Below are positions 1 through 64,000 of a stretch of 64,000 nucleotides of DNA, in pieces. The notes below the pieces were generated by a model. It was not told the origin of the DNA and made no database searches. It saw nothing but the letters and a program-made list of their open reading frames with translations. Position 1 is the stretch's first letter; every line of letters begins with the position of its first letter. Position numbers and translations under genes: made by a program. The DNA is from Opitutaceae bacterium (GTDB lineage: Bacteria; Verrucomicrobiota; Verrucomicrobiia; Opitutales; Opitutaceae), in assembly GCA_014879845.1 (NCBI GenBank), contig JACSRI010000122.1, forward strand, positions 1 to 64,000, written 5' to 3'.

Positions 1-30
1 GAGTCGCGCGCGCGACTCGCGGTCTTTTTG
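1..30 (+). terminator. Probable intrinsic terminator at the left edge
   Basis: Bases 1-18 form a perfect palindrome (GAGTCGCGC/GCGCGACTC) and a run of five T follows a few bases later on the plus strand. This is the layout of a Rho-independent terminator for a plus-strand gene lying left of the window. The T run is on the wrong side to serve the minus-strand YezD gene pair that also ends here. Confidence 0.55.
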
Positions 31-61
31 TGTACGACGAGGGCCGGCTGCGAGCGCCGCG

Positions 62-274
62 TCATATGTGATAGTTGAGGTCGCCACCCGCCTCGTCGAC
101 GGCACGGCGCGCGTTCTCCCACGCCGTGCGGTAGGTTTGTTGCAGGGCCTCCCACTGTTCCGGGGTCAGCCCCGCCGTGAACAAGGTGGGCACCTGCACG
201 AAACCCGGATCGACGGCTCCGTGGTTGGATTGTGGTGACAGTCCACCCCGCCGAAAGGAAAACGCGTCCTTCAT
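62..274 (-). CDS. Small hypothetical protein (70 aa) coupled to YezD
   Basis: The protein starts MKDAFSFRRGG and its ATG overlaps the stop of the upstream YezD gene as ATGA, which suggests translational coupling and decides this start over the longer upstream ORF of the track. The upstream extension is very Arg-rich shadow translation of yezD. The C-terminal half (LTPEQWEALQQTYRTAWENA) looks like an amphipathic helix. There is no signal peptide, Cys pair or recognisable domain. I do not recognise the family. Position suggests a partner of YezD in sulfur metabolism, but that is inference. Confidence 0.6.
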   Translation of the reverse strand: MKDAFSFRRGGLSPQSNHGAVDPGFVQVPTLFTAGLTPEQWEALQQTYRTAWENARRAVDEAGGDLNYHI

Positions 275-582
275 GCGGCGGATCCCTCGCGACGGTGCGG
301 CACATCGGTCGGACGTGGGCGGGACGGCTGAGTGCCGGACGAGCCGGCTGGCGGAGCCGAACGACCGGGCGCGCGGCCTCCGGCGGCCGCCTGATTCTGG
401 AGGCGTATCTTCTCCGTCACTTCGATCTGGGCGACGCGACCGTTCTGGACGACGATCTGGATGGCGCCGTAATCGAGCGCCTCGGTTTCGCGGCGCACGG
501 CGCTCACCCATGCGGGCGAATTGGCGGGCGCGGCACTTCCGGTCGGTTCAGATGCGGATTCGGGTTCTTCAGACGCGGGCAT
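271..582 (-). CDS. YezD/DUF2292 family protein, first copy
   Basis: Residues around 25-65 (SPAWVSAVRRETEALDYGAI then QIVVQNGRVAQIEVTEKIR) match the small DUF2292/YezD family, whose Bacillus member lies in a sulfur operon. The second copy in this window (27769-27966) shares the same core. Start: an ATG at 582 is preceded by AGGAG at good spacing; the track's longer start is a GTG. The protein carries a Pro/Ser/Arg-rich tail of about 40 residues that the second copy lacks. It is first in a two-gene minus-strand operon and has leader element A and a candidate promoter upstream. Family function is not established; a role in sulfur-source use is inferred from context. Confidence 0.8.
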   Translation of the reverse strand: MPASEEPESASEPTGSAAPANSPAWVSAVRRETEALDYGAIQIVVQNGRVAQIEVTEKIRLQNQAAAGGRAPGRSAPPAGSSGTQPSRPRPTDVPHRREGSAA

Positions 583-740
583 GGTGAACGATCTCCTGAT
601 GGATGCGGATTGAGTGATCACCCGTCACGCGAGCCCTGGATGGCAGATTCCGGCCGGCTCTCGTGGTTTGAACCTTATCGGGCCGGCTGGCACTACCAAC
701 GACCTGCGTTTCGGGCGCATGGTGATGAATCACCCCTGCT

Positions 741-778
741 GCTCCAGTGGACTGGTCGCCGCCAAGGCTTTGTCTTGG
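741..778 (-). promoter_or_regulatory. Leader motif copy A (upstream of yezD)
   Basis: On the minus strand this reads GCGACCAGTCCACTGGAGC (759 to 741): inner stem CCAG/CTGG with a UCCA loop, a GA/A internal loop and a GC closing pair. A variable hairpin (CCAAG/CTTGG, 762-778) sits just before it. A candidate TTGACA -35 is at 806-811, so the element would be near the 5' end of the yezD mRNA. It is one of nine copies found in this window, all in sense orientation. Confidence 0.6.
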
Positions 779-781
779 TCG

Positions 782-811
782 CGATACTCACGCCAAACCC
801 GATCATGTCAA
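782..811 (-). promoter_or_regulatory. Candidate promoter for yezD operon
   Basis: The minus strand has a perfect -35 hexamer TTGACA (complement of 806-811) and a weak -10 (GTATCG, 782-787) 18 bases on. The predicted transcript would start just before leader copy A. The -10 is a poor match, so this is tentative. Confidence 0.35.
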
Positions 812-859
812 TAGGGTTTTTGGACGCGAATCGTGCGAAACCCGTAACTCACTCTCGAA

Positions 860-891
860 GATTAATATGCACAATCACGTTAATCTATAGT
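860..891 (+). promoter_or_regulatory. Candidate promoter and operator for the DUF5069-tlpA transcript
   Basis: TATAGT at 886-891 is a good -10 box in an otherwise GC-rich region. The inverted repeat GATTAA-N14-TTAATC (860-885) covers the -35 to -10 spacer and could be an operator. The transcript would begin near 898 and carry leader copy F. Confidence 0.4.
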
Positions 892-934
892 ATCTTAGGC
901 AGGTTACTTCGCAGTTAACTTGACGGAGATGCCG

Positions 935-1014
935 GGTTGCACGATGAGTGCAGCCGTAGCACACGACCGGACCACCGGAGGCGACTCGCTCGGCTGAGAT
1001 TATTCTGCCTCCGG
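935..1014 (+). promoter_or_regulatory. Leader motif copy F with alternative hairpin
   Basis: The core is CGACCGG-ACCA-CCGGAGG (964-981). Relative to copies A and B, both sides of the stem change together (AG/CT to GG/CC), so pairing is kept. A preceding hairpin GGTTGCAC/GTGCAGCC spans 935-955. The 3' arm CCGGAGGC (975-982) is also perfectly complementary to GCCTCCGG at 1007-1014, giving a mutually exclusive second fold. The DUF5069 gene begins about 170 bases later. Confidence 0.6.
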
Positions 1015-1185
1015 ATCAGGGGTCGTTGGGGAGCCATCGCGGCGCAGCCGCACGGGCCTCCACACGCTCAGGGTCCCGCGAAGCCAGCTCAGGCGAAATG
1101 GGTCGGCTCACCCGGAAAGCCATCGCGCGGCGATACACGGCCGCACGGGCAAATCCATCGTTTTTCACCTGTATCCACACGATCC

Positions 1186-1641
1186 ATGAGCACCACACTC
1201 GTCGCACCCGACCTCACGCAACGTCCACCTCGCAGCCCGCGCGTACGCCTGGGCGGCTTTGTCATCCTGCCTCGCACGATCGACAAGGGCCGCGCCTCGC
1301 TCGCCGGAAGGATCGGCGAGTACCATTTCGACTGCCCTCTCGACAAACGTTTCCTCACGTTCGTCGGCATCGAGGGCAGCGAACTCCTCGAGCAGCTCCG
1401 CCAGGGCAAGTCCGACACGGAGATCCTCGCCTGGGTGCGCACCCACGGGCGCAACCAACGCACCGAGTCTGAGATCGCCGCCTGGTCGGCCCAGCAGGAG
1501 ATCCGCACGCCGGATACACCTGAATACAAGGAGCGTTTCGCCGGCCACGTGGCCCGCCTCGCGCCCCAGCGCACCGATATCCTCACCTCGTTCGACCTGC
1601 TCGACGTCGACGACCACGTCACTTTCGGCGGCGCGGCCTGA
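1186..1641 (+). CDS. DUF5069 domain-containing protein
   Basis: The 151-residue product (MSTTLVAPDLTQ...) fits the DUF5069 family of soluble proteins of about 150 aa: conserved blocks include LGGFVILPRTIDKGRA, a GEYHFDCPLDKRFL segment and a C-terminal RTDILTSFDLLDVDD. There are no transmembrane segments. The ORF track begins at 937, but that extension is low-complexity translation of the leader; the ATG at 1186 fits the family start. The family has no established function. It is first in a plus-strand run with TlpA and rhodanese genes and has leader copy F upstream, so a sulfur-linked role is likely but unproven. Confidence 0.85.
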   Translation: MSTTLVAPDLTQRPPRSPRVRLGGFVILPRTIDKGRASLAGRIGEYHFDCPLDKRFLTFVGIEGSELLEQLRQGKSDTEILAWVRTHGRNQRTESEIAAWSAQQEIRTPDTPEYKERFAGHVARLAPQRTDILTSFDLLDVDDHVTFGGAA

Positions 1642-1660
1642 CCGCGTCGCCGTCTTCGCC

Positions 1661-1710
1661 CCCACTCCGGTTCTCGGGTTAACGTCGGCAGTGCCGAGGA
1701 CCGGGGTGGG
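1661..1710 (+). other. 17-bp stem-loop between DUF5069 gene and tlpA
   Basis: CCCACTCCGGTTCTCGG (1661-1677) pairs with CCGAGGACCGGGGTGGG (1694-1710) over 17 positions, two of them G-U, with a 16-base loop. No T run follows, so it is not a classical terminator. It precedes leader copy I in the same way that smaller hairpins precede other copies. Confidence 0.6.
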
Positions 1711-1732
1711 ACGCGCAAGAAGCAACTCACCA

Positions 1733-1757
1733 CCCGCGACCAGACATCTGGAATGGG
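1733..1757 (+). promoter_or_regulatory. Leader motif copy I (upstream of tlpA)
   Basis: GCGACCAG-ACAT-CTGGA keeps the inner CCAG/CTGG stem and the GA/A flanks of the conserved motif. The closing pair next to the internal loop is lost, but outer CCC/GGG could still pair. It ends 18 bases before the tlpA ATG, so it could act on that ribosome-binding region. It is the most divergent copy. Confidence 0.45.
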
Positions 1758-1775
1758 TCTCACCGATCCCTCCCA

Positions 1776-2705
1776 ATGTCCGATACGCTCACCACTGAAC
1801 CATCCCCGAACAAGTCGATCCTCGCCGCCATCATCATCGCCCTTGTGGCCCTGACGGCGGCTTTCGCGTACGTCTCACTCAAATCCTCGCAGACCACGCC
1901 GGCAGCAGAGGCCGCGACGCTGGAGGATATCACCGCACGCATCGCGCAGCGCTACGAGGCGGGCGGCCGCACCGTGGCGGATTTCGCTCCCGAAATAGCA
2001 GCGATCGACGCCCTGGTTGACACGCAGGCCCAGCGCGACGCGGAGGCCGCAGCGGCCGCGCTGCTGAACAAGGCGCAATTCTACGTCGACATCATCGAGG
2101 ACCGCGCCTCCGGCGCCGCCACGCTGCACGAAATTCGCGTGCGATTTCCACAAACGCAGACAGCCGCGCGGGTTCCCGGTCTGCTGCAGATCGTCGAGCG
2201 CGCCACCGACACGCAACTCTCCCCGGATCAACTCACGCCCGGTAGTGCGTTCCCGGTGTTCACCGCTACGGACACTCAGGGACGCGCTGTCGATCTCGCG
2301 CGACTGCGCGGCAAGGTGGTGCTCATTGACTTCTGGGCCTCGTGGTGCGGTCCGTGCATCGCCGAGCTTCCCGAGGTCATCGCCCTACATGAGCGTTTCG
2401 CAGCGCGCGGCTTCGAGGTGATCGGGATCAGTCTCGACCGGGAAGCGACCGCGCTGGCCCGGGCCGTCAACCGCCACCAGATCCCGTGGCCGCAGATCTT
2501 CGATGGCGGCGGATGGGAAAACACGCTCGCCGGCCGCTACGGGGTCACCCGGATTCCCACCACCTATCTCATCGATCGCAACGGACTCATCGTGGCCGCC
2601 GATGCGACTCCTGAAGAGCTGGCGCTGGTGCTCGATCGACTCCTCCCAGTCTCGCCCCAGGCAGATAACCGGCCGCGTCCGATCCACATACCTCGCGTAT
2701 CATGA
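1776..2705 (+). CDS. TlpA-family membrane-anchored thioredoxin
   Basis: The 309-aa protein has one N-terminal membrane segment (about residues 14-36) and a C-terminal TlpA/AhpC-type thioredoxin fold with the redox motif WCGPC at 190-194 and a cis-Pro segment RIPTTYLID. Residues 45-145 form an Ala/Glu-rich helical linker. TlpA proteins are periplasmic thiol-disulfide reductases that serve cytochrome maturation or copper delivery. The stop overlaps the next gene's ATG (ATGA), so it is coupled to the rhodanese gene. Together with the leader motif this points to handling of periplasmic sulfur or thiols. Confidence 0.85.
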   Translation: MSDTLTTEPSPNKSILAAIIIALVALTAAFAYVSLKSSQTTPAAEAATLEDITARIAQRYEAGGRTVADFAPEIAAIDALVDTQAQRDAEAAAAALLNKAQFYVDIIEDRASGAATLHEIRVRFPQTQTAARVPGLLQIVERATDTQLSPDQLTPGSAFPVFTATDTQGRAVDLARLRGKVVLIDFWASWCGPCIAELPEVIALHERFAARGFEVIGISLDREATALARAVNRHQIPWPQIFDGGGWENTLAGRYGVTRIPTTYLIDRNGLIVAADATPEELALVLDRLLPVSPQADNRPRPIHIPRVS

Positions 2706-3824
2706 CTTCCCCTACCCACTTCATCTCGCCAGCCACGCTCGACGCCTGGCTCCGCGGCACGGACGAACTTGCGCTCATCGATCTGCGCAGTCGTGAGGTG
2801 TTTGCGTGGGGAGAACCGCTCTACGGAAGCAACATACAGCTTTCCGTGCTCGCGCAGCGCATCGGGCAGTTCGTTCCGCGCAGGAAGTCTCGCATCGTCC
2901 TCGTCGACGAGGGGACCGGAGAGGCAAAGGAAGGCGCGGCAATTCTCCGAAGCCTCGACTACCTCGACGTCTACGTCCTCGAGGCAGGACTTCCTGCATG
3001 GAGGGCCTCGGGCTTCACCTCGACGCTGGGCACGTCGGGCTCCTCATTCGCCCAGGACGTGCTCAAGCGATTCTCCACCCCGGCCGTCGAAGCGCCCACG
3101 CTCAAGCGCTACATCGACGCCGGTGGTGATGTGGTGATCCTCGACAGCCGCACCGTCGAAGAGTTCGCGGAGTTTCATGTGCCTGGCGCGGTGAGCGCGC
3201 CAGGGGCCGAACTGCTCTACCACTTCTCCGACCTCGTCCCATCGGCAAAGACGCGTGTCGTCGTTTCCTGCGCCGGGTTGCCGCGCGCCATAGTGGGCGC
3301 GCAGACGCTGATCCTGGCCGGCGTCCCCAATCCCGTCGCCTACCTGCACGAAGGCACCAAGGGCTGGGAGCAGGCCGGGTTGCAGCTCGAGCGCGGACTC
3401 ACCCGGCGCTACGGCGCGATCAGCACCGATGCCAAGGCCTTTGCCCGCGCGCGAGCCCTCCGCCTTGCCCAGGCGTCCAGCCTGAAAGAGGTCGATCGAT
3501 CTGACCACGCTCACCCACTGGTCCGCCAACATCGGCGCGCGCACGACCTTCGTCCTCGACGTGCGCACGCCCGAGGAGTTTGCCACCGGCCACCTGCCCG
3601 GCGCGCTCTCCGCGCCAGGCGGCCAGCTGGCGCTCGGGCCGTTCCGCCACATCGGCGTCCGCGGCGCGCGCCTCGTGCTCGTCGACAACAACGGCGCTCG
3701 CGCCACGACCACCGCCCACTGGCTGCAGTACCGCGGCTGGGATGTGTGGATACATGCCACGGAGAACCACGCGCGTGGGAAACCCGTCACAGCTCCGGCT
3801 TCGTATGCCGAGGCCTCGTCCTGA
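2702..3824 (+). pseudogene. Multi-domain rhodanese, frameshifted by a GATC duplication
   Basis: The reading frame from 2702 encodes two rhodanese domains; the second has the catalytic Cys in VVVSCAGLPRAI. After codon 264 or so the frame is lost, and the third domain (VRTPEEFATGHLPGALSAPG...) continues one frame later to the stop at 3822. At the break the sequence is GTCGATCGATCTGACC: removing one GATC restores one continuous product of about 372 aa (…EVDLTTLTHW…). Domains 1 and 3 lack the active Cys. The intact paralog at 60173-61765 has the same layout with a fourth domain. Either this copy is a recent pseudogene or the duplication is an assembly error; a truncated two-domain protein would still hold the active Cys. 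Confidence 0.75.
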
Positions 3825-3842
3825 ATCTCCCTGAAGGCACGT

Positions 3843-4973
3843 ATGCCACAGACCAGCAACCAACGCGACCCATCCTTCCCCATCGACGCCGTCTATACCT
3901 GGGTCGATGGCAGCGACCCCGCTTGGCAGGCTCGCAAACAGCAGAGGCTCGCCCGCCTCGGGCTGCCCCCCTCGTCGCCCAGCAACAAGGCCAGCCGCTT
4001 CGCTAACCACGACGAGTTGCGCTACTCGCTGCGTGCCCTCGAGCAGAACCTTCCCTGGGTTAGCCGCATCCACATCCTCACCGACAGGCAGCGGCCCGCC
4101 TGGCTCGCCGAGGACCATCCGCGTATTCGCATTGTCGATCATCGTGACTTCTTCCGCGACCCGGCGCACCTGCCTTGCTTCAATTCGCTGGCCATCGAGG
4201 CCAATCTCCGCCGCGTGCCGGGCGTCGCCGAACACTTCATCTACTTCAACGACGACATGCTCGTGAACCGACCGTTCACGGCGTCGGACTTCTTTGCGGA
4301 TGACGGGCGCCCACGGTCGTTTGTGTTTCGTCGCCTCGACTTCACCGTGACAAATATCCTCGCGCGGATCGCCGGTGGCGCCGTGCGCCGTTTCCAGCAG
4401 CGCTCAATCGAGTCCTGGCTGCGGCGCAAACGCGACCGGCGCACACCGTTTTCTGTGGCCCTGCGCCACACGCAGCTCGTCATGCTCCGCCGCCTCGACC
4501 GCGCCGTGCCGCGCTTCAAGACACACCACACACCGATCGCCCTCACCCGCTCGGTGCTCGACGCCATCGAGGGCTGTTACGCCGAGACATACACGACCTG
4601 CAGCAGCCACCCGTTCCGCGCTGCCGACGATCTGTATTTCCCGGACCTCTACGCCTCACACGGGATCGCGACCGGGCTGACCGTGCCGGCACACTTCACC
4701 CGCGCCGATCTCTTCTACTTCCATCTCGGTCGCGACAACATCCGCGACCTCGAGAAGCTGCGCCCGGGCTCGCATGCATTCGTCAACATCGACGATGCCG
4801 GCTCCGACTCGGAAGACGATCTGCAATCCCTGCAATCCACCCTGGCGCGCCTCTATCCGGATCGCGCACCCTACGAAGTCGAAACGATTCCGCGTCGCCA
4901 CACGCCCGCCCCGGCTCGTTCGCCGATTGAGCCAGAGTCGCTCCTGGCCACACCAGCAACCCGAGGCGCCTGA
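3843..4973 (+). CDS. Stealth-type sugar-phosphate transferase
   Basis: The 376-aa protein shows the Stealth conserved regions in order: CR1 (IDAVYTWVDGSDPAW, about 15-30), CR2 (NHDELRYSLRALEQNLPWV and on to HRDFF, about 58-110), the FIYFNDDMLVNRPF motif, CR3 (HTPIALTRSVLDAI) and a short CR4 near FVNIDD. Stealth proteins transfer hexose-1-phosphate to a glycan acceptor and are linked to capsule synthesis. No signal peptide is visible. It lies 18 bases after the rhodanese and is followed closely by an Old Yellow Enzyme. No other polysaccharide gene is nearby, so its place in a sulfur locus is odd. Confidence 0.85.
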   Translation: MPQTSNQRDPSFPIDAVYTWVDGSDPAWQARKQQRLARLGLPPSSPSNKASRFANHDELRYSLRALEQNLPWVSRIHILTDRQRPAWLAEDHPRIRIVDHRDFFRDPAHLPCFNSLAIEANLRRVPGVAEHFIYFNDDMLVNRPFTASDFFADDGRPRSFVFRRLDFTVTNILARIAGGAVRRFQQRSIESWLRRKRDRRTPFSVALRHTQLVMLRRLDRAVPRFKTHHTPIALTRSVLDAIEGCYAETYTTCSSHPFRAADDLYFPDLYASHGIATGLTVPAHFTRADLFYFHLGRDNIRDLEKLRPGSHAFVNIDDAGSDSEDDLQSLQSTLARLYPDRAPYEVETIPRRHTPAPARSPIEPESLLATPATRGA

Positions 4974-5022
4974 CACCCGATCACCCGGATCCCCCACACA
5001 CGCAATTCGCACGCAGCTCCCC

Positions 5023-6099
5023 ATGTCCGCGGCATCTCTCTTCTCACCGCTCACGCTCCGCAGCGTGTGTCTGCGCAACCGCATCGGACTGCCCCCGATG
5101 GCCCAATACTCAGCCATCGGTGGCCACGCCACGGACTGGCACGTGATCCATTACGGAAGTCGCGCGATCGGAGGCGCCGGCCTCGTGATCGTGGAGGACA
5201 CGGCCGTCGAGCCTGAGGGTCGCATCTCGCCCGTCCATCTCGGCATCTGGGACGACCGGCATATCGCGAGCCTCGAGCGCGTGAGCCGGGCCATCGCGGA
5301 AAACGGCGCTGTCCCCGGTATCCAGATCGACCACGCCGGCCGCAAAGCCAGCCGGCGTCCACCCGGTAGCGAGCACCAACTCGCTCTCGCGGACGGTGGC
5401 TGGCCCACAGTCGCACCCAGCGCCGTACCGCTCAAGGCCGACGAGCGCGCGCCACGCGAGATCACCCATGCTGAGATCGAGCGCATCACCGCCAGCTTCC
5501 GCGCTGCCGCCGGGCGAGCCCTTCGCGCCGGCTTCAAGGTGCTCGAGGTCCATTCCGCCCACGGATTTCTCAACCACCAGTTCCTCTCACCGCTCGCGAA
5601 CCGCCGCACCGACGAATTTGGCGGCTCGTTCGAAAATCGCACCCGCTTCCTCCGCGGCGTGGTTGGAGCGATCCGCAAGGTCTGGCCGGACGAGCTCCCG
5701 CTCTTCGTGCGCATTTCAGCGACGGACTGGATCGAGGGCGGGTGGAACGAAGGCGACTCGGTCGAGCTCACCCGTATCCTGGGCGGCCTCGGTGTTGACC
5801 TCATCGATGTTTCCACCGGCGGCATCGTTCCAGACGCCAAGATCCCCGTCGCCCCCGGATACCAGGTGCGCTTCGCCGACCTGATCCGACGCGAGGCCGG
5901 CATCAAGACCGCTGCCGTGGGCCTGATCACCGACCCACGCGCCGCCGACGAGATCGTCTCGTCCGGTCGTGCCGACCTCGTGCTCGTAGGTCGCGAACTG
6001 CTCCGCAACCCTTATTGGCCGCTGCATGCAGCGCGTACGCTGGGTCAGCCAGCGGACATCCCCACGCCGTACCACCGCGCCTTCCCGGCGGTGGCGTAA
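5023..6099 (+). CDS. Old Yellow Enzyme, YqjM-like NAD(P)H:flavin oxidoreductase
   Basis: The 358-aa product has the FMN-barrel signatures of the YqjM class: IDHAGRKAS, the substrate-binding His pair in EVHSAHGFLNHQFLSP, the NRRTDEFGGSFENRTRF block, and a C-terminal VLVGRELLRNPYWP. The Cys that tunes flavin potential in YqjM (MCQYSA) is replaced by Ala (MAQYSA). The ATG at 5023 matches the family start (LFSPLTLRSVCLRNRI); the longer ORF start lies inside the Stealth gene. Members reduce activated alkenes; the natural substrate here is unknown. It probably ends the tlpA transcript. Confidence 0.9.
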   Translation: MSAASLFSPLTLRSVCLRNRIGLPPMAQYSAIGGHATDWHVIHYGSRAIGGAGLVIVEDTAVEPEGRISPVHLGIWDDRHIASLERVSRAIAENGAVPGIQIDHAGRKASRRPPGSEHQLALADGGWPTVAPSAVPLKADERAPREITHAEIERITASFRAAAGRALRAGFKVLEVHSAHGFLNHQFLSPLANRRTDEFGGSFENRTRFLRGVVGAIRKVWPDELPLFVRISATDWIEGGWNEGDSVELTRILGGLGVDLIDVSTGGIVPDAKIPVAPGYQVRFADLIRREAGIKTAAVGLITDPRAADEIVSSGRADLVLVGRELLRNPYWPLHAARTLGQPADIPTPYHRAFPAVA

Positions 6100-6553
6100 A
6101 CAGCTCGGTTTGCCGGCTTGCCTTCACCTGCGGTGCGGCGGTGACAATCGCAGCGCCCGCTCGCGGCTGATTTGTTCACCCACTCCGCCCGCGAATTGAT
6201 GGAGATTCAGTGCGTCACCGATCAGCGGGTACACGCCTAATTCCCAGCGCATCGCTTCCTACTACCCTCGGCACAGCTCGGGAGCTTTGTTTCATTTCCC
6301 GCCCAAGATGGTATGGTATCGCTGTTCGGTGAGTGGGTCTTCCCGCTCACACGATCCTGCCGACCAGTCCGCTGGAGGATTTGCGCCAACGAAATCCTCC
6401 AGGGAGTCCTTGCCGGATCGGCACGACAGCCAGGAGCACGGGCAACCTACCGGAGACGATACCGGACGCCCGGCCCGATGCGTCGCGCAGTTCATGCGGA
6501 CATCTCCGGAGCCCACCTCCGAAGTCCATCAGCTCACACGCCATTCGCACCGC
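6100..6553 (+). other. Intergenic leader region before radical SAM gene
   Basis: About 450 bases without a confident gene. It contains a plausible promoter near 6287-6320 (TATGGT box), a stable hairpin and leader copy C. An ORF in this region ends in ATGA exactly over the radical SAM start codon (its stop is 6555-6557), so a short coupled leader peptide is possible, but its sequence is Arg/Ser-rich and unlike a conserved protein. Confidence 0.5.
6329..6402 (+). promoter_or_regulatory. Leader motif copy C with competing 11-bp hairpin
   Basis: Hairpin GTGAGTGGG-TCTT-CCCGCTCAC (6329-6350) is followed by the motif ATCCT-GC-CGACCAG-TCCG-CTGG-AGGAT (6354-6380). The motif's 3' arm CTGGAGGATTT (6372-6382) is also a perfect complement of AAATCCTCCAG (6392-6402). 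The two folds exclude each other, as in a two-state RNA switch. No T run follows, so control of translation or Rho access is more likely than intrinsic termination. Confidence 0.65.
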
Positions 6554-7840
6554 ATGAAGAACCTCAGCATCGTCGACAAGAAGATCCGCATCCAAGGTCA
6601 CGGCATCCGCATCACCCCGGAGCTCAAGACCCGTATCGCCGAGGAAGGCTACTACCCAATCGCCCTCACTTGGCTCTCCGACGACGTCACCGGACCGTTC
6701 TCGTTCACCGGCTACGGCGAGACCTCTCCTTTCGAACTCCACCACGTCGACGGCGGCTACGCCGTTTTCGAAAACGGCGAGTTCTTCACCGAAGCGACGT
6801 TCTACAAGAAACCTCGTTTCTTCGACCGACAGCACACAGCCAAGGGCCTGCAGCGCGCGCCCGACAACACGGTATTCATCGACGAGGGCATGTCCGGCGT
6901 GATCACGCCCTGCGGCACCGCCCTCAACCGCGAGGACAGCGATCTCTTCAAGGTGACCAAGGGCAAGTTTCCGTACGTGACAGTCGCCTGCTACAACGGC
7001 CTGGTCATCTGGCCCGCCTGGGGATGCCTCTACACGAAGAACCACACGCAGTGCAAATTCTGCTGCATCCCGGGTGAATACAATGAGCACAAGCTGCTCC
7101 ACACCGACACCGACTACTGGCACAACCTCGGCGAGACGTTTGCCGCCGCGGTCGAGGAGATCGGGCCCGAGATCGGCCAGGTCTCGCTCACCGTCGACTC
7201 CGGCACGCTGCCGGGCCGCGACAAGGGCGCGCGCGTCTACGTGCAAGTGCTCGACACGATCAAGCAGCGCCTCGGTTACCTGCCCGACCTGCTCTACCGC
7301 CGAGCCGTGATCGAGCCGCCACTCGAGTTCGAGTGGCTGCAGCGCCTGGCCGACGCGGGCTTCACCGATATCCAAATGGATGCCGATGTCTACGACGCCG
7401 CCGAGCGCCGTCACGTCATGCCCAACGCCAAAGGCCACCGCTCGATCGACGACTACATCCGCGCTTTCAGGAAGGCGAAGGAGATCTTCCCGGGCGAAGT
7501 CGCCACACAGCTGATCGCGGGCATCCAGAGCGATGAGAACCTGCTCAAGGGCGTGGAACACTTCGCCAGCGAAGGCGTACCCACACTGGTGACACCGTTC
7601 CTGCCCTTCGGCCACGGACGCGCCTGGCGCGCCACCGGCGAGGTCGACGTGCCGACGCCCGAGCGCATGAAGCGCATCTACGGCCGCTGCGCCGAGATCC
7701 TCACCAAATACAACGTGCCGGCGCCCCAGTTTCGCGGCGGCGTGAGCTCGCTCGCCGAGACGATGGGCCGGCGCATGCGCCGTGTCCGCGCGCTCACGAA
7801 CGAACTCGACCTGCAGCGCGATCTGGTCGCTGCCGTCTAG
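6554..7840 (+). CDS. Radical SAM protein with atypical CX8CX2C cluster motif
   Basis: The 428-aa protein (from MKNLSIVDKK) has the putative SAM-cluster cysteines in WGCLYTKNHTQCKFC (C158, C167, C170): CX8CX2C instead of CX3CX2C, with another Cys at 171. Downstream segments (TVDSGTLPGRDKG, AGFTDIQMDADVYD, ATQLIAGIQSDE, VTPFLPFGHGRAW) fit the strands and SAM-contact loops of a radical SAM TIM barrel. The N-terminal 140 residues form an extra domain. The ORF-track start at 6287 would run through the structured leader, so the ATG at 6554 is preferred. It is first in an operon with activator/dehydratase proteins. I do not recognise a characterised subfamily. Confidence 0.75.
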   Translation: MKNLSIVDKKIRIQGHGIRITPELKTRIAEEGYYPIALTWLSDDVTGPFSFTGYGETSPFELHHVDGGYAVFENGEFFTEATFYKKPRFFDRQHTAKGLQRAPDNTVFIDEGMSGVITPCGTALNREDSDLFKVTKGKFPYVTVACYNGLVIWPAWGCLYTKNHTQCKFCCIPGEYNEHKLLHTDTDYWHNLGETFAAAVEEIGPEIGQVSLTVDSGTLPGRDKGARVYVQVLDTIKQRLGYLPDLLYRRAVIEPPLEFEWLQRLADAGFTDIQMDADVYDAAERRHVMPNAKGHRSIDDYIRAFRKAKEIFPGEVATQLIAGIQSDENLLKGVEHFASEGVPTLVTPFLPFGHGRAWRATGEVDVPTPERMKRIYGRCAEILTKYNVPAPQFRGGVSSLAETMGRRMRRVRALTNELDLQRDLVAAV

Positions 7841-7877
7841 CCAACGGAGCCACGCCCGGACCCAAGAACCGACCCAC

Positions 7878-9968
7878 ATGTCCACCATGACATGGTCTCT
7901 CTCCTCGATACGTGGCGCCGGAGCGCCCGCGCGCCGCTTTCCGGGCGTGTGGGTCGGACTCGACCTGGGCTCACGCGCCTCCAAGGGTGTCCTGCTTACC
8001 GGCGACACCATCCACACTGCGCTCATCCCCACCGGTCTATACATGCAGGAGACAGCCGACGACCTGCTCGGCCGCCTCCTGCAGGAGTCCTCGCTGCGCC
8101 GCGTGGACGTGAATGGCATTGTCGCAACCGGCTATGGGCGCATCGCGCTGAAGTTCTCCGATGTGCCGTTTCAGGTGGTGACCGAAATCACCTGCCATGC
8201 CATGGGTGCGCACGTGGTGCGGCCCGGAACACGCACGATCATCGACATCGGCGGTCAGGACTCCAAGGCCATCAAGGTCGATCCCGCCACCGGCAGGGTG
8301 CTCGACTTCGTGATGAACGACAAATGCGCCGCCGGTACGGGTCGCTTTCTCGAAAAGGCCGCCGCGCTGCTAGGCATGCAGCTTGACGAACTCGGCCACA
8401 CCGCCCTGCGCTCGAAACAGCCCGCGCAAATCAGCAGCCAGTGCGTGGTTTTCGCCGAATCCGAGATGGTCTCGCTGCGCGCCCGCGGCGAGCACGATGG
8501 CGATGCCGGCACCGCGCCAAACATCGCCGCCGGCGTTCACTACTCCGCCGCCCGCCGCGTGCGCAACCTCCTCGGTCGCGTCGGCGTCGACCCCGAGCTC
8601 GTCTTCACCGGCGGTGTATCCAACAACCCCGGCATGCGTTTCGCGCTGGAGGAATTGATCGGCACGCCCTTCAGCGTGGTGCGTTTCGACCTCATCTTCG
8701 CTGGCGCCCTCGGTGCCGCCGCCCACGCCGCTGCCGCGGCGCCCGCGACGATCCATGGCAGGCGGCAGGCGTCCACGCCGGCCGCCGCGGCCGTGGCCAT
8801 GGTTCAGGCGCGTATCGAAGCCACGGAGACTGCGTTCGCGGCGCGAGCCGACACTGACAAACGCGTCGGCTACCTCTGCGCCTACACGCCGATCGAACTG
8901 GTCGCCGCTTCCGGTGCGCGTCACACACGCCTCTTCAAGGCCGGTTCGCCCGACACTGTCGCGCGTGGCGAACTCTACACGCAGAGCGTGTTCTGCGACT
9001 TCTCGAAAAGCTGCCTTGGCTCCTTCGCCGCGGGCGAGCCCGTCAGCCGCGCGCTCGACCACGTCTACAACTTCCACACCTGCGCCTCGATGAAACGCGT
9101 GACCGAGGTCATCGGCGAGTTTGTGCCCACCACGATGCTCAACCTGCCGAAGCTGCGCGACCAGGCGACATCGCGGCAACTCTTCCGCGGTGAGATCGCC
9201 GGTCTGCGCACCGATCTCGAGCGCCTGACTGGCCAGCCGATCGTCGACGCCGAGATTCGACGCCAGATCGGCCTCTACAACGAAGCCAAATCGCTCCTGC
9301 GCCGCATCTCCGAGCTGCGCAAACGCCAGCACTCACCACTCTCCGGTCGCGACTTTCTCGAGCTCGCGCGCGCCTACTACCATCTCCCCGCCGAGGAGTT
9401 GATCGCGACCTACACGCGCACGTTGCGCGACCTCTCCATCGCCACCGCCGCGGACAATCACCCGGTCCCGCCGCGTCTCATGATCTCCGGTAGCATCATG
9501 GCCGAAGGTGACCGCCGCCTGATCGATCTCATCGAGGACGAACTGGGCGCGCGCGTGGTCGTCGAGGACCACTGTGCCGGACTGAAGCCGTTCTATCACT
9601 CGGTGGCCAACACCCACGACCCGATCCAGGCACTGGCCGATTCCTATCTCGACCAGGCGCCCTGCGCACGGATGAAGCCGATCGAGAGCAGCATCGAATT
9701 CTCCACGAAGCTCGCGCGCGAATACGCCGTCGATGGCGTGCTCTATGTCTATCTGAAGTTCTGCGCCTGCTACGGCGTGAGCAAGGGCGCCTTCCTCGGG
9801 ACCTTCGAGCGCGCCGGCCTCCCTGTGCTCGATATCTCGAGCGACTGCTCCCGGAGCGACCACGGTCAGCTCAAGACCCGCATCGAGGCGTTCCTCGAAC
9901 TTCTACGCAGCCGCACGGCCTGCCCCCCCAACCACTCCTGCCCGCATGCAGCTTCCGACAATACTTGA
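7878..9968 (+). CDS. Fused ASKHA activator and 2-hydroxyacyl-CoA dehydratase-like protein
   Basis: Residues 25-290 of 696 are a BcrAD/BadFG/HgdC-type ATPase: nucleotide motifs GLDLGSRASKG and IIDIGGQDSKAIK, plus the two cysteines that bridge a [4Fe-4S] cluster at the homodimer interface (NDKCAAGTGRF, C150; SSQCVVFAESE, C189). Residues about 330-690 are a HgdB-like dehydratase domain with candidate cluster cysteines in GYLCAYTP, FCDFSKSC, FHTCASMKR, EDHCAGLKP and LKFCACYG. Such activators use ATP to push an electron to very low potential. Activator and component are usually separate proteins, so the fusion is notable. It overlaps the next gene by 23 bases. The substrate is unknown. Confidence 0.85.
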   Translation: MSTMTWSLSSIRGAGAPARRFPGVWVGLDLGSRASKGVLLTGDTIHTALIPTGLYMQETADDLLGRLLQESSLRRVDVNGIVATGYGRIALKFSDVPFQVVTEITCHAMGAHVVRPGTRTIIDIGGQDSKAIKVDPATGRVLDFVMNDKCAAGTGRFLEKAAALLGMQLDELGHTALRSKQPAQISSQCVVFAESEMVSLRARGEHDGDAGTAPNIAAGVHYSAARRVRNLLGRVGVDPELVFTGGVSNNPGMRFALEELIGTPFSVVRFDLIFAGALGAAAHAAAAAPATIHGRRQASTPAAAAVAMVQARIEATETAFAARADTDKRVGYLCAYTPIELVAASGARHTRLFKAGSPDTVARGELYTQSVFCDFSKSCLGSFAAGEPVSRALDHVYNFHTCASMKRVTEVIGEFVPTTMLNLPKLRDQATSRQLFRGEIAGLRTDLERLTGQPIVDAEIRRQIGLYNEAKSLLRRISELRKRQHSPLSGRDFLELARAYYHLPAEELIATYTRTLRDLSIATAADNHPVPPRLMISGSIMAEGDRRLIDLIEDELGARVVVEDHCAGLKPFYHSVANTHDPIQALADSYLDQAPCARMKPIESSIEFSTKLAREYAVDGVLYVYLKFCACYGVSKGAFLGTFERAGLPVLDISSDCSRSDHGQLKTRIEAFLELLRSRTACPPNHSCPHAASDNT

Positions 9969-11172
9969 GTCTCCCGGTCGCGCACCGGCCCACGCGGGCG
10001 CCGCCTCGGTGCGATCACCTGCCCTCGAGCTTCTCGCCCAGCTCGCCGGCGAATACACGCTGCCGCACATCCTGCGTCGCGTCGCCGGAGGCCAGCGTGC
10101 CGTCTGGGGCGGCGGCTCCTGGGAAGCCCCACTGCTCTACGCCGCGGGTGTGCTGCCCGTCGGGATCAACGAACTCTGGCGCGAACAGAGCCGCGAAGCC
10201 GAGGCCGTGGGCGAAAACGAGTTTCAGATTCCCGCCGAGTATTGCTCGATGATCAAGGCGGTGCTCGGCCGCCTACGTCTGATCAAGGACCAACCGATCA
10301 AGCGCATCATCCATTTCGGTGGCGCCTGCGAACCGATCAGCATCGCCCTCGAGCTGACGCGCGGCGACGGCTACGAGTTGTTCTGTATCGAAGGCGTCAC
10401 CGCATTCAAGCAGGACGAGCGACAGCTCGCCGTGATGACACAGCTCCTCGTGGCCGAGCTCGAGCGTCTCGCGCTCTGGCTAACCGGTGCCGCGGTCGAT
10501 GAGGACCGCCTGCGGCACGAGATCGAGCGCAAGAATCGTATCTCAAAAAAGCTCCGGCGCGTGCTGGAGCTGCGTGTGGCCCACCCGCACCACCTCCCGA
10601 GCCTGGCCACGCTGCAACTGCTCGCCGGCGCCGCCCACTACTTCGGCCAACCAGACCGCTATGAGCAGGCCATCGACCGGATCGCGCTGGAGCTCGAGGC
10701 GCTCACTCCGTCCGCGACGCCATCGCGCGCGATTCCCATCGTCTTCGCCGGTGGCGGCGCTGCGGGTTTCGACGTGTTTCGCGCCATCGAATCTTCCGGC
10801 GGCGTGGTACTGGGTTTTGTGACCTTCAACTCGCTCGATCGCACCTATCGCGAGGATGTGCCGCCGCTCGAGTCAATCGCGCGCTACCTGCTCGACTCCC
10901 AGATCGCCGGCGAACTCGGCGAACTCGGCGGTGCGCCCGCCCTGCCCCGGCGCCACCGCATCGAGGAGGCGATCCGCCGCACGGGCGCGCGCGGCATCGT
11001 CGCCTCCGGTGTCACCGGGTGCCCCTACAACAGCATCGTGCAGCAGGTCGAGCGCGAGCATTTCAAGAAACTCGGCATCCCGATGATCGCCCTCGAGACC
11101 ACCGTCCACCGCGAGCCACCGACAGAGGAACAGCTGATCAAGCTCGAGACCTTCGTCGAGATGCTGAGCTGA
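9946..11172 (+). CDS. 2-hydroxyacyl-CoA dehydratase-like subunit (HgdB/double-cubane family)
   Basis: This 408-aa protein belongs to the HgdB/HgdC-activated family, which includes dehydratases, benzoyl-CoA reductase subunits and double-cubane cluster proteins. Candidate ligands are Cys residues in EYCSMIKAVLG, FGGACEP and SGVTGCPYNSIVQQ. Its start lies within the end of the fused activator gene, so the two are likely made in fixed ratio and form a heterodimeric reductase. No CoA ligase or CoA transferase is near, which argues against a normal CoA-ester dehydratase. Reductive cleavage of a sulfur compound is possible from context, but is speculation. Confidence 0.8.
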   Translation: MQLPTILESPGRAPAHAGAASVRSPALELLAQLAGEYTLPHILRRVAGGQRAVWGGGSWEAPLLYAAGVLPVGINELWREQSREAEAVGENEFQIPAEYCSMIKAVLGRLRLIKDQPIKRIIHFGGACEPISIALELTRGDGYELFCIEGVTAFKQDERQLAVMTQLLVAELERLALWLTGAAVDEDRLRHEIERKNRISKKLRRVLELRVAHPHHLPSLATLQLLAGAAHYFGQPDRYEQAIDRIALELEALTPSATPSRAIPIVFAGGGAAGFDVFRAIESSGGVVLGFVTFNSLDRTYREDVPPLESIARYLLDSQIAGELGELGGAPALPRRHRIEEAIRRTGARGIVASGVTGCPYNSIVQQVEREHFKKLGIPMIALETTVHREPPTEEQLIKLETFVEMLS

Positions 11173-11185
11173 ACCATTTGTCCAC

Positions 11186-11671
11186 ATGAGCCACGAACTG
11201 ATCCAGACCCTCCGCACCTACATCGCCGCCACGCGCTGGGCCACCCTCGCCACCGTGCGCGAGGATGGCGCGCCCGCCGTCCGCACGATCGGGGGATTCG
11301 CGCCCGCGGGCGACGACACCACCGACGTCTATTTTTCCACCGCCCGCGCGACGTCGAAAAACCAACACATCGCAAGAAACCCCGTGGTGAACTTCTTTTT
11401 CCAGCATGAGGGCCAGGAACTCGCGGCCTTCAAGAACGTCGCCCTGCTCGGCCAGGCCGCGGAGGTCTTTCCTGGATCTCCAGCGTATCAACAGGCAGTA
11501 GACACACTCTCCGCCCGCAATCCGCGATTCAAAGCGAAGGCGGCGACTGGCGACCTGAACGACACGGCAATCTACAAGGTCCGCGCGAAGGAGATCCGCT
11601 ACACGGATCTCGCCCGCGGCATCGGACCGGCTGCGATCATCGAACTCGCGTTCAACCCGGCCCCCACCTGA
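11186..11671 (+). CDS. Pyridoxamine-5'-phosphate-oxidase-fold flavoprotein
   Basis: The 161-aa protein has the split-barrel PPOX fold pattern: ATRWATLATVREDGAPAVRTI at the N-terminus, then DVYFSTARATSKNQHIARNP and VVNFFFQ. These proteins bind FMN, haem or F420, and family alone does not tell which. It begins 13 bases after the dehydratase-like gene and is probably in the same operon, where it could be a small electron-transfer or FMN protein. Confidence 0.75.
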   Translation: MSHELIQTLRTYIAATRWATLATVREDGAPAVRTIGGFAPAGDDTTDVYFSTARATSKNQHIARNPVVNFFFQHEGQELAAFKNVALLGQAAEVFPGSPAYQQAVDTLSARNPRFKAKAATGDLNDTAIYKVRAKEIRYTDLARGIGPAAIIELAFNPAPT

Positions 11672-11716
11672 CCGGCAGTCGTCTCCTTACGATCTTCGCC
11701 CACGGCTTGGAGCGAC

Positions 11717-12514
11717 TCAGGCAACAGCGAAGATCTGAATGACGATCCGGTGCGGAATCGAGAAAGTGGGCGGCGCGATCCTTTCCAGCAGCGCCGCGAG
11801 GTCGCGATCGAACGCCTGCGTCTTCGCCGGTGGCAGCGCGGCGCCCGTCCAGCGACAGGCCCGCAGCCGGCCGCGCCAGGACTCGCGCGTAAATGTGATG
11901 TCGGCGGTGAAATCATGATAGGTTTGCAGGCGAAAAGCCGGCCGCGACCACTCAGGCACGATCTCGCCGCGCACGCCTCGCTCGCGCGTGCGGATTCCTG
12001 GATTGTAGGTCGCGATCAATTCGTTCGAGCGAGCCGCGATGCCGTGCGCGTCACCGTCAGGCTGCCAGAGAAGCGAACCGATCAGCAGCCGACCACCCGC
12101 GCGCAGCATACGCGGCACTTCGACCACCATCTTCGTCACGTCGAAATAGCCCCAGCACATGCTGGCGCTGATCACGTCGAAGGCGTGATCGGGCAGTCCG
12201 GTCACCTCGGCCGGCGCGACCTTGAAGTCGATAGCGACGCCCTGGCGCGCGGCCGCTTCGCGCGCCGCCTCGATCTGCCCGGCGGAGAGATCCACGCCGA
12301 CGACACGCGCGCCCTGACGGGCAAACGGGATGGTCAGCGCGCCGGTGCCGGCGCCGAGATCGAGGATGTCCTGGCCGGCCAGGCCGACACCAAGCCGCTG
12401 CAGAAGTTCGAAATACGAGTCCGGATAACCGGGCCGGTGTTCGAGGTAGTCGCGCGAGGCGACGTCCCAATGCAGGAGTCTTCCTTCTTCGAGTTGCGAG
12501 GTGGTGGATGGCAT
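11717..12514 (-). CDS. Class I SAM-dependent methyltransferase
   Basis: The 265-aa product has motif I ILDLGAGTGALTIPFARQG, the acidic loop VVGVDLSAGQI and motif FDVISASMCWGYFD. It resembles UbiE/type-11 methyltransferases. The ATG at 12514 (MPSTTSQLEEG) is chosen because the longer ORF runs into the GGT gene in another frame. It follows the gamma-glutamyltransferase gene by 26 bases and probably shares its transcript. Substrate not predictable. Confidence 0.85.
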   Translation of the reverse strand: MPSTTSQLEEGRLLHWDVASRDYLEHRPGYPDSYFELLQRLGVGLAGQDILDLGAGTGALTIPFARQGARVVGVDLSAGQIEAAREAAARQGVAIDFKVAPAEVTGLPDHAFDVISASMCWGYFDVTKMVVEVPRMLRAGGRLLIGSLLWQPDGDAHGIAARSNELIATYNPGIRTRERGVRGEIVPEWSRPAFRLQTYHDFTADITFTRESWRGRLRACRWTGAALPPAKTQAFDRDLAALLERIAPPTFSIPHRIVIQIFAVA

Positions 12515-12540
12515 GAGGATGAGGTGACTGGAGTGGTGAA

Positions 12541-14148
12541 TCAGAACCCGACAGCGACGCCGTCGCGGCGCGGATCGCTCGCGGCCACGTAGGCGGCATC
12601 CGGTCCATCCGAGAGTTTCCAGATGAGTTGGGCGGAGCCGAAGGCCATGTCCGGGTCCATCGTTGTCTCCAATTGATGTCCGAGCGCGAGCAGCCCGTCG
12701 CGCACGCGCGCGGGAAAGGCGCTCTCGAAGCCGACCTGCAGACCGCGCTCGACCTTCCAACGCGGCGCATCACATGCCGCCTGCGGTTGCTGGCCGTGAA
12801 TGAGCAGGCGCGCGAGAGTCTGCACATGGCCCTGTGGCTGCATCGGCCCGCCCACGACGCCGAAGCTGAGCTGTGCTTTGCCGTCCTTCGTGACGAATCC
12901 CGGGATGATGGTGTGAAACGGCCGCTTGCCACCGGCGACCACGTTCGGATGCCGCGGATCAAGCGAGAAGCCGCTGCCGCGATTCTGCAGCGAGATACCC
13001 GTGCCGGGCACGACCACACCGCTGCCAAAGCCCGCGAAGTTGGACTGGATCAGACTGACCATCCGTCCTTTTGCGTCGGCCACGGAGAGGAAGATCGTGC
13101 CACCACGCGGCGGCGTGCCATGCTCGAACGCGGTGGCGCGATCGAGGCGAATCAGCCGCGCGCGATCAGCGATGTAGTTGTTGTCGAGCAGCTCGGCGGC
13201 CGTGACGTCGTTCATGGAACGACCGTCGGCGACCCAACGGTACACGTCGGCGAACGCCAGCTTCATCGCCTCGATCTGCACGTGGTGCGACTCGACCGAA
13301 TCGAGCCGCAGGCCCTTGAGGTCGATGCGATCGAGTATCCCGAGCGCGATCAGAGCCGCGATGCCCTGCCCATTTGGCGGGATCTCGTGGACGGTGTACC
13401 CAGCAAATGCCTTCGAGATCGGCTCGACCCATTCCGCGCTGAATCCTGCCAGGTCCCCGCGCGTCAACGCACCGCCGTGCTCGCGGGCATGGGCCACGAG
13501 CTTTTCCGCGAGTTCACCGCGGTAGAAGGCCTCGCCACGCGTCTCGGCGATGCGCCTCAGCGTCGTCGCCGCATCCTTGAAGACAAACGTCTCTCCTGGC
13601 CGCGGCGCGCGGCCACCCGGAAGAAACGTCTCGGCGAAGCCCGGTTGGCCGCGCAATGCCGCCACCTGCGCGCTCCACTTGTGCGAGATGTGCGGCGTGA
13701 TCAGATGCCCTCGGTCGGCGAGATCGATGGCAGTCTCGAACAGGTCGGCAAACGGCAGCGAACCGAACCTCTCGTGCAGGGCCACCCACCCCGCCACGGC
13801 GCCGGGCACCGTGACCGAATCCCAGCCGCGGCGCGGCAGCACGCCGTTGTACTTCTTCGCGAAGTATTCAGGATTCCACGCCGCGGGAGCGACGCCGGAG
13901 GAATTGAGCCCGTGCAGCTTCGCACCGTCCCAGACGAGCGCGAAGTTGTCGCTGCCGATGCCGTTGGCAACAGGTTCGACGATCGTGATCGCCGCCGCGG
14001 TCGCGATGGCGGCGTCGATGGCATTGCCGCCGCGCTGGAGGATGCGCAGGCCAGCCTGCGCGGCGAGCGGGTGGGACGTGGCGACGACGTTGCGCGCAAA
14101 GAGCGGGCTGCGCGTGGACGGGTACGGGTTACTCCAATCAAAGGACAT
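12541..14148 (-). CDS. ggt: Gamma-glutamyltransferase family protein
   Basis: The 535-aa protein is a full-length N-terminal-nucleophile GGT: ATSHPLAAQAGLRILQRGGNAIDAA near the N-terminus, GSDNF, and the cleavage/nucleophile site at GGTIFLSVADAKG, where the Thr would become the N-terminus of the small subunit. The loop PGTGISLQNRGSGF follows. No signal peptide is visible, unlike periplasmic Ggt, so it may be a cytoplasmic homolog. The family hydrolyses gamma-glutamyl bonds such as in glutathione, which fits sulfur scavenging. The start is the ATG of MSFDWSNPYPS; the ORF upstream of it is a shadow. Confidence 0.88.
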   Translation of the reverse strand: MSFDWSNPYPSTRSPLFARNVVATSHPLAAQAGLRILQRGGNAIDAAIATAAAITIVEPVANGIGSDNFALVWDGAKLHGLNSSGVAPAAWNPEYFAKKYNGVLPRRGWDSVTVPGAVAGWVALHERFGSLPFADLFETAIDLADRGHLITPHISHKWSAQVAALRGQPGFAETFLPGGRAPRPGETFVFKDAATTLRRIAETRGEAFYRGELAEKLVAHAREHGGALTRGDLAGFSAEWVEPISKAFAGYTVHEIPPNGQGIAALIALGILDRIDLKGLRLDSVESHHVQIEAMKLAFADVYRWVADGRSMNDVTAAELLDNNYIADRARLIRLDRATAFEHGTPPRGGTIFLSVADAKGRMVSLIQSNFAGFGSGVVVPGTGISLQNRGSGFSLDPRHPNVVAGGKRPFHTIIPGFVTKDGKAQLSFGVVGGPMQPQGHVQTLARLLIHGQQPQAACDAPRWKVERGLQVGFESAFPARVRDGLLALGHQLETTMDPDMAFGSAQLIWKLSDGPDAAYVAASDPRRDGVAVGF

Positions 14149-14347
14149 GGGCGATGGCGGTGCGGAAGCATGTCTTCCCGCGGACGTGTCAGACTCCGCG
14201 CGGAGCTCCGGCACGTGCCAGTCGCATCCCCAACGTCGGCGGACGCGCACACCAAAGTCAAACTGCGATTCGAACATACTTCCGTTCGTCAGTCGCCTTT
14301 CCCGAATTGATTCAGCTGCTTGCAACGGCAGCATTCTGACCACCACC

Positions 14348-15499
14348 ATGCCGTCCACCTCGCGCCGCACCGCGCAGTTCACCGAGTCCGTCATCCGCGA
14401 GATGTCGCGCGTCGCGCGGCAGCACGACGCGATCAATCTCGCACAGGGATTTCCCGACAGCGATCCGCCGCCCGCGCTCGTGCAGGCGGCGAAGGATGCG
14501 ATGGACGCCGGGCGTCACCAGTATGCCGTGACATGGGGATCGCCCGAGTTGCGCACTGCGCTGGCGGCAAAGATCGAGCGCTTCGCCGGCACGCCGGTCG
14601 ATCCGGAACGTGAACTTGTCGTCACCTGTGGCGCGACGGAGGCGATGCTCGCCGCGATGATGACCGTGTGCGACCCGGGCGACCGCGTCGGCCTGTTCTC
14701 GCCATTCTATGAAAACTACAACGCCGACGCCATCCTGTCCGGGGCCACACCGGTCCACGTGCCGCTGCATCCGCCGCACTATCAGTTCGATCCCGCGGAG
14801 CTGCGCACCGCGTTTGCCTCGGGCCTGAAGGCCTTCGTTCTGTGCAATCCCTCAAACCCGACCGGCCGCGTCTTCACGCGCGACGAACTCGCACAGATCG
14901 CGGCGCTGGCGATCGAGTTCGATACCTTTGTCATCACCGACGAGGTCTACGAGCACATCGTCTTCGCTCCCCACCAGCACACCTACCTGCACACGCTGCC
15001 CGGCATGGCTGAGCGCACGCTGTGCTGCTCGTCGCTCTCGAAGACCTTCGCGATCACTGGCTGGCGTCTCGGGTACCTCCACGCTGCCGCCCCACTCATC
15101 GCCCAGGCGCGCAAGGTCCACGATTTCCTAACCGTCGGCGCTGCCGCGCCGCTGCAGCACGCGGTCGTCACGGCGCTCGGTTTCGGTCCCGACTACTACA
15201 CGCAACTCACGGCCGAGTACGCCGCGCAGCGTGCCATCCTCTGCAGTTACCTCGACCAGACCGGCCTGCCCTACACACGACCTGAGGGCGCGTACTTCGT
15301 CATGGTCGACGTTTCCCGCTTCGGCTACGCCAGCGACGTGGAATTCGCACACTGGATGACGCGCGAGATCGGTGTGGCGCCCGTCCCGGGCTCGAGCTTC
15401 TTCCCGTATCCGGAGCATCGCTTCATCCGGCTGAACTTCTCCAAGCGGCCGCAGACGCTTCACACCGCCGGTGAGCGCCTGCAGCGCCTTCGCCTCTAG
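14348..15499 (+). CDS. PLP-dependent aminotransferase (methionine/kynurenine type)
   Basis: The 383-aa class I/II aminotransferase has INLAQGFPDSDPP, the NPSNPTGRVF motif, and the PLP lysine in CSSLSKTFAITGWRLGY. The pattern is closest to YbdL/KAT-like enzymes, which prefer methionine and aromatic amino acids. The first 266 codons of the track ORF are antisense translation of ggt and are excluded; the ATG at 14348 gives the expected length. It is divergent from ggt. Confidence 0.88.
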   Translation: MPSTSRRTAQFTESVIREMSRVARQHDAINLAQGFPDSDPPPALVQAAKDAMDAGRHQYAVTWGSPELRTALAAKIERFAGTPVDPERELVVTCGATEAMLAAMMTVCDPGDRVGLFSPFYENYNADAILSGATPVHVPLHPPHYQFDPAELRTAFASGLKAFVLCNPSNPTGRVFTRDELAQIAALAIEFDTFVITDEVYEHIVFAPHQHTYLHTLPGMAERTLCCSSLSKTFAITGWRLGYLHAAAPLIAQARKVHDFLTVGAAAPLQHAVVTALGFGPDYYTQLTAEYAAQRAILCSYLDQTGLPYTRPEGAYFVMVDVSRFGYASDVEFAHWMTREIGVAPVPGSSFFPYPEHRFIRLNFSKRPQTLHTAGERLQRLRL

Positions 15500-15525
15500 C
15501 CGAACTGTCAACGCGACCGCACGCA

Positions 15526-16386
15526 TCAAAGCTCACCACCGTACGAAGCCGCCTGACGGTAGCGCCGAAGCACCTCGCTAAGCACGGCAACCACGGTCGG
15601 GACATACTGGGACGGACGCCAGATCGACGGGATCTCAATCGACAGCCCGAAGCTCCCGCTCGCCAGCGCGGCGAGTTCCTTCTCGGAATTCGCCCGGTCC
15701 TCTTCAGCCTTGACCGGTCTCCAATCGACCGGGACTCCAGACATATCGACCGGAAGGTAGTCGGGATGGACCGGCAGGCGGCGGGTCTTCACCAGCAAAC
15801 GCGTCACCGCCTCCGACACACTCAGCGTAAACCAACCGTGTGCCGCGTGACGCGGAAAGTCCGCGGCGATCGACCGCAGCTCCGGCGGCGCCACACCCGC
15901 CACCCAGGATGCCCGCTCCAGCTCGTGCCCCAGTCGCGTTCGCACCGTGCCATCAAGAAAGCCCGTCACATTGACCAGCGGGTAGAACAACAGGTTGTAC
16001 CCTTCGGCGAGTTCGGGATGTCGCATCAGGTGGTGGACAAACGCGAGCAATGCGTGTGAGCCCCGCAACTCGACGCCACTCCACCCGGTGAAGAATGCAA
16101 GGCGCACCGCCCCCGGAGCACCGCGGGCTCCGAAGTAGAGCAGGCGCGGCAGCGAAAACAAACCACCTTCGGAAAAGAACCCCTCTCCCGCCGTCGCGTA
16201 GAGCCGCTCCGAACCCGAGGTCGCTTCGCGCAGGTTGGCAAGCAGCCGGCGAACGGCAGCAGTGACATCTCCCGTATCATCCAACCGCGGCGGCAGAGCG
16301 TCGAGCGCGCGATCGAGCGGATCCGTCCGTGCGGTAGTTGGCGCCGGGTCTCGGCGATTGGTTTGCGTGGATTCGTGGGCAGACAC
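15526..16386 (-). CDS. M14-carboxypeptidase-like protein lacking zinc ligands (copy 2)
   Basis: The 286-aa product aligns by eye with the intact M14 protein at 22419-23210 in RLAFFTGWSGVELRGSHALL, NLLFYPLVNVTGFLDGT and the final IEIPSIW. The zinc motif HGDE of the intact copy is replaced by TGWSGVE and the third ligand His is missing, while the C-terminal Glu (E-I-P for E-T-P) is kept. The start is a GTG (VSAHESTQT); the rest of the 649-aa track ORF is antisense to other genes. It follows the next paralog in the same orientation. Possibly a binding or structural pseudoenzyme; function unknown. Confidence 0.65.
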   Translation of the reverse strand: MSAHESTQTNRRDPAPTTARTDPLDRALDALPPRLDDTGDVTAAVRRLLANLREATSGSERLYATAGEGFFSEGGLFSLPRLLYFGARGAPGAVRLAFFTGWSGVELRGSHALLAFVHHLMRHPELAEGYNLLFYPLVNVTGFLDGTVRTRLGHELERASWVAGVAPPELRSIAADFPRHAAHGWFTLSVSEAVTRLLVKTRRLPVHPDYLPVDMSGVPVDWRPVKAEEDRANSEKELAALASGSFGLSIEIPSIWRPSQYVPTVVAVLSEVLRRYRQAASYGGEL

Positions 16387-16493
16387 GGTTTTCTTGGGAG
16401 ATTGTCGCAGACAAGCGGTCCGGCGGAGTGTCTCGCGGAGTGAACGCCAGACGAGACGTCGGACCGGCTTGCCTGCGAAATGTTGCTGGAGAC

Positions 16494-17273
16494 TTACAGA
16501 TGCAGCGCGTAGGCGCGCGCGGCACGGTAGCGGGTGAGGAAGGCGCGGATGGTGGTCGAAACCGCACCGGCAAAGAGCCCGTCCGGCCAGTGTGCCGGAA
16601 TCTCGAGTTCGAGGCCGAAAGCGCGGTGCTGCAACTGCGCACCCAGGTCGAGAGGCCCAGGACGCGATTCGGATGCAGCGCGCCAGATGATATGATAGCG
16701 ACCCTGCTCGACCGGAAAGTAGGCGGGATCCACCGGCAGTCCCACGGCTGTCGCGACGATGAAATCGGCGCCGGCATGACGCCGAATGTTGATCCACCCG
16801 TCGAGCTGCCAGGCGGAAAAGTCCGAGGCGAGGCGCTCGACTTCCGTGCCGGCGGCCGCATTCCAGCGCAGCGCACTGAGATCGACTGACGGAGAGTCCG
16901 CGTCGATCCCTGAGGCATGGACTAGCGGATACAGTGACAAAACATACCCAAGCCCCTCCTCCGGCCGGCGCAGGAGATGCCTGGCCGTCTCGAGCAGCGC
17001 AAAACTCGGGCCGACATCGCTGGCCTGCCAACCTGCGTAAATGGCCAATTTCAGCGCCGAGGAGCCGGCTTGCGTGCCGAGAAACACGTAGCGCGGGAGT
17101 TCGACGACCTGCTCGCCCACGCGCACGGCATCGGTCGGTGAGCGCACGAGATGATCGGTGGACTGGCCGAGATCCTCGAACTCGTCGATGACCTCTCGCA
17201 GAAAACGCGCTTTGTCGGCGCGGGTGAAAAGAACAGGCGGAATCGATTTCGAAACAGTAGCGGTAAAGCTCAT
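16494..17273 (-). CDS. M14-carboxypeptidase-like protein lacking zinc ligands (copy 1)
   Basis: This 259-aa paralog has PRYVFLGTQAGSSALKLAIY then AGWQASDVG where the intact enzyme has FSLVHGDEPAG, followed by LSLYPLVHASGID and a C-terminal LEIPAHW. Zinc ligands are therefore lost. Start is the ATG at 17273 (MSFTATVSKS). It is first in a two-gene unit and has leader copy B in a 370-base upstream region, so it has its own promoter separate from cysK. A sulfur-linked role is supported only by context. Confidence 0.65.
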   Translation of the reverse strand: MSFTATVSKSIPPVLFTRADKARFLREVIDEFEDLGQSTDHLVRSPTDAVRVGEQVVELPRYVFLGTQAGSSALKLAIYAGWQASDVGPSFALLETARHLLRRPEEGLGYVLSLYPLVHASGIDADSPSVDLSALRWNAAAGTEVERLASDFSAWQLDGWINIRRHAGADFIVATAVGLPVDPAYFPVEQGRYHIIWRAASESRPGPLDLGAQLQHRAFGLELEIPAHWPDGLFAGAVSTTIRAFLTRYRAARAYALHL

Positions 17274-17646
17274 GTGAGTGTGACGATTGACAGACAATGT
17301 GGAGAGGAACGGCACACCTGCAGCGCACAGCTGCAGGCGAAGGCAGGGACGTCAGCGACATCCCGACGCGACACCAAGGCGTCGACATCGACATCGAAAG
17401 CACGCGTGCGAACGCCCGCGTCCACCGGTCCATCGACCGGGGTGGCGCTCCGCACGTACAAAAAGATGCGACCAAATCATGGAGTGAGCGAGTGGCGCCC
17501 GTGCTCCAGTGGTCTGGTCGCTGAGCAGGACCCTGAGCGGGTCCGGTGTACTGTATTCGACCGTCTGTTATGTAACGGAAGACCTTAGCCCCATTCGAGG
17601 CGCCCGGTCGTTCGCGACCCGACGCCCCGGTGAGACTCGAAATGGC
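17274..17646 (-). other. Intergenic region with leader element, no gene
   Basis: The gap of 373 bases between cysK and the M14-like pair holds leader copy B at 17502-17544 and a weak AT-rich promoter zone around 17545-17580 (TTACAT ... TACAGT on the minus strand). ORFs in it are short or antisense and unlike proteins. Confidence 0.5.
17502..17544 (-). promoter_or_regulatory. Leader motif copy B (upstream of M14-like pair)
   Basis: On the minus strand GGACCC-GCTCA-GGGTCC (17544-17528) is immediately followed by TGCTC-AGCGACCAG-ACCA-CTG-GAGCA (17527-17502). Inner stem CCAG/CTGG, GA/A internal loop and outer GC pair match copy A almost exactly, though the flanking hairpin differs completely in sequence. 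A later CTCCA at about 25 bases can pair with the 3' arm. Confidence 0.6.
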
Positions 17647-18636
17647 TCAGGCCGTGGCGGCCTGCGCCGGAAGGATGTCCGAGAGAGGATCAGTCTCCGC
17701 GGTGACGTCGGCAAAGAGCCACGTGGAGAGGTAGCGCTCCGAACTCGACGGGATGATGGCGACGATCTGCTTGCCGGCATTCTCCGGCCGCTTGGCCAGC
17801 TGGAGTGCCGCCCAGACCGCCGCCCCCGAGGAGATGCCGATCGGGATGCCATCAAGCGTGTTGACCTGCTTGGATACGGGACCCGAGTCGGCTTCCTTCA
17901 CGCGGATGATCTCGTCGTAGATCTTCGTGTTGAGCACAGCGGGCACGAAGCCGGCGCCAATGCCTTGGAGCTTGTGCGGACCAGGAGTGCCGCCCGAAAG
18001 CACAGGTGAGGCGTCGGGCTCGACCGCGACAATCTTCACGCCGGGCTTGCGCGCCTTGAGCACTTCACCCACGCCGGTGATCGTACCGCCCGTTCCGATA
18101 CCAGACACGACGAAGTCAACCTTGCCGTCCGTGTCGCGCCAGATCTCCTCGGCCGTCGTCTTGCGATGGATCTCAGGATTCGACGGATTGGCAAACTGCT
18201 GCAGGATCACGCTGTTCGGGATCTGCTTGTTCAGCTCCTCGGCCTTGGCGATGGCGCCCTTCATGCCCTTCGGTCCCTCGGTCAGGACGACGCGAGCGCC
18301 GAGGATCTTCAGGAGCTTGCGGCGCTCGATACTCATCGTCTCGGGCATGGTGAGGATCAACTTGAGGCCGCGTGCGGCAGCGACGAAGGCCAGTGCGATA
18401 CCCGTGTTTCCACTCGTGGGCTCGATCAGGATCGTGCTCGCGTTGATCTTCCCTGAAGCGAGGGCGTCGTTGATCATCGCGGAGCCGATGCGGTCCTTCA
18501 CGCTCGAGAGCGGATTGAAGAACTCAAGTTTGAGCAGCACATCGGCGAGAGCGCCGTGCGCCTTGGCAGTGCGGTTGAGGCGGACCAGCGGCGTGTTGCC
18601 GATGGTGTCGATGATGCTGTCGTATATCTTAGCCAT
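17647..18636 (-). CDS. cysK: Cysteine synthase A
   Basis: The 329-aa enzyme makes cysteine from O-acetylserine and sulfide. It has the PLP lysine in [11 protein letters not shown], the substrate loop [11 protein letters not shown] and the phosphate-binding [10 protein letters not shown], with full family length. It lies in the sulfate-assimilation operon after the PTS-IIA-like gene and gives the final step of assimilation. A C-terminal peptide ends in ...ATA rather than the CysE-like Ile. Confidence 0.95.
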
Positions 18637-18692
18637 GGTGGTGTTCTTTCTAGGATTGAAGTGGAGGATGGGATGGTCGGCTGAACGCGCCC

Positions 18693-19433
18693 TCAGTCAC
18701 ATGAGGGCGTCGGCGCTGCGGGAGCCGCATCGATCTCGGCTTCGCGACGACGTATAATGTCGATGATGGCATCGGCGGACGGCGCCGAGAGAAGGGCGTC
18801 CAGCGTAGCTCCCCGTACGACGCGGGTCAGGCGTGCGAGGGCGTAGAGATGTGCCCGGTCGTCGATCGCCGCGATGAGGAAGAACAGGCGGGTGGGCTTG
18901 CCATCCTCGGCTCCGAACGGGATCGGCTGCTCTGTGCGCAGAACAGAGAGAAGCGTACGACGCAGCAGGTGCGGCGCGGGGCGGCGAGGATGACAGATGG
19001 CAAAGCCACCCGGCAGAGCCGTGCTGGCCAGTGCCTCGCGCTCGACCAACGACGCGTGCAAATGGGTGCTATCGAGGACCAGCCCGGTTCTTTCCGCCAG
19101 GCCGACCAGTTCCTTGAGCACGTCGATGCGTCCAGCGGCGCGAACATCCAGTCCGACGAACTCGGGCTTGAGCCGGTCGGCAATGTGGATGTTGCGTGAG
19201 GCGGCCTGAAGCTCGCCCTCCAGCTTTTGCTCCAGGTCGGCGACCTGCTTCGTATCGAGGGTCTGGATCTTGCGATCCAGCCAGTCAACGAGGTCTTCAC
19301 GGCGGAACTGCCACTGGCCGTTGACTTCAACGCCAGGCAATTGGCCTACGGCAGCCAGTCGTTCGACAAAGCGGGTTGTCCAGCCAAGCGTGGCAGCTAC
19401 GTCGCCCAAAGTGAGGAATTCAGGGGTGCTCAT
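18693..19433 (-). CDS. HTH (excisionase-type)/PTS-IIA-like fusion regulator
   Basis: Residues 1-60 look like a MerR/excisionase-type winged helix ([21 protein letters not shown] ... [16 protein letters not shown]). Residues 100-235 resemble a PTS EIIA (nitrogen/fructose) domain, including [11 protein letters not shown] where the phosphorylatable His normally follows AIPH, and [20 protein letters not shown]. It has no EIIB or EIIC neighbour, so it is probably regulatory rather than a sugar transporter part. It sits between cysA and cysK. Confidence 0.7.
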
Positions 19434-19454
19434 GATGAAGAAATGGTTGCGGCT

Positions 19455-20549
19455 CTAGATGCCACCGGAAATGTCGGCCTCCGTGGCGGTCTCGTCCTTG
19501 ACGTCTGTCTCGTAGAACTGGCCCTTCGGAAAGAGCCGCACATGACGAAAAACCACAAAGACCTCGTCGCCTTGCTGGAGGTTCAAGCTGCGCAGTTGAT
19601 CGCGTGGCACTTCGGCCTCGAGTGGTTCACCGGTGGTCAGGCGCTGGAGTGTCACGCGACCGTAGTTGCCGGCCGAGAAAACATGTAGCACGCGAGCGCG
19701 CAACGAATGCTCGGGGGCGTGGTCCCGGCGGATCTCCACGTCGTGCGGACGCACATAGAGGACGTCCTTGTTCGAGATGTTGAGCTTGCCAAGCCCCGCG
19801 ACGAGACGGTTGACGTTGCCGAGGAACTCGATGACGAACGGAGACGCGGGGCGGTCGTAGACGACCTGCGGATCCCCGATCTGCTCGATCTTGGCCTGGT
19901 TCATGACCACGACTTCGTCGGCCAGCTCGAGGGCCTCCTCCTGATCGTGGGTCACAAACACGGTCGTGACATGCAGCTTTTCGTGCAGCCCGCGCAGCCA
20001 GCGACGAAGGTCCTTGCGGACCTGAGCATCGAGGGCGCCGAAGGGCTCGTCGAGCAACAGCACCTTCGGCTGCACTGCGAGCGCGCGCGCCAGCGCGACG
20101 CGCTGGCGCTGACCGCCGGAAAGCTGGTGCGGCAGGCGGCCGCCGAATTTCTCGAGCTGCACGAGTTCGAGCAGCTCCTTCACGCGATCGGCGATCGCCT
20201 TCTTCGACGGCCGAGCGGAGCCCGGACGCACCGTCAGGCCGAAGGCGATGTTTTCAAACACGGTCATGTGCTTGAACAACGCGTAGTGCTGAAACACGAA
20301 GCCGACGCCGCGTTTGCCCGCGGGTATATTCGAGACATCCTCGCCATGAAATAGGACGCGACCCCAATCCGGATCATCGCTGGCGTCGGCGAACTCCAGG
20401 CCCGCGATGATGCGCAGCAGCGTAGTCTTCCCGGAACCCGAGGGTCCAAGCAGCGCCGTGAGTTTTCCGGTCTCGACCTTGAGACTCACGCCGGCGAGGG
20501 CAGTGAAATCGCCAAAGTGTTTCCAAACGTTGCGAACTTCGATGCTCAT
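19455..20549 (-). CDS. cysA: Sulfate/thiosulfate ABC transporter ATP-binding protein
   Basis: The 364-aa ATPase has Walker [10 protein letters not shown], signature [16 protein letters not shown], Walker [13 protein letters not shown] and an H-loop (VTHDQEEA), followed by a C-terminal TOBE-like regulatory domain. It energises import of sulfate through CysT and CysW, whose genes lie just upstream in the same operon. Confidence 0.95.
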
Positions 20550-20589
20550 CGGGAGTCGACTCCTGGATGGAGGGATGGGGGGAAGTGGT

Positions 20590-21498
20590 TCATTTCGTGG
20601 CGAACTGGCGGGTGGTCGAAGCGGAGGCGGCCGCGACCGACTTGGCGTGCTTCCATTCGATCAGGCTCTTGAGAACCAGGGTCACCAGTGCGAGCACGGT
20701 GAGCAGGGAGGCGACGGCAAAAGCCGCCTGCGTCTGGTATTCGTTGTAGAGGATCTCGACGTGCAGCGGCACGGTATTGGTCTCGCCGCGGATGTGACCC
20801 GACACCACGGATACAGCGCCGAACTCGCCCATGGCGCGCGCGTTGCAGAGGATCACACCGTAGAAGAGTGCCCACTTCACGTTCGGCAGGGTCACGCGCC
20901 GGAAGGTCTGCCAGCCGCTCGCGCCGAGCGTGAGCGCGGCGAGTTCCTCGTCCTTGCCCTGCGCCTGCATGAGTGGGATCAATTCCCGGGCCACGAACGG
21001 GAACGTCACGAACACCGTGGCCAGCACGATGCCAGGCACCGCGAAGATGATGCGGATGTCGTGGTCCATCAACCACGGCCCCCACCAACCCTGGGCACCG
21101 AACAGGAGCACGTAAACCAGCCCGGAAATCACCGGTGACACGGCGAAGGGAAGGTCAATGAGCGTGGTCAGGATCGACTTTCCCGGGAACTCGAACTTGG
21201 CGATCGCCCACGACGCAGCGAGCCCGAAGACCAGGTTCGCAGGCACGGCGATCGCGGCAGCGAGCAAAGTCAGCTTCACGGCCGACTTGGTGTCGGGATC
21301 CACGAAGGCCGAGAAGTAGGCGCCGACTCCCTTGCGCAGGGCCTCGACGAAGACCGAGAGAAGCGGCACGACGAGAAACAGGGAGACGAAGCCGACGGCG
21401 ATGGCGATAAGCAGAACCTTCAGCCAGAGCGGGTCCTCGATGGACCGCCGGCGGTGGTGCTGGGCGACGTAGGTGAGCGTGGAAGCGTGACCGGCCAT
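20590..21498 (-). CDS. cysW: Sulfate ABC transporter permease CysW
   Basis: The 302-aa inner-membrane protein has about six hydrophobic segments and the EAA loop around [21 protein letters not shown] that contacts CysA. The block [18 protein letters not shown] is typical of CysW. It is 13 bases downstream of cysT. Confidence 0.95.
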
Positions 21499-21511
21499 GG
21501 TGAGAGTCGCC

Positions 21512-22405
21512 TCAGGCGCGGGAGCGGAACAGATACCGCTGCACGAGTTGGATGACGAGAAGGAGGGCGAAGGAGACCAGCAGCATCACGACCGCGAGCG
21601 CGGTTGCGCCGGCGTAGTCATACTGCTCGAGCTTTGTGATGATGAGCAGCGGCGTGATCTCCGTCTTCATGGGCATGTTGCCGGAGATGAAGACGACCGA
21701 GCCGTATTCCCCGACCGCACGGGCAAAGGCCAGGGCGAAACCCGTGATGATCGCAGGGAGCAGCGCCGGAATCACGACGCGCCGGATGGTCTGCAGGCGG
21801 GTCGCACCCAGGGTGGCCGCAGCCTCCTCGAGCTCCGGCTCGAGTTCCTCCAGGATCGGTTGCACGGTGCGTACGACAAACGGCAGCCCGATGAACGTGA
21901 GGGCGACCCAAACGCCCACCTGCGTATACGCCACTTTGATACCCATGGGTTCGAGCCACTGGCCGAACCACCCGGTCTTGGCGTAGATCGAAGTGAGTGC
22001 GATGCCGGCGACGGCCGTGGGCAGGGCAAAGGGCAGGTCGACGAGCGCATCCATAAAGCGCCGCCCCGGGAACTGGTAGCGGACCAGCACCCAGGCGAGT
22101 ATCACGCCCATGGGGACATTGAAGAGCGCGGCATAGAACGATGTCCCGAATGTCAGTTTGTATGAGGCGACGACACGAGGCGAGGTCACCGTGCTCCAGA
22201 ATTGCTCCCACGAGAGGCCGGCCGTCTTCACAAACGTGGCTGCGAGCGGCAGGAGGATGATCAACCCGAGATACATCAGGGCGAAGCCGAGCGTGAGCCC
22301 GAACCCGGGGAGAACTCGGCGCTGCACCGCACGCCACGGGTGCGGCGGCTCGAGCGGCGTGGGCGAAGGACCGCCGTGAAGGGGAATTTCTGGGGAGGTG
22401 CTCAT
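21512..22405 (-). CDS. cysT: Sulfate ABC transporter permease CysT/CysU
   Basis: The 297-aa permease has the EAA loop [21 protein letters not shown] and the CysT block [21 protein letters not shown], with six predicted membrane spans. It pairs with CysW in the membrane channel. The gene follows the intact M14 peptidase by 13 bases in the same operon. Confidence 0.95.
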
Positions 22406-22418
22406 GAAAAGGAAGGAG

Positions 22419-23210
22419 TCAAATGTCCGCGCCGCCCATGTAAAGACGTGGCATCTCTGCGATGATGCCGCGCAGCCCCTGAAACGCAGCCTGCGCCTGC
22501 GCGAGGAGAGACGCGCAACCCGGCGTCTCCAGAATGATCTCGAAGGGCGCCGGCGATTGCTCCGGTGGGGGACTCAACACCCCGCAATAGCAATCGCGGA
22601 TGACGCCGTGCCGTGCGGAGAATCCGTCGATGGTCGGTTCCGTATTGCGCGGCAGCACGCGTTCTGCAGCCGCCAGGGCGGGAGCCAGCAGCTCCTCGGA
22701 GATCACCGGTCCACGTGCGAAGGCATAGAGTCCCGGACTGTCGCAGTCGGCGTGCAGCGCCACGAGCCCGTCGAAACGCTGCGTTCGCAGCTCCGTCTCG
22801 AGCGTCTGCACTTCTGGATGTGACGAACCCCGCCAAAACTCGCGGTTGAGGTCCACGCCAGCCCGATTGAAACGTGTGCCGTCCTCGTAGCCGGTCGGAT
22901 TGCAGACCGGATAACAGTAGAGGTCCAGCCCACGCACGATGGCAGGATCCCGCACCGCACTGACGAGCAACTGAACCAGGGCCAGCGCTCCCGCGGGCTC
23001 GTCGCCGTGTACGAGCGAAAAGATCGCGAGACGCAACGGCTCCATCCCGGACGAGGGTCCGCGAAAGATGAACCTTGGGATCGGCATCCACCCCTCCCGT
23101 GCCCTCACCTGACCGATCACGGCTGTCTCCAGCCGCGGCTCCACCAGTACGGACTGGTGGAGCGGGCCGAGCAAGGCACGCGAGCGCAGGTCGGGACCAG
23201 GCAGTGTCAT
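22419..23210 (-). CDS. M14-type zinc carboxypeptidase/deacylase (intact active site)
   Basis: The 263-aa enzyme keeps the M14 zinc site: His and Glu in SLVHGDEPAG and His in VALHADCDSPG, substrate residues in NREF, and catalytic Glu in IILETPG. It resembles short cytoplasmic M14 proteins near the AstE/AspA deacylases. There is no signal peptide. It is embedded between the sulfate-binding protein and cysT. Three ligand-less paralogs are near (15526, 16494, 24271). It may hydrolyse an N-acyl or peptidyl sulfur compound; substrate unknown. Confidence 0.75.
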   Translation of the reverse strand: MTLPGPDLRSRALLGPLHQSVLVEPRLETAVIGQVRAREGWMPIPRFIFRGPSSGMEPLRLAIFSLVHGDEPAGALALVQLLVSAVRDPAIVRGLDLYCYPVCNPTGYEDGTRFNRAGVDLNREFWRGSSHPEVQTLETELRTQRFDGLVALHADCDSPGLYAFARGPVISEELLAPALAAAERVLPRNTEPTIDGFSARHGVIRDCYCGVLSPPPEQSPAPFEIILETPGCASLLAQAQAAFQGLRGIIAEMPRLYMGGADI

Positions 23211-23247
23211 GGATCTTCGGTGACAAGGGCGTGGGCGCTTCCGCAGA

Positions 23248-24264
23248 TTACTTCACGTAGATGCGATCAAACACGCCGCCATCGGCGAAGTGCGTCTTCT
23301 GCGCCTCCGCCCAGCTGCCGGCGACGTCCTCGACGGTGAAGAGCTGGAGCGACTTGAACTGGTTCGCATGTCTCGCCAGCACAGCCGGGTCACGCGGCCG
23401 GAAGTAGTGCCTGGCCGCGAGTTCCTGTGCCTCCGGCGAGTAGAGGTACTCGAGATAGGCGCGGGCCACCGTCGCCGAACCCTTCTTGGACACGACCTTG
23501 TCGACCCAGACCACGGGATTCTCGGCCGTGATGCTGGCCGTCGGAACGACCGCCTCGAGGTTTTCCGACGCGAACTCGCGGATGGTCAGCGCCACCTCGT
23601 TCTCAAAGGTCAGGAGCACGTCACCGATGCCGTTCTTGGCAAACGTCGTCGTGGCACCGCGCCCGCCCGTGTCGAGCACGGGCACGTTGGCAAAGAGCTG
23701 GCGCACGAAGGCCTCGGCCTTGGTCGCATCACCACCCGGCTGGCGCAGTGCATAGCCCCAGGCTGCGAGGTAGCTGTATCGACCGTTTCCCGACGTCTTC
23801 GGGTTCGGAATCACGACCTTGACGTCGGCGCGAACGAGGTCGCTCCAGTCCTTGATCTTCTTCGGATTTCCCTGACGCACCACGAAGAGGATGGTCGACG
23901 TGTAGGGTGCGCTGTTGTGCGGCATACGCGTTGCCCAGTCGGCCGGGATCAGGCCCGGTTTGACCAGCTGATCGACGTCGAGCGCCTGGTTCATCGTCAC
24001 GACATCGGCCTCGAGACCATCGATGACGGCGCGCACCTGCTTGGAGGAGCCGCCGTGGGACTGGTTGATGGTGACTTTGTCGCCAGTCGTCTGTTCCCAG
24101 TGGGTGGCGAAGGCGGCGTTGTAGTCCTTGTAGAACTCACGGGTGACGTCGTAGGACGCGTTGAGAAGGGTGACCTCCCCCGCCGGAGCGGTAAGGACCG
24201 ATGCGGCCAAGGCAGCCGCCGAAACGAAGTGTCGCACTGCAGAAGGCAAGGTTCGCGAAATCAT
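23248..24264 (-). CDS. sbp: Sulfate-binding periplasmic protein (second in operon)
   Basis: The 338-aa protein starts with a signal peptide (about residues 1-28, ending near TAPAG) and then VTLLNASYDVTREFYKDYNAAF, the Sbp/CysP signature. QSHGGSSKQVRAVIDGLEADVV and NPKTSGNGRY form the anion site. It is paralogous to the copy at 25167-26168, giving two binding proteins for one CysTWA transporter. They may differ in preference for sulfate or thiosulfate. Confidence 0.92.
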   Translation of the reverse strand: MISRTLPSAVRHFVSAAALAASVLTAPAGEVTLLNASYDVTREFYKDYNAAFATHWEQTTGDKVTINQSHGGSSKQVRAVIDGLEADVVTMNQALDVDQLVKPGLIPADWATRMPHNSAPYTSTILFVVRQGNPKKIKDWSDLVRADVKVVIPNPKTSGNGRYSYLAAWGYALRQPGGDATKAEAFVRQLFANVPVLDTGGRGATTTFAKNGIGDVLLTFENEVALTIREFASENLEAVVPTASITAENPVVWVDKVVSKKGSATVARAYLEYLYSPEAQELAARHYFRPRDPAVLARHANQFKSLQLFTVEDVAGSWAEAQKTHFADGGVFDRIYVK

Positions 24265-24270
24265 GGGAAT

Positions 24271-25089
24271 TCAAAGATGGATGCCGTAGGCGTAGGTCGC
24301 CCGGTAGTGGATGATGAAGGACTTTAGGACTTGGAGGACCGCTTCACTGTAGAGCTGGTCGTTCCACACATCAGGGACCTCCACTCTCAACTCGAAAGGA
24401 GCGAGGGGGAGGTCGTCAGCGAGAGTGAGCGGACCGCTGCTCGCGTGATCGCCGCCCTTCTCAACGAACCAACGCACCCGGAATCCGGCAGCATCGCCGG
24501 GTCCGGCCAACACCGAGTCGTTGCCCGAGCCGGCACGGCTGCCGTTTCGAATCGTTGCGACGATCTCGGTCACTGCGGCCGACTCGACGCGCACAAAACC
24601 ATGATAAGCGCGCAGGCGCGCATCCTGGGAGAGTAGCGCGATCTCCGGCGAGTCGCTTAGATTCCAGTGGGCACGGGTCAGGTCCTGACCGCCAGCGGCC
24701 TCGAGAGTCGATCGCGCCAAGCCCGACGGGTTGACCAACGGAAAGAACGTGAGATTCAACCCCTGGCCCAAGTCCGGCTTGAGTGCCAGCCGCTCCACAA
24801 GGTGCAGAAGCGCTCGCGAGGGCCGTGCATCGCGCCCGTCAAACCCGGCGTGGAAGACCAGGCGCACGGACTCGTCCGAAAACTGCGGACCGAAATAGAC
24901 AAATCGCGGCACGGTATGGCTCTCGCCCCCGACGCTCAACGGACCGAGCGGCGATCCGAAGATGTGCGTGCTGTGCTGCGCGATCTGATACAGGTCGGAG
25001 AACGCACGATCGAGGTCCCCGGCGGGACCCGATACCGCGCCGGACGGGCGTGGCTGGACATGGCGGACCGTGGCAAGACTTCGTGGCAT
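24271..25089 (-). CDS. M14-carboxypeptidase-like protein lacking zinc ligands (copy 3)
   Basis: The protein of about 272 aa lies between the two sulfate-binding protein genes. It contains PRFVYFGPQFSDESVRLVFH then AGFDGRDARPS in place of the zinc-binding HGDE motif, then NLTFFPLVNPSGLA and the end motif LRVEVPDVW. The ATG at 25089 is used; a GTG at 25152 would add 21 residues and lies 14 bases after the upstream stop. It shares the whole domain layout with copies 1 and 2. It is probably a pseudoenzyme that binds rather than cleaves a ligand. Confidence 0.65.
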   Translation of the reverse strand: MPRSLATVRHVQPRPSGAVSGPAGDLDRAFSDLYQIAQHSTHIFGSPLGPLSVGGESHTVPRFVYFGPQFSDESVRLVFHAGFDGRDARPSRALLHLVERLALKPDLGQGLNLTFFPLVNPSGLARSTLEAAGGQDLTRAHWNLSDSPEIALLSQDARLRAYHGFVRVESAAVTEIVATIRNGSRAGSGNDSVLAGPGDAAGFRVRWFVEKGGDHASSGPLTLADDLPLAPFELRVEVPDVWNDQLYSEAVLQVLKSFIIHYRATYAYGIHL

Positions 25090-25166
25090 GGCGGCGATTT
25101 GCTCGTAGGGGCTTCGGACGGAGTGTGCCGGCGTCGATTGACGTCGGCACACACGACTCGTGTCGG

Positions 25167-26168
25167 CTATTTCACGTAAATCTGATCGAACAGGGCACCA
25201 TCGGCGAAGTGCTCCTTCGTGGCCTTCGTCCAGCCGCCGAAGACATCATCGATGGTGAACAAGTTGATGTCCGGGTACTGGTGCTTGTACTTCTCCTTCA
25301 CCTCGGGCAGAAACGCCCGGTAGTAGTGCTTGGCAAAGATGGCCTGGCCCTCCGGTGAGTAGAGATACTCCAGATAAGCCTTCGCCACGTCCTGCGTGCC
25401 CTTCTTTTTGACGACCTTGTCTACCCACGCGACGGTCGGCTCAGCCAGGATGCTGATCGAAGGCACGATGATTTCGAAGTCGTCGGGGCGAAGCTTCTTG
25501 GTGAGGAGCAACTCGTTTTCCCAGTTGATCAACACGTCGCCGATGCCGCGCTCGACGAACGTGGTCGAGGCACCGCGGGCGCCGGAGTCGAGCACGGGCA
25601 CGTTCTTATAGATCGCCGCGACAAACTCCTGCGCCTTCTTCTGGTCGCCATTGTTCGCCTTGAGCGCAAAACCCCAGGCCGCGAGGTAGTTCCAGCGCGC
25701 CACACCCGAGGTCTTCGGGTTTGGCGTGATCACAGATATGCCGGAGCGGATCAGATCGGGCCAGTCCTTGATACCCTTCGGGTTGCCCTTGCGCACAAGA
25801 AACGCGAGCGTCGAGGTGTAAGGCGCGGAGTTACGCTCGAGGCGTTTTTGCCAATCGGCAGGAAGCAGATTTCCATTCTGGTGCAGCGCGTCGACGTCGG
25901 CGGCCAGCGCGAGCGTGACGACATCGGCCTGCAGGCCATCGATCACCGCACGCGCCTGGCGGGAGGAGCCGCCGTGCGACTGCTTGACGGTGACATTGTC
26001 GCCGGTCTTGCCTTTCCAATACGCGGCGAACGCGGCGTTGAACTCGACGTAGACCTCCCGAGTCGGGTCGTAGGAGACGTTGAGAAGTTCGATATCCTTG
26101 GCTGAAGCGGATGCGCTGCCCAGAACGGCAGTCGCGAGAAGGGCGCGGAGGAGATTTGGGATTTTCAT
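25167..26168 (-). CDS. sbp: Sulfate-binding periplasmic protein (first in operon)
   Basis: The 333-aa protein has a signal peptide ending near ASASA-KDI, then [38 protein letters not shown] and [10 protein letters not shown]. These are the hallmarks of Sbp-type sulfate/thiosulfate receptors. It follows the porin gene and precedes M14-like copy 3. Confidence 0.93.
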
Positions 26169-26227
26169 GAGTGTTCGATTCTTTGTGTTGCGTGTTCTAT
26201 TCGTGCGTGGCGCGTTCGAGAACTTGC

Positions 26228-27649
26228 TCAGAAGCTCAGGTGCGCACGGGTGAGGAAGGCCAGCTCATCATCGCGAGCGCCAACCTGTGCGGTCGGCGTC
26301 TTGGCGCCCTCGTAGCTTGTGCTTTCGACGTTAAATAGGAATCGGACGTTTCGGTTGAGATACCAGTTCAGGCCCAGTCCGACGGCGAACGCCGACTCGA
26401 CGTTGTTGTTGCGATTGATGCCGGCCCCGCCGTTCGCCACTGTTGCGAAGAAGTCCTCATCAAGGGAGAGGCCACTGAGGCGGCCGACCAGTTCGAATGC
26501 TCCCCAGGTGCCGGCGGCGTAGTTGAAGTTCGACTTCGGCGTGACACCCGACTTCCCCGACTCCTCGCCCGTGAGCACCCAGGCCGCACTCACACGCCAG
26601 GCCTCGTTGTCGAAGTTCTGCGTCAATCCAGCGGCGTTCACGGAGATGTCCTGCGACTCCCAGGCATACTCGCCGACCACGCTGAACGGTGTGCCGGTGT
26701 ACCATTCAAACGTCGGGCTCAGGCGCTGATGGGTGCCGTTGGCGCGCAGGACCGCGCCGTAGTTGAAGATCTGCTGTTGCGCGTTGCTGCTGATATTCGC
26801 GAGGCCGTTGGAGATATTCGTGCCGGCCGTGCCGATTTCATTGCCGTAGCTGCCACCAATGCCGAGAGACAGCTTCGATAGAGCGCCTTCCCTGGACTTG
26901 AACGGATCGATGGTGAATCGGGCCGACAGGGTGCGGTCACCGTCGAGCAGATCAGCCGCGGCGCCACCAAACCCGGTCGTGTTGTTCGCAACTCCGAGGA
27001 ACCCCCCGATGCGGTAGCCAAATGCTCCGAATGCGCCAAAAGCTTCGACGCCCAAGTCGCGGTTGGACAGCAGTTGGTTCGGGAACGGAGACTCGTTGAA
27101 GTGGCGGTTGTTGCCCGGCTCAAGCGTCACTCCGGGAGCGAACTTGCCGAATTTCAGGCCGAACTTCGGAGAAAAGCGCGCCGCAAAGAATGCGTCCCAC
27201 AACGCGACGCTCGTCGTGTTGTTCGTGCCAGTCCCGTATTCGGGCGTGATATTGAAGTCGTAGATCGAAGCGACCGTGCCGGAGAAACTCGTGCGGATGC
27301 GGCGAAGCAGCATGCCATCCCGGTTGGGCGCACCATCATCGAAAAAGAAGCGGCCGTCGTATTGGACGAGGCCTCTCAGCTTCAAGTCATACGACTTGTC
27401 ACCGGCGGTGATACCGAAACCACCGGCACCGGCCGTGACGACCGGGGCTTTCTTGGCCGCGGCGGCGACCTCCTCGTCCTGCAGTTCTTCTTTGCGCTCG
27501 AGCACGCGGAGCTTTTGGTCGAGCGCGGCGATCTGCTCGCGCAGCGCCTTGATATCATCGTCGGCGGTTTGCGCCGAGGCATAGGAGAAACCTGAGAGCA
27601 GCGCGGTCGTGGTGATCGCTGCCCGAATGGCAAAGTTGATTCGATTCAT
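26228..27649 (-). CDS. OprO/OprP-type porin with N-terminal coiled coil
   Basis: The 473-aa outer-membrane protein has a signal peptide (about 1-26, ...SYASA), a coiled coil ([26 protein letters not shown]) and then a beta-barrel of the phosphate-selective porin family ([17 protein letters not shown] ... [12 protein letters not shown]), ending in Phe as barrel proteins do (RAHLSF). Such porins favour anions, which suits sulfate in this operon. Two copies of the leader motif (D and G) lie between yezD and its ATG. Confidence 0.88.
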
Positions 27650-27675
27650 GAACTAAGATGGTTGGTAGGTGCTCG

Positions 27676-27699
27676 TGCCTCCAGGAGCCTGGTCGGCAT
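27676..27699 (-). promoter_or_regulatory. Leader motif copy D (upstream of porin)
   Basis: Minus-strand TGCC-GACCAG-GCTC-CTGGA-GGCA: inner CCAG/CTGG stem, GA/A internal loop and an outer TGCC/GGCA stem, all matching the motif. It is 27 bases upstream of the porin start and follows copy G in tandem. Confidence 0.6.
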
Positions 27700-27727
27700 C
27701 GTGTTGTTCTAGGTGTGCCTGGCTGAA

Positions 27728-27751
27728 GCCTCCGGTAAGCGCCGGTCGGCA
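27728..27751 (-). promoter_or_regulatory. Leader motif copy G (tandem with D)
   Basis: Minus-strand TGCC-GACCGG-CGCTTA-CCGGA-GGC. Stem pairs change to CCGG/CCGG as in copy F and the loop is six bases long. It lies 28 bases before copy D, so the porin mRNA would carry two tandem elements. Confidence 0.5.
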
Positions 27752-27768
27752 GGTAATTCTGAGCAGAC

Positions 27769-27966
27769 TCAAGAGCCCGGACGACGTGCAGTCGCCTCGG
27801 CTTCGGATGAGTCGAGACGGGTCTTTTCCGTCCGCTCGATCTGGGTGACCTTGCGGTCATGGACAACAATCTGGACCACTCCGAATCGGAGGCTCTCCAC
27901 CTTCTCTCGAACGATGGCGAGCCACTCGGGAGAGTCGGCCGGAATGGAAGACTTGGTGGCGCTCAT
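27769..27966 (-). CDS. YezD/DUF2292 family protein, second copy
   Basis: A 65-aa protein with SPEWLAIVREKVESLRFGVVQIVVHDRKVTQIERTEKTR, the DUF2292 core. Its ATG overlaps the stop of the Rrf2 regulator (ATGA), so the two are translationally coupled. It matches the family length better than the first copy at 271-582. Family function is unknown, but association with sulfur operons is known. Confidence 0.88.
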   Translation of the reverse strand: MSATKSSIPADSPEWLAIVREKVESLRFGVVQIVVHDRKVTQIERTEKTRLDSSEAEATARRPGS

Positions 27967-28583
27967 ATCGTGTAATCCTCAAACAGCTGCTTGATGAGAC
28001 CTTCCACGGGTTGGAGGCGCGGAGGGAACGTAGTGGTCGCCGGCTCGGAGGGGCGATGGCCGGACACCGGTTCGGCGTGGCGCTTGCCCGTGCTGCGCAG
28101 GCGGGGAGGCTTGGGTGGCTCGGAATACGGCAGAGGCAGGCCGCTGCGGCGCATCTTGCGCAGTGTCACCTCGACCACGTCGGCCAGCGTATAACGATCG
28201 AGGATACCTGCGATGGCGTTGCGGACATCCATCATGAGCATGCGCAGGCCGCAGTGATCCTCGTCCGGGCAACTACAAGGCTCGTAGGCCGTCTGGCTGA
28301 CGCAGCCGATCGGGGCGAGAGGTCCCTCGATCGTCCGCACGATCTGGCCGATGAAGATAGTCTTGGCCGGCACCGCGAGCCGGTAGCCGCCGAACTTGCC
28401 GCGCCGGCTCTCGACCCAGTTCGCAGCGCGCAGGTCGAGCATGATCTGCTCGAGAAACTTCACGGGAATCTGCCTGCCGTCAGCGAGCTCCGTGACCTGG
28501 ACCAGATCACGGCCAACCTCCTGCGCGATCCCCAGTTCGATCAGCGCACGGATGGCATACTCACCTTTCTTCGACAGTTTCAT
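27963..28583 (-). CDS. Rrf2-family transcriptional regulator with Cys cluster
   Basis: The 206-aa protein begins MKLSKKGEYAIRALIELG, the winged-helix start of IscR/CymR proteins, with KFLEQIMLDLRAANWVESRRGKFGGYRL as recognition and wing. Cysteines in IGCVSQTAYEPCSCPDEDHCG could hold an Fe-S cluster. A 55-residue Pro/Arg-rich tail extends past the normal family length. It heads the sulfate operon and is likely to regulate it and itself, in the way CymR controls cysteine genes. Confidence 0.9.
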   Translation of the reverse strand: MKLSKKGEYAIRALIELGIAQEVGRDLVQVTELADGRQIPVKFLEQIMLDLRAANWVESRRGKFGGYRLAVPAKTIFIGQIVRTIEGPLAPIGCVSQTAYEPCSCPDEDHCGLRMLMMDVRNAIAGILDRYTLADVVEVTLRKMRRSGLPLPYSEPPKPPRLRSTGKRHAEPVSGHRPSEPATTTFPPRLQPVEGLIKQLFEDYTI

Positions 28584-28979
28584 ATATGTAAGATTTCGAT
28601 AGTTGATTGATTCGGTAGGTATTCGGCAAGAGCAAAGTTTACTAAATCACTCGTCTTTCAGCATTTTGTCGGTCGGCTTCGCGCAATAGCATCGAGACAA
28701 GCAACGGGATTTAGGATCGTTATTACCTGATCCTAAACTTTTTAGGAACGCCGCTAGATCAGAACATCCCTCATCTCGAGCCGGTCTTCGCGAATCTTAG
28801 GTCCGCCGCTCAAGTCAGCGCTCAGCGACGACAGCCGAACCCCGCGAAGAGACAGCGAAAGTCGACGACAACGATGCCTGACACGCGCCTCCGCCGACCT
28901 TCAGGGCATGTCCCTTCACTCGAGGATCGATGCGCGGATCGTGCCGGCCCGACGCTCGCGCGCTACCCACCCTCGCGGC
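28584..28979. other. Upstream region of the Rrf2-sulfate operon
   Basis: Almost 400 bases without a gene and unusually AT-rich from 28584 to 28760. It should contain the operon promoter. The clearest feature is the inverted repeat at 28710-28737. No leader motif was found here. Confidence 0.5.
28710..28737. promoter_or_regulatory. Perfect inverted repeat, candidate Rrf2 operator
   Basis: TTTAGGATC-N10-GATCCTAAA is a perfect 9-bp inverted repeat about 130 bases upstream of the Rrf2 gene, and another TTTTTAGGA half-site follows. Symmetry and position fit an operator. It could also form a hairpin followed by TTTTT on the plus strand, but there is no plus-strand gene that needs a terminator here. 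Confidence 0.4.
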
Positions 28980-29873
28980 TCAGGAACTCGAGTCGTGGGA
29001 GCCCCGATACTGCTTCTCGCCCGCGGAGACCGCCGTCGCAAGGCCGTTGCCCTGCGGTGGAAGCGGGCACGTCGCAAACGGCGTGAACGCGCAGGGCGGA
29101 TTGATCGCGAGATTGAAATCGAGCACGACGCGACCGTCCTTCGCCGCTTCGGCATAAAGGAAGCGCATTCCGTAGGTCCCCTCCCCACTGGTCGTATCCG
29201 AAAAGATGAGGAAGAGCGAACCGTCGTCGGCATCGACGAGGGGGATGAGTTCGTGTGTGCGGCCCTCGCGCTCGAAAACCAGTTTTCCGGTAACGCGTTC
29301 GTGAGACACAACGCCGAGTACATTCGGGACGGCGATCTCGCGTGGCGACTCAAACGGCACCCATCTCGCGTCCACACGCCAGGTCGGATCGATCGGGAAA
29401 TAGTCTATGCCTGCGAAATGCGTCCGACGCGGGGACGCGCTGTCACGCACGCGCAGCGCTTTGCGGACGCCGCGCTCAATGACAAAGAAGCTCACCGTGC
29501 CGGCGCGCACGACCGCCGGGCGTCCCTTCGCGCGATCGATCCGCACCGGCTCGCCCGACATGATGTGCGAGTCATCGACTGACACTGCCTCGCCGCTCAT
29601 GCTGACGAACGAAACCGCACCGTCTGCCGCCAGCGTGACCGTGCCCCAATGCTCGGGTCCGTCGGCGAGGACGATCGCATTGTCGCGCGCACGTCCCACG
29701 GTGCTTGAGCCCTCCTTGAGAAAATGTAGGCCGACCAGTGTCAGCCATCCATCTTCGCGCTTGAGTCGCTCGACACGTTCCGCACGCGCAGCTTCGATGC
29801 TCGATACATAGTCGAGGTCTTGGGCGAGCGCGCTTGCACACGCGACCGTTGCGGCCAGTCCGGCAATCACCAT
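28980..29873 (-). CDS. DUF1684 domain-containing exported protein
   Basis: The protein of 297 aa has a signal peptide (MVIAGLAATVACASALAQ) then WLTLVGLHFLKEGSSTVGRA, FFVIERGVRKALRVRDSASP, FPIDPTWRVDARWVPF and a C-terminal FNLAINPPCAFTPFATCPLPP, all typical of DUF1684. The first 33 track residues are dropped because the signal peptide starts at this ATG. Family function is unknown. It is divergent from the metallo-beta-lactamase-fold gene. Confidence 0.85.
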   Translation of the reverse strand: MVIAGLAATVACASALAQDLDYVSSIEAARAERVERLKREDGWLTLVGLHFLKEGSSTVGRARDNAIVLADGPEHWGTVTLAADGAVSFVSMSGEAVSVDDSHIMSGEPVRIDRAKGRPAVVRAGTVSFFVIERGVRKALRVRDSASPRRTHFAGIDYFPIDPTWRVDARWVPFESPREIAVPNVLGVVSHERVTGKLVFEREGRTHELIPLVDADDGSLFLIFSDTTSGEGTYGMRFLYAEAAKDGRVVLDFNLAINPPCAFTPFATCPLPPQGNGLATAVSAGEKQYRGSHDSSS

Positions 29874-30013
29874 GCGTCTCACGCCCGCAGGCAATTCTGC
29901 CGCACGACGAAGCGCAAGCCTTGCACGCGCATGAGCCTCCGGCCGCACCCACTCAACGTACTCGCACGGCAACCAAGACTTGCACCCCCCACCACATCTC
30001 GAAACTTCACCCT

Positions 30014-30991
30014 ATGCGTCACCGGCTCGTCGCTTTCACTCTTCTTGCCACCGCCCTCACACTCCCGGCGCACACCTCAGCCGCCGAGCCTCGAGTCCGG
30101 GACCTGAAGATCACAGTGCTCTCGACCATGCTCGCCGGCAATCCGATGTTTCGCGGCATCGGCGAGTGGGGATTCGCCGCGCTGGTCGAGGCGGACGGAA
30201 AGCGGATCCTCTTCGACACGGGGCTGCGCCCGCAGACCGTGCTGCGCAACGCTCATGAACTCGGTGTGGACCTCACCGGAATCGAGACGGTCGTGCTCAC
30301 GCACAACCATAACGACCACATCGGCGGCCTGATGACCCTGCGCCGCGAGTTCATGGGGACGGATGCCCGCGCGTATTCACGCGTCCACGTCGGTCGCGGC
30401 ATCTTCTGGAGCCGCGGTGCCGACAGCAAAGGCATCGAGGACAACGCCGCGATCGCGCTGAAGGCGGAGTTCGAGGCCACGGGCGGCACATTCCTCGAGC
30501 ACGCCGGGCCGGTCGAACTCGCGCCTGGTGTGTGGTTCACCGGGCCGATACCCCGTCCCAATCCAGAGAAGAACTACGGTGGCACCGACCGCGTGCTGGC
30601 CCCCGACGGCTGGACCGCCGACATCGTGCAGGAGGACTCGGCCCTCGTCTTCGACACACGCAGGGGCCTCGTGGTGCTCTCCGGGTGCGGCCATGCCGGC
30701 ATGATCAATACCCTCGCGTATGCATGCACGGTGACACGTGAGACCCGCGTCCACGCCGCGATCGGCGGCTTTCACCTCCTGAGCAACACCGACGAGGGGC
30801 TCGCCTGGACGGCCGCACGCTTGCGCGAGTTCGGTGTGGTCCACCTCCTCAATGCCCATTGCACAGGCATCGAGGCGAGCTTTCGTCTGCGCGACCTCGC
30901 CGGACTCGATCGCGCCACCTCCGTCGTCGCTGCCGTCGGCGCGACGTTCGATCTCGAGCGCGGGATCGATCCATTGATGCTGGCGCGCTGA
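30014..30991 (+). CDS. Exported metallo-beta-lactamase-fold hydrolase
   Basis: The 325-aa protein has a signal peptide (MRHRLVAFTLLATALTLPAHTSA) and the metal site VVLTHNHNDHIGG, with later ligands in LSGCGHAGMINT and LNAHCTG. It belongs to the branch annotated as 7,8-dihydropterin-6-methyl-4-aminobenzene phosphate synthase-like. The substrate is unknown. The start excludes a non-hydrophobic 60-residue track extension. Confidence 0.85.
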   Translation: MRHRLVAFTLLATALTLPAHTSAAEPRVRDLKITVLSTMLAGNPMFRGIGEWGFAALVEADGKRILFDTGLRPQTVLRNAHELGVDLTGIETVVLTHNHNDHIGGLMTLRREFMGTDARAYSRVHVGRGIFWSRGADSKGIEDNAAIALKAEFEATGGTFLEHAGPVELAPGVWFTGPIPRPNPEKNYGGTDRVLAPDGWTADIVQEDSALVFDTRRGLVVLSGCGHAGMINTLAYACTVTRETRVHAAIGGFHLLSNTDEGLAWTAARLREFGVVHLLNAHCTGIEASFRLRDLAGLDRATSVVAAVGATFDLERGIDPLMLAR

Positions 30992-31055
30992 ACACAGCGA
31001 GGCATCCAGCGCAGTGCTCAACTAGACACGCCAGTCGGGCTCCCTTGCACGACTT

Positions 31056-31541
31056 TCATGGCAGCTTGAACAACCGCTTCAGGTCGTACCAGTTCCAGGG
31101 CATGGTGCGGGATGCGTAGAACATCCGCTCGTTCCTCACGTCGTATGGGTCGATAGCTGGCGCGCCGCCCGCCCATGTGGCGCGAACATGACTGAGGACC
31201 GACGCGATCTCCGCATCATTGAGTTTCGCGCCCTGACCAGGCATTACGCCATTGAATCGCTTGCCCTTGATGTCGATCGGCCCCTGAAGGCCGTGCAGCA
31301 CGATCCGGATCAGCGGCCGCGTATCCGCCACACGGAGCACGGGCGAATCAGCCAGCGGCGGGACGACGCCGACCTGCCCCTGTCCCTCGGGCATGTGGCA
31401 TTCCTGGCAGACGCGCACGTAGACCTTGCGCCCAAGCTCCAAGTCGACGCCGGCGGGTGGCGGTGCTGCGTCCTCACGCGAGGAACACGCCGTCAGCCAG
31501 AGGAACGCGGACACGCACGCGACGATGGCGTTGACGCGCAT
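31056..31541 (-). CDS. Membrane-anchored class I cytochrome c
   Basis: The 161-aa lipoprotein has lipobox LTAC, haem motif VCQECHMPEGQGQVG and a likely Met ligand in NGVMPGQGAKLND. The tail NERMFYASRTMPWNWYDL is unusual. An upstream ATG at 31565 adds eight residues including two Arg and is an alternative. It follows the CusF-like gene by under 50 bases and ends the copper block. Confidence 0.85.
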   Translation of the reverse strand: MRVNAIVACVSAFLWLTACSSREDAAPPPAGVDLELGRKVYVRVCQECHMPEGQGQVGVVPPLADSPVLRVADTRPLIRIVLHGLQGPIDIKGKRFNGVMPGQGAKLNDAEIASVLSHVRATWAGGAPAIDPYDVRNERMFYASRTMPWNWYDLKRLFKLP

Positions 31542-31585
31542 GTAATCGTGCGGACGGCGCAACATGTACAAAGACGGGACTCCCA

Positions 31586-31999
31586 CTACGGTCGCGAGAC
31601 GACCGCGACGTCCTCCAGCCACCAGCCCGTGTCCTTGCGCACAAGCAGCCCGGTGATCGCCTGACCGGCCTTGACGGCGGTCAACGTGGGTGCGTCGACC
31701 TTGAGCGACATCGTCATCGCCTTCATCACGCCGGGAATCTCCTCGTGGCGGACGATCAGCGCGCCCTTCTCCACGAGGACCTCGACGACCACGCCCTTGA
31801 GCGGGTGGCGCTTCGGCGCCTCTGCCGGCGTCGCACCGGCAGCCGGTGCGGCATGATCGTGTGACACCGTGGACGTGGACGCCGCAGAAACCGACTTGGT
31901 GGACCCGCAGGTGCAGCCGCCGTGCTTTTCCGCCGCAGCGGACGCGGCTGGCAATACGGCAACGGTGAAGGAGACGAACAGAAGTGAGAGAGCTTTCAT
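31586..31999 (-). CDS. Exported CusF-type copper-binding protein
   Basis: The 137-aa protein has a signal peptide (...LPAASAAA), a Cys/His-rich linker (KHGGCTCGST, SHDHAAP) and a CusF-like OB domain with VRHEEIPGVMKAMTMSLKV, where the paired Met (AMTM) and His bind Cu(I). One of four CusF-like domains in this 12-kb block. It precedes the cytochrome c gene. Confidence 0.82.
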   Translation of the reverse strand: MKALSLLFVSFTVAVLPAASAAAEKHGGCTCGSTKSVSAASTSTVSHDHAAPAAGATPAEAPKRHPLKGVVVEVLVEKGALIVRHEEIPGVMKAMTMSLKVDAPTLTAVKAGQAITGLLVRKDTGWWLEDVAVVSRP

Positions 32000-32471
32000 G
32001 AAGATATGAGTTGATGTGGATCGATGGTGAGCCGGCCTGGACGAGGCGCACACCCAAGCCGAAGAGGCCAGCGTGCGGAAAGACGTGTGCGGACTGTCGC
32101 CCTCATCCGCGGTGGACCGCTCGAGCGCGACGATGCAAATGGTTTTGGGACCGCACGCGCCACGCGGAGTCCGAGGGCTGACTCTGCCTCGGCTCCGCGT
32201 GGGAGGACTCTCCTGGATTTCAGGTCGATCGGTCGCGTGCGACCGGGCCGAGGCGCCGGACCTTCGGGTAGCCCCGTCGTGTCCCGCCCCTGCGCGTCCC
32301 AACATCCCAAAGCAGAATGCCCGCGTAGGTCGAGCCTGGAGATGCCTCCTCGGCTCAACCGCACGAGCTCCCGCCCGGGAAAGGGCACTGTTTCCAGCCT
32401 CTGCCAAAGCCATCCTCGACTCGGTACATTCGGCCATCTATCGGAAACAGGCCCCCAAGTGTATCCACAGT
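32000..32471 (-). other. 470-base gap with large stem-loop
   Basis: No gene is supported: track ORFs here are Arg-rich or extend other genes. A stem-loop at 32162-32200 pairs ACGCGGAG-T-CCGAGG with CCTCGG-CTCCGCGT (14 pairs, one bulged T, 10-base loop). It lies between the PepSY gene and the CusF gene and may separate two transcripts. Confidence 0.5.
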
Positions 32472-33908
32472 TCATGCGGTGCGTCCTCGTGTGCGGTCGA
32501 CAATGCGCCCCATCAGCCAGTCGGTCGTCGCCACGCACGCGAGCGACGCGGCCAGCAACGGGAGCAACACAGCCAGTCCGATCGCCCCGATCCACACCGG
32601 GTGCGGTACCCGTGAGCTGGATGCAGGAGCGCCGAGGCGGCCGGCCGGCCGACGCCGCCACCACAGGACCAGACCGCTAACCGCGAGCAACACCACTCCG
32701 AGCGCGGCCACCGTGCCGAGGATCTGGTTGGCCAGCCCGAAGAGCTGACCCTCGTGCGCGATGATGCCCCAGAGCGCAAACTGCGCGAGCAGCCCGAAGT
32801 CCCGGAAACGCACGTCGGCGAGCACGCGACCTGAATACTGGTCGAGGTGCAGGTAGGTGCGGTTGAACGCCTGGTTGCGGTCGGAGATCACGCTGAAAAC
32901 GCCGCGTGGCCCGACCGGCAGCGCGATGGCGTACGGCGTCGGAACGCGAGCCTGGCTCGCAAGCACGACGACCCGGTCGAGGGCAATCGAACCCGCAGCG
33001 CGCTCGCCATGACTCGCCTCGGTCGCAGTCGCCGCGTCCGCATGGTCTGCATGCCCGCCATGGTCTGCGGGCGGAGTGGAAACCAGGGAATCGATCTTCT
33101 CCGCGAGGCCGGACTGGAGCGGAGGCGACCACCCGGTCAGCTCCGAGCGATGCGCCCCGGCGTTTGACTCCACCGGGGTGCCTTGACCGAACGCGGCCGA
33201 GATGGTGCGGTACCACTTGCCGCTAGCCTGCGACCAGAGCAGCCCCGTCGCGAGCAGGAACACCGTCACGCCCGAAAGCCACACGGCCGGCACGGCGTGG
33301 ATGTCGCGCCAGAACACGCGCCCCGTCGCGCGGAGTCGCGGCAGCACAAAACCCCACACCACGAAACGCGGCCTCGGCCAGGCCAGATAGAGCCCGGTGA
33401 GGAAGAGCACCAGCGCCCAGCTCGCCGCCAGTTCGACGACATATTCGCCCGGCTTGCCCACGAGCAGCGAGCCGTGCAGGTCGCGCACGGTGGTCATGAA
33501 ACGGTCACGATCGTCGATCTGGCCCAGCACCCGGGCGGTGAGTGGATCGACATAGATCGTGAGGCCGGGACCGAATGGACGCCGATCCTGCCCGGGCCGC
33601 AACGTGACCTGCGCCGGTTCATCGGCTGCGAACGATGGCTGGAACGAAACGACGCGCCAGTCCTCGGGCGCGGCCGCACGTGCAGCCGCCAGCTGGACCT
33701 CCGCGGACGAGCGCTCCCCTGCCCCGCTCACGTGCAGGATGTCGCGATAGCGCCACGCCTCGAACTGCGGTTTCCACAGGTAGATCGCACCGGTGATGCC
33801 CAGCAGAATCACCAGTGGCGCCACGAGGATGCCGGCATAGAAATGCCAGCGCCACACCGCGCGGTAAAGCGAACCTCCCCTGTGTGATGTTGTTTCGTGG
33901 GTGCTCAT
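32472..33908 (-). CDS. PepSY-associated TM helix protein
   Basis: The 478-aa protein has four or five membrane spans. The first (HFYAGILVAPLVILLGITGAIYLWKP) is the PepSY_TM signature, followed by FMTTVRDLHGSLL, and FWRDIHAVPAVWLSG. A His-rich loop (DHGGHADHADA) suggests metal contact. Such proteins often reduce or take up metal chelates near TonB receptors. It follows the DJ-1/CusF fusion. Confidence 0.85.
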   Translation of the reverse strand: MSTHETTSHRGGSLYRAVWRWHFYAGILVAPLVILLGITGAIYLWKPQFEAWRYRDILHVSGAGERSSAEVQLAAARAAAPEDWRVVSFQPSFAADEPAQVTLRPGQDRRPFGPGLTIYVDPLTARVLGQIDDRDRFMTTVRDLHGSLLVGKPGEYVVELAASWALVLFLTGLYLAWPRPRFVVWGFVLPRLRATGRVFWRDIHAVPAVWLSGVTVFLLATGLLWSQASGKWYRTISAAFGQGTPVESNAGAHRSELTGWSPPLQSGLAEKIDSLVSTPPADHGGHADHADAATATEASHGERAAGSIALDRVVVLASQARVPTPYAIALPVGPRGVFSVISDRNQAFNRTYLHLDQYSGRVLADVRFRDFGLLAQFALWGIIAHEGQLFGLANQILGTVAALGVVLLAVSGLVLWWRRRPAGRLGAPASSSRVPHPVWIGAIGLAVLLPLLAASLACVATTDWLMGRIVDRTRGRTA

Positions 33909-33932
33909 ACGTGTTGGTCGGGCCTCCTCAGA

Positions 33933-34940
33933 TCACGGTGCCGCGGCAGCGGCCTTCACCCCGTCGATGCGCCACTCCCCATCCTGTTGGTAAAGCTGCG
34001 CCTCGATGGCCGTGCCCTTCTTCGCGGATGCGACCGTCTCCTCGTCGGTGCCCAGGCTCATCGTCATGGCCGGCATGATTCCCGGAATCTCCTCGTGCCT
34101 GACCAGGAGGGCGCTGCGGGCCGGGAGCACATCGACGATCACGCCGCGCAGCGGCCATCTGCGCGACGGATCGTTCGTGGCCGTGTGGGCGTTGAGCGCC
34201 GAGAACGGATCCTTGGTGGAGTCGTCATTCCAGACGTATTCAGCGCTGTCCGCGATCGACTGCGCCGTCTTGCGATCGAACAATCTCGCCACCAACCCGA
34301 GCGACATGTCGATGCCGGCGGAGACGCCGGACGAGGTCGCGTACCTGCCGTCCTCGACCCAGCGCGCCTCGTGTATCCAGTTCACCGTGCGGTCCTGGGC
34401 CACGACCCACTGGAAGGCGCGTTTGTTGGTCGTGGCCTTGTGTCCGGAGAGCAGTCCGGTGCGCGCGAGCAGCGCGGAACCCGTGCAGACCGTCGAGACG
34501 AGCGGCGCGCTCTCGGAGAGCCGCCTGATCGCGGCGATGAAGGCCGTGTTGTCCACCTCTCGGCGGGTACCCATGCCACCCGGTATCAGCAGCACGTCGA
34601 GTGGACCCACCGTCTCGAACGTGTGATCGGGCACCACGGCCGGACCAAACCGTGCATGCACCGGCTGAATCGTCTCGGCGATCGTCACCAGTTTCGCGCG
34701 ACGACCCAGGCCACCGAAGATCTGCACAGGGCCGAAGACATCGAGCGTCTCATATCCTTCAAAGACGATCACACCCACCACCAGCGGCCGCTCCTCGGTG
34801 TAGATCGACGTCGCACCGGCCTCGTTGGCCGCGGCGGCTGGCGATGAACCATGCGCACCGGCGTGATCGTGCGCGGCAAGCAGCACCGGAAGGAGAAGAC
34901 TCATCGCGAGAAGAAGGGTAGGTCTTGATTGGCGATTCAT
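33933..34940 (-). CDS. Exported DJ-1/PfpI protein fused to a CusF-type domain
   Basis: The 335-aa product has a signal peptide, a His-rich start (HDHAGAH), a DJ-1/PfpI domain (about 50-235) with the nucleophile Cys in STVCTGSALLA, and a C-terminal CusF-like domain (RHEEIPGIMPAMTMSL). DJ-1 members nearest in sequence include isonitrile hydratases. The fusion with a copper-binding domain is unusual and implies a copper-linked role. ATGs at 34958 and 34967 are alternatives. The second DJ-1 copy at 59493 has no CusF domain or signal peptide. Confidence 0.82.
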   Translation of the reverse strand: MNRQSRPTLLLAMSLLLPVLLAAHDHAGAHGSSPAAAANEAGATSIYTEERPLVVGVIVFEGYETLDVFGPVQIFGGLGRRAKLVTIAETIQPVHARFGPAVVPDHTFETVGPLDVLLIPGGMGTRREVDNTAFIAAIRRLSESAPLVSTVCTGSALLARTGLLSGHKATTNKRAFQWVVAQDRTVNWIHEARWVEDGRYATSSGVSAGIDMSLGLVARLFDRKTAQSIADSAEYVWNDDSTKDPFSALNAHTATNDPSRRWPLRGVIVDVLPARSALLVRHEEIPGIMPAMTMSLGTDEETVASAKKGTAIEAQLYQQDGEWRIDGVKAAAAAP

Positions 34941-34972
34941 GATGGCAGGTGTGGTCATGGGACGCATATCGC

Positions 34973-37042
34973 TTACCAGCGATACTCCACGCCGCCGAAG
35001 AAGCCGCGGCCGTCGCCGGGCAGGAACTGCGTCTGGTCGCGACCCGCCGCATCTTCGATCACGCCGGTGGTGGCGGCGTATTTCTTGTCGGCCAGGTTCC
35101 GACCCTCGAGAAACCATGACAGCCCCTGCGCCTGACGCCGGCCCACGCGCAGCCCCCAGATCGTGTGCGCAGGAGCGGCAAAGGTGTTGCGGTGGTCGAT
35201 GAAGATGCGATCACCCCACTCCAGCGTCGGGCCGGCGTACCAACCACCCCGATACTCCCAGGTCAGCTCGACACGCACGAGGTGCTCGGGCAGGCCGGCC
35301 AGGCGGCTGTTGCCGTAGACGGCGTCGTCGTCGAAGGCGAAGTCGCCCCAGGTCCAGGCTGCGCGCAGGACGACATGGTGTTCGCCACCGCGAGCGCCGA
35401 GCAGATCGATCTCGCCGCCGACCTCGGCCCCGCGATGCACGGTGCTGTCGGCGTTGACCGTCGCGGAAGGCGTGGCGGGGTTGTTGTCGTGGTCGATCGC
35501 GAGCAGCTCGTCGTCGATCGTCGCGTGGTAGAGCGTCACGTCCCACTTCACCGGGCCATAGGCGCCGCGGCTGCCGATCTCGACTGTCGTGGCCGTCTGG
35601 GCCTTGCGCGGCGTGTTGAGCGTGAGCGCCTCGGAGAAGGACGGCGGCTCGTAGCTGCCGGAGACGTTGGCAAACAGCTGGGTGGTTCCGCGATCCCAGC
35701 GCAGGCCGAGCTTCGGCAGGAACTGGTCATAGTCGACCGTGTAGCTCGGCGAGCCGGCGACGATCCGCTCGTTCTCGCGCTCGTTGATCGCATAGACGGC
35801 GCCGGCCACGAGCGTGAAACCACCGGCAAGGCGAATTTGCTCCTCCGCGAAGAACTCAAGGTTGCTCGCCGTCTGATCGGCGCTGGAAACCAATGCGCCT
35901 CGAGTGCCGCCGCTGTTCAAGAAGTTGGCCGCGTTGGTCCGTCCGTAGGTCCAGACCACGCCGCCACGCAACCGATGGTTCGCACCGAGGAACTCTCCGA
36001 CGTGTGTGCCGATCGCGGACAAGGCAAAATCGTTCGAGAGTTGGTCGACGACCTGAAAGATCGGGTGGTCGAGATCCTTGTAGGTCCACGCCGCGGTGAA
36101 ATCCCAGACCGTGGAACCGGTGCGCACGCTCGTCTTGTTGGCGAGGCGCAGCAGCTCGAAGTCGCGGTGCTGATCGAGCGCGATGTTCCCTGGATTGGCC
36201 ACGCTCGGGTCGCTTTCCACCTGCGCGAGCGAGAGGCTTCCGGGGAGTTCGGAGACCGTCTTCACGCCGGTGAGGAAGAAGCGCGTCTCCGCGTTCGTGC
36301 CGAGCCGCAGGCCGGCGTTGCCGAGGAAACGCTCATTGCGCTGGTCGGCATGGTCACGGAAACCATCCTGCTCCTGGTGGGTGAATGACGCGTATCCATC
36401 GAGCTGATCGCGCGAAGCACCAGCTGCGACATTCGCCCGCAGGTAACCCCACGAGCCGGCCTCGACGCGCGTGGCAGCGCCTGCGCCGTCGCGACCGGTG
36501 CGAGACACATACTCGATCGCCCCACCCAGAGTGGAACCGCCGTAGGCGAGCGCGTTGCCGCCGCGCCAGACGTTGATGTAGGCGGCCGAGAGCGGCTCAA
36601 GTGACTGCATGTCGAAGCCGCCGTCCGCAAGGTTGAGCGGCACGCCGTCCTGGAGCACGCGCAGGCCGCGGCCATGGAAGGTGCGCTGGATGCCCGAACC
36701 GCGGATGGAGAGGCGCGCTTCATCCGAGCCGAAACGCGACTGCGCGATCACGCCGGGCGAGAGAGCGAAGGTGTCTTCGACCGTACTCGCCCTGCCGCGG
36801 AGAAAGCGCGAGGCGTCGATCAACTCCACGCCACCGGGCGTGAGTCGGATCTCAACCCCTGCCGCTTGAGCGGAAGGGACAGTGAGACTATCACCGCGAT
36901 CGGCGACCACGACCAGCGGGTCGAGGTCGACGGTGTGTTCGGTGCTGTTGGCGTCTCCCGACGAAGCAGGAGCCTGGGCAAAAGCCGGCGCAGCGAGAGC
37001 GGCGGCGAGGAGGAAACTGAGGAGGATGTGTCTTGTGTTCAT
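34973..37042 (-). CDS. TonB-dependent outer-membrane receptor
   Basis: The 689-aa receptor has a signal peptide (...AAPAFA), plug domain (RLSIRGSGIQRTFHGRGLRVLQDGVPLN) and a 22-strand-type barrel ending in a C-terminal aromatic (VEYRW). It lies between the copper receptor and the DJ-1/CusF gene, so metal or metal-chelate uptake is likely. Ligand not evident from sequence. Confidence 0.88.
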   Translation of the reverse strand: MNTRHILLSFLLAAALAAPAFAQAPASSGDANSTEHTVDLDPLVVVADRGDSLTVPSAQAAGVEIRLTPGGVELIDASRFLRGRASTVEDTFALSPGVIAQSRFGSDEARLSIRGSGIQRTFHGRGLRVLQDGVPLNLADGGFDMQSLEPLSAAYINVWRGGNALAYGGSTLGGAIEYVSRTGRDGAGAATRVEAGSWGYLRANVAAGASRDQLDGYASFTHQEQDGFRDHADQRNERFLGNAGLRLGTNAETRFFLTGVKTVSELPGSLSLAQVESDPSVANPGNIALDQHRDFELLRLANKTSVRTGSTVWDFTAAWTYKDLDHPIFQVVDQLSNDFALSAIGTHVGEFLGANHRLRGGVVWTYGRTNAANFLNSGGTRGALVSSADQTASNLEFFAEEQIRLAGGFTLVAGAVYAINERENERIVAGSPSYTVDYDQFLPKLGLRWDRGTTQLFANVSGSYEPPSFSEALTLNTPRKAQTATTVEIGSRGAYGPVKWDVTLYHATIDDELLAIDHDNNPATPSATVNADSTVHRGAEVGGEIDLLGARGGEHHVVLRAAWTWGDFAFDDDAVYGNSRLAGLPEHLVRVELTWEYRGGWYAGPTLEWGDRIFIDHRNTFAAPAHTIWGLRVGRRQAQGLSWFLEGRNLADKKYAATTGVIEDAAGRDQTQFLPGDGRGFFGGVEYRW

Positions 37043-37192
37043 GGTTGTTACTCAAGTTGGACCGACTGTGTGACGTGGGGGCGTCGTGGTATGTGTGTGT
37101 TGAGAGGGAGGGACAATTGGAGGGGATGACGCCCGGCAATCCGGCTGGGCGCAGCTTCCCCGCCAGATCCGTGGGCTTGCGCGCGCAGTCCG

Positions 37193-39289
37193 CTACCAGG
37201 TGAGTTCGGCTCGTATCCAAAGATTGCGGCCGGGCTCGTTGATGCGCGTGGTGGTGACGTAGCCCTCGACCATGCCTCCTGCGCGGCTTATGTGCTCGGC
37301 GTAGGTGGTGTCGAAGATGTTGTCGATGCCGGCGGAAAGCCGGGCGTGTTCGTTCACGCGCCAGCTGGCGTTGAGCGAGAAGACCTCGAAGCCGTCCGTC
37401 GGTCCGATGTCCTGGCCGATGATCGTGCCCTGTCCCGGAGCGACGCGGTCCTGCTCGGAGACAACACGCACGAGCGCGCCGACCGACCAGGCACTCGCCC
37501 GGTAGACCGTGCCAAGGCGAACCTCGAGCGGCGGCTGCTGCGCGAGCGGGAGATCATCGGTGTCATTGTCGCCCGTCACGTAGGCGAGACTGGCGTCAAA
37601 AGAGAGCGCTCGTGTCGCGGCCCAGTTGAGGGATGCCTCGGCCCCGGCCGTGGTCGCGTCGACATTACGTGTGACCGTGACCGTGCTCATGCCGCGCGGC
37701 CAACCACTCTGCACGAGGATGAAGTCGGAGATGTCGCCAACAAATCCCGACACCGAGGCCGTGAGCGGACCGGAGCGATGCACCACGCCGAAGTCGAGTT
37801 GGGTGGTCTTTTCCGAGTCGGTCAGGAAAGAACTGCGTGTCGCCTCGCTCTGGTTGGTGACCAGCTCCCAGTAGTCGGGCGCGCGCTCGGTGAGTCCCAC
37901 GCCAGCGTAGGCCGTGGTCGCTCCACCGGCGAAGGCATGCTCGTAGCGGAGGAAACCGCTGCCGAGCGTCGCATCGCGCTCGAGGTCGGCGGTGGGATTC
38001 GGCATGGCCATGCCCATCATGCTCGGGATCGTCGCCCGGAAGTCGTGCGCTTGCCAGGAGTCGATCCGCGCACCGGCGATGAACCGGCCGCTCTCGCCGA
38101 TGGTGCGCGCGAACTCGGCGAAGAGGCCCACGTTGCCGATCTCCGCATCCTTCACCCGGGGGAGCGACAGATACGGAACGGCAGGTTGATTGCCCGTGCT
38201 GCGCGAGCGATGAACGCCCCGCCGTGCGTCGATGCCGACCGCCAACGTGCCCTGCTCGCCGAAGGCGAGATCGGTCTCGAACCGTCCGCCGGTGAGCCGG
38301 TGATCGGGATTCGAGGCGGAGGGGTTCGGCCCCATCATCGAGGGCACAAAGGTCCGCAGGCTGTAGTCGTCCATGACATGGTCGACGTTGTTCTGATAGA
38401 GCTGCGCCTCGATCTTGGTGAGAAGGGGCGAAAGGTTTGTGCGGCGGAATCGCAGACCGAGATTCTCGCGATCGAGCACGGACGCATCCATCATACCGTG
38501 CCCGTAGGCGGCCTCGCCTTCGCTCACGCCGCCCGAGACCTCGAACAGGGTGTCTCGGTCCGGCGTCCAGCCGGCGGCGGCTTGAAAAATGGAGCGCTCA
38601 TAGTGGGAATGCACCACGGTGCCGTCGCCATCTTCGTAGTCGTCCGAGGCGGTGCGCACCCCGTTGGCGCGCACGTAACCGCGCCCGAGGCCGGCGACGA
38701 CTTCGGCGGACTGGTCGTTGCGGCCAAAGCTTCCGAAAGTGAGCGCGCCGCTGGCCCGCACCTGGCCGGAAGCGGTATCCGGAGCCTCACTCTCGAAGAG
38801 CACGACTCCGGCGGAGTAGCCCGGACCGTGGATCACGGTCTGGGGACCCTTGATCACCGTGACAGTCTCGAAGGACTCGGGAAACACGTAGGCAGTCGGC
38901 GGGTCCATGCGATGCGGGCAGCCGCCCAGCGCGGTGGTGCCATCGAGCTGGATGTCGAGGCGCGAGCCGGCCTGGCCGCGCAGGACGACTTCACCGCCTG
39001 CACCGCCTTTGCGGCTCACAGAGAAACCGGGAACAGTCTTGAGAATGTCAGCGCCGTCCTGCGCCGGGATCGGCTGGGCCGGGGCGCGGGCATCGAGGAC
39101 GATCTCGAGCGGACGAGATTCATACTGGCCGGTGACGACAACAGGTGAGAGCTCCACTTCGTCCTCCGTCGTCGAGGCCGGAGTCGGAACCGGGGACTGA
39201 GCGGACGCAGTGGCGAGTCCGCTGGCGAGAAAGAGGCATGCAGCCGCGATGGCCGCAGTGCGATAGCGCATTGGATAGGAAGAGTACAT
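37193..39289 (-). CDS. TonB-dependent copper receptor (OprC-like)
   Basis: The 698-aa receptor has a signal peptide, plug domain and the hallmark GGCPHRMDPPTAYVFPES, like the OprC/NosA copper receptor segment (GC..RMDPPTAY). Met-rich stretches such as PSMMGMAMPNP and GHGMMDASV fit copper. It ends NLWIRAELTW. An internal ATG at 39271 is an equally good start. It probably imports copper needed by the SCO1 and cytochrome functions encoded next to it. Confidence 0.9.
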   Translation of the reverse strand: MYSSYPMRYRTAAIAAACLFLASGLATASAQSPVPTPASTTEDEVELSPVVVTGQYESRPLEIVLDARAPAQPIPAQDGADILKTVPGFSVSRKGGAGGEVVLRGQAGSRLDIQLDGTTALGGCPHRMDPPTAYVFPESFETVTVIKGPQTVIHGPGYSAGVVLFESEAPDTASGQVRASGALTFGSFGRNDQSAEVVAGLGRGYVRANGVRTASDDYEDGDGTVVHSHYERSIFQAAAGWTPDRDTLFEVSGGVSEGEAAYGHGMMDASVLDRENLGLRFRRTNLSPLLTKIEAQLYQNNVDHVMDDYSLRTFVPSMMGPNPSASNPDHRLTGGRFETDLAFGEQGTLAVGIDARRGVHRSRSTGNQPAVPYLSLPRVKDAEIGNVGLFAEFARTIGESGRFIAGARIDSWQAHDFRATIPSMMGMAMPNPTADLERDATLGSGFLRYEHAFAGGATTAYAGVGLTERAPDYWELVTNQSEATRSSFLTDSEKTTQLDFGVVHRSGPLTASVSGFVGDISDFILVQSGWPRGMSTVTVTRNVDATTAGAEASLNWAATRALSFDASLAYVTGDNDTDDLPLAQQPPLEVRLGTVYRASAWSVGALVRVVSEQDRVAPGQGTIIGQDIGPTDGFEVFSLNASWRVNEHARLSAGIDNIFDTTYAEHISRAGGMVEGYVTTTRINEPGRNLWIRAELTW

Positions 39290-39520
39290 GGTCGAGGATG
39301 GTGCGTTGTGGTTGCGAAACGCGGCTCCCGGCCCCGACTGTGCGAGGCGGAAGTCCGCTGACTGGCGGCGCGTGTCGAGACGCGACGAACCCGTCGGATG
39401 GAACGTGACGAAGGCGGAGAGACGAGGCGGCAAGGCCGCGATCGCGGCCAGCCGCCCTTCAATCGAAGCGTATCGATGCCACGCCTACCCTACCAGGATC
39501 GCGCAGCGTCGACCGCAAAC

Positions 39521-39913
39521 CTAGGCCACTTTCGGAGGCGGCACCGGTGGGGCGGCACGCCCCGTTCCGGCTACACCATGCTCAACGAGGTGCCACGGCA
39601 TCGCCGTCGGCGCCTCCACGACGATCCCGCCAGACGCCGGCAGGATCAACGGGTCCTTGACCAGGACTTTCCCAGCCACCGCAGCACCGCCATCGCCATC
39701 ACGCTTGGCATCCTGCACGGCGTGGCAGGCGCCGCACATACCCTCCGGCGAGAACGTGCGCACGACCGCCGCATCCAGCGACATCTGGCGCGCATTCACG
39801 ACCAGCATTTTCCCCCATGCCACGGCCTGAATCAGATCCCAATGCGCCCCCGTCGCCACCAGCCAGAGGCTGAGCGTGAAGATCAGACTGATCTTGTGAC
39901 GGAAGAGTGCCAT
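39521..39913 (-). CDS. Small CXXCH-containing membrane protein
   Basis: The 130-aa protein has one N-terminal hydrophobic segment (ISLIFTLSLWLVATGAHWDLI) then SLDAAVVRTFSPEGMCGACHAVQDAK and a Pro-rich tail. It recalls small proteins of verrucomicrobial copper operons with a KTFDG..PC..C motif; that comparison is from memory. The CXXCH could bind haem c or a metal. It is between the ABC-2 transporter and the copper receptor. Confidence 0.65.
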   Translation of the reverse strand: MALFRHKISLIFTLSLWLVATGAHWDLIQAVAWGKMLVVNARQMSLDAAVVRTFSPEGMCGACHAVQDAKRDGDGGAAVAGKVLVKDPLILPASGGIVVEAPTAMPWHLVEHGVAGTGRAAPPVPPPKVA

Positions 39914-39917
39914 GAGT

Positions 39918-40715
39918 TCAGCGGACGATGCGCGGATACACGCGCGAACCGATCCATACGACAAGTAGAGTCGTGAGTATGATCACGGCAAAGTCGAGCG
40001 GCAGCCCAAGATGGCTGGTCCCGTGCGCGAGCATGAGTGCGCGCAGGGCATCGACGATGTAGGTGAGAGGGTTGAGATGAGCCAACACCTGCAGCCACGG
40101 CGGCATGAGTGAGATCGGATAAATCGCGTTGCTGGCGAAGAACAACGGCATGGTCAGAATCTGGCCGATACCCATGAATCGCTCCCGCGTCTTCACAAGA
40201 CACGCGATGATGAACGAGAACGAGGAGAACAACGCGGCACCGAAGATGACCACCGTGATCACCCCGAGCAGCGCCGTGGGATGCCAGTCCACATGGACGC
40301 CGAGGATGACCGAGAGCGTGTAGATGAACACCGTCTGGATGAGCGCGCGCAGCGAAGCCGAGAGCGCCTTGCCGAGCACGAGCGCCGTGCGCGGGGCTGG
40401 GCTGGCCAGATACTTCTGTGCTACGCCGAGATCGCGCTCCCAGATGATGCCGATGCCGTAGAAAATCGCGGTGAAGAGCACGCCCTGCGCGAGGATGCCC
40501 GGAGCCATGAAGTCCCGGTAGGGAATGTCACCGGCGGGAACGAGGCGAAGCTGCGCGAAAACGCTGCCGAAAAGCAGCAGCCAGAGCGCGGGCTGGATCG
40601 CACGCGTGATCACGTCCGTGAAATCGTGCCGCAGCTTTCGCAGCTCGAGCTCGGTAATCGTGAGCGTCTTGCCGGCGAAACCGATGAGCGGATGGACGTG
40701 TGTGGCGGTCGACAT
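39918..40715 (-). CDS. ABC-2 type transporter permease
   Basis: The 265-aa protein has about six membrane spans and the ABC-2 pattern (TRAIQPALWLLLFGSVF, GILAQGVLFTAIFYGIGIIWERD, PLFFASNAIYPISLMPPWLQ). It forms an exporter with the ATPase just upstream in the operon (18-base gap). Confidence 0.9.
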   Translation of the reverse strand: MSTATHVHPLIGFAGKTLTITELELRKLRHDFTDVITRAIQPALWLLLFGSVFAQLRLVPAGDIPYRDFMAPGILAQGVLFTAIFYGIGIIWERDLGVAQKYLASPAPRTALVLGKALSASLRALIQTVFIYTLSVILGVHVDWHPTALLGVITVVIFGAALFSSFSFIIACLVKTRERFMGIGQILTMPLFFASNAIYPISLMPPWLQVLAHLNPLTYIVDALRALMLAHGTSHLGLPLDFAVIILTTLLVVWIGSRVYPRIVR

Positions 40716-40733
40716 GAAGGGAGCCGGTTGGGT

Positions 40734-41540
40734 TCAGGCGAGCCGGCGGGCGGTGGCGCGCCGTGCGGACGTTTCGCGATATCCCGAGGTAAAGGTCTCG
40801 ATCACGCCCCCGGCGTGGTGGACAAAGACATCGTCGAGGGTGGAATCACCCGAACCCACGGAGGCCTTGAGCTCCTCCGGTGTGCCCACGATCGAGATAC
40901 GGCCGCGGTGCATGATCGCGATGCGATCGCAAAACTCCTCGGCCTCCTCCATGTAGTGCGTGGTGAAGAAGACTGTCGTGCCGAACTCGTCGCGCAGACG
41001 GGTGACATGCTGCCAGATCGAGGCGCGCGCGATCGGATCGAGGCCGATCGTCGGTTCGTCGAGGAAAACAACCGGCGGCCGGTGCAGCGTGGACTGCGCG
41101 ATCTCGAGGCGGCGGATCATGCCGCCCGAATAGGTGCGCACGAGGCGGCCTGCCGCGTCCTCCAGGTCCACCAGCTTGAGCGCGGCGGCCACGCGCTCGG
41201 CGCGTTCGCGACGCGGCACGTCGTAGAGCTTGGCCGAGACGACGAGGTTCTCATAGCCGGTGAGCGAACCATCGACGGAAATGGCCTGCGGCACATAACC
41301 CATGCTGCGCCGCACCTGTGTCGCCTGTGACACGACATCGTATCCGGCCACACTCGCCTCGCCCGAGGACGGCGGCAGCATGGTGGTGAGGATCTTGATC
41401 GTCGTCGTTTTCCCTGCGCCATTCGAGCCGAGGAGCGCGAAGATCTCGCCCCGTTTGACCGACAGCGAGATGCCGTCGACAGCGGTGACCGGGCCGAAAC
41501 GTCGGGTGAGGCTGCGCAGGTTAAGGATCGAGTCGGGCAT
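40734..41540 (-). CDS. ABC transporter ATP-binding protein (DrrA/NodI type)
   Basis: The 268-aa ATPase has Walker A LLGSNGAGKTTTIKIL, signature YSGGMIRRLEIAQ and Walker B VVFLDEPTIGLD. The C-terminal half fits daunorubicin-resistance-type exporters. An upstream TTG would add nine residues; ATG preferred. Context suggests export or membrane assembly linked to copper. Confidence 0.9.
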   Translation of the reverse strand: MPDSILNLRSLTRRFGPVTAVDGISLSVKRGEIFALLGSNGAGKTTTIKILTTMLPPSSGEASVAGYDVVSQATQVRRSMGYVPQAISVDGSLTGYENLVVSAKLYDVPRRERAERVAAALKLVDLEDAAGRLVRTYSGGMIRRLEIAQSTLHRPPVVFLDEPTIGLDPIARASIWQHVTRLRDEFGTTVFFTTHYMEEAEEFCDRIAIMHRGRISIVGTPEELKASVGSGDSTLDDVFVHHAGGVIETFTSGYRETSARRATARRLA

Positions 41541-41563
41541 GGCGAGGGTCGGAGACCGGTGAT

Positions 41564-41965
41564 TCAAGGTGCGGGCGGCGTGCCATCGAGCCGCGTCCCG
41601 GGAGCGAGACTGAGTTTCCGGCCGTGCTTGACGAGCACCGCAGTCAATCGCGCTCCGGGCACGGCACTCGCGATGACCGCAGGATCGGCCTTGAAGTCGG
41701 TCACACCGACCTCGAGGGCGGGGGGAACAGCCTCGTGCCTGACGAGGATCGTCCCACGCTCGGCATTGATCGAGACGACCGCACCCACGAAAGGATACTC
41801 GCCATCGGGCGCATTCGCCGCGCCGGCCTCGACATGGGTAGCCGCAGTGGAGTCCGGTTGTCGGACCGAACCCTCCTCACTCGCCTTCGGTCCACAGGCG
41901 GTCAACGCGACCGAGACAATGCCAGCAACGGCGACTCCCAATGTGCGCGAAGAGAAGTGCTTCAT
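41564..41965 (-). CDS. Lipoprotein with degenerate CusF-type domain
   Basis: The 133-aa protein has lipobox VALTAC and a CusF-like domain (VGAVVSINAERGTILVRHEAVPPALEVGVTDF). The paired Met of the copper site (AMTM) are missing, though the His remains. It may bind metal differently or have lost binding. It is downstream of the nitroreductase and upstream of the ABC-2 exporter. Confidence 0.72.
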   Translation of the reverse strand: MKHFSSRTLGVAVAGIVSVALTACGPKASEEGSVRQPDSTAATHVEAGAANAPDGEYPFVGAVVSINAERGTILVRHEAVPPALEVGVTDFKADPAVIASAVPGARLTAVLVKHGRKLSLAPGTRLDGTPPAP

Positions 41966-42022
41966 GAAGGGGAACGGTGGTCTGGACGAATGCAGCCTCA
42001 ATCTGTGGTGAGCGCAGTCGAC

Positions 42023-42844
42023 TCAGTGCGTGGTGATGAATCCGAGTTTGCCGAGCGCCTCGAGGATCGGCGTGCGGCCGTTCGACGCCTCGGTCACCTT
42101 CACGCGACCGACCGCCTGCTTCTTCCACTCCTGGATCGGGAGCTTCTGCGAGGCCTGGAACTCCTGGATGATCTTCTCGTATTCAGCCAGGGCCTCCGTC
42201 TCGGCAGCGGCCGAGTACTGCTCCTGATGCAGCACAACCTTCTGCGGGAGACGCGGCTTGACCGAGGCTGGACGCGCGGGGTCCGGCTTGCCGACGACGA
42301 GTCCATAGAGAGGAAAGGCTCCCGGCGGCAGATTGAGCTCAGCCGCGACCTTGTCGGGATGCGAGCGCAGCGCACCGATGTAAACCACGCCGTAACCCAG
42401 CGACTCGGCGGCGGCCACTGCGGACTGGGCGGCGATAGTCGTGTCCGTCACTCCCACGAGAAACGAGTCGAGGCGCTCGAGACCCTCGGCCGGATCGCCG
42501 ATCTGGTTGGCAATGCGCCGCAGGCGGGACAGGTCGGCGACCCAGACAAGGAAGAGCGGGGCTTCGAGGATCTGCTTCTGATTCGCAGCGAGCGCAGCCA
42601 GGCGCGCCTTGCGCTCGGGATCCCGGACGGCGACCACACTCCAGGCCTGGATATTCGACGAGGTTGAGGCCGACTGGGCCGCCGCAATGATCAGGCCGAG
42701 CGTCTCGTCGTCGATCGGATCGGGAAGGTAGGCGCGCACAGAGCGGTGCTGGAGCAGCGTCGTGATGGCCTGATTGGCGCCGTTCTTGAATTTCGGGGCG
42801 GCCGCACCATAGCGGGCGTGGAGGAGTTCTGTGAGTTGTGACAT
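42023..42844 (-). CDS. NfsA-like NADPH:FMN nitroreductase-family oxidoreductase
   Basis: The 273-aa protein has the nitroreductase N-terminal pattern LQHRSVRAYLPDPIDDETL, AAQSASTSSNIQAWS, and GYGVVYIGALRSHPDKV, with the extended tail of NfsA/FRP. It can reduce free FMN in related proteins, so it may feed FMNH2 to the monooxygenase encoded at 57160. It lies in the same operon as the desulfinase array and shares family with 58560-59402. Confidence 0.85.
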   Translation of the reverse strand: MSQLTELLHARYGAAAPKFKNGANQAITTLLQHRSVRAYLPDPIDDETLGLIIAAAQSASTSSNIQAWSVVAVRDPERKARLAALAANQKQILEAPLFLVWVADLSRLRRIANQIGDPAEGLERLDSFLVGVTDTTIAAQSAVAAAESLGYGVVYIGALRSHPDKVAAELNLPPGAFPLYGLVVGKPDPARPASVKPRLPQKVVLHQEQYSAAAETEALAEYEKIIQEFQASQKLPIQEWKKQAVGRVKVTEASNGRTPILEALGKLGFITTH

Positions 42845-42873
42845 GGAGGAATGCTGCGTGTTGGAAGGGTGTT

Positions 42874-43842
42874 TCAGTTCAGTTTCTGGAGCTGCTCGAG
42901 GAACTCGGCCGGCGTCCATTTCTCGGTGTCGTTTCGGTAGACGAGCTTTCCGTCGGGCCCGATGACGATGGTGTTGAGCGAGTGCTTGATGACACCCTCC
43001 TCGAAGAAGCTGGTGATGCTGAGCTGGCGCAGGAGATTCTGCACCGCCGCCTCGGGACCGGTGAGGAAGGAAAAGTTCGACGTATCGATCCCGCGGGCAT
43101 TGGCATACTCGCGCAGCACGCCCGGGGTGTCGTAGTTGGGATCGAGGGAGATCGAGATGAGTTCGACATCGCTCAGGCCCTTCTCGCGCGCAGCCTGCTG
43201 GAGTTGGGTCATCTTCAGCGTCGCCGCCGGGCACATCGTCGCTACCGGGCAGCGCGTGTAGATGAAGTTGAGCACGATCTTCTTTCCCCGAAAGCGATTC
43301 ATATCCACGACGCGGGCATCCTGGTCGTAGAGGGTGAAGGTCGGCGCCTGCTCACCGAGGTCGCGAAAGGTGTAGATCCGCTTGTTCAGGGCGGCTGTTT
43401 CCTTGGCGAGCGCCTCGGCGCCTGCGGCGATCGCGGCTGCCGTGGCTGCGTCGTCGGGCCAGATCTGTTCGAGAAAGTACTCATCACCCCGCTGCACGAG
43501 CCGGGCACGGATGCGCTGGCCCTCCTTCGCGATGGCGAGGTCGCCGTCGCTGACGACAAACTCCATCGTCATCGGCGGCATGAAGTCCTTGATCTCGTCG
43601 TGCGTGACCAGGAGCGAGCGTCGCTCGAGGTTGATCCCGATGATTTCACCGGTCAGCGGCCAGGATGGTTCGCCTTCCACCGCAGGAGCCTCGGTCGCGA
43701 CGTTCGTGGCGTTCACTGCCTGAGCTTCGCCTGAACGGCCGCAGCCCGCGCAGAAGGCGATCGCCGCCAGCCCGGCAAGCGCCGCCGCACTTCTCAGTGC
43801 GGCGGCTACCCACCGGCATGACTGATAACCCCGAACAGTCAT
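42874..43842 (-). CDS. CusF-type domain fused to SCO1/SenC copper chaperone
   Basis: The 322-aa lipoprotein (FCAGC at the lipobox) has a CusF-like domain at about 55-130 (VTHDEIKDFMPPMTMEF) and a SCO1/SenC domain from about 165, with the Cu site TRCPVATMCPAAT and the conserved His in GVIKHSLNTIVIG. SCO proteins deliver copper to cytochrome oxidase or act as thiol oxidoreductases. It begins 2 bases after the ssuB-like stop, so copper and sulfonate genes share one transcript. Confidence 0.88.
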   Translation of the reverse strand: MTVRGYQSCRWVAAALRSAAALAGLAAIAFCAGCGRSGEAQAVNATNVATEAPAVEGEPSWPLTGEIIGINLERRSLLVTHDEIKDFMPPMTMEFVVSDGDLAIAKEGQRIRARLVQRGDEYFLEQIWPDDAATAAAIAAGAEALAKETAALNKRIYTFRDLGEQAPTFTLYDQDARVVDMNRFRGKKIVLNFIYTRCPVATMCPAATLKMTQLQQAAREKGLSDVELISISLDPNYDTPGVLREYANARGIDTSNFSFLTGPEAAVQNLLRQLSITSFFEEGVIKHSLNTIVIGPDGKLVYRNDTEKWTPAEFLEQLQKLN

Positions 43843-43844
43843 GG

Positions 43845-44714
43845 TCAGATATTGCGGGCGAGCGACGGGTCGGCTGGCGCCCCCGGGTTCGCGATGGCGA
43901 GCTCCTCGATCAGCTCGCGCTTGATGTCGGCGAACGCATGGCTCACGCGATCCCGCGGACGCGAAAGATTGACCTTGAGGATCTTCTTGATGCGGCCCGG
44001 TCGGCGATCGAGGATGACGATGCGGTCGGAGAGATAGATCGCCTCCTCGACGTCGTGCGTGACGAGGATGTTCGAGATGCCTTCGGTCTTCCAGATGCGC
44101 AGGATCTCCTCCTGGAGATTGATGCGCGTGATGGCATCGAGCGCACCCAGCGGCTCGTCGAGCAGCAGGATCTCCGGACGGTTGACCAGCCCGCGGGCGA
44201 TCGCCACGCGCTGGGCCATGCCTCCAGAGAGCTGATACGGGTAGACCTTTTCGAACCCGTTCAAGCCGACGAGATCGAGATGCTCCTGCACGACCCGCTT
44301 CCGGTCCACCTTGCTCAACGGCGAATTCTGCAGGCCGAGGCCCACGTTGTCCTCCACCGTCAACCAGGGCAGAAGACGATGATCCTGGAAGACCACGCCC
44401 CGATCGAGACTCGTCCCGCGAACCGGCTCGTCGCCGAGCAAGATCTCGCCCCGATAGTCGTCGTCCAGCCCGACGATTAACCGCAACAGCGTGGATTTTC
44501 CGCAACCGCTGGCGCCCAGGATGCTGACGAATTCGCCCGGGTGGACGGTGAACGAGACGTCGTCGAGAACGTGCAGCGGCTCCTCGTCGACCTCGAAATA
44601 CTTCGTCACATTGCGGATGTGGAGCGCACGGCGACGCTTCACAAGGGGCGCTGCGCCGCTGTCGTGAATTGAGGCTCCGGCTGGCGCTTGTGGAGAGTCT
44701 GCAAGTACGCTCAT
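43845..44714 (-). CDS. ssuB: Sulfonate/nitrate/taurine ABC transporter ATPase
   Basis: The 289-aa ATPase has Walker A GASGCGKSTLLRLIVG, signature LSGGMAQRVAIARGLV and Walker B LLLDEPLGALD, in the SsuB/TauB/NrtD group. Its permease (51510) and binding protein (52386) are on the other side of six desulfinase-like genes. Four bases separate it from the last of these. Confidence 0.92.
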   Translation of the reverse strand: MSVLADSPQAPAGASIHDSGAAPLVKRRRALHIRNVTKYFEVDEEPLHVLDDVSFTVHPGEFVSILGASGCGKSTLLRLIVGLDDDYRGEILLGDEPVRGTSLDRGVVFQDHRLLPWLTVEDNVGLGLQNSPLSKVDRKRVVQEHLDLVGLNGFEKVYPYQLSGGMAQRVAIARGLVNRPEILLLDEPLGALDAITRINLQEEILRIWKTEGISNILVTHDVEEAIYLSDRIVILDRRPGRIKKILKVNLSRPRDRVSHAFADIKRELIEELAIANPGAPADPSLARNI

Positions 44715-44718
44715 CAGC

Positions 44719-45792
44719 TCAAAGTCCCTTGAGAGCTTCCGCGAGGAAGCTGTGATCCGCCCACTGGTTCACATCGAAGTCGTTCTTGATGTAGCCGTGG
44801 GAGAGGAGGAAGTTCTTCTCGATCGTCAGGCCGGCGAGATTCTGGGCCGAGAGATTCGGGACGAGATCGTAGTTGGGCAACGCGGCCCGGATTTGGCACG
44901 TCGCCGGATAGACGGTCACGCGACGGAAGATGTCGGCCGCGGCGGCGGGATGCGCATTGATCCACCGGCCGGCACGGATGGCAGCGCGCAAGAAGGCGAC
45001 CACGATCTCAGGATGCTCATCGGCCAGCTCGGCGCTCACGGATATCGTGCGCGGCGAGTTGGCGATCTTGAGCGTCCAGTCGGGATGACGGTCGAGATCC
45101 TCGATGACCTTGAACTCGCCCGTCTTCTCCAGCCGGTGCGCGACGCCGACCGAATAGTCGAAGATCGCATCCACCTTCCCATCACGAAGAGCCTGCGCCT
45201 CGAGGGACCAGCCGTCGACCGGACGCTGCGCCCACAGCTCGGCGGGCTTTTGCGCGGGGTTGCCGGTGTGGTCGTCGTCGTCGTCGATGTCGACGATCTG
45301 CACGTCCTTGCGGCTCAGGCCGTGGACGGCTAGCGTCTTCTCGATGCCATGCTCGGTCGTCGCGCGGCGATGGTCGATCTTGTCGGTGTTCAGACTGTGG
45401 TAGAGGGCGAAGCGCCGGCCCACCAGGTCTTCCACGCGATAGATTCCCGAGTCGACGCGCACGATGATCTTGCCCGCGGGCTGAGCCTGCGTGAGACCGA
45501 CCAGGCGTGTCTTGCGGATGTCAGCCTGCGCCCAGACGGCCGGGCTGTTGCCGCCATCGCGGATCAGGTTGTCCGAGCGATGGTCGAAGTGCCACTGCCA
45601 CGTGCCGCTGCTGAGGAGCGAGCGCAGGTAGGTGGCTTTGGCGCCGACGCGGCGGTACTCTTCGTCGAGCCAGCCGAGCTCGACCGCGACGTTGGAGGCG
45701 ACGAGCACTGGGCAGATCGTGTAGAGGGATTCGGTCACGCCGGAGGCGCCAGCGGCGGTGGCGGAGGAGGATTTCTGAAGGGTGGAACTCAT
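44719..45792 (-). CDS. DszB-like sulfinate desulfinase, array copy 6
   Basis: The 357-aa protein has no signal peptide, so it is cytoplasmic although its fold is that of SsuA-type binding proteins. It matches DszB (2'-hydroxybiphenyl-2-sulfinate desulfinase): Cys27 in YTICPVLVASNVAVELGWLD, then His68 and Arg78 in HFDHRSDNLIRDGG, with the same 10-residue spacing as His60/Arg70 of DszB, and a C-terminal QWADHSFL like QWAAPEFL. It has a unique DDDDD stretch. It is last in the array and next to ssuB. Release of sulfite from a sulfinate is inferred from the conserved triad; the substrate is unknown. Confidence 0.82.
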   Translation of the reverse strand: MSSTLQKSSSATAAGASGVTESLYTICPVLVASNVAVELGWLDEEYRRVGAKATYLRSLLSSGTWQWHFDHRSDNLIRDGGNSPAVWAQADIRKTRLVGLTQAQPAGKIIVRVDSGIYRVEDLVGRRFALYHSLNTDKIDHRRATTEHGIEKTLAVHGLSRKDVQIVDIDDDDDHTGNPAQKPAELWAQRPVDGWSLEAQALRDGKVDAIFDYSVGVAHRLEKTGEFKVIEDLDRHPDWTLKIANSPRTISVSAELADEHPEIVVAFLRAAIRAGRWINAHPAAAADIFRRVTVYPATCQIRAALPNYDLVPNLSAQNLAGLTIEKNFLLSHGYIKNDFDVNQWADHSFLAEALKGL

Positions 45793-45829
45793 GGTGATGT
45801 GGTTCTCCAGGGTTGCGGTCTTGATACGC

Positions 45830-46927
45830 TCAGAGCGTGCCGAGCGAACGGTGAGCCTCCTCGAGGAACTGCGGCGCGGCCCACTGGTTCACGTCAAAGT
45901 CTCGCTTCACGTAACCATGTGACCGCAGGAAGTCCTTCTCGATGGCGGTGGCCGCGAGGTTCTTGGCCGAAAGATTCGGGACAAAGTCCGCGTCTGCGAT
46001 GGCGCGAGCGATCACGGCGGGTTGGTCGTAGAACGTCACGCGACGGAAGATGTCGACGGCAGCGGCGCGATTGGCGTTGATCCATCGGCCGGCGCGGATC
46101 GAGGCGCGGAGGAACGCGATCACAACCTCGGGATTCTGTTTGGCGAGCTGCGTGCTCACGGCGTTGGTGTAGGGCCCGTTGGCCACCTGAAGCGTCCAGT
46201 CCGGATGCAGACCGAGATCTTCGATGACCGTGAATTCGCCGGACTGCACCAGAGTCTCGGAGCGGCCGTGATTGGAGTAGAACGCATCGATGCGACCCTC
46301 GCGCACGGCGAGAACATCCTTGCCCGCGCCGTTGAAGCCGCGGCGCTCGTCGCGCAGCTGCGACCAGATCTCGGCGGGCTTCGAGGCCTGCTTGAGGATC
46401 GCTGGCGAGTCGGCGTCCTCAAGGTCGACAATCTGCACGTCGCCGCGCTTGAGGCCGTTGATTTGAAGGGCGAGTTCGATACCGCGCTCGGCCGTGGCGC
46501 GATGGAAGTCGATCTTGCCCTTGTTGAGACTCTTGAAAAGGCCGATACGGCGGCCCTTCAGGTCGGCCACGCGGCGAATGCCGGAGTCGGCGCGCACGAG
46601 GATCTGCCCGCCGGACTGCGCCCAAGTGAGACCGATGAGCGTGGTGTCCTCGAGATCCGCCTTCACCTGGATGGTCGGTATCGAGCCGCCGTCACGGAAG
46701 AGTGGATGCAGCGCGTGCGTGTAGTGCGGGAGCCAGCCGGCGTTTTCCGGGAGCGAGCGCAGGTAAGTAGCCTTGGCGCCGACGCGTCTGAACTCCTCGT
46801 CGAGCCAGCCGAGCTCCACCGCGACATTGGACGCGGAGAGAACCGGGCAGATCGTGTAGAAGGCCTCGGTGAGGCTGCGGGGCGCGGCGGTGGCGGATTG
46901 CGGTTTGCTTTCGAGAATGGCGCTCAT
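45830..46927 (-). CDS. DszB-like sulfinate desulfinase, array copy 5
   Basis: A 365-aa paralog without signal peptide. Triad: Cys27 (FYTICPVLSASNVAVELG), His68 and Arg78 (HYTHALHPLFRDGGSIP). C-terminus VNQWAAPQFLEEAHRSL. Differences from other copies cluster around residues 165-235, which would line the substrate cleft in a two-lobed fold. Confidence 0.82.
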   Translation of the reverse strand: MSAILESKPQSATAAPRSLTEAFYTICPVLSASNVAVELGWLDEEFRRVGAKATYLRSLPENAGWLPHYTHALHPLFRDGGSIPTIQVKADLEDTTLIGLTWAQSGGQILVRADSGIRRVADLKGRRIGLFKSLNKGKIDFHRATAERGIELALQINGLKRGDVQIVDLEDADSPAILKQASKPAEIWSQLRDERRGFNGAGKDVLAVREGRIDAFYSNHGRSETLVQSGEFTVIEDLGLHPDWTLQVANGPYTNAVSTQLAKQNPEVVIAFLRASIRAGRWINANRAAAVDIFRRVTFYDQPAVIARAIADADFVPNLSAKNLAATAIEKDFLRSHGYVKRDFDVNQWAAPQFLEEAHRSLGTL

Positions 46928-46971
46928 GGGCGTAGGAATGTGTTGTTTGTCTGTATGGTGCGGCGGCCGGC

Positions 46972-48045
46972 TCAGAGAGAGCGGATGGCCTCGTCGAGGA
47001 AGCGCGGGGCGGCCCAGGCCTTCACATCGAAGTCATTCTTGATATAGCCGTGCTTGAGGAGGAACTGCTTGGTGATCTCGATGCCGGCGAGGTTGCGCGG
47101 AGCGAGGTCGGGCAGGAAGTCGGTGTGCGCGATCGCCTTCGCCGTCTCCTCGACCGACGGATAGAAGGTCGTGCGGTGCAGGATCGTGGCGGCGGCCTCG
47201 CGGTTGGCGTTGATCCAGCGCGCGGCGCGCACGGCGGCGCGAGCGTAGGCGATGACGATCTCCGGCTGCTTCTGTGCGAGCTCGGTGTTGACCGTCAGCG
47301 CATACGGGCTGTTGTTGACCTGAAGCGTCCAGTCCGGATGGCGACCGAGGTCCTCGATGATCTTGTATTGACCGGTCTGCACAAGGGAGAGCGCGCGACC
47401 ATGGCTGGTGTAGAGCGCGTCGACCGTACCAGCGCGCACGGCGACGGCCTCGGGTCCAAGACGGCGGTCTTCGCTGCGGCTCGCCCAGACATCGGCCGGA
47501 CGGGCTCCCCCACCCCAGGCTGTATCCGCCGCGTCAGACACATCGACGAGTTGGACGTCACTGTCCTTCAGGCCAGCGATATCGAGCGCGAGCAGGATGC
47601 CGCGGTGCGCGGTGGCGCGCCACCAGTCGACCTTGTTCGCGTTATTGCTCTTGTAGATGCCGAAGCGGCGGCCCTTGAGGTCGGCCACACGGTGGATGTT
47701 CGAGTCCGAACGCACGACGACATGCCCGCCCTGGCGCGACCAGGTCAACCCGACGAGCGTGGTGTCCGCGCGATCGGCCTTGGCCCAGATCGAGGGAATG
47801 TTACCGCCGTCGCGGAAGAGATTGGGATGCTCGTGGCTGAAATGCGGCAGGAAGTGCGCCTCGTCGCTCACGCTGAACAGGTAGTTGAGGCTGGCGCCGA
47901 CCTTCTTCAGCTCCTCCTCGATCCACCCGAGTTCGAGCGCGACGTTCGACGCAGCGAAGACCGGGCAGATGGTGTAGTGGACCGCGGTGAGCGCGGGCTG
48001 GGCGGACTTGGAGGAGGCAGGCTTGGCTTCGAGTGTGGTGGACAT
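46972..48045 (-). CDS. DszB-like sulfinate desulfinase, array copy 4
   Basis: A 357-aa paralog. Triad: Cys27 (YTICPVFAASNVALELGW), His68 and Arg78 (HFSHEHPNLFRDGGNIP). The ATG at 48045 (MSTTLEAKPASS) is chosen because it matches the N-termini of the other copies; the 27-residue extension in the track is intergenic. Confidence 0.82.
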   Translation of the reverse strand: MSTTLEAKPASSKSAQPALTAVHYTICPVFAASNVALELGWIEEELKKVGASLNYLFSVSDEAHFLPHFSHEHPNLFRDGGNIPSIWAKADRADTTLVGLTWSRQGGHVVVRSDSNIHRVADLKGRRFGIYKSNNANKVDWWRATAHRGILLALDIAGLKDSDVQLVDVSDAADTAWGGGARPADVWASRSEDRRLGPEAVAVRAGTVDALYTSHGRALSLVQTGQYKIIEDLGRHPDWTLQVNNSPYALTVNTELAQKQPEIVIAYARAAVRAARWINANREAAATILHRTTFYPSVEETAKAIAHTDFLPDLAPRNLAGIEITKQFLLKHGYIKNDFDVKAWAAPRFLDEAIRSL

Positions 48046-48080
48046 GGTGGTATGAGTATCTGCGGGTGGTTGACGGATGT

Positions 48081-49163
48081 TCAGAGCGACCGGAGGGCCT
48101 CGTCGAGGAAGCGGGGCGCGGCCCACTGCCCGATGTCGAAGTCGCGATCGATGTAGCCGTGCTCGAGAAGGAATCGTTTCTGGATCCCGAGACCGGCGAT
48201 GTTTTGTATCGAGAGATTAGGCACAACATCGCCGAGCCTCGTGATGGCGGCGGCGATGGAGGGGGCATCCGGGTAGATGAACGCCACGCGGCTGAGGATC
48301 TCGGCCGCGGCGTCCGGGTGGGCATTGGCCCAGCGACCGGCGCGGATCGCCGCGCGGAGGTAGGCGACAACCACCTCCGGATGTTCGTTGGCGAACTGCG
48401 TGTTGACCGTCAGCGTCAACGGGCTGTTGGCCACGCGCACGGTCCAATCCGGATGAAGATCGAGATCTTCGATCACCGTATAGTCTCCGGTCGCCTCGAG
48501 CAGCCGCGAGCGGGAAGGATAGGTGAAGATGGCATCGACGCGGCGCTCGGCCAGCGCCTGGACATCCGTCGCGGCGAAACGATCCACGCCCGACTTGAAC
48601 GTCTCTGCCGGGTTGCTCCCCTTCGGAAAACGGGTCGATGCATCCTCGGTATCATCGAGGTCGACGAACTCGACGTCGTGGCGCGAGAGACCGTGCAACG
48701 CCAGAGCCACGAGGTAGCCGCGCTCGGCAGTCGCGCGCCAGAAATCGACCTTGCCGCGATTGAGGCTTCGGTAGAGTCCAAGACGGCGTCCGCGCAGATC
48801 GGCCACGCGACGGATCTTGGAGTCCACGCGCACGACGATCTGGCCGGCCGGATTGGCCGCGGTCAGTCCGAGCAGCGTTGTATCCGTGATTCCGGACTTC
48901 GCCCAGATGGCGGGTATGTTGCCGCCGTCGCGGAAGAAGTTGTCCAGCTTGTGGCTAAAGTGCGGCAGCCAGCCGACACTGTCACCGAGCGCGCGCAGGT
49001 AGGTGAGGCTCGCGCCGGACTTCTTGATCTCCTCCTCGAGCCAGCCGAGCTCCACGGCGAGGTTGGAGGCGACGAGCACCGGGCAGATCGTGTAGCGCGC
49101 CTCGGTCACAGCATGGATGCGGATCGGCGCGGAGGCGAGTGGGCTTGCAGCGGATGAACTCAT
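48081..49163 (-). CDS. DszB-like sulfinate desulfinase, array copy 3
   Basis: A 360-aa paralog. Triad: Cys27 (RYTICPVLVASNLAVELG), His68 and Arg78 (HFSHKLDNFFRDGGNIP). C-terminus IGQWAAPRFLDEALRSL, close to copy 4. No signal peptide. Confidence 0.82.
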   Translation of the reverse strand: MSSSAASPLASAPIRIHAVTEARYTICPVLVASNLAVELGWLEEEIKKSGASLTYLRALGDSVGWLPHFSHKLDNFFRDGGNIPAIWAKSGITDTTLLGLTAANPAGQIVVRVDSKIRRVADLRGRRLGLYRSLNRGKVDFWRATAERGYLVALALHGLSRHDVEFVDLDDTEDASTRFPKGSNPAETFKSGVDRFAATDVQALAERRVDAIFTYPSRSRLLEATGDYTVIEDLDLHPDWTVRVANSPLTLTVNTQFANEHPEVVVAYLRAAIRAGRWANAHPDAAAEILSRVAFIYPDAPSIAAAITRLGDVVPNLSIQNIAGLGIQKRFLLEHGYIDRDFDIGQWAAPRFLDEALRSL

Positions 49164-49181
49164 GGTGATGGCCTCAGGGAA

Positions 49182-50261
49182 TCAGAGCGTACGAACCGCC
49201 TCCTCGAGGAAGCGGCGGTCGATCCACTGGTTCAGGTCGAAGTCGTTCTTGATGTAGCCGTGCGAGAGGAGGAACTGCTTCTCCAGCTCGATGGCGGCGA
49301 GATTCCGCGGCTCGAAGTTGTGCAGGAAATCGACCTCGGCGATGGCCCGGGCTGTATCCGCCGTGCTGGGAAGGTAGGTTGTGCGGTGGAACAACTCCGC
49401 CGCCGCCTCGCGGTTCTTGTTGATCCAGCGCGCGGCGCGCACCGCTGCTCGCAGGTAGGCCACGACGATCTCCGGATGCTCGTCGGCCAGAGTCTCGCTG
49501 ACGGTGAGCACATACGGGCTGTTGGCGCTTTGCAGCGTCCAGTCGGGCAGGCGGGAGAAATCCGTGATGACGGTGTAGCGCCCCGTGCGCTCCAAACCCG
49601 TCGCGAGCCCGAAGTTGGAGAAGATCGCATCGGCCAGGCCGGCCTCGAGGAACGGAATCTCCGGCGCCCAGGACGGCGCGTTCTGAACGCGATGTTGGCG
49701 CAAGCTCTCACCGGGATTGGCGGCCGTGCCGAAACGCCGCGGATCGTCCTCGGCCACGGCGTCGACGATCTCAACATCGGCGCGAGTCAGGCCACCGAGT
49801 GAAAGCACCGCCTCGAGGGCGCGCTCGGAGTTCGCGCGCCACCAGTCCACCTTGCCCTCGATGCGACTGGCGGGCAGCGCGAAACGCCGGCCCTTGAGTT
49901 GCGCGAGGGTATGAATTCCGGAATCGGCGCGGACGACGATCTGCCCACCAGAGTGAAACGACGTGGTGCCGATCAGTCGCGTCTTCGCCACATCGGCGCG
50001 CGCCCAGATCGGCGGTACGAGGCCGCCGTCGCGCACGAGATTGTCGAGCCGATGGCTGAAATGTGCGAGGTGGACCTGGGGATCCTCGATCGAGCGCAGG
50101 TAGCGCAGGCTCGCACCGACCTTGCGCAGCTCCTCCTCGATCCAGCCGAGCTGCAGGGCGACGTGCGAGGACACGTAGACCGAACAGATCGTGTAGGCGA
50201 CCTCGGTCAAGCGTGCCGGCTTGCCCTCAACAAGCTGCGGGGACGTGGCGATCGAACTCAC
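49182..50261 (-). CDS. DszB-like sulfinate desulfinase, array copy 2 (GTG start)
   Basis: A 359-aa paralog starting with GTG. Triad: Cys26 (YTICSVYVSSHVALQLGW), His67 and Arg77 (HFSHRLDNLVRDGGLVP). It is the most divergent around the active Cys: Ser replaces the Pro that follows Cys in DszB and the other five copies. This may change substrate range or rate. Confidence 0.78.
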   Translation of the reverse strand: MSSIATSPQLVEGKPARLTEVAYTICSVYVSSHVALQLGWIEEELRKVGASLRYLRSIEDPQVHLAHFSHRLDNLVRDGGLVPPIWARADVAKTRLIGTTSFHSGGQIVVRADSGIHTLAQLKGRRFALPASRIEGKVDWWRANSERALEAVLSLGGLTRADVEIVDAVAEDDPRRFGTAANPGESLRQHRVQNAPSWAPEIPFLEAGLADAIFSNFGLATGLERTGRYTVITDFSRLPDWTLQSANSPYVLTVSETLADEHPEIVVAYLRAAVRAARWINKNREAAAELFHRTTYLPSTADTARAIAEVDFLHNFEPRNLAAIELEKQFLLSHGYIKNDFDLNQWIDRRFLEEAVRTL

Positions 50262-50337
50262 GCTGGATGTGCGTTTGTGGTGTCGTGAGGGCCGGGCGGC
50301 GACATGAGCCGCGCCCGGCCGTAGCGGTGCCTTGAAT

Positions 50338-51414
50338 TCAGCTCAGCGAACGTGCCGCTTGCTCAAGGAGCTCGGGGGCGGCCCACGCCTTCACATCGAA
50401 GTCGCGCTTGATGTAGCCGTGCGAGAGGAGGAACTGCTTCTCCACCTCGATCCCGGCGAGATTGCGCGGCGAGAGATTGTGAATGAAGTCGATCTTCTCG
50501 ATCGCGCGGGCCACGTCGGCCACTGTCGGGTAGTAGGTCACCCGGTGGAGGATCTCGGCGGCGGCGGCGCGGTTGGCATTGACCCACTTGCCCGCACGCA
50601 GCGAGGCGCGGAGGAAAGCGACGACGAGCTCGGGATGCTGGTCGGCGAAGTCCGAGTTCACCGTCAGCGCCCAGGGACTGTTGGCGACCTGAAGCGTCCA
50701 GTCAGGATGGCGCTCGAGATCCTCGATCGACTTGAAGAGTCCCGTCCGTTCGAGCGCGATGGCGCGACCGAAGCTGCTGTAGACTGCATCGACCTTACCA
50801 TCCTTGAGTGCCTGGACCTCGGGCGTGAAGGAGAGATCCTCACGCCGGCGCGTCGTCCAGAGGTCGGCGGGCTTGGTGGCGTTGCCAAGACCGACATTGT
50901 CAGGATGGGCGACATCCTGGATCTGGACATCGGCGCGCGAGAGACCGGAGAGGCCGAGGGCGACCTCGATTGAGCGCTCGCTCGTGCCGCGCCACCAGTC
51001 GACCTTCTCCGCGTTCTGACTCTTCGAGAGACCGATCTTGCGGCCCTTGAGGTCGGCCACGCGGTGCAGACCGGAGTCGGCGCGCACAAGGATGCGGCCG
51101 CCTGCCGGCGACCAGGTGAGCCCGATCAGGCGGGTATCCGCTTGATCAGCCTTCGCCCAGATCGACGGGATGTTGCCGCCATCACGGAAGAGATTGTCGA
51201 GCTTGTGACTGAAGTGCGGCAACCAGCCGATCTCGGGTGAGAGCGAGCGCAGGTATTTGAGGCTGCCGCCGGACTTCTTCAGTTCCTCGTCGAGCCAACC
51301 GAGTTCGACGGCGACATGGGAGGCGACGAAGACCGGGCAGATGGTGTAGACGACTTCAGTGAGTGCCTTGGCGGAAGATTGTTGGGAAACGGGATTTTCG
51401 AGTGTGGTGCTCAT
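50338..51414 (-). CDS. DszB-like sulfinate desulfinase, array copy 1
   Basis: A 358-aa paralog, first of the array. Triad: Cys26 (VYTICPVFVASHVAVELGW), His67 and Arg77 (HFSHKLDNLFRDGGNIP). C-terminus VKAWAAPELLEQAARSL. The true start is MSTTLENPVS at 51414; the track ORF upstream runs through the permease gene in another frame. A 95-base gap with a hairpin separates it from ssuC. Confidence 0.82.
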   Translation of the reverse strand: MSTTLENPVSQQSSAKALTEVVYTICPVFVASHVAVELGWLDEELKKSGGSLKYLRSLSPEIGWLPHFSHKLDNLFRDGGNIPSIWAKADQADTRLIGLTWSPAGGRILVRADSGLHRVADLKGRKIGLSKSQNAEKVDWWRGTSERSIEVALGLSGLSRADVQIQDVAHPDNVGLGNATKPADLWTTRRREDLSFTPEVQALKDGKVDAVYSSFGRAIALERTGLFKSIEDLERHPDWTLQVANSPWALTVNSDFADQHPELVVAFLRASLRAGKWVNANRAAAAEILHRVTYYPTVADVARAIEKIDFIHNLSPRNLAGIEVEKQFLLSHGYIKRDFDVKAWAAPELLEQAARSLS

Positions 51415-51470
51415 GGTACTACGGGTTGACGATGGATGGGAAAGCCGGGCGTGCCGGCAGGGAGAGAGAG

Positions 51471-51500
51471 TCGAGGCGCGGTTGTTCGCCCGTGCCTCGA
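51471..51500 (-). other. Hairpin between ssuC and the desulfinase array
   Basis: TCGAGGC (51471-51477) pairs with GCCTCGA (51494-51500) with a 16-base loop. On the minus strand it is followed by a CT-rich tract. It could be an mRNA processing or attenuation site that sets the ratio of transporter to desulfinases. Confidence 0.35.
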
Positions 51501-51509
51501 AGAGACGGC

Positions 51510-52355
51510 TCAGCCGGTGTAACCCTGCTTCCAGCGCAGGAGGTGGCGTTCGAGCCGGCGAAGACCGCGATCCAGAAGCAGGCCGAACGCGGCGATGATG
51601 AAGATCGCGACAAACATCTGGTCGGTGAAGAGGAGGTCCTGCGAACGCTGGATCAGGTAGCCCAGGCCGGCGTGGCCGGAAATGAGTTCCGCCGCGACGA
51701 CGAGCGCCCACGACAGGCCGAGACCGTAGCGCACACCCACGAGGACCGAGGGCAACGCGCCCGGCAGGATGATCTTCCGCACGAACTGCCAGCGGGTGAG
51801 CTTCAGCACCTTGCCGACCTCGACGTGCTCCTTCTGCACACCGCGGATGCCCTGCACCGTGTTGAGGAAGATAGGGAAGAAAACCGCCTTGGAGATGACG
51901 ATGATCTTGGCCAGATCGCCCACGCCGGCCCAAAGGATCACAAACGGGATCAGGGCGAGCGGCGGCACGGCGCGAATGGCGTCGAGCGTCGGCGCGACGA
52001 AGTTTTCGAAACGCCGCGCAAGTCCCGCATACGAGCCCAGGGCAAGTCCAAAGACCGATCCCCAGACAAAGCCTTGCAGAACGATGCGCAGGCTCGTCCA
52101 GAAGTCATTCAGGAGAAGCCCCTCGGCGAACATGTCCACGCCAGTGTCCCAAACCCTGAACGGCGACGGCAGCAGGATCGGGGGAACCCACTCCTGCAGC
52201 GTCGCCACATACCAGAGGCCGAAGATAGCGACGGGAAGGATAACTGCGGCGAATTTGCTGAAATCGAAACGGAAGCGCCGCGCGCGACGCCGGGCTGGCA
52301 CGGGACGGTCAGCCGGGAGAGTGCTGTCGAGTGTCGTGGACGAAGTATTGCTCAT
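51510..52355 (-). CDS. ssuC: Sulfonate/nitrate/taurine ABC transporter permease
   Basis: The 281-aa protein has about six membrane spans and the SsuC/TauC EAA loop region (VGKVLKLTRWQFVRKIILPGALPSVLVGVRYGLGLSW). It works with the binding protein upstream and the ATPase at 43845. Separation from its ATPase by six enzyme genes is unusual. Confidence 0.92.
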   Translation of the reverse strand: MSNTSSTTLDSTLPADRPVPARRRARRFRFDFSKFAAVILPVAIFGLWYVATLQEWVPPILLPSPFRVWDTGVDMFAEGLLLNDFWTSLRIVLQGFVWGSVFGLALGSYAGLARRFENFVAPTLDAIRAVPPLALIPFVILWAGVGDLAKIIVISKAVFFPIFLNTVQGIRGVQKEHVEVGKVLKLTRWQFVRKIILPGALPSVLVGVRYGLGLSWALVVAAELISGHAGLGYLIQRSQDLLFTDQMFVAIFIIAAFGLLLDRGLRRLERHLLRWKQGYTG

Positions 52356-52385
52356 GGTAAGGCGTGCGCGCGGCGCGTGTCGGAA

Positions 52386-53450
52386 TCAGTTATAGCTGGA
52401 GAACTCGCCGCCCCTGAAAAAGCGGCGGTCAATGAACTGCTCGATCTGGGCGTCGGACAGCGACTGCCTGGCGAGAATGTCGTCGTCGTTTTCCTTATAC
52501 CAGGACTGGAACAACTTCAGGTTCGCGACCGCCGTCTCGTAACTGGGCTCACCGCCCATGAAGTCGAAGGTCGACGCGTCCGTGATCTGGAACTTCGCGA
52601 CATACTTCGGCACGCGGTTCTCGCGACTGATGATCGAGGCGGCCTCGTCGGGGTTGGCCTTGATCCACTCCGACGTCTTGATTTTGACGTCGAGGAACGA
52701 CTTCACCAATTCGGGATAGTCGTTGACGAACGAGGTGAGCGCGAAGATCGCCGGCCGACCCGCGGCGTTGACATAGACGCCGTCGTCGACGCTGCGGCCG
52801 ATGACCTTGACCACACCCTGCGTAACGAGGTTGGCCCAGCCATTCAGCGCAATGTGCGTGGCGGTGAAGTCAATCTGGCCGCCGAGCAGGGCCGAGGTGG
52901 TGGCCGTGCTGCTGCCTTGGTTGAGGAAACGGACCTCACCCTTCTTCGTGGCTGTGTCGAGCGGGAGGCCCGCCTTCTTCAGCGCTTCGTAGGGGGAACT
53001 CCACCCGCAACCGACGCGGCTGCCGCCGTAGGTCTTGCCCTTGAGGTCGGCGATGGACTGGATCGGCGACTCACGCAGCGTGATCAACGGCGTGCGATAG
53101 ATATCCGACGCCTCCGATTGCCAGATGATCGAGGCCTGCAGGCCGTTGGTCTTGTGGATCAGGGCCGGGTAGGACATGCGGAACGCGAAATGCACCTCGC
53201 CGCGCGTGAGCAGCGCAGCCTCCTGGCCGGCCACCGCCGTGGTGCCCTGGTCGAGGATCTGCACCTTCACGCCGTATTGCTCATATTCCTGCTGCAGCCA
53301 CCCTTTGCTCGCGGCGATGACCGTCCACGAGTTCAGCGGGATGTTGATCGTCTTGAGCTTCTTGGGTGCGGCCGAGGCCGTCGTGGCCAGAACTGTGGCC
53401 GCGAGGATGGCGGCGACGCCGAGGATCTTGCCGTGCTTCAGTGTATTCAT
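52386..53450 (-). CDS. Sulfonate/aliphatic-sulfonate-type periplasmic binding protein
   Basis: The 354-aa protein has a clear signal peptide (VAAILAATVLATTASA) and a SsuA-type fold (INIPLNSWTVIAASKGWLQQEYEQYGVKVQI, QGTTAVAGQEAALLTRGEVHFAF, SIADLKGKTYGGSRVGCGWSS). Unlike the six desulfinase-like proteins it lacks the catalytic Cys/His/Arg set and is exported, so it is the real receptor of this ABC system. Confidence 0.9.
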   Translation of the reverse strand: MNTLKHGKILGVAAILAATVLATTASAAPKKLKTINIPLNSWTVIAASKGWLQQEYEQYGVKVQILDQGTTAVAGQEAALLTRGEVHFAFRMSYPALIHKTNGLQASIIWQSEASDIYRTPLITLRESPIQSIADLKGKTYGGSRVGCGWSSPYEALKKAGLPLDTATKKGEVRFLNQGSSTATTSALLGGQIDFTATHIALNGWANLVTQGVVKVIGRSVDDGVYVNAAGRPAIFALTSFVNDYPELVKSFLDVKIKTSEWIKANPDEAASIISRENRVPKYVAKFQITDASTFDFMGGEPSYETAVANLKLFQSWYKENDDDILARQSLSDAQIEQFIDRRFFRGGEFSSYN

Positions 53451-53499
53451 AGTCTGGTTTCTTCGATGGATTGCTGACATGTTTTCCCTGGGGGATTCT

Positions 53500-54909
53500 T
53501 CAGAAGGCGAGGACCACCTGGGTCACAAGTTGGTTGGGATTGGGCGCCGTGGCGGCCAGGGTCTCATCCTCGATAAACCGATAGTTCGCCTGGACCTTGA
53601 TCACGCGCTCGGTCTTCACCGTGTCATAGGTGCGGCGGACGATCGGATCCTTCTGCCAGAAGTAGTAGTTGAACCCGACCGTCGTGATGTCCCGTCTGCC
53701 GTTTTCGGCCAGGTTCTTGTTGGTGTTGAACCGCTCGAATCGGACCAGCGGCTCGAAGTCCGGCAGCTTGCCCGGGCGCCAGAAGACGGTGGCGAGGAAC
53801 TCGTCCTTGTCGACGGTCGCTCCGGTGCCGACCGGGTCGTCCTTGCCCCACACATACTCGGCGGTGATCAGCAGCGGCAGCTTGAGCCACTCAAACTGGA
53901 CCCCGTTGAGCTCACGGTCGATCGCCGCGGCTCCCGTGCCGCTTGTCCACTGCAGGCGCGAGGCCCCGACCTTCAGGCCCTGGAAGAACGAGTTGTACTT
54001 ATTGAACGGTGTATAGACCAGCTTGCCGAGGTAGGCCTTGCCGTCGTTGTCATCCTGCACGTTGGTCGCGCCGACGCCGTTGCCATTGAAGGCAGCAAAG
54101 GTGTAGGCAATCGTCGGGACGAACGACTGGTCGCTGGTTGCCGCTGAGTCATACTTCCAGTTGATACCCCCCGAAGCCACCAATCCGATGTCGCGGGTGT
54201 TGAATGCCGAGAGGTAGGCCGCTCCCGTGATCGTCGGCCGTAGTTCCTCGCCACCGACATTGTCGTTGCCGAAGAAGACAGCCTGCTGGCCGAGTTGGAA
54301 CCCGAGCGTGTAGGCCGGCTCCAGTTCCTTCTTCTGAAGACTCTTGACGCCCACGTTAACGAAGGCGTCCTGCAATCGCGTGGTGTTCGTCGCGCCGGCG
54401 TAGTTCAGCGAAAGCCCGTAGCGAACGTCACCTTCCTCAGCCGGATCTGAACGGAGCGCGCCCGTGAAACCGAATGTCGCCGACGGGATCGTGAATCCGC
54501 GCGAGCCGGTGGCGCTGTCGGTGTAGCGCACGATCGAGCTGCCCGTGAGGACGACGCCGACGCCGTTGCGAACCCGCAGGCGCCGATCGAGTTGATCGTT
54601 CTGCTGTTCGCGCACCGACTCGAGGTCGGAAGCAGTGACGGGCTCGTTTCCGGCCGTCTTGAACGTGTCGCGAACCTGGATCGCCTGCTGAGCTTGGGTT
54701 TCGGCAAGTTTCGTCTCCTGCTCGACGATCTTCGAGCCCTGGATCGCGGAGAGGTTGCTGACGGCCCGGAGCTCCTGCTTGAGTTCGGCGACGACCTTTT
54801 TGAGTTCGTCGACCTCACTCTGCAGCGAGGCTTCATCAGCCGGCAAAGGAGTGGTTCCTAAGAACGCCGCGATCGAAGCGACCACGGCGAAAGTGCGTTT
54901 GGATGGCAT
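53500..54909 (-). CDS. Outer-membrane porin with N-terminal coiled coil
   Basis: The 469-aa protein has a signal peptide, a coiled coil (ASLQSEVDELKKVVAELKQELRAVS) and a beta-barrel (LGFQLGQQAVFFGNDNVGGE, FEPLVRFERFNTNKNL) ending in Phe (QLVTQVVLAF). It is the first gene of the sulfonate operon and would let anionic organosulfur compounds cross the outer membrane. The leader has motif copy E and a short leader peptide. Confidence 0.85.
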   Translation of the reverse strand: MPSKRTFAVVASIAAFLGTTPLPADEASLQSEVDELKKVVAELKQELRAVSNLSAIQGSKIVEQETKLAETQAQQAIQVRDTFKTAGNEPVTASDLESVREQQNDQLDRRLRVRNGVGVVLTGSSIVRYTDSATGSRGFTIPSATFGFTGALRSDPAEEGDVRYGLSLNYAGATNTTRLQDAFVNVGVKSLQKKELEPAYTLGFQLGQQAVFFGNDNVGGEELRPTITGAAYLSAFNTRDIGLVASGGINWKYDSAATSDQSFVPTIAYTFAAFNGNGVGATNVQDDNDGKAYLGKLVYTPFNKYNSFFQGLKVGASRLQWTSGTGAAAIDRELNGVQFEWLKLPLLITAEYVWGKDDPVGTGATVDKDEFLATVFWRPGKLPDFEPLVRFERFNTNKNLAENGRRDITTVGFNYYFWQKDPIVRRTYDTVKTERVIKVQANYRFIEDETLAATAPNPNQLVTQVVLAF

Positions 54910-55093
54910 GTGTATTCTGAGTCGAGGATGAGGCGGCTGAAGCCGCCGGGTTGTGAGGAGTGGCTAGAACGGTCCGGCTCGATCTAATGCCGATCCCCGC
55001 AGCCCACAGAGTCCGACCCGACAGCCCGCCCAACCGCGCGATTGGTGCGCACTGGACGCGAGAGCGTGGTGTCGGAAGGGAAACCAAACCCGC

Positions 55094-55168
55094 TCAACGT
55101 GCGGGAATCGGTATCGCGACCGCAGAGGCGGGCGCCCTCGACTCAGTGACCTTGATGGAGACAGACAT
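55094..55168 (-). CDS. Candidate 24-aa leader peptide of the sulfonate operon
   Basis: ATG at 55168 has GGAGGAG six bases upstream, an ideal ribosome-binding site, and that site is exactly the 3' arm of leader motif E. The reading frame (MSVSIKVTESRAPA...) ends at 55094, about 185 bases before the porin. Whether it is translated is untested. If so, folding of the motif would block its translation. Confidence 0.35.
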   Translation of the reverse strand: MSVSIKVTESRAPASAVAIPIPAR

Positions 55169-55175
55169 CACGAAC

Positions 55176-55217
55176 TCCTCCAGGAGACTGGTCGGATGCA
55201 CGGTAGAATCGCCGTGC
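55176..55217 (-). promoter_or_regulatory. Leader motif copy E (upstream of sulfonate-operon porin)
   Basis: On the minus strand hairpin GCACGG-N8-CCGTGC (55217-55198) is followed by TCC-GACCAG-TCTC-CTGG-AGGA (55196-55176). It has the same two-stem layout as copies A, B, C and F. The 3' arm is also a Shine-Dalgarno sequence for the 24-codon ORF. Confidence 0.62.
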
Positions 55218-55251
55218 TCGAACTTACTTCGGCATCTTACCTTACTTACTT

Positions 55252-55257
55252 AGTATA
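55252..55257 (-). promoter_or_regulatory. -10 box of the sulfonate/desulfinase operon promoter
   Basis: TATACT on the minus strand, in an AT-rich stretch followed by four GTAAG repeats (CTAAGTAAGTAAGGTAAG) in the early transcript. No good -35 is seen, which could mean an activator is needed. The mRNA start would be about 335 bases before the porin ATG. Confidence 0.45.
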
Positions 55258-55454
55258 GAAAGAAAAATAGCGACGATTTCCGACTCATGCGCGCGTCTTA
55301 TTGCGCCAAGTAGGCTGGCTACTTTGCGTGAGCACTTTTGATGTCTGTTATATGTTCTCTCACAACGGCTTCCGCGGTCACTAAATCCTAGTGTTCCTGT
55401 GGGGTATGCTTTTGCGGTTTCTTTCGTCGTACGGAGGTCTTTATAGGTGAGTTG

Positions 55455-55943
55455 ATGAAGATACTAAGGATGACGGCACTCTTGGCCTGCATGGCGCTCG
55501 CAGGAAGCACTCCTTCACCCGCCTCGGAGGACACCGGGATCGAACTCGCCGGTTCTCTACTCGAGAAGATCGACGCGCGCGGGGCTATGCGTGCGGAGTT
55601 TGACCAAACGATCGGTGACCTGCTGCAGCGCCTCTCGGAATCCGGCTTTCCCGATGCCGCCACCATCGAGGTGAAACGCGCCTTGTCCGAATGGTATGAG
55701 CAGGAAATCGTCTGGTCGGAAATCCAGCCGCGTCTCGCCGCCGCTTATGCCCGCGATTTCTCCCCCGAGGAACTGCGCGAACTCATCGCCTTCTTCGACA
55801 CCCCGCTCGGCCGCAAGGCCGCCAGCCGGCTCCCCTCCCTCACCATCGAGAGCGCGACGATCCGCCAGGAGTACGCGTCCACCAAGCAGGAGTCGCTCAA
55901 CACCCGCATCGCCCAGGTCGTCGGGCGCTACCAGGTCAAATGA
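55455..55943 (+). CDS. DUF2059 domain-containing exported protein
   Basis: The 162-aa protein has a signal peptide (...ALAGSTPSPA) and the DUF2059 core YARDFSPEELRELIAFFDTPLGRKAASRLPSL. Function of the family is unknown. An in-frame TTG lies just before the ATG. Its stop overlaps the next start (ATGA). Confidence 0.85.
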   Translation: MKILRMTALLACMALAGSTPSPASEDTGIELAGSLLEKIDARGAMRAEFDQTIGDLLQRLSESGFPDAATIEVKRALSEWYEQEIVWSEIQPRLAAAYARDFSPEELRELIAFFDTPLGRKAASRLPSLTIESATIRQEYASTKQESLNTRIAQVVGRYQVK

Positions 55944-56452
55944 GGAAGTCGACCAAGCGCGCACTCCGGCGCTACCTCATCGGCGCCGCTGTCGTGCTCA
56001 TTGCGATACAGTTCGCGCGACTTCCCAAGAACGTGTCCGCCACGCCCTGGGACGGTCGCCTCCCCGAGCGCTTCGAGGCGCCACCGGAGGTCCAGAGCCT
56101 GCTCGCCGCCAGCTGCTACGACTGCCACTCGGACAACACGCGCTATCCGTGGTACGCCGAGGTCCAGCCGGTCGGCTGGTGGCTGAACATGCACGTGCGC
56201 GCCGGGCGCAAGCACCTTGATTTCTCGAAGTTCGACGAAATCACCGTGGGACGCGCCGCACGTCGCCTCGAGGGCATCGCTGAATCCGTCTACGTCGGCC
56301 GCATGCCGCTGCCGGCCTATGCCCGACTCCATGGCGAGGCACGCCTGACTGAGGAGCAGCGCCGCCAGATTGCCGATTGGGCCAATACCATCTCGGAAAA
56401 GTTCATGGCCGAGGCCGAACGAACCGGCGCAACGCCACCGCCCGGCCACTGA
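55940..56452 (+). CDS. Membrane-anchored haem-binding domain protein
   Basis: The 170-aa protein has an N-terminal anchor (about 12-26) and the Haem_bd pattern SCYDCHSDNTRYPWYAEVQP then GWWLNMHV...GRKHLDFSKFDE. The CXXCH should bind haem c in the periplasm. Its start overlaps the DUF2059 stop. Confidence 0.88.
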   Translation: MRKSTKRALRRYLIGAAVVLIAIQFARLPKNVSATPWDGRLPERFEAPPEVQSLLAASCYDCHSDNTRYPWYAEVQPVGWWLNMHVRAGRKHLDFSKFDEITVGRAARRLEGIAESVYVGRMPLPAYARLHGEARLTEEQRRQIADWANTISEKFMAEAERTGATPPPGH

Positions 56453-56486
56453 CCTTCCGGCCACGCCACAAACCACACCACAAGCC

Positions 56487-56975
56487 ATGCTCCGTGTATC
56501 CACCTTTCTCTCACGTTTCGCCCTCGCTATCGCCGTCACCTCGGCCGTGCTCATCACGAGCGGCTGCGGCGGAAACAAGAACCGCACACCCCTCAGCGAA
56601 CTCACGCCTCCCAACGGCGGCACGCTCGTCGAGCTCGGCGAAGGGCGGAACTACCTGGAGATCCTGGTCGACCGCGAGGCCGGCATCCTCGAGATCCGCA
56701 CGCTCGACAAGGATGCAACGACACCGGTGCGCACATCGAATGAAGGGCTGGAGCTGAAGGTCGCCGTGGGCGCCGGGGAGGAGCGATTCCTCATCCTCAC
56801 ACCCATCGCCAACGCCGCGACCGGCGAATTCGCCGGAAACACGCCGCTCTACCGTGGCGACGCGCCGTGGCTGAAGACGACCGAGGCTCTCCAGGTCCGC
56901 GTCGAACGCGTGATCGTGAAAGGCAAGCGCTTCGACGCCGTCCAGACCACGGTCCCTGCAAGGCCGCCGGCCTGA
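56487..56975 (+). CDS. Hypothetical lipoprotein
   Basis: The 162-aa protein has lipobox ITSGC and then PPNGGTLVELGEGRNYLEILVDREAGILEIRTLD, a beta-rich pattern seen in some periplasmic metal-efflux or copper lipoproteins. It lacks metal-binding His or Met clusters. Third gene of the DUF2059/haem operon; function unknown. Confidence 0.7.
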   Translation: MLRVSTFLSRFALAIAVTSAVLITSGCGGNKNRTPLSELTPPNGGTLVELGEGRNYLEILVDREAGILEIRTLDKDATTPVRTSNEGLELKVAVGAGEERFLILTPIANAATGEFAGNTPLYRGDAPWLKTTEALQVRVERVIVKGKRFDAVQTTVPARPPA

Positions 56976-57078
56976 GTCGCCTCCTCCGCCGGCGCGAGCC
57001 GGACCTGCCGGGCGCGTTCACGCCATCCCGAGAACGGGACGCCGCGCACCCTGCGCCCAGATCCGTATCCAGTCTTTC

Positions 57079-57101
57079 AGCCGACCATGCGAGTGGAGGC
57101 G
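57079..57101 (+). promoter_or_regulatory. Leader motif copy H (upstream of DszA-like monooxygenase)
   Basis: GCC-GA-CCAT-GCGA-GTGG-A-GGC: here the inner stem is CCAU/GUGG with a GNRA-type loop, and GCC/GGC close the outer stem. The sequence differs from other copies while the pairing is kept. A downstream GAG-C-CGCCT can pair with AGGCG-CTC. It lies about 60 bases before the monooxygenase start. Confidence 0.55.
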
Positions 57102-57159
57102 CTCACGGCCGAGCCGCCTGCACACGCCCGCGCGAGCCCAGCCGGAGTCCACACCAACC

Positions 57160-58563
57160 ATGAACTCCATCCCACCTCCCATGAGCTCGCACAAGCGCCA
57201 GATCAAACTCGGCCTGTTCATCTACCCCAATGGCCACCACGTCGCCTCGTGGCGCCATCCCGACGCCACCCACGACGGTCATCTCAACTTCGCGCACTAT
57301 CAGCGCATTGCGCGCCTCGGCGAAGAGGCCCGCTTTGACGCGCTCTTTCTCGCCGACAGCGCCGCGGTGCAGGCGCGCGAGATCGACATCCTCAGCCAGA
57401 CCGCACACGGCTTCGCGCAATACGAACCCCTGACGATACTCTCGGCGCTCGCCACCGTGACGTCCCGTATCGGACTCGTGGCGACGGCGTCGACCAGCTT
57501 CACCGAGCCCTACACGATCGCGCGCGCCTTCGCCTCGCTCGACCACATCAGCGGCGGCCGCGCCGGCTGGAATGTCGTCACGTCCTCCAACCTCATCGAG
57601 GCCCTGAACTTCAACCGAGACGAACACGCGCCGCACGCAGACCGCTACGACCGCGCCGAGGAGTTTGTCGACGTCGTCACAGGCCTGTGGGACAGCTGGG
57701 AGGACGACGCGTTCATCCGCGACAAGGCTTCTGGCAGGTTCTTCGACCCGGCCAAGCTCCACGTCCTGAACCACCGCGGAAAACACTTCTCCGTGCGCGG
57801 TCCGCTCAACGTCGCCCGCCCGCCCCAAGGACATCCGGTCATCGTGCAGGCCGGCTCGTCCGAGCCCGGCCAGGAACTCGCCGCGCGCACCGCAGAACTG
57901 GTCTTCACCGCGCACACGAGCCTCGCCAACGCCCGCGCCTTCTACGCCAGCCTCAAGGGCCGTCTCGCCAAGTACGGGCGCACCGCCGACGACCTGAAGA
58001 TCATGCCCGGCGTGCAGGCCTACGTCGGCCGAACCGAACAGGAGGCGCGCGATCGCTACGCCGAAATCACCGCGCTCATTCCACCTGCAGTCGGACTGTC
58101 GCTACTCTCCTCGCTGCTTGGCGGATTCGACCTCTCCCGCTACCCGGTGGATGGGCCGCTGCCGTTTGCCGACATCCCCGCAACCAACGGCAGCCCCAGT
58201 CGCCAGCAGGTGATGATCGACCTTGCCCGCCGCGAGAATCTCTCGATCCGCCAGCTCTATGAGTCGATCGCCGGCGCGCGGGGCCATTGGACGATCGTCG
58301 GCACGGCCGCGCAGATCGCAGACCAACTCGAAGAGTGGTTCGTGAAGCAAGGGGCCGACGGATTCAATGTCATGGCACCCTATCTGCCCGGCGCGCTCGA
58401 GGACTTCGCACGTCTCGTCATCCCGGAGCTGCAGCGGCGCGGGTTGTTCCGGACTGAATACGAGGGCCGCACGCTGCGGGAAAACCTCGGTTTGCGCCGG
58501 CCGGCTAACCGCCACGCGCCCACCGCATCGTCACCCACGGCGGGAGCCACGATCCTGTCATGA
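57160..58563 (+). CDS. DszA/NtaA-family FMNH2-dependent monooxygenase
   Basis: The 467-aa luciferase-like enzyme follows DszA closely: WRHPDATHDG, LDHISGGRAGWNVVTSSN, RYDRAEEFVDVVTGLWDSWEDDA, DPAKLHVLNHRGKHFSVRGPL, QAGSSEPGQELAARTAE and the C-terminal FRTEYEGRTLRENLGLR. DszA splits dibenzothiophene sulfone to a sulfinate; other members act on EDTA/NTA or dimethyl sulfone. With six DszB-like genes nearby, a sulfone or similar organosulfur substrate is likely. It needs FMNH2 from a reductase, perhaps the next gene, which overlaps it by four bases (ATGA). An ATG at 57181 is an alternative start. Confidence 0.88.
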   Translation: MNSIPPPMSSHKRQIKLGLFIYPNGHHVASWRHPDATHDGHLNFAHYQRIARLGEEARFDALFLADSAAVQAREIDILSQTAHGFAQYEPLTILSALATVTSRIGLVATASTSFTEPYTIARAFASLDHISGGRAGWNVVTSSNLIEALNFNRDEHAPHADRYDRAEEFVDVVTGLWDSWEDDAFIRDKASGRFFDPAKLHVLNHRGKHFSVRGPLNVARPPQGHPVIVQAGSSEPGQELAARTAELVFTAHTSLANARAFYASLKGRLAKYGRTADDLKIMPGVQAYVGRTEQEARDRYAEITALIPPAVGLSLLSSLLGGFDLSRYPVDGPLPFADIPATNGSPSRQQVMIDLARRENLSIRQLYESIAGARGHWTIVGTAAQIADQLEEWFVKQGADGFNVMAPYLPGALEDFARLVIPELQRRGLFRTEYEGRTLRENLGLRRPANRHAPTASSPTAGATILS

Positions 58564-59402
58564 GCCAGGACGCCACCGCCCGCATCCTACGCGCCCTGGA
58601 TCGCCGTTTCGGCGTGTCCGGGAAGGAACTGCCACCCCTGCCTGACGCGGCGGCCCTCGCCCGCCTGCTGGAGCACAACACCCACCGACGCTATACAGCG
58701 ACTCCGGTCCGCGATGATCTGCTCGACCTTCTCTACGCCGCGGCGCTGTCTGCGCCGTCGAAGAGTGATCTGCAGCAGGCGGACATCATTCGCGTGCGCT
58801 CAGTCAGCAAACGCCAGGCGATAGGCCGCCTGCTCCCGGACATGCCGTGGGTCGTCGAGGCACCGGTGTTTCTGGTCTTCTGCGGCAACAGTCGCCGTAT
58901 CCGCCGCGTCGCTTCAATGCGTGGCAAGCAGTTCGCCAACGACCACCTCGACGCCTTCTTCAATGCCACCGTCGATGCCGGGATTGTCCTGGCAACGTTC
59001 ATCCACGCCGCCGCGGCAGCCGGGCTGGGCGCCTGCGCGATCAGCGCGATCCGCAACCACGCCCACGACATCAGCGACCTTCTCGAGCTGCCCCCGTGGG
59101 TTTTCCCCGTGGCGGGGCTCTGCGTGGGCTATCCGGATCTGAAGGGTCGCATCGTCCCACGCCTGCCGCTCAGCCTTACCACGCACACCGACAGGTATGA
59201 CGAGGGCGATTTTGCCGCCCAGATCGAAGCCTACGATCGCCGTCGCGACACCGCCCTGCCCTACGCCAACCAGCAGCTGGTCGAGCTCTATGGTCGGGCT
59301 GGATTCTACGGCTGGTCCGAGGACAAGGCCCGCCAGTACTCGGAACCGATGCGCGCCGACTTCGGCGCATACGTCCGCAACCAAGGTTTCGATCTCACCT
59401 GA
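58560..59402 (+). CDS. Nitroreductase-family oxidoreductase
   Basis: The 280-aa protein has LLEHNTHRRYTATPVRDDLLDLLY, AALSAPSKSDLQQADIIRV and AGIVLATFIHAAAAAGLGACAI, a family pattern with FMN binding. It is coupled to the monooxygenase through an ATGA overlap, which suggests it gives FMNH2 or acts on the same substrate. It is a distant paralog of 42023-42844. Confidence 0.85.
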   Translation: MSQDATARILRALDRRFGVSGKELPPLPDAAALARLLEHNTHRRYTATPVRDDLLDLLYAAALSAPSKSDLQQADIIRVRSVSKRQAIGRLLPDMPWVVEAPVFLVFCGNSRRIRRVASMRGKQFANDHLDAFFNATVDAGIVLATFIHAAAAAGLGACAISAIRNHAHDISDLLELPPWVFPVAGLCVGYPDLKGRIVPRLPLSLTTHTDRYDEGDFAAQIEAYDRRRDTALPYANQQLVELYGRAGFYGWSEDKARQYSEPMRADFGAYVRNQGFDLT

Positions 59403-59425
59403 CCGGGCTCCCCACCCTCCGCGCC

Positions 59426-59500
59426 ATGAGCACCACCACTCCTCCCATCGTACCGGCCAAAGGCGTGACCCCAAGCACGAGCACCACCCGCCATGTCTGA
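59426..59500 (+). CDS. Possible 24-aa ORF overlapping the DJ-1/PfpI start
   Basis: An ATG at 59426 opens a 24-codon frame (MSTTTPPIVPAKG...) whose stop lies eight bases inside the PfpI gene. It is Thr/Pro-rich and without a strong ribosome-binding site. It could be a coupling peptide or chance. Confidence 0.2.
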   Translation: MSTTTPPIVPAKGVTPSTSTTRHV

Positions 59501-60143
59501 GTTTCCCCAACTTCCCGCGTGCATGCCCCCACGGCTCACCGTCGGAGCGGTGCTCTTTGACGGATTCGAACTGCTCGATGCATTCGGACCCCTCGGGATC
59601 CTTGGCATCCTGCGCGACCGCCTCCGAATCCTGACGCTCGCCGAACACGTGAGTCCGGTCGCCTCGTCCGCCGGTCCGAGGATCGCCATAGACCGCGCCT
59701 TCGAAACATCCGGGCCTATCGACATTCTCCTCGTGCCTGGAGGTCCCGGAACACGCCGCGAAATCCACAACACTCTCCTGATCGCCTGGCTCCAGCGCGC
59801 CGCCGCCTTCACGCCGCACGTAGCAACCGTCTGCACCGGCAGCGCATTGCTTGCCCGAACTGGCCTGCTCGACGGCCGGCGCGCGACGACAAACAAACGC
59901 GCCTTCCATTGGGTTGCCTCACAAGGCCCGCACGTGGTCTGGCAGCCAGAAGCTCGCTGGGTCGAGGACGGCAAGTTTTTCACCGCATCCGGCGTCGCCG
60001 CCGGCATCGACATGTCCCTCGGCCTGGTTGCGACGCTTTTTGGTCGGGAGACGGCCATCTCGGTCGCAACGCGCGCCGAGCATGACTGGCACGAGGACAA
60101 ATCCTGGGATCCATTCGCCCGCATCAACGGGCTCGTCGCTTGA
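59493..60143 (+). CDS. DJ-1/PfpI family protein
   Basis: The 216-aa protein has AVLFDGFELLDAFGPLGILG, VPGGPGTRREIHN and the nucleophile elbow ATVCTGSALLA. The nearest known functions are isonitrile hydratases and DJ-1 glyoxalase-like enzymes. It shares TGLLDGRRATTNKRAFHWV with the CusF-fused copy at 33933-34940 but lacks a signal peptide. Fourth gene of the monooxygenase operon. Confidence 0.85.
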   Translation: MSEFPQLPACMPPRLTVGAVLFDGFELLDAFGPLGILGILRDRLRILTLAEHVSPVASSAGPRIAIDRAFETSGPIDILLVPGGPGTRREIHNTLLIAWLQRAAAFTPHVATVCTGSALLARTGLLDGRRATTNKRAFHWVASQGPHVVWQPEARWVEDGKFFTASGVAAGIDMSLGLVATLFGRETAISVATRAEHDWHEDKSWDPFARINGLVA

Positions 60144-60172
60144 ATTCCGCCTCGACCGACGCGTCCGCCCCC

Positions 60173-61765
60173 ATGCAACCGCTTCACTCCATCGAACCCG
60201 CCGCCGTACGCGCACGCATTCGCGACGGTCGCGAGGTGGCCTTCCTAGACCTGCGCGAGGCCGGCCCGCACGGCCGCGCCAAACCGCTCTTCGCAGTCAA
60301 CATTCCCCTCGGACACCTGGAGGAGCGTATCCACGCCTTGGTTCCACGGCAATCGACGCCGATCATCCTCTTCGACGCCGAGACGGGCCTGTCCCAACGC
60401 GGCGCCGAGGTCCTTGCGGCGCTGGGATACACCGAGGTCGTGCGCGTACGCGGCACGCTGGCCGACTGGCGGCGGGCCGGCGCCGAGCTCTTTCGCGACA
60501 CAAACGTGCCGAGCAAAGCCTTCGGCGAGTGGGTCGAGCAGGAGGCGCACACCCCGGAGATCTCCGCGGAGGAGCTGAAGGCGCTGCGGGACCGCGGCGA
60601 GGACGTGGTAGTGATCGACGATCGTCCCTTCACCGAGTACCGGGTCGCCACGGTCCCCGGCTCGATCAACGTGCCCGGGGCCGAATTGATCCTGCGGGCC
60701 CAGGAACTGCAGCGCTCCCCGGACACGCTGGTCGTCGTCCACTGCGCGGGCCGCACGCGCAGTCTCATCGGCACGCAAACCCTCGTGAATTCGGGCCTGT
60801 TTCGCCGTGTCGTCGGTCTGCGAGACGGAAACATCGGCTGGCATCTCGCGGGCTTTTCGCTCGAACACGGCGCGGACCGCCGCGCGCCCGTGCATCTGGC
60901 TCCTGCCAACCATGCGCGTGCTCGTGCAGCCGCCACCCACCTGGCCGAACGAACCGGCGTGCGCTTTCTCACCGCGGCGGAACTCGCTAGGTGGGAACGC
61001 GAGGCTGACAGGCACTCACTGTTCAAGTTCGACGTGCGCAGCCCTGAGGAGTTCGCGGCACGGCGCGCCCCAGGCTTCGCCAGCGCGCCCGGCGGACAGT
61101 TGATTCAGGCCACCGATGAATACATCGGTGTGCTCAACGCCCGCGTGGTGCTGGGTGACGACGACGGCGTGCGCGCCGCCACCACAGCCTCATGGCTACG
61201 CCAACTCGGTTTCGAGCAGGTTGCCGTGCTGCGCGACGGCCTGCGCGATCAACTTGCGAGCCTGCCGACGCCCGAGCGTGCCTGGGTCCGCCCACCCGAT
61301 GTTCCTCAGATTGAACCCAACTCGCTCCAGTCGCTGATCGGCACCCCGGGTGTGGTGGTCGTGGACTTGCGCTTAAGTTCCGAATACGCGGCCGGGCACA
61401 TCCCCGGCTCGTGGTACGCGCCGCGCGCCCGACTGGCCGAGGCGCTGCCCGCGTTTCCTCGTGCGGAACGCATCATCCTCGTTTCCTCCGACGGCTACCG
61501 TGCAGCCTTCGCCCAGCCGGAGCTGCAGGCGTTGACGACCGCCGCAGTGACCATCCTTGCCGGTGGATTCTCCGCCTGGCCTCTGCGCGGTCGCCCGGTG
61601 CAGACCGGCCTGATCCGCGCCGCCGTCCCGCCCGACGACATCTATCGCCGCCCACTCGAGAACGATCCCGATGCGATGAAACGACACTACATCGCCTGGG
61701 AACTCGGACTGCCTGCGCAAGTCCGCAACGACGGCACGGCGCGCTTCGTCGTTCACACGCCATGA
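60173..61765 (+). CDS. Four-domain rhodanese-like sulfurtransferase
   Basis: The 530-aa protein has four rhodanese-like domains. Only domain 2 has an active Cys (VVVHCAGRTRSLIGTQTL); in domains 1, 3 and 4 Asp, Asp or Ser stands there (FDAETG, LGDDDG, VSSDGYR). It would move sulfane sulfur. A TTG at 60140 overlapping the PfpI stop is an alternative start that adds 11 residues. It is the intact counterpart of the frameshifted gene at 2702-3824. Confidence 0.88.
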   Translation: MQPLHSIEPAAVRARIRDGREVAFLDLREAGPHGRAKPLFAVNIPLGHLEERIHALVPRQSTPIILFDAETGLSQRGAEVLAALGYTEVVRVRGTLADWRRAGAELFRDTNVPSKAFGEWVEQEAHTPEISAEELKALRDRGEDVVVIDDRPFTEYRVATVPGSINVPGAELILRAQELQRSPDTLVVVHCAGRTRSLIGTQTLVNSGLFRRVVGLRDGNIGWHLAGFSLEHGADRRAPVHLAPANHARARAAATHLAERTGVRFLTAAELARWEREADRHSLFKFDVRSPEEFAARRAPGFASAPGGQLIQATDEYIGVLNARVVLGDDDGVRAATTASWLRQLGFEQVAVLRDGLRDQLASLPTPERAWVRPPDVPQIEPNSLQSLIGTPGVVVVDLRLSSEYAAGHIPGSWYAPRARLAEALPAFPRAERIILVSSDGYRAAFAQPELQALTTAAVTILAGGFSAWPLRGRPVQTGLIRAAVPPDDIYRRPLENDPDAMKRHYIAWELGLPAQVRNDGTARFVVHTP

Positions 61766-63291
61766 GCACGCCACCCGAGACGTCCATTGTCGAGTCCGGT
61801 AGCATCGCTCCGGCGTTTCCACCGACGGCTGGCAATACCCGCGGCAAGGATGCAGGAGTCTCACACATAAAGCGCGTGCTCCCGTGGCTCGTCGCCACTT
61901 CGTTCTTCATGGAGTCGCTCGACATGACGATCCTGAATACGGCCGTGCCGACCGTGGCCGCCGCGCTCGGGGTGGCGCCGCTGAGCCTCAAAACGGCACT
62001 AACCAGCTACACGCTGAGCCTTGCGCTCTTCATTCCTCTGAGCGGCTGGATGGCGGATCGATTCGGCACGCGTCGGGTGTTTTTCGCGGCCATCCTCGTC
62101 TTCACGATCGGATCGCTGCTCTGCGGGCTCGCCGTGAACATCCCCATGCTCATTGCCTCGCGCATCGTGCAGGGCGTCGGCGGTGCAATGATGATGCCGG
62201 TCGGGCGAATCGCCATCGTGCGGACATTTCCGAAGGCGGAGATCCTGCAGGCGATGAGCTTCGTCGTCATTCCAGGTCTGATCGGCCCGTTGATGGGTCC
62301 GCTCGCTGGCGGCGCGATCGTCAACTGGCTGCATTGGCGGGCGATCTTCTTCATCAACATCCCGATCGGCCTTGCCGGTCTCTGGGCGGTGCATCTCTAC
62401 ATGCCCGACTATCGCAGCCGTCACCCGCGGCCGTTTGATCTACGCGGATTTCTGCTCTTTGGCGGTGGTGTCGCCCTGCTATCGCACGCGCTCGAGGTAT
62501 TCGGGGAACACGATACGCCGTCGGTAGGCATCGCGGCGATGCTGGCCCTCGCCAGCGCACTCATCGCCCTCTACCTGCGCCATGCCTTTCGCCATGCGCA
62601 TCCCATGCTGCCGCTCGCCCTCTTTCGCCACCGCACTTTCGCCGCAGCCGTGGGCGGCGGATTCATCTCGCGCATCGGCTTGGGCGGCATGCCGTTCCTG
62701 CTGCCACTCTATTACCAGGTCGGTCTCGGCTATTCGCCGCTACATGCCGCCTTGCTGATCGTGCCTCAACCGCTGGCGGCGATGACCTGCAAGCTCGTCA
62801 TCACAAGGATCCTTATGCGTGTGAGCTACAGGCAGGCTCTCGCTGGAAACGCCGTGTTGATTGGCCTGGTCATGGCAAGCTTTGCCACCGTCACTGCGGC
62901 GACATCCACATGGGTGATACTGGCGATGGCCTTCATCTTCGGATTTCTGATGTCCGCCCAATACACGAGCCTGAACACCCTGGCCTTTGCAGACCTCAGC
63001 GCCGCAGAAACGAGCACGGGAAGCAGTCTCGCCAGCGTCGGGCAGCAACTCTCGATGAGCTTCGGCGTGGCGATCGCCTCCCTGCTCACCGCACTGTTCC
63101 TCGCCACATGGCAGGGCTCTGCGCCGGGCTCAGCTCCAGCCATGTCCGCGGCCATTCGCTGCGCGTTCGTCGCGCTGGGAGGACTGAGCGTATTTTCGAG
63201 TGTCAGCTTTCTCGCGCTCCGCCACGGCGACGGCGCAGAAGTCCTGGAGCACGCGAGCCTCCAAACGAAGTCTGCGGCACGCGCGCACTAG
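61762..63291 (+). CDS. DHA2-family MFS transporter
   Basis: The 509-aa protein has about 14 membrane spans, with motif GWMADRFGTRRVFFAAI (loop 2-3), SRIVQGVGGAMMMPVGRIAIVR and GGAIVNWLHWRAIFFINIPIG. These drug/proton antiporters export small molecules. The start overlaps the rhodanese stop (ATGA). It could remove the desulfurised product (for example a phenol) left after sulfite release; this is inference. Confidence 0.9.
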   Translation: MSTPPETSIVESGSIAPAFPPTAGNTRGKDAGVSHIKRVLPWLVATSFFMESLDMTILNTAVPTVAAALGVAPLSLKTALTSYTLSLALFIPLSGWMADRFGTRRVFFAAILVFTIGSLLCGLAVNIPMLIASRIVQGVGGAMMMPVGRIAIVRTFPKAEILQAMSFVVIPGLIGPLMGPLAGGAIVNWLHWRAIFFINIPIGLAGLWAVHLYMPDYRSRHPRPFDLRGFLLFGGGVALLSHALEVFGEHDTPSVGIAAMLALASALIALYLRHAFRHAHPMLPLALFRHRTFAAAVGGGFISRIGLGGMPFLLPLYYQVGLGYSPLHAALLIVPQPLAAMTCKLVITRILMRVSYRQALAGNAVLIGLVMASFATVTAATSTWVILAMAFIFGFLMSAQYTSLNTLAFADLSAAETSTGSSLASVGQQLSMSFGVAIASLLTALFLATWQGSAPGSAPAMSAAIRCAFVALGGLSVFSSVSFLALRHGDGAEVLEHASLQTKSAARAH

Positions 63292-63418
63292 CCCACTCCT
63301 GAACACAGATCGTGTGCGGGCCGACCCCGCCGCAGTAGATGTGTGCGGCGCGCAGAAGTCACAACCGACCGCCCGGCAACACTACACGGGAACGCATCCG
63401 CGACGTCGAGACTGCCGG

Positions 63419-64000
63419 TCATTCCACCGCCGAGGTTCCTGGCGGACCCTCGACACCAGACAAACGATCGGCGCACTCGATTCCTGCCGTTTCCACATCG
63501 AGAATCGCCGTCGCCGCCTCGGTGTCAGCACAGGGCAAATACGCCTGCAAGGTGGAGAGATGCCGGTGCCCCATCGCAAGTTGGACGACGTGCAGCCGAC
63601 CGCCCGCCGATTCGAGACATAAAGCACAGAAAGTCTTCCTGAGGGCGTGCGACGATCTTCCGGCTGTGCAGATTCCAGCCGCCGCCATGGTTTCGGTCAG
63701 AATTCGATTCCAGCGCCATAACCGCACCGCCCCACCCTTCTTCGAGCGAAACAACGGCGCGCGGCCGTGGAGAGGTCCCGATCCCGCTCGCTCCTGGATG
63801 TAGGCGAGGAGCGCCGCACGCGCGGCCGGGTGGATGGGAATATACCGCCCCGTCACCGACCGCTTGCGCACACCGTTTCCGTTCTTTAGCCGGTGGCGCG
63901 CCACATACAGCACCGGTCGCACGCCGGTGCCGTCCCACACGTCCTCCACCCGCAGTCCCAACAAGGTGCCGGCGCGCAGACCGGTATGGAGCGCGGTCCT
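63419..64000 (-). CDS. Tyrosine recombinase/integrase, N-terminus beyond window
   Basis: The catalytic domain is present: Arg in TALHTGLRAGTLLGLRVEDV (read past the track start to the window edge), HALRKTF as the H-x-x-R box, GHRHLSTLQAYL with the nucleophile Tyr. The frame is open to base 64000, so the N-terminal part lies outside; the TTG start in the track is not real. It converges on the MFS gene and may mark an island edge. It could also be an ordinary chromosomal integrase remnant. Confidence 0.85.
   Translation of the reverse strand, partial: RTALHTGLRAGTLLGLRVEDVWDGTGVRPVLYVARHRLKNGNGVRKRSVTGRYIPIHPAARAALLAYIQERAGSGPLHGRAPLFRSKKGGAVRLWRWNRILTETMAAAGICTAGRSSHALRKTFCALCLESAGGRLHVVQLAMGHRHLSTLQAYLPCADTEAATAILDVETAGIECADRLSGVEGPPGTSAVE

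Follow-up and report, generated by a model that had tools for sequence, protein, structure and literature searches.

A candidate cis-regulatory RNA hairpin in leaders of sulfur-uptake genes of Opitutaceae and its overlap with a downstream hairpin in a subset of leaders

Overlapping hairpins in the leader of a radical SAM/dehydratase-like operon

In the genome of an Opitutaceae bacterium, a 64,000-nt stretch of DNA (the window) carries a leader, here termed copy C, in which one RNA arm appears able to pair in two ways, raising the question of whether this overlap belongs to a two-state regulatory RNA. The preliminary description had proposed that the arm pairs either upstream, within a conserved motif, or downstream through 11 perfect pairs. 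The elements of the leader and the genes behind it are as follows.

6327..6353, + strand: hairpin P1, CGGTGAGTGGG-TCTT-CCCGCTCACACG, immediately 5' of P2 (MFE folding)
6360..6378, + strand: hairpin P2 of copy C, CC[GA]CCAG-TCCG-CTGG[A]GG, 6 bp with a 2x1 internal loop and an NCCN tetraloop (covariation; covariance model R1, 28.8 bits)
6354..6381, + strand: extended state 1 of copy C, ATCCT (6354-6358) with AGGAT (6377-6381 region), outside CCAG/CTGG (MFE of transcripts ending at 6382-6394)
6372..6402, + strand: competing hairpin P3, arms 6372-6382 and 6392-6402 with a 9-nt loop (sequence, shuffles, energy)
6554..7840, + strand: radical SAM protein, first gene after the copy C leader (weak Pfam Radical_SAM match, below cut-off)
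7878..9968, + strand: BadF/BadG-type ATPase fused to a 2-hydroxyglutaryl-CoA dehydratase D-like domain (Pfam PF01869 and PF06050)
9946..11172, + strand: second 2-hydroxyglutaryl-CoA dehydratase D-like protein (Pfam PF06050)

Direct reading of the sequence confirmed the 11 perfect pairs: CTGGAGGATTT (6372-6382) faces AAATCCTCCAG (6392-6402) across the 9-nt loop GCGCCAACG. The whole 64 kb holds just three perfect 11-bp stems whose loop is 3-12 nt long, and when the arm was kept fixed and the downstream bases were shuffled, an equally good stem arose about once in 1000 trials (p=0.001). The upstream alternative is weaker than P3 and corresponds to P2, in which CCAG/CTGG is joined by CC/GG around a GA/A (2x1) internal loop; beside this CC/GG, ATCCT/AGGAT is a second upstream option that can be added to CCAG/CTGG. 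Of the 11 bases in the P3 5' arm, as many as 9 or 10 are common to both states, so that P2 and P3 draw on the same bases, in support of the claim that the two hairpins are mutually exclusive, and both lie within the leader of the operon that they had been said to precede. P1 is stable, separate and compatible with either hairpin. The P1 region, i.e., the 42 nt upstream of P2, folds better than shuffles in copy C (p=0.003), and the same enrichment holds across 30 non-porin leaders (Fisher 1.6e-8). Further downstream, a possible additional hairpin, GGGC-AACCTA-CCGG-AGACGATA-CCGG-AC-GCCC, was seen by eye at 6440-6471.

The radical SAM gene behind copy C is missing from the other 149 family genomes sampled. 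Its sole close relatives found elsewhere (73% and 65% identity; L137 and L138) lie in clusters with genes for a porin, an NMT1-like binding protein, an ABC transporter and a PNPOx-like protein, one of the two clusters adjoining metK; these surroundings, including the metK neighbour, suggest a role in organosulfur uptake. Neither relative has P2 upstream, and an orthologous copy C leader was thus rejected. In genome G107, homologues of the other two proteins each have a leader of their own, with P2 (L106) for the 7878..9968 protein and with P2-P3 (L124) for the 9946..11172 protein. Apart from the Pfam-matched genes of copy C, gene names are based on a reading of translations.

Distribution and covariation of the P2 hairpin

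Self-BLAST and a repeat search of the window detected copies poorly until the core was set as a pattern and then developed into a covariance model. There are four occurrences of the core, (C)GACCAGNCCNCTGGAG, in the organism's own genome, and 16 of the 150 family genomes contain it, in a few cases inside coding sequence. With the covariance model R1, seven matches were obtained in the own genome at E<=1, of which six are inside the 64-kb window. Some R1 matches within coding sequence represent chance; matches were sorted by gene context, and these served as controls. Besides copy C, the following elements were annotated in the window.

741..759, - strand: P2 copy A, leader of yezD (274-582, - strand); 28.3 bits with R1, no P3
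963..981, + strand: P2 copy divergent from copy A, before thioredoxin-like/rhodanese genes; 25.6 bits with R1
975..1014, + strand: P3 of the 963 copy, 975-983 with 1006-1014, CCGGAGGCG/TGCCTCCGG; p=0.007
17503..17521, - strand: P2 copy B, flanked by cysK and an unknown gene; 28.6 bits with R1
27678..27696, - strand: P2 of an Rrf2-yezD-porin operon, with an upstream partner hairpin (block 1) at 27728-27750; 24.7 bits with R1
55177..55195, - strand: P2 in a porin-like gene's leader, about 286 nt before the start codon; 25.2 bits with R1, context

Other members precede genes for a sulfate-binding protein, porins, a TonB receptor, ExbB/ExbD and an NAD/FAD-type protein, and relatives elsewhere also precede Rrf2-yezD-porin operons. 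The gap between yezD (DUF2292) and the porin gene usually contains two such hairpins across the family, the second being P2, and this tandem form, with Rrf2 upstream and a porin downstream, was also found in L150 and L151, which belong to two further families of the same order. The proposed sulfur link fits the genes that carry the motif.

The Rrf2 family of regulators is known for its control of sulfur and iron-sulfur genes. In both Rrf2-yezD-porin operons of the own genome, an Rrf2-family regulator gene lies directly upstream of yezD (window 28170-28577, - strand, and G000:C4:3876-4283), and the gene order is likewise found in L150 and L151. A palindrome of the ACTA-N3-TAGT type was seen by eye upstream of P2 in L013, L023, L106, L111, L118 and L124 and at about 55195-55270 of the window; overlapping the likely promoter of many non-porin leaders, it is a candidate Rrf2 operator.

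Across 45 distinct P2 sequences, 94.4% of pair cells are standard, compared with 79.8% in shuffles, and 40 cells are double-changed, compared with 14.2 in shuffles, a level that none of 500 shuffles matched; slid structures reached 55% pairing at most. Since these copies had partly been selected by pairing score, covariation was retested on copies picked by letters outside the tested pairs, where pair 6-13 was Watson-Crick in 90% (35% in shuffles) and pair 1-17 in 85% (48% in shuffles). A crude letter-only pattern for block 1 gave weak support for covariation. The P2 palindrome varies in matched pairs (CCAG/CTGG, CCCG/CGGG, CCGG/CCGG, CCTG/CAGG, CCCT/AGGG) with its asymmetric flanks kept, and nearly all sequences have an NCCN loop (GNCCNC when taken as a hexaloop); the stem, the GA/A internal loop and the NCCN loop are kept across genera. 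As judged from sequence comparison, P2 is a real RNA structure, an RNA hairpin rather than a DNA palindrome, and the conserved motif of the preliminary description is a repeated, conserved RNA.

None of the Rfam 15 covariance models matched the window above the gathering threshold, and at permissive E-values the window copies and seven relatives gave chance-level matches of unrelated families alone. Among the papers searched, none was relevant to YezD/DUF2292 or to RNA motifs of this bacterial group. The small hairpin at the start of sulfur-uptake gene messages is apparently a new cis-regulatory RNA element, not described before.

Recurrence of the P2/P3 overlap

Leaders were gathered by P2 alone, so that P3 played no part in their selection; in the test of P3, the downstream bases were shuffled and the P2 arm was kept fixed. 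An excess of P3 was found in the 30 non-porin leaders (Fisher p=6e-8; 1.4e-6 without copy C) and in the 25 leaders from other genomes (p=3.6e-6; 1.8e-5 with near-duplicates dropped), these exact values to be read loosely because the 45-base span was picked after the first results. The result agrees across spans of 36, 45 and 60 bases, and a stacking-energy score over 60 bases gave p=4e-4. Control R1 matches judged to be chance or coding gave p=0.20, and porin leaders over the same span p=0.96. Individually, P3 reached p<0.05 in 8 of the 25 leaders from other genomes; it is lacking in about two-thirds of the non-porin leaders and in the porin class, where suggestive GGGA/TCCC pairings were considered but gave a flat shuffle test (p 0.44-1.0). 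Copy B has a short P3-like pairing, TGGAG/CTCCA, that is not significant.

The arms of P3 track the sequence of P2, being CUGGAGGAUUU/AAAUCCUCCAG in copy C, CUGGAGGAG/UUCCUCCAG in L124, CUGGAGC/GCUCCAG in L122 and CUGGAAUCG/CGAUUCCAG in L116; in the 963 copy of the window, whose P2 stem is CCGG and not CCAG, they can also be written CCGGAGGCG/UGCCUCCGG. From the excess together with these matching arm changes, it follows that the P2/P3 overlap recurs in about one-third of the non-porin class. Mutually exclusive hairpins conserved beyond one sequence, a general feature of two-state leader RNAs, are on this comparative evidence present here, and the switch remains a hypothesis, supported for a subset of the P2 family.

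Energetics, proposed mechanism and alternatives

The folding energies of the two states, which the preliminary description had proposed to compare, strongly favour P3: -15.7 to -17.1 kcal/mol for P3 and -5.1 kcal/mol for P2 in copy C, a gap of about 12 kcal/mol. At equilibrium, P3 is formed with a pair probability of 0.999, and the MFE fold shifts from upstream pairing to P3 once the transcript passes 6397-6400. P3, as the far more stable hairpin, is therefore the default, and P2 would need a bound partner or a kinetic delay; a gap of this size makes spontaneous switching unlikely. For the proposed regulatory two-state RNA, the comparative data support a P3 that is commoner than chance in leaders of other genomes; two populated states in copy C are not supported by the computed ensemble, in which P3 prevails almost completely, and P3 itself is restricted to its minority of non-porin members. 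P3 is followed by GGGAGTCC, and since there is no U-run, a role as intrinsic terminator was ruled out.

We propose that copy C acts as the leader RNA of a sulfur-acquisition operon in which P1 would fold first and P2 next. As RNA polymerase moves past about 6397-6400, the computed folds predict that the 3' arm of P2 is pulled into the more stable P3, unless a trans-acting factor reporting sulfur status, most likely an RNA-binding protein recognising the P1-P2 pair, holds P2 and thereby delays or prevents P3. The choice between P2 and P3 may then alter how accessible the GGAGG stretch and the leader downstream of it are and, through this, how the operon is translated or whether its transcription continues. 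In several leaders, a start codon lies at ribosome-site distance from the GGAGG within the shared arm. As a whole, this model seems to us to fall just short of evenly balanced. No candidate for the RNA-binding protein was identified; YezD was considered and set aside, as its model was of low confidence, with no match to a solved fold and no solved relative.

The dominance of P3 at equilibrium in copy C, and the many members that have no P3, would also suit a simpler arrangement in which P2 stays fixed as a hairpin or protein site and a stabilising or insulating P3 forms under all conditions, with no switching. Under such an arrangement, however, P3 would have no need to overlap P2, and in the significant cases the overlapping stretch starts no later than the third base of the P2 3' arm (overlap being a requirement of the test), which makes it rather unlikely. 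It is unlikely, too, that P1-P2 is itself a small metabolite-binding aptamer, i.e., a sulfur-metabolite riboswitch with P3 as its expression platform and no need of a protein. The conserved internal loop and tetraloop, the metabolic gene context and the two similar tandem hairpins of the porin class are consistent with an aptamer, and guanidine-II, the smallest guanidine riboswitch, likewise consists of two small stem loops (PMC5486947). Yet no Rfam match appeared even at permissive E-values, and non-porin leaders conserve P2 alone; because the P1 sequence varies freely in them, little conserved surface remains for an aptamer pocket.

Control of a short upstream ORF through its ribosome site, with GGAGG/GGAAG of the P2 3' arm as the Shine-Dalgarno sequence, would account for an excess of start codons after P2: of 48 porin-class leaders, 23 have ATG, GTG or TTG 4-8 nt behind P2 (3.9 expected), and 6 of 29 other leaders have ATG at that spacing (1.4 expected). 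We consider this improbable, as the encoded peptides show no conservation and no start codon stands at that spacing in half of the leaders, including copy C; a conserved leader peptide was rejected on the same differences between peptides. A start codon inside the P3 loop, found in L124, L118, L134 and L122 but not in copy C, fits such an ORF and suggests translation control. In 17 of the 48 porin-class leaders (e.g., L031, L044, L050), the start codon is exactly 5 nt after P2, and at this offset it often opens a short ORF overlapping the porin start. That the motif is a DNA operator, CCAG-N4-CTGG, with hairpins as by-products, draws on the palindromic nature of the core CCAGTCCACTGG itself, but the matched-pair variation with kept asymmetric flanks is characteristic of RNA pairing rather than of a DNA-protein site, and we find this explanation barely credible.

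Among known systems, our preferred reading, a factor-held P2 competing with P3, is closest to ANTAR antiterminator RNA. ANTAR target leaders have two hairpins, the second of which overlaps an intrinsic terminator, and the hexanucleotide loops of NasR, AmiR and EutV targets carry A as their first base and G as their fourth (PMC3369931). The likeness lies in the tandem small hairpins, where a further hairpin downstream competes with the second, and in their location in nutrient-use operon leaders (PMC3369931). In contrast to these targets, the P2 loop is NCCN rather than an A1/G4 hexaloop, the stem has a GA/A internal loop, and the overlapping P3 has no U-run behind it. A search of the own genome for the ANTAR domain PF03861 gave no match, and control genomes gave none either. 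By analogy, then, the copy C leader would act most like ANTAR-controlled leaders but lacks the loop and terminator features that define them.

Like SAM/SAH riboswitches and other Rfam sulfur-related leaders, the element sits in leaders of sulfur genes, but these families gave not even weak scores on the window copies or the seven relatives. The guanidine-II (mini-ykkC) riboswitch has two hairpins with ACGR loops, where the loops here are NCCN; the element differs from it also in its internal loop, its gene context and the absence of an Rfam match. It resembles guanidine-II solely in the two short stem loops of similar sequence seen in the porin class (PMC5486947). Since the ANTAR loop and terminator features fail and the likeness to guanidine-II is slight, we file the element as a two-state leader RNA outside any named family.

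Tentatively, and with appreciable doubt, we suggest that this 19-nt hairpin, alone or in tandem and in part of its members with a P3 platform, represents an undescribed class of riboswitch or protein-sensed leader RNA for sulfur acquisition in this order. Given the compensating changes in the P2/P3 overlap, short RNAs would suffice for a direct test of mutually exclusive folding. If the suggestion is true, the hairpin would offer a compact RNA control of sulfur scavenging, open to test, in an order of bacteria that has had little study. It would then also mark a regulon, linking uncharacterised genes (YezD, the radical SAM/dehydratase-like set and TonB systems) to sulfur nutrition.
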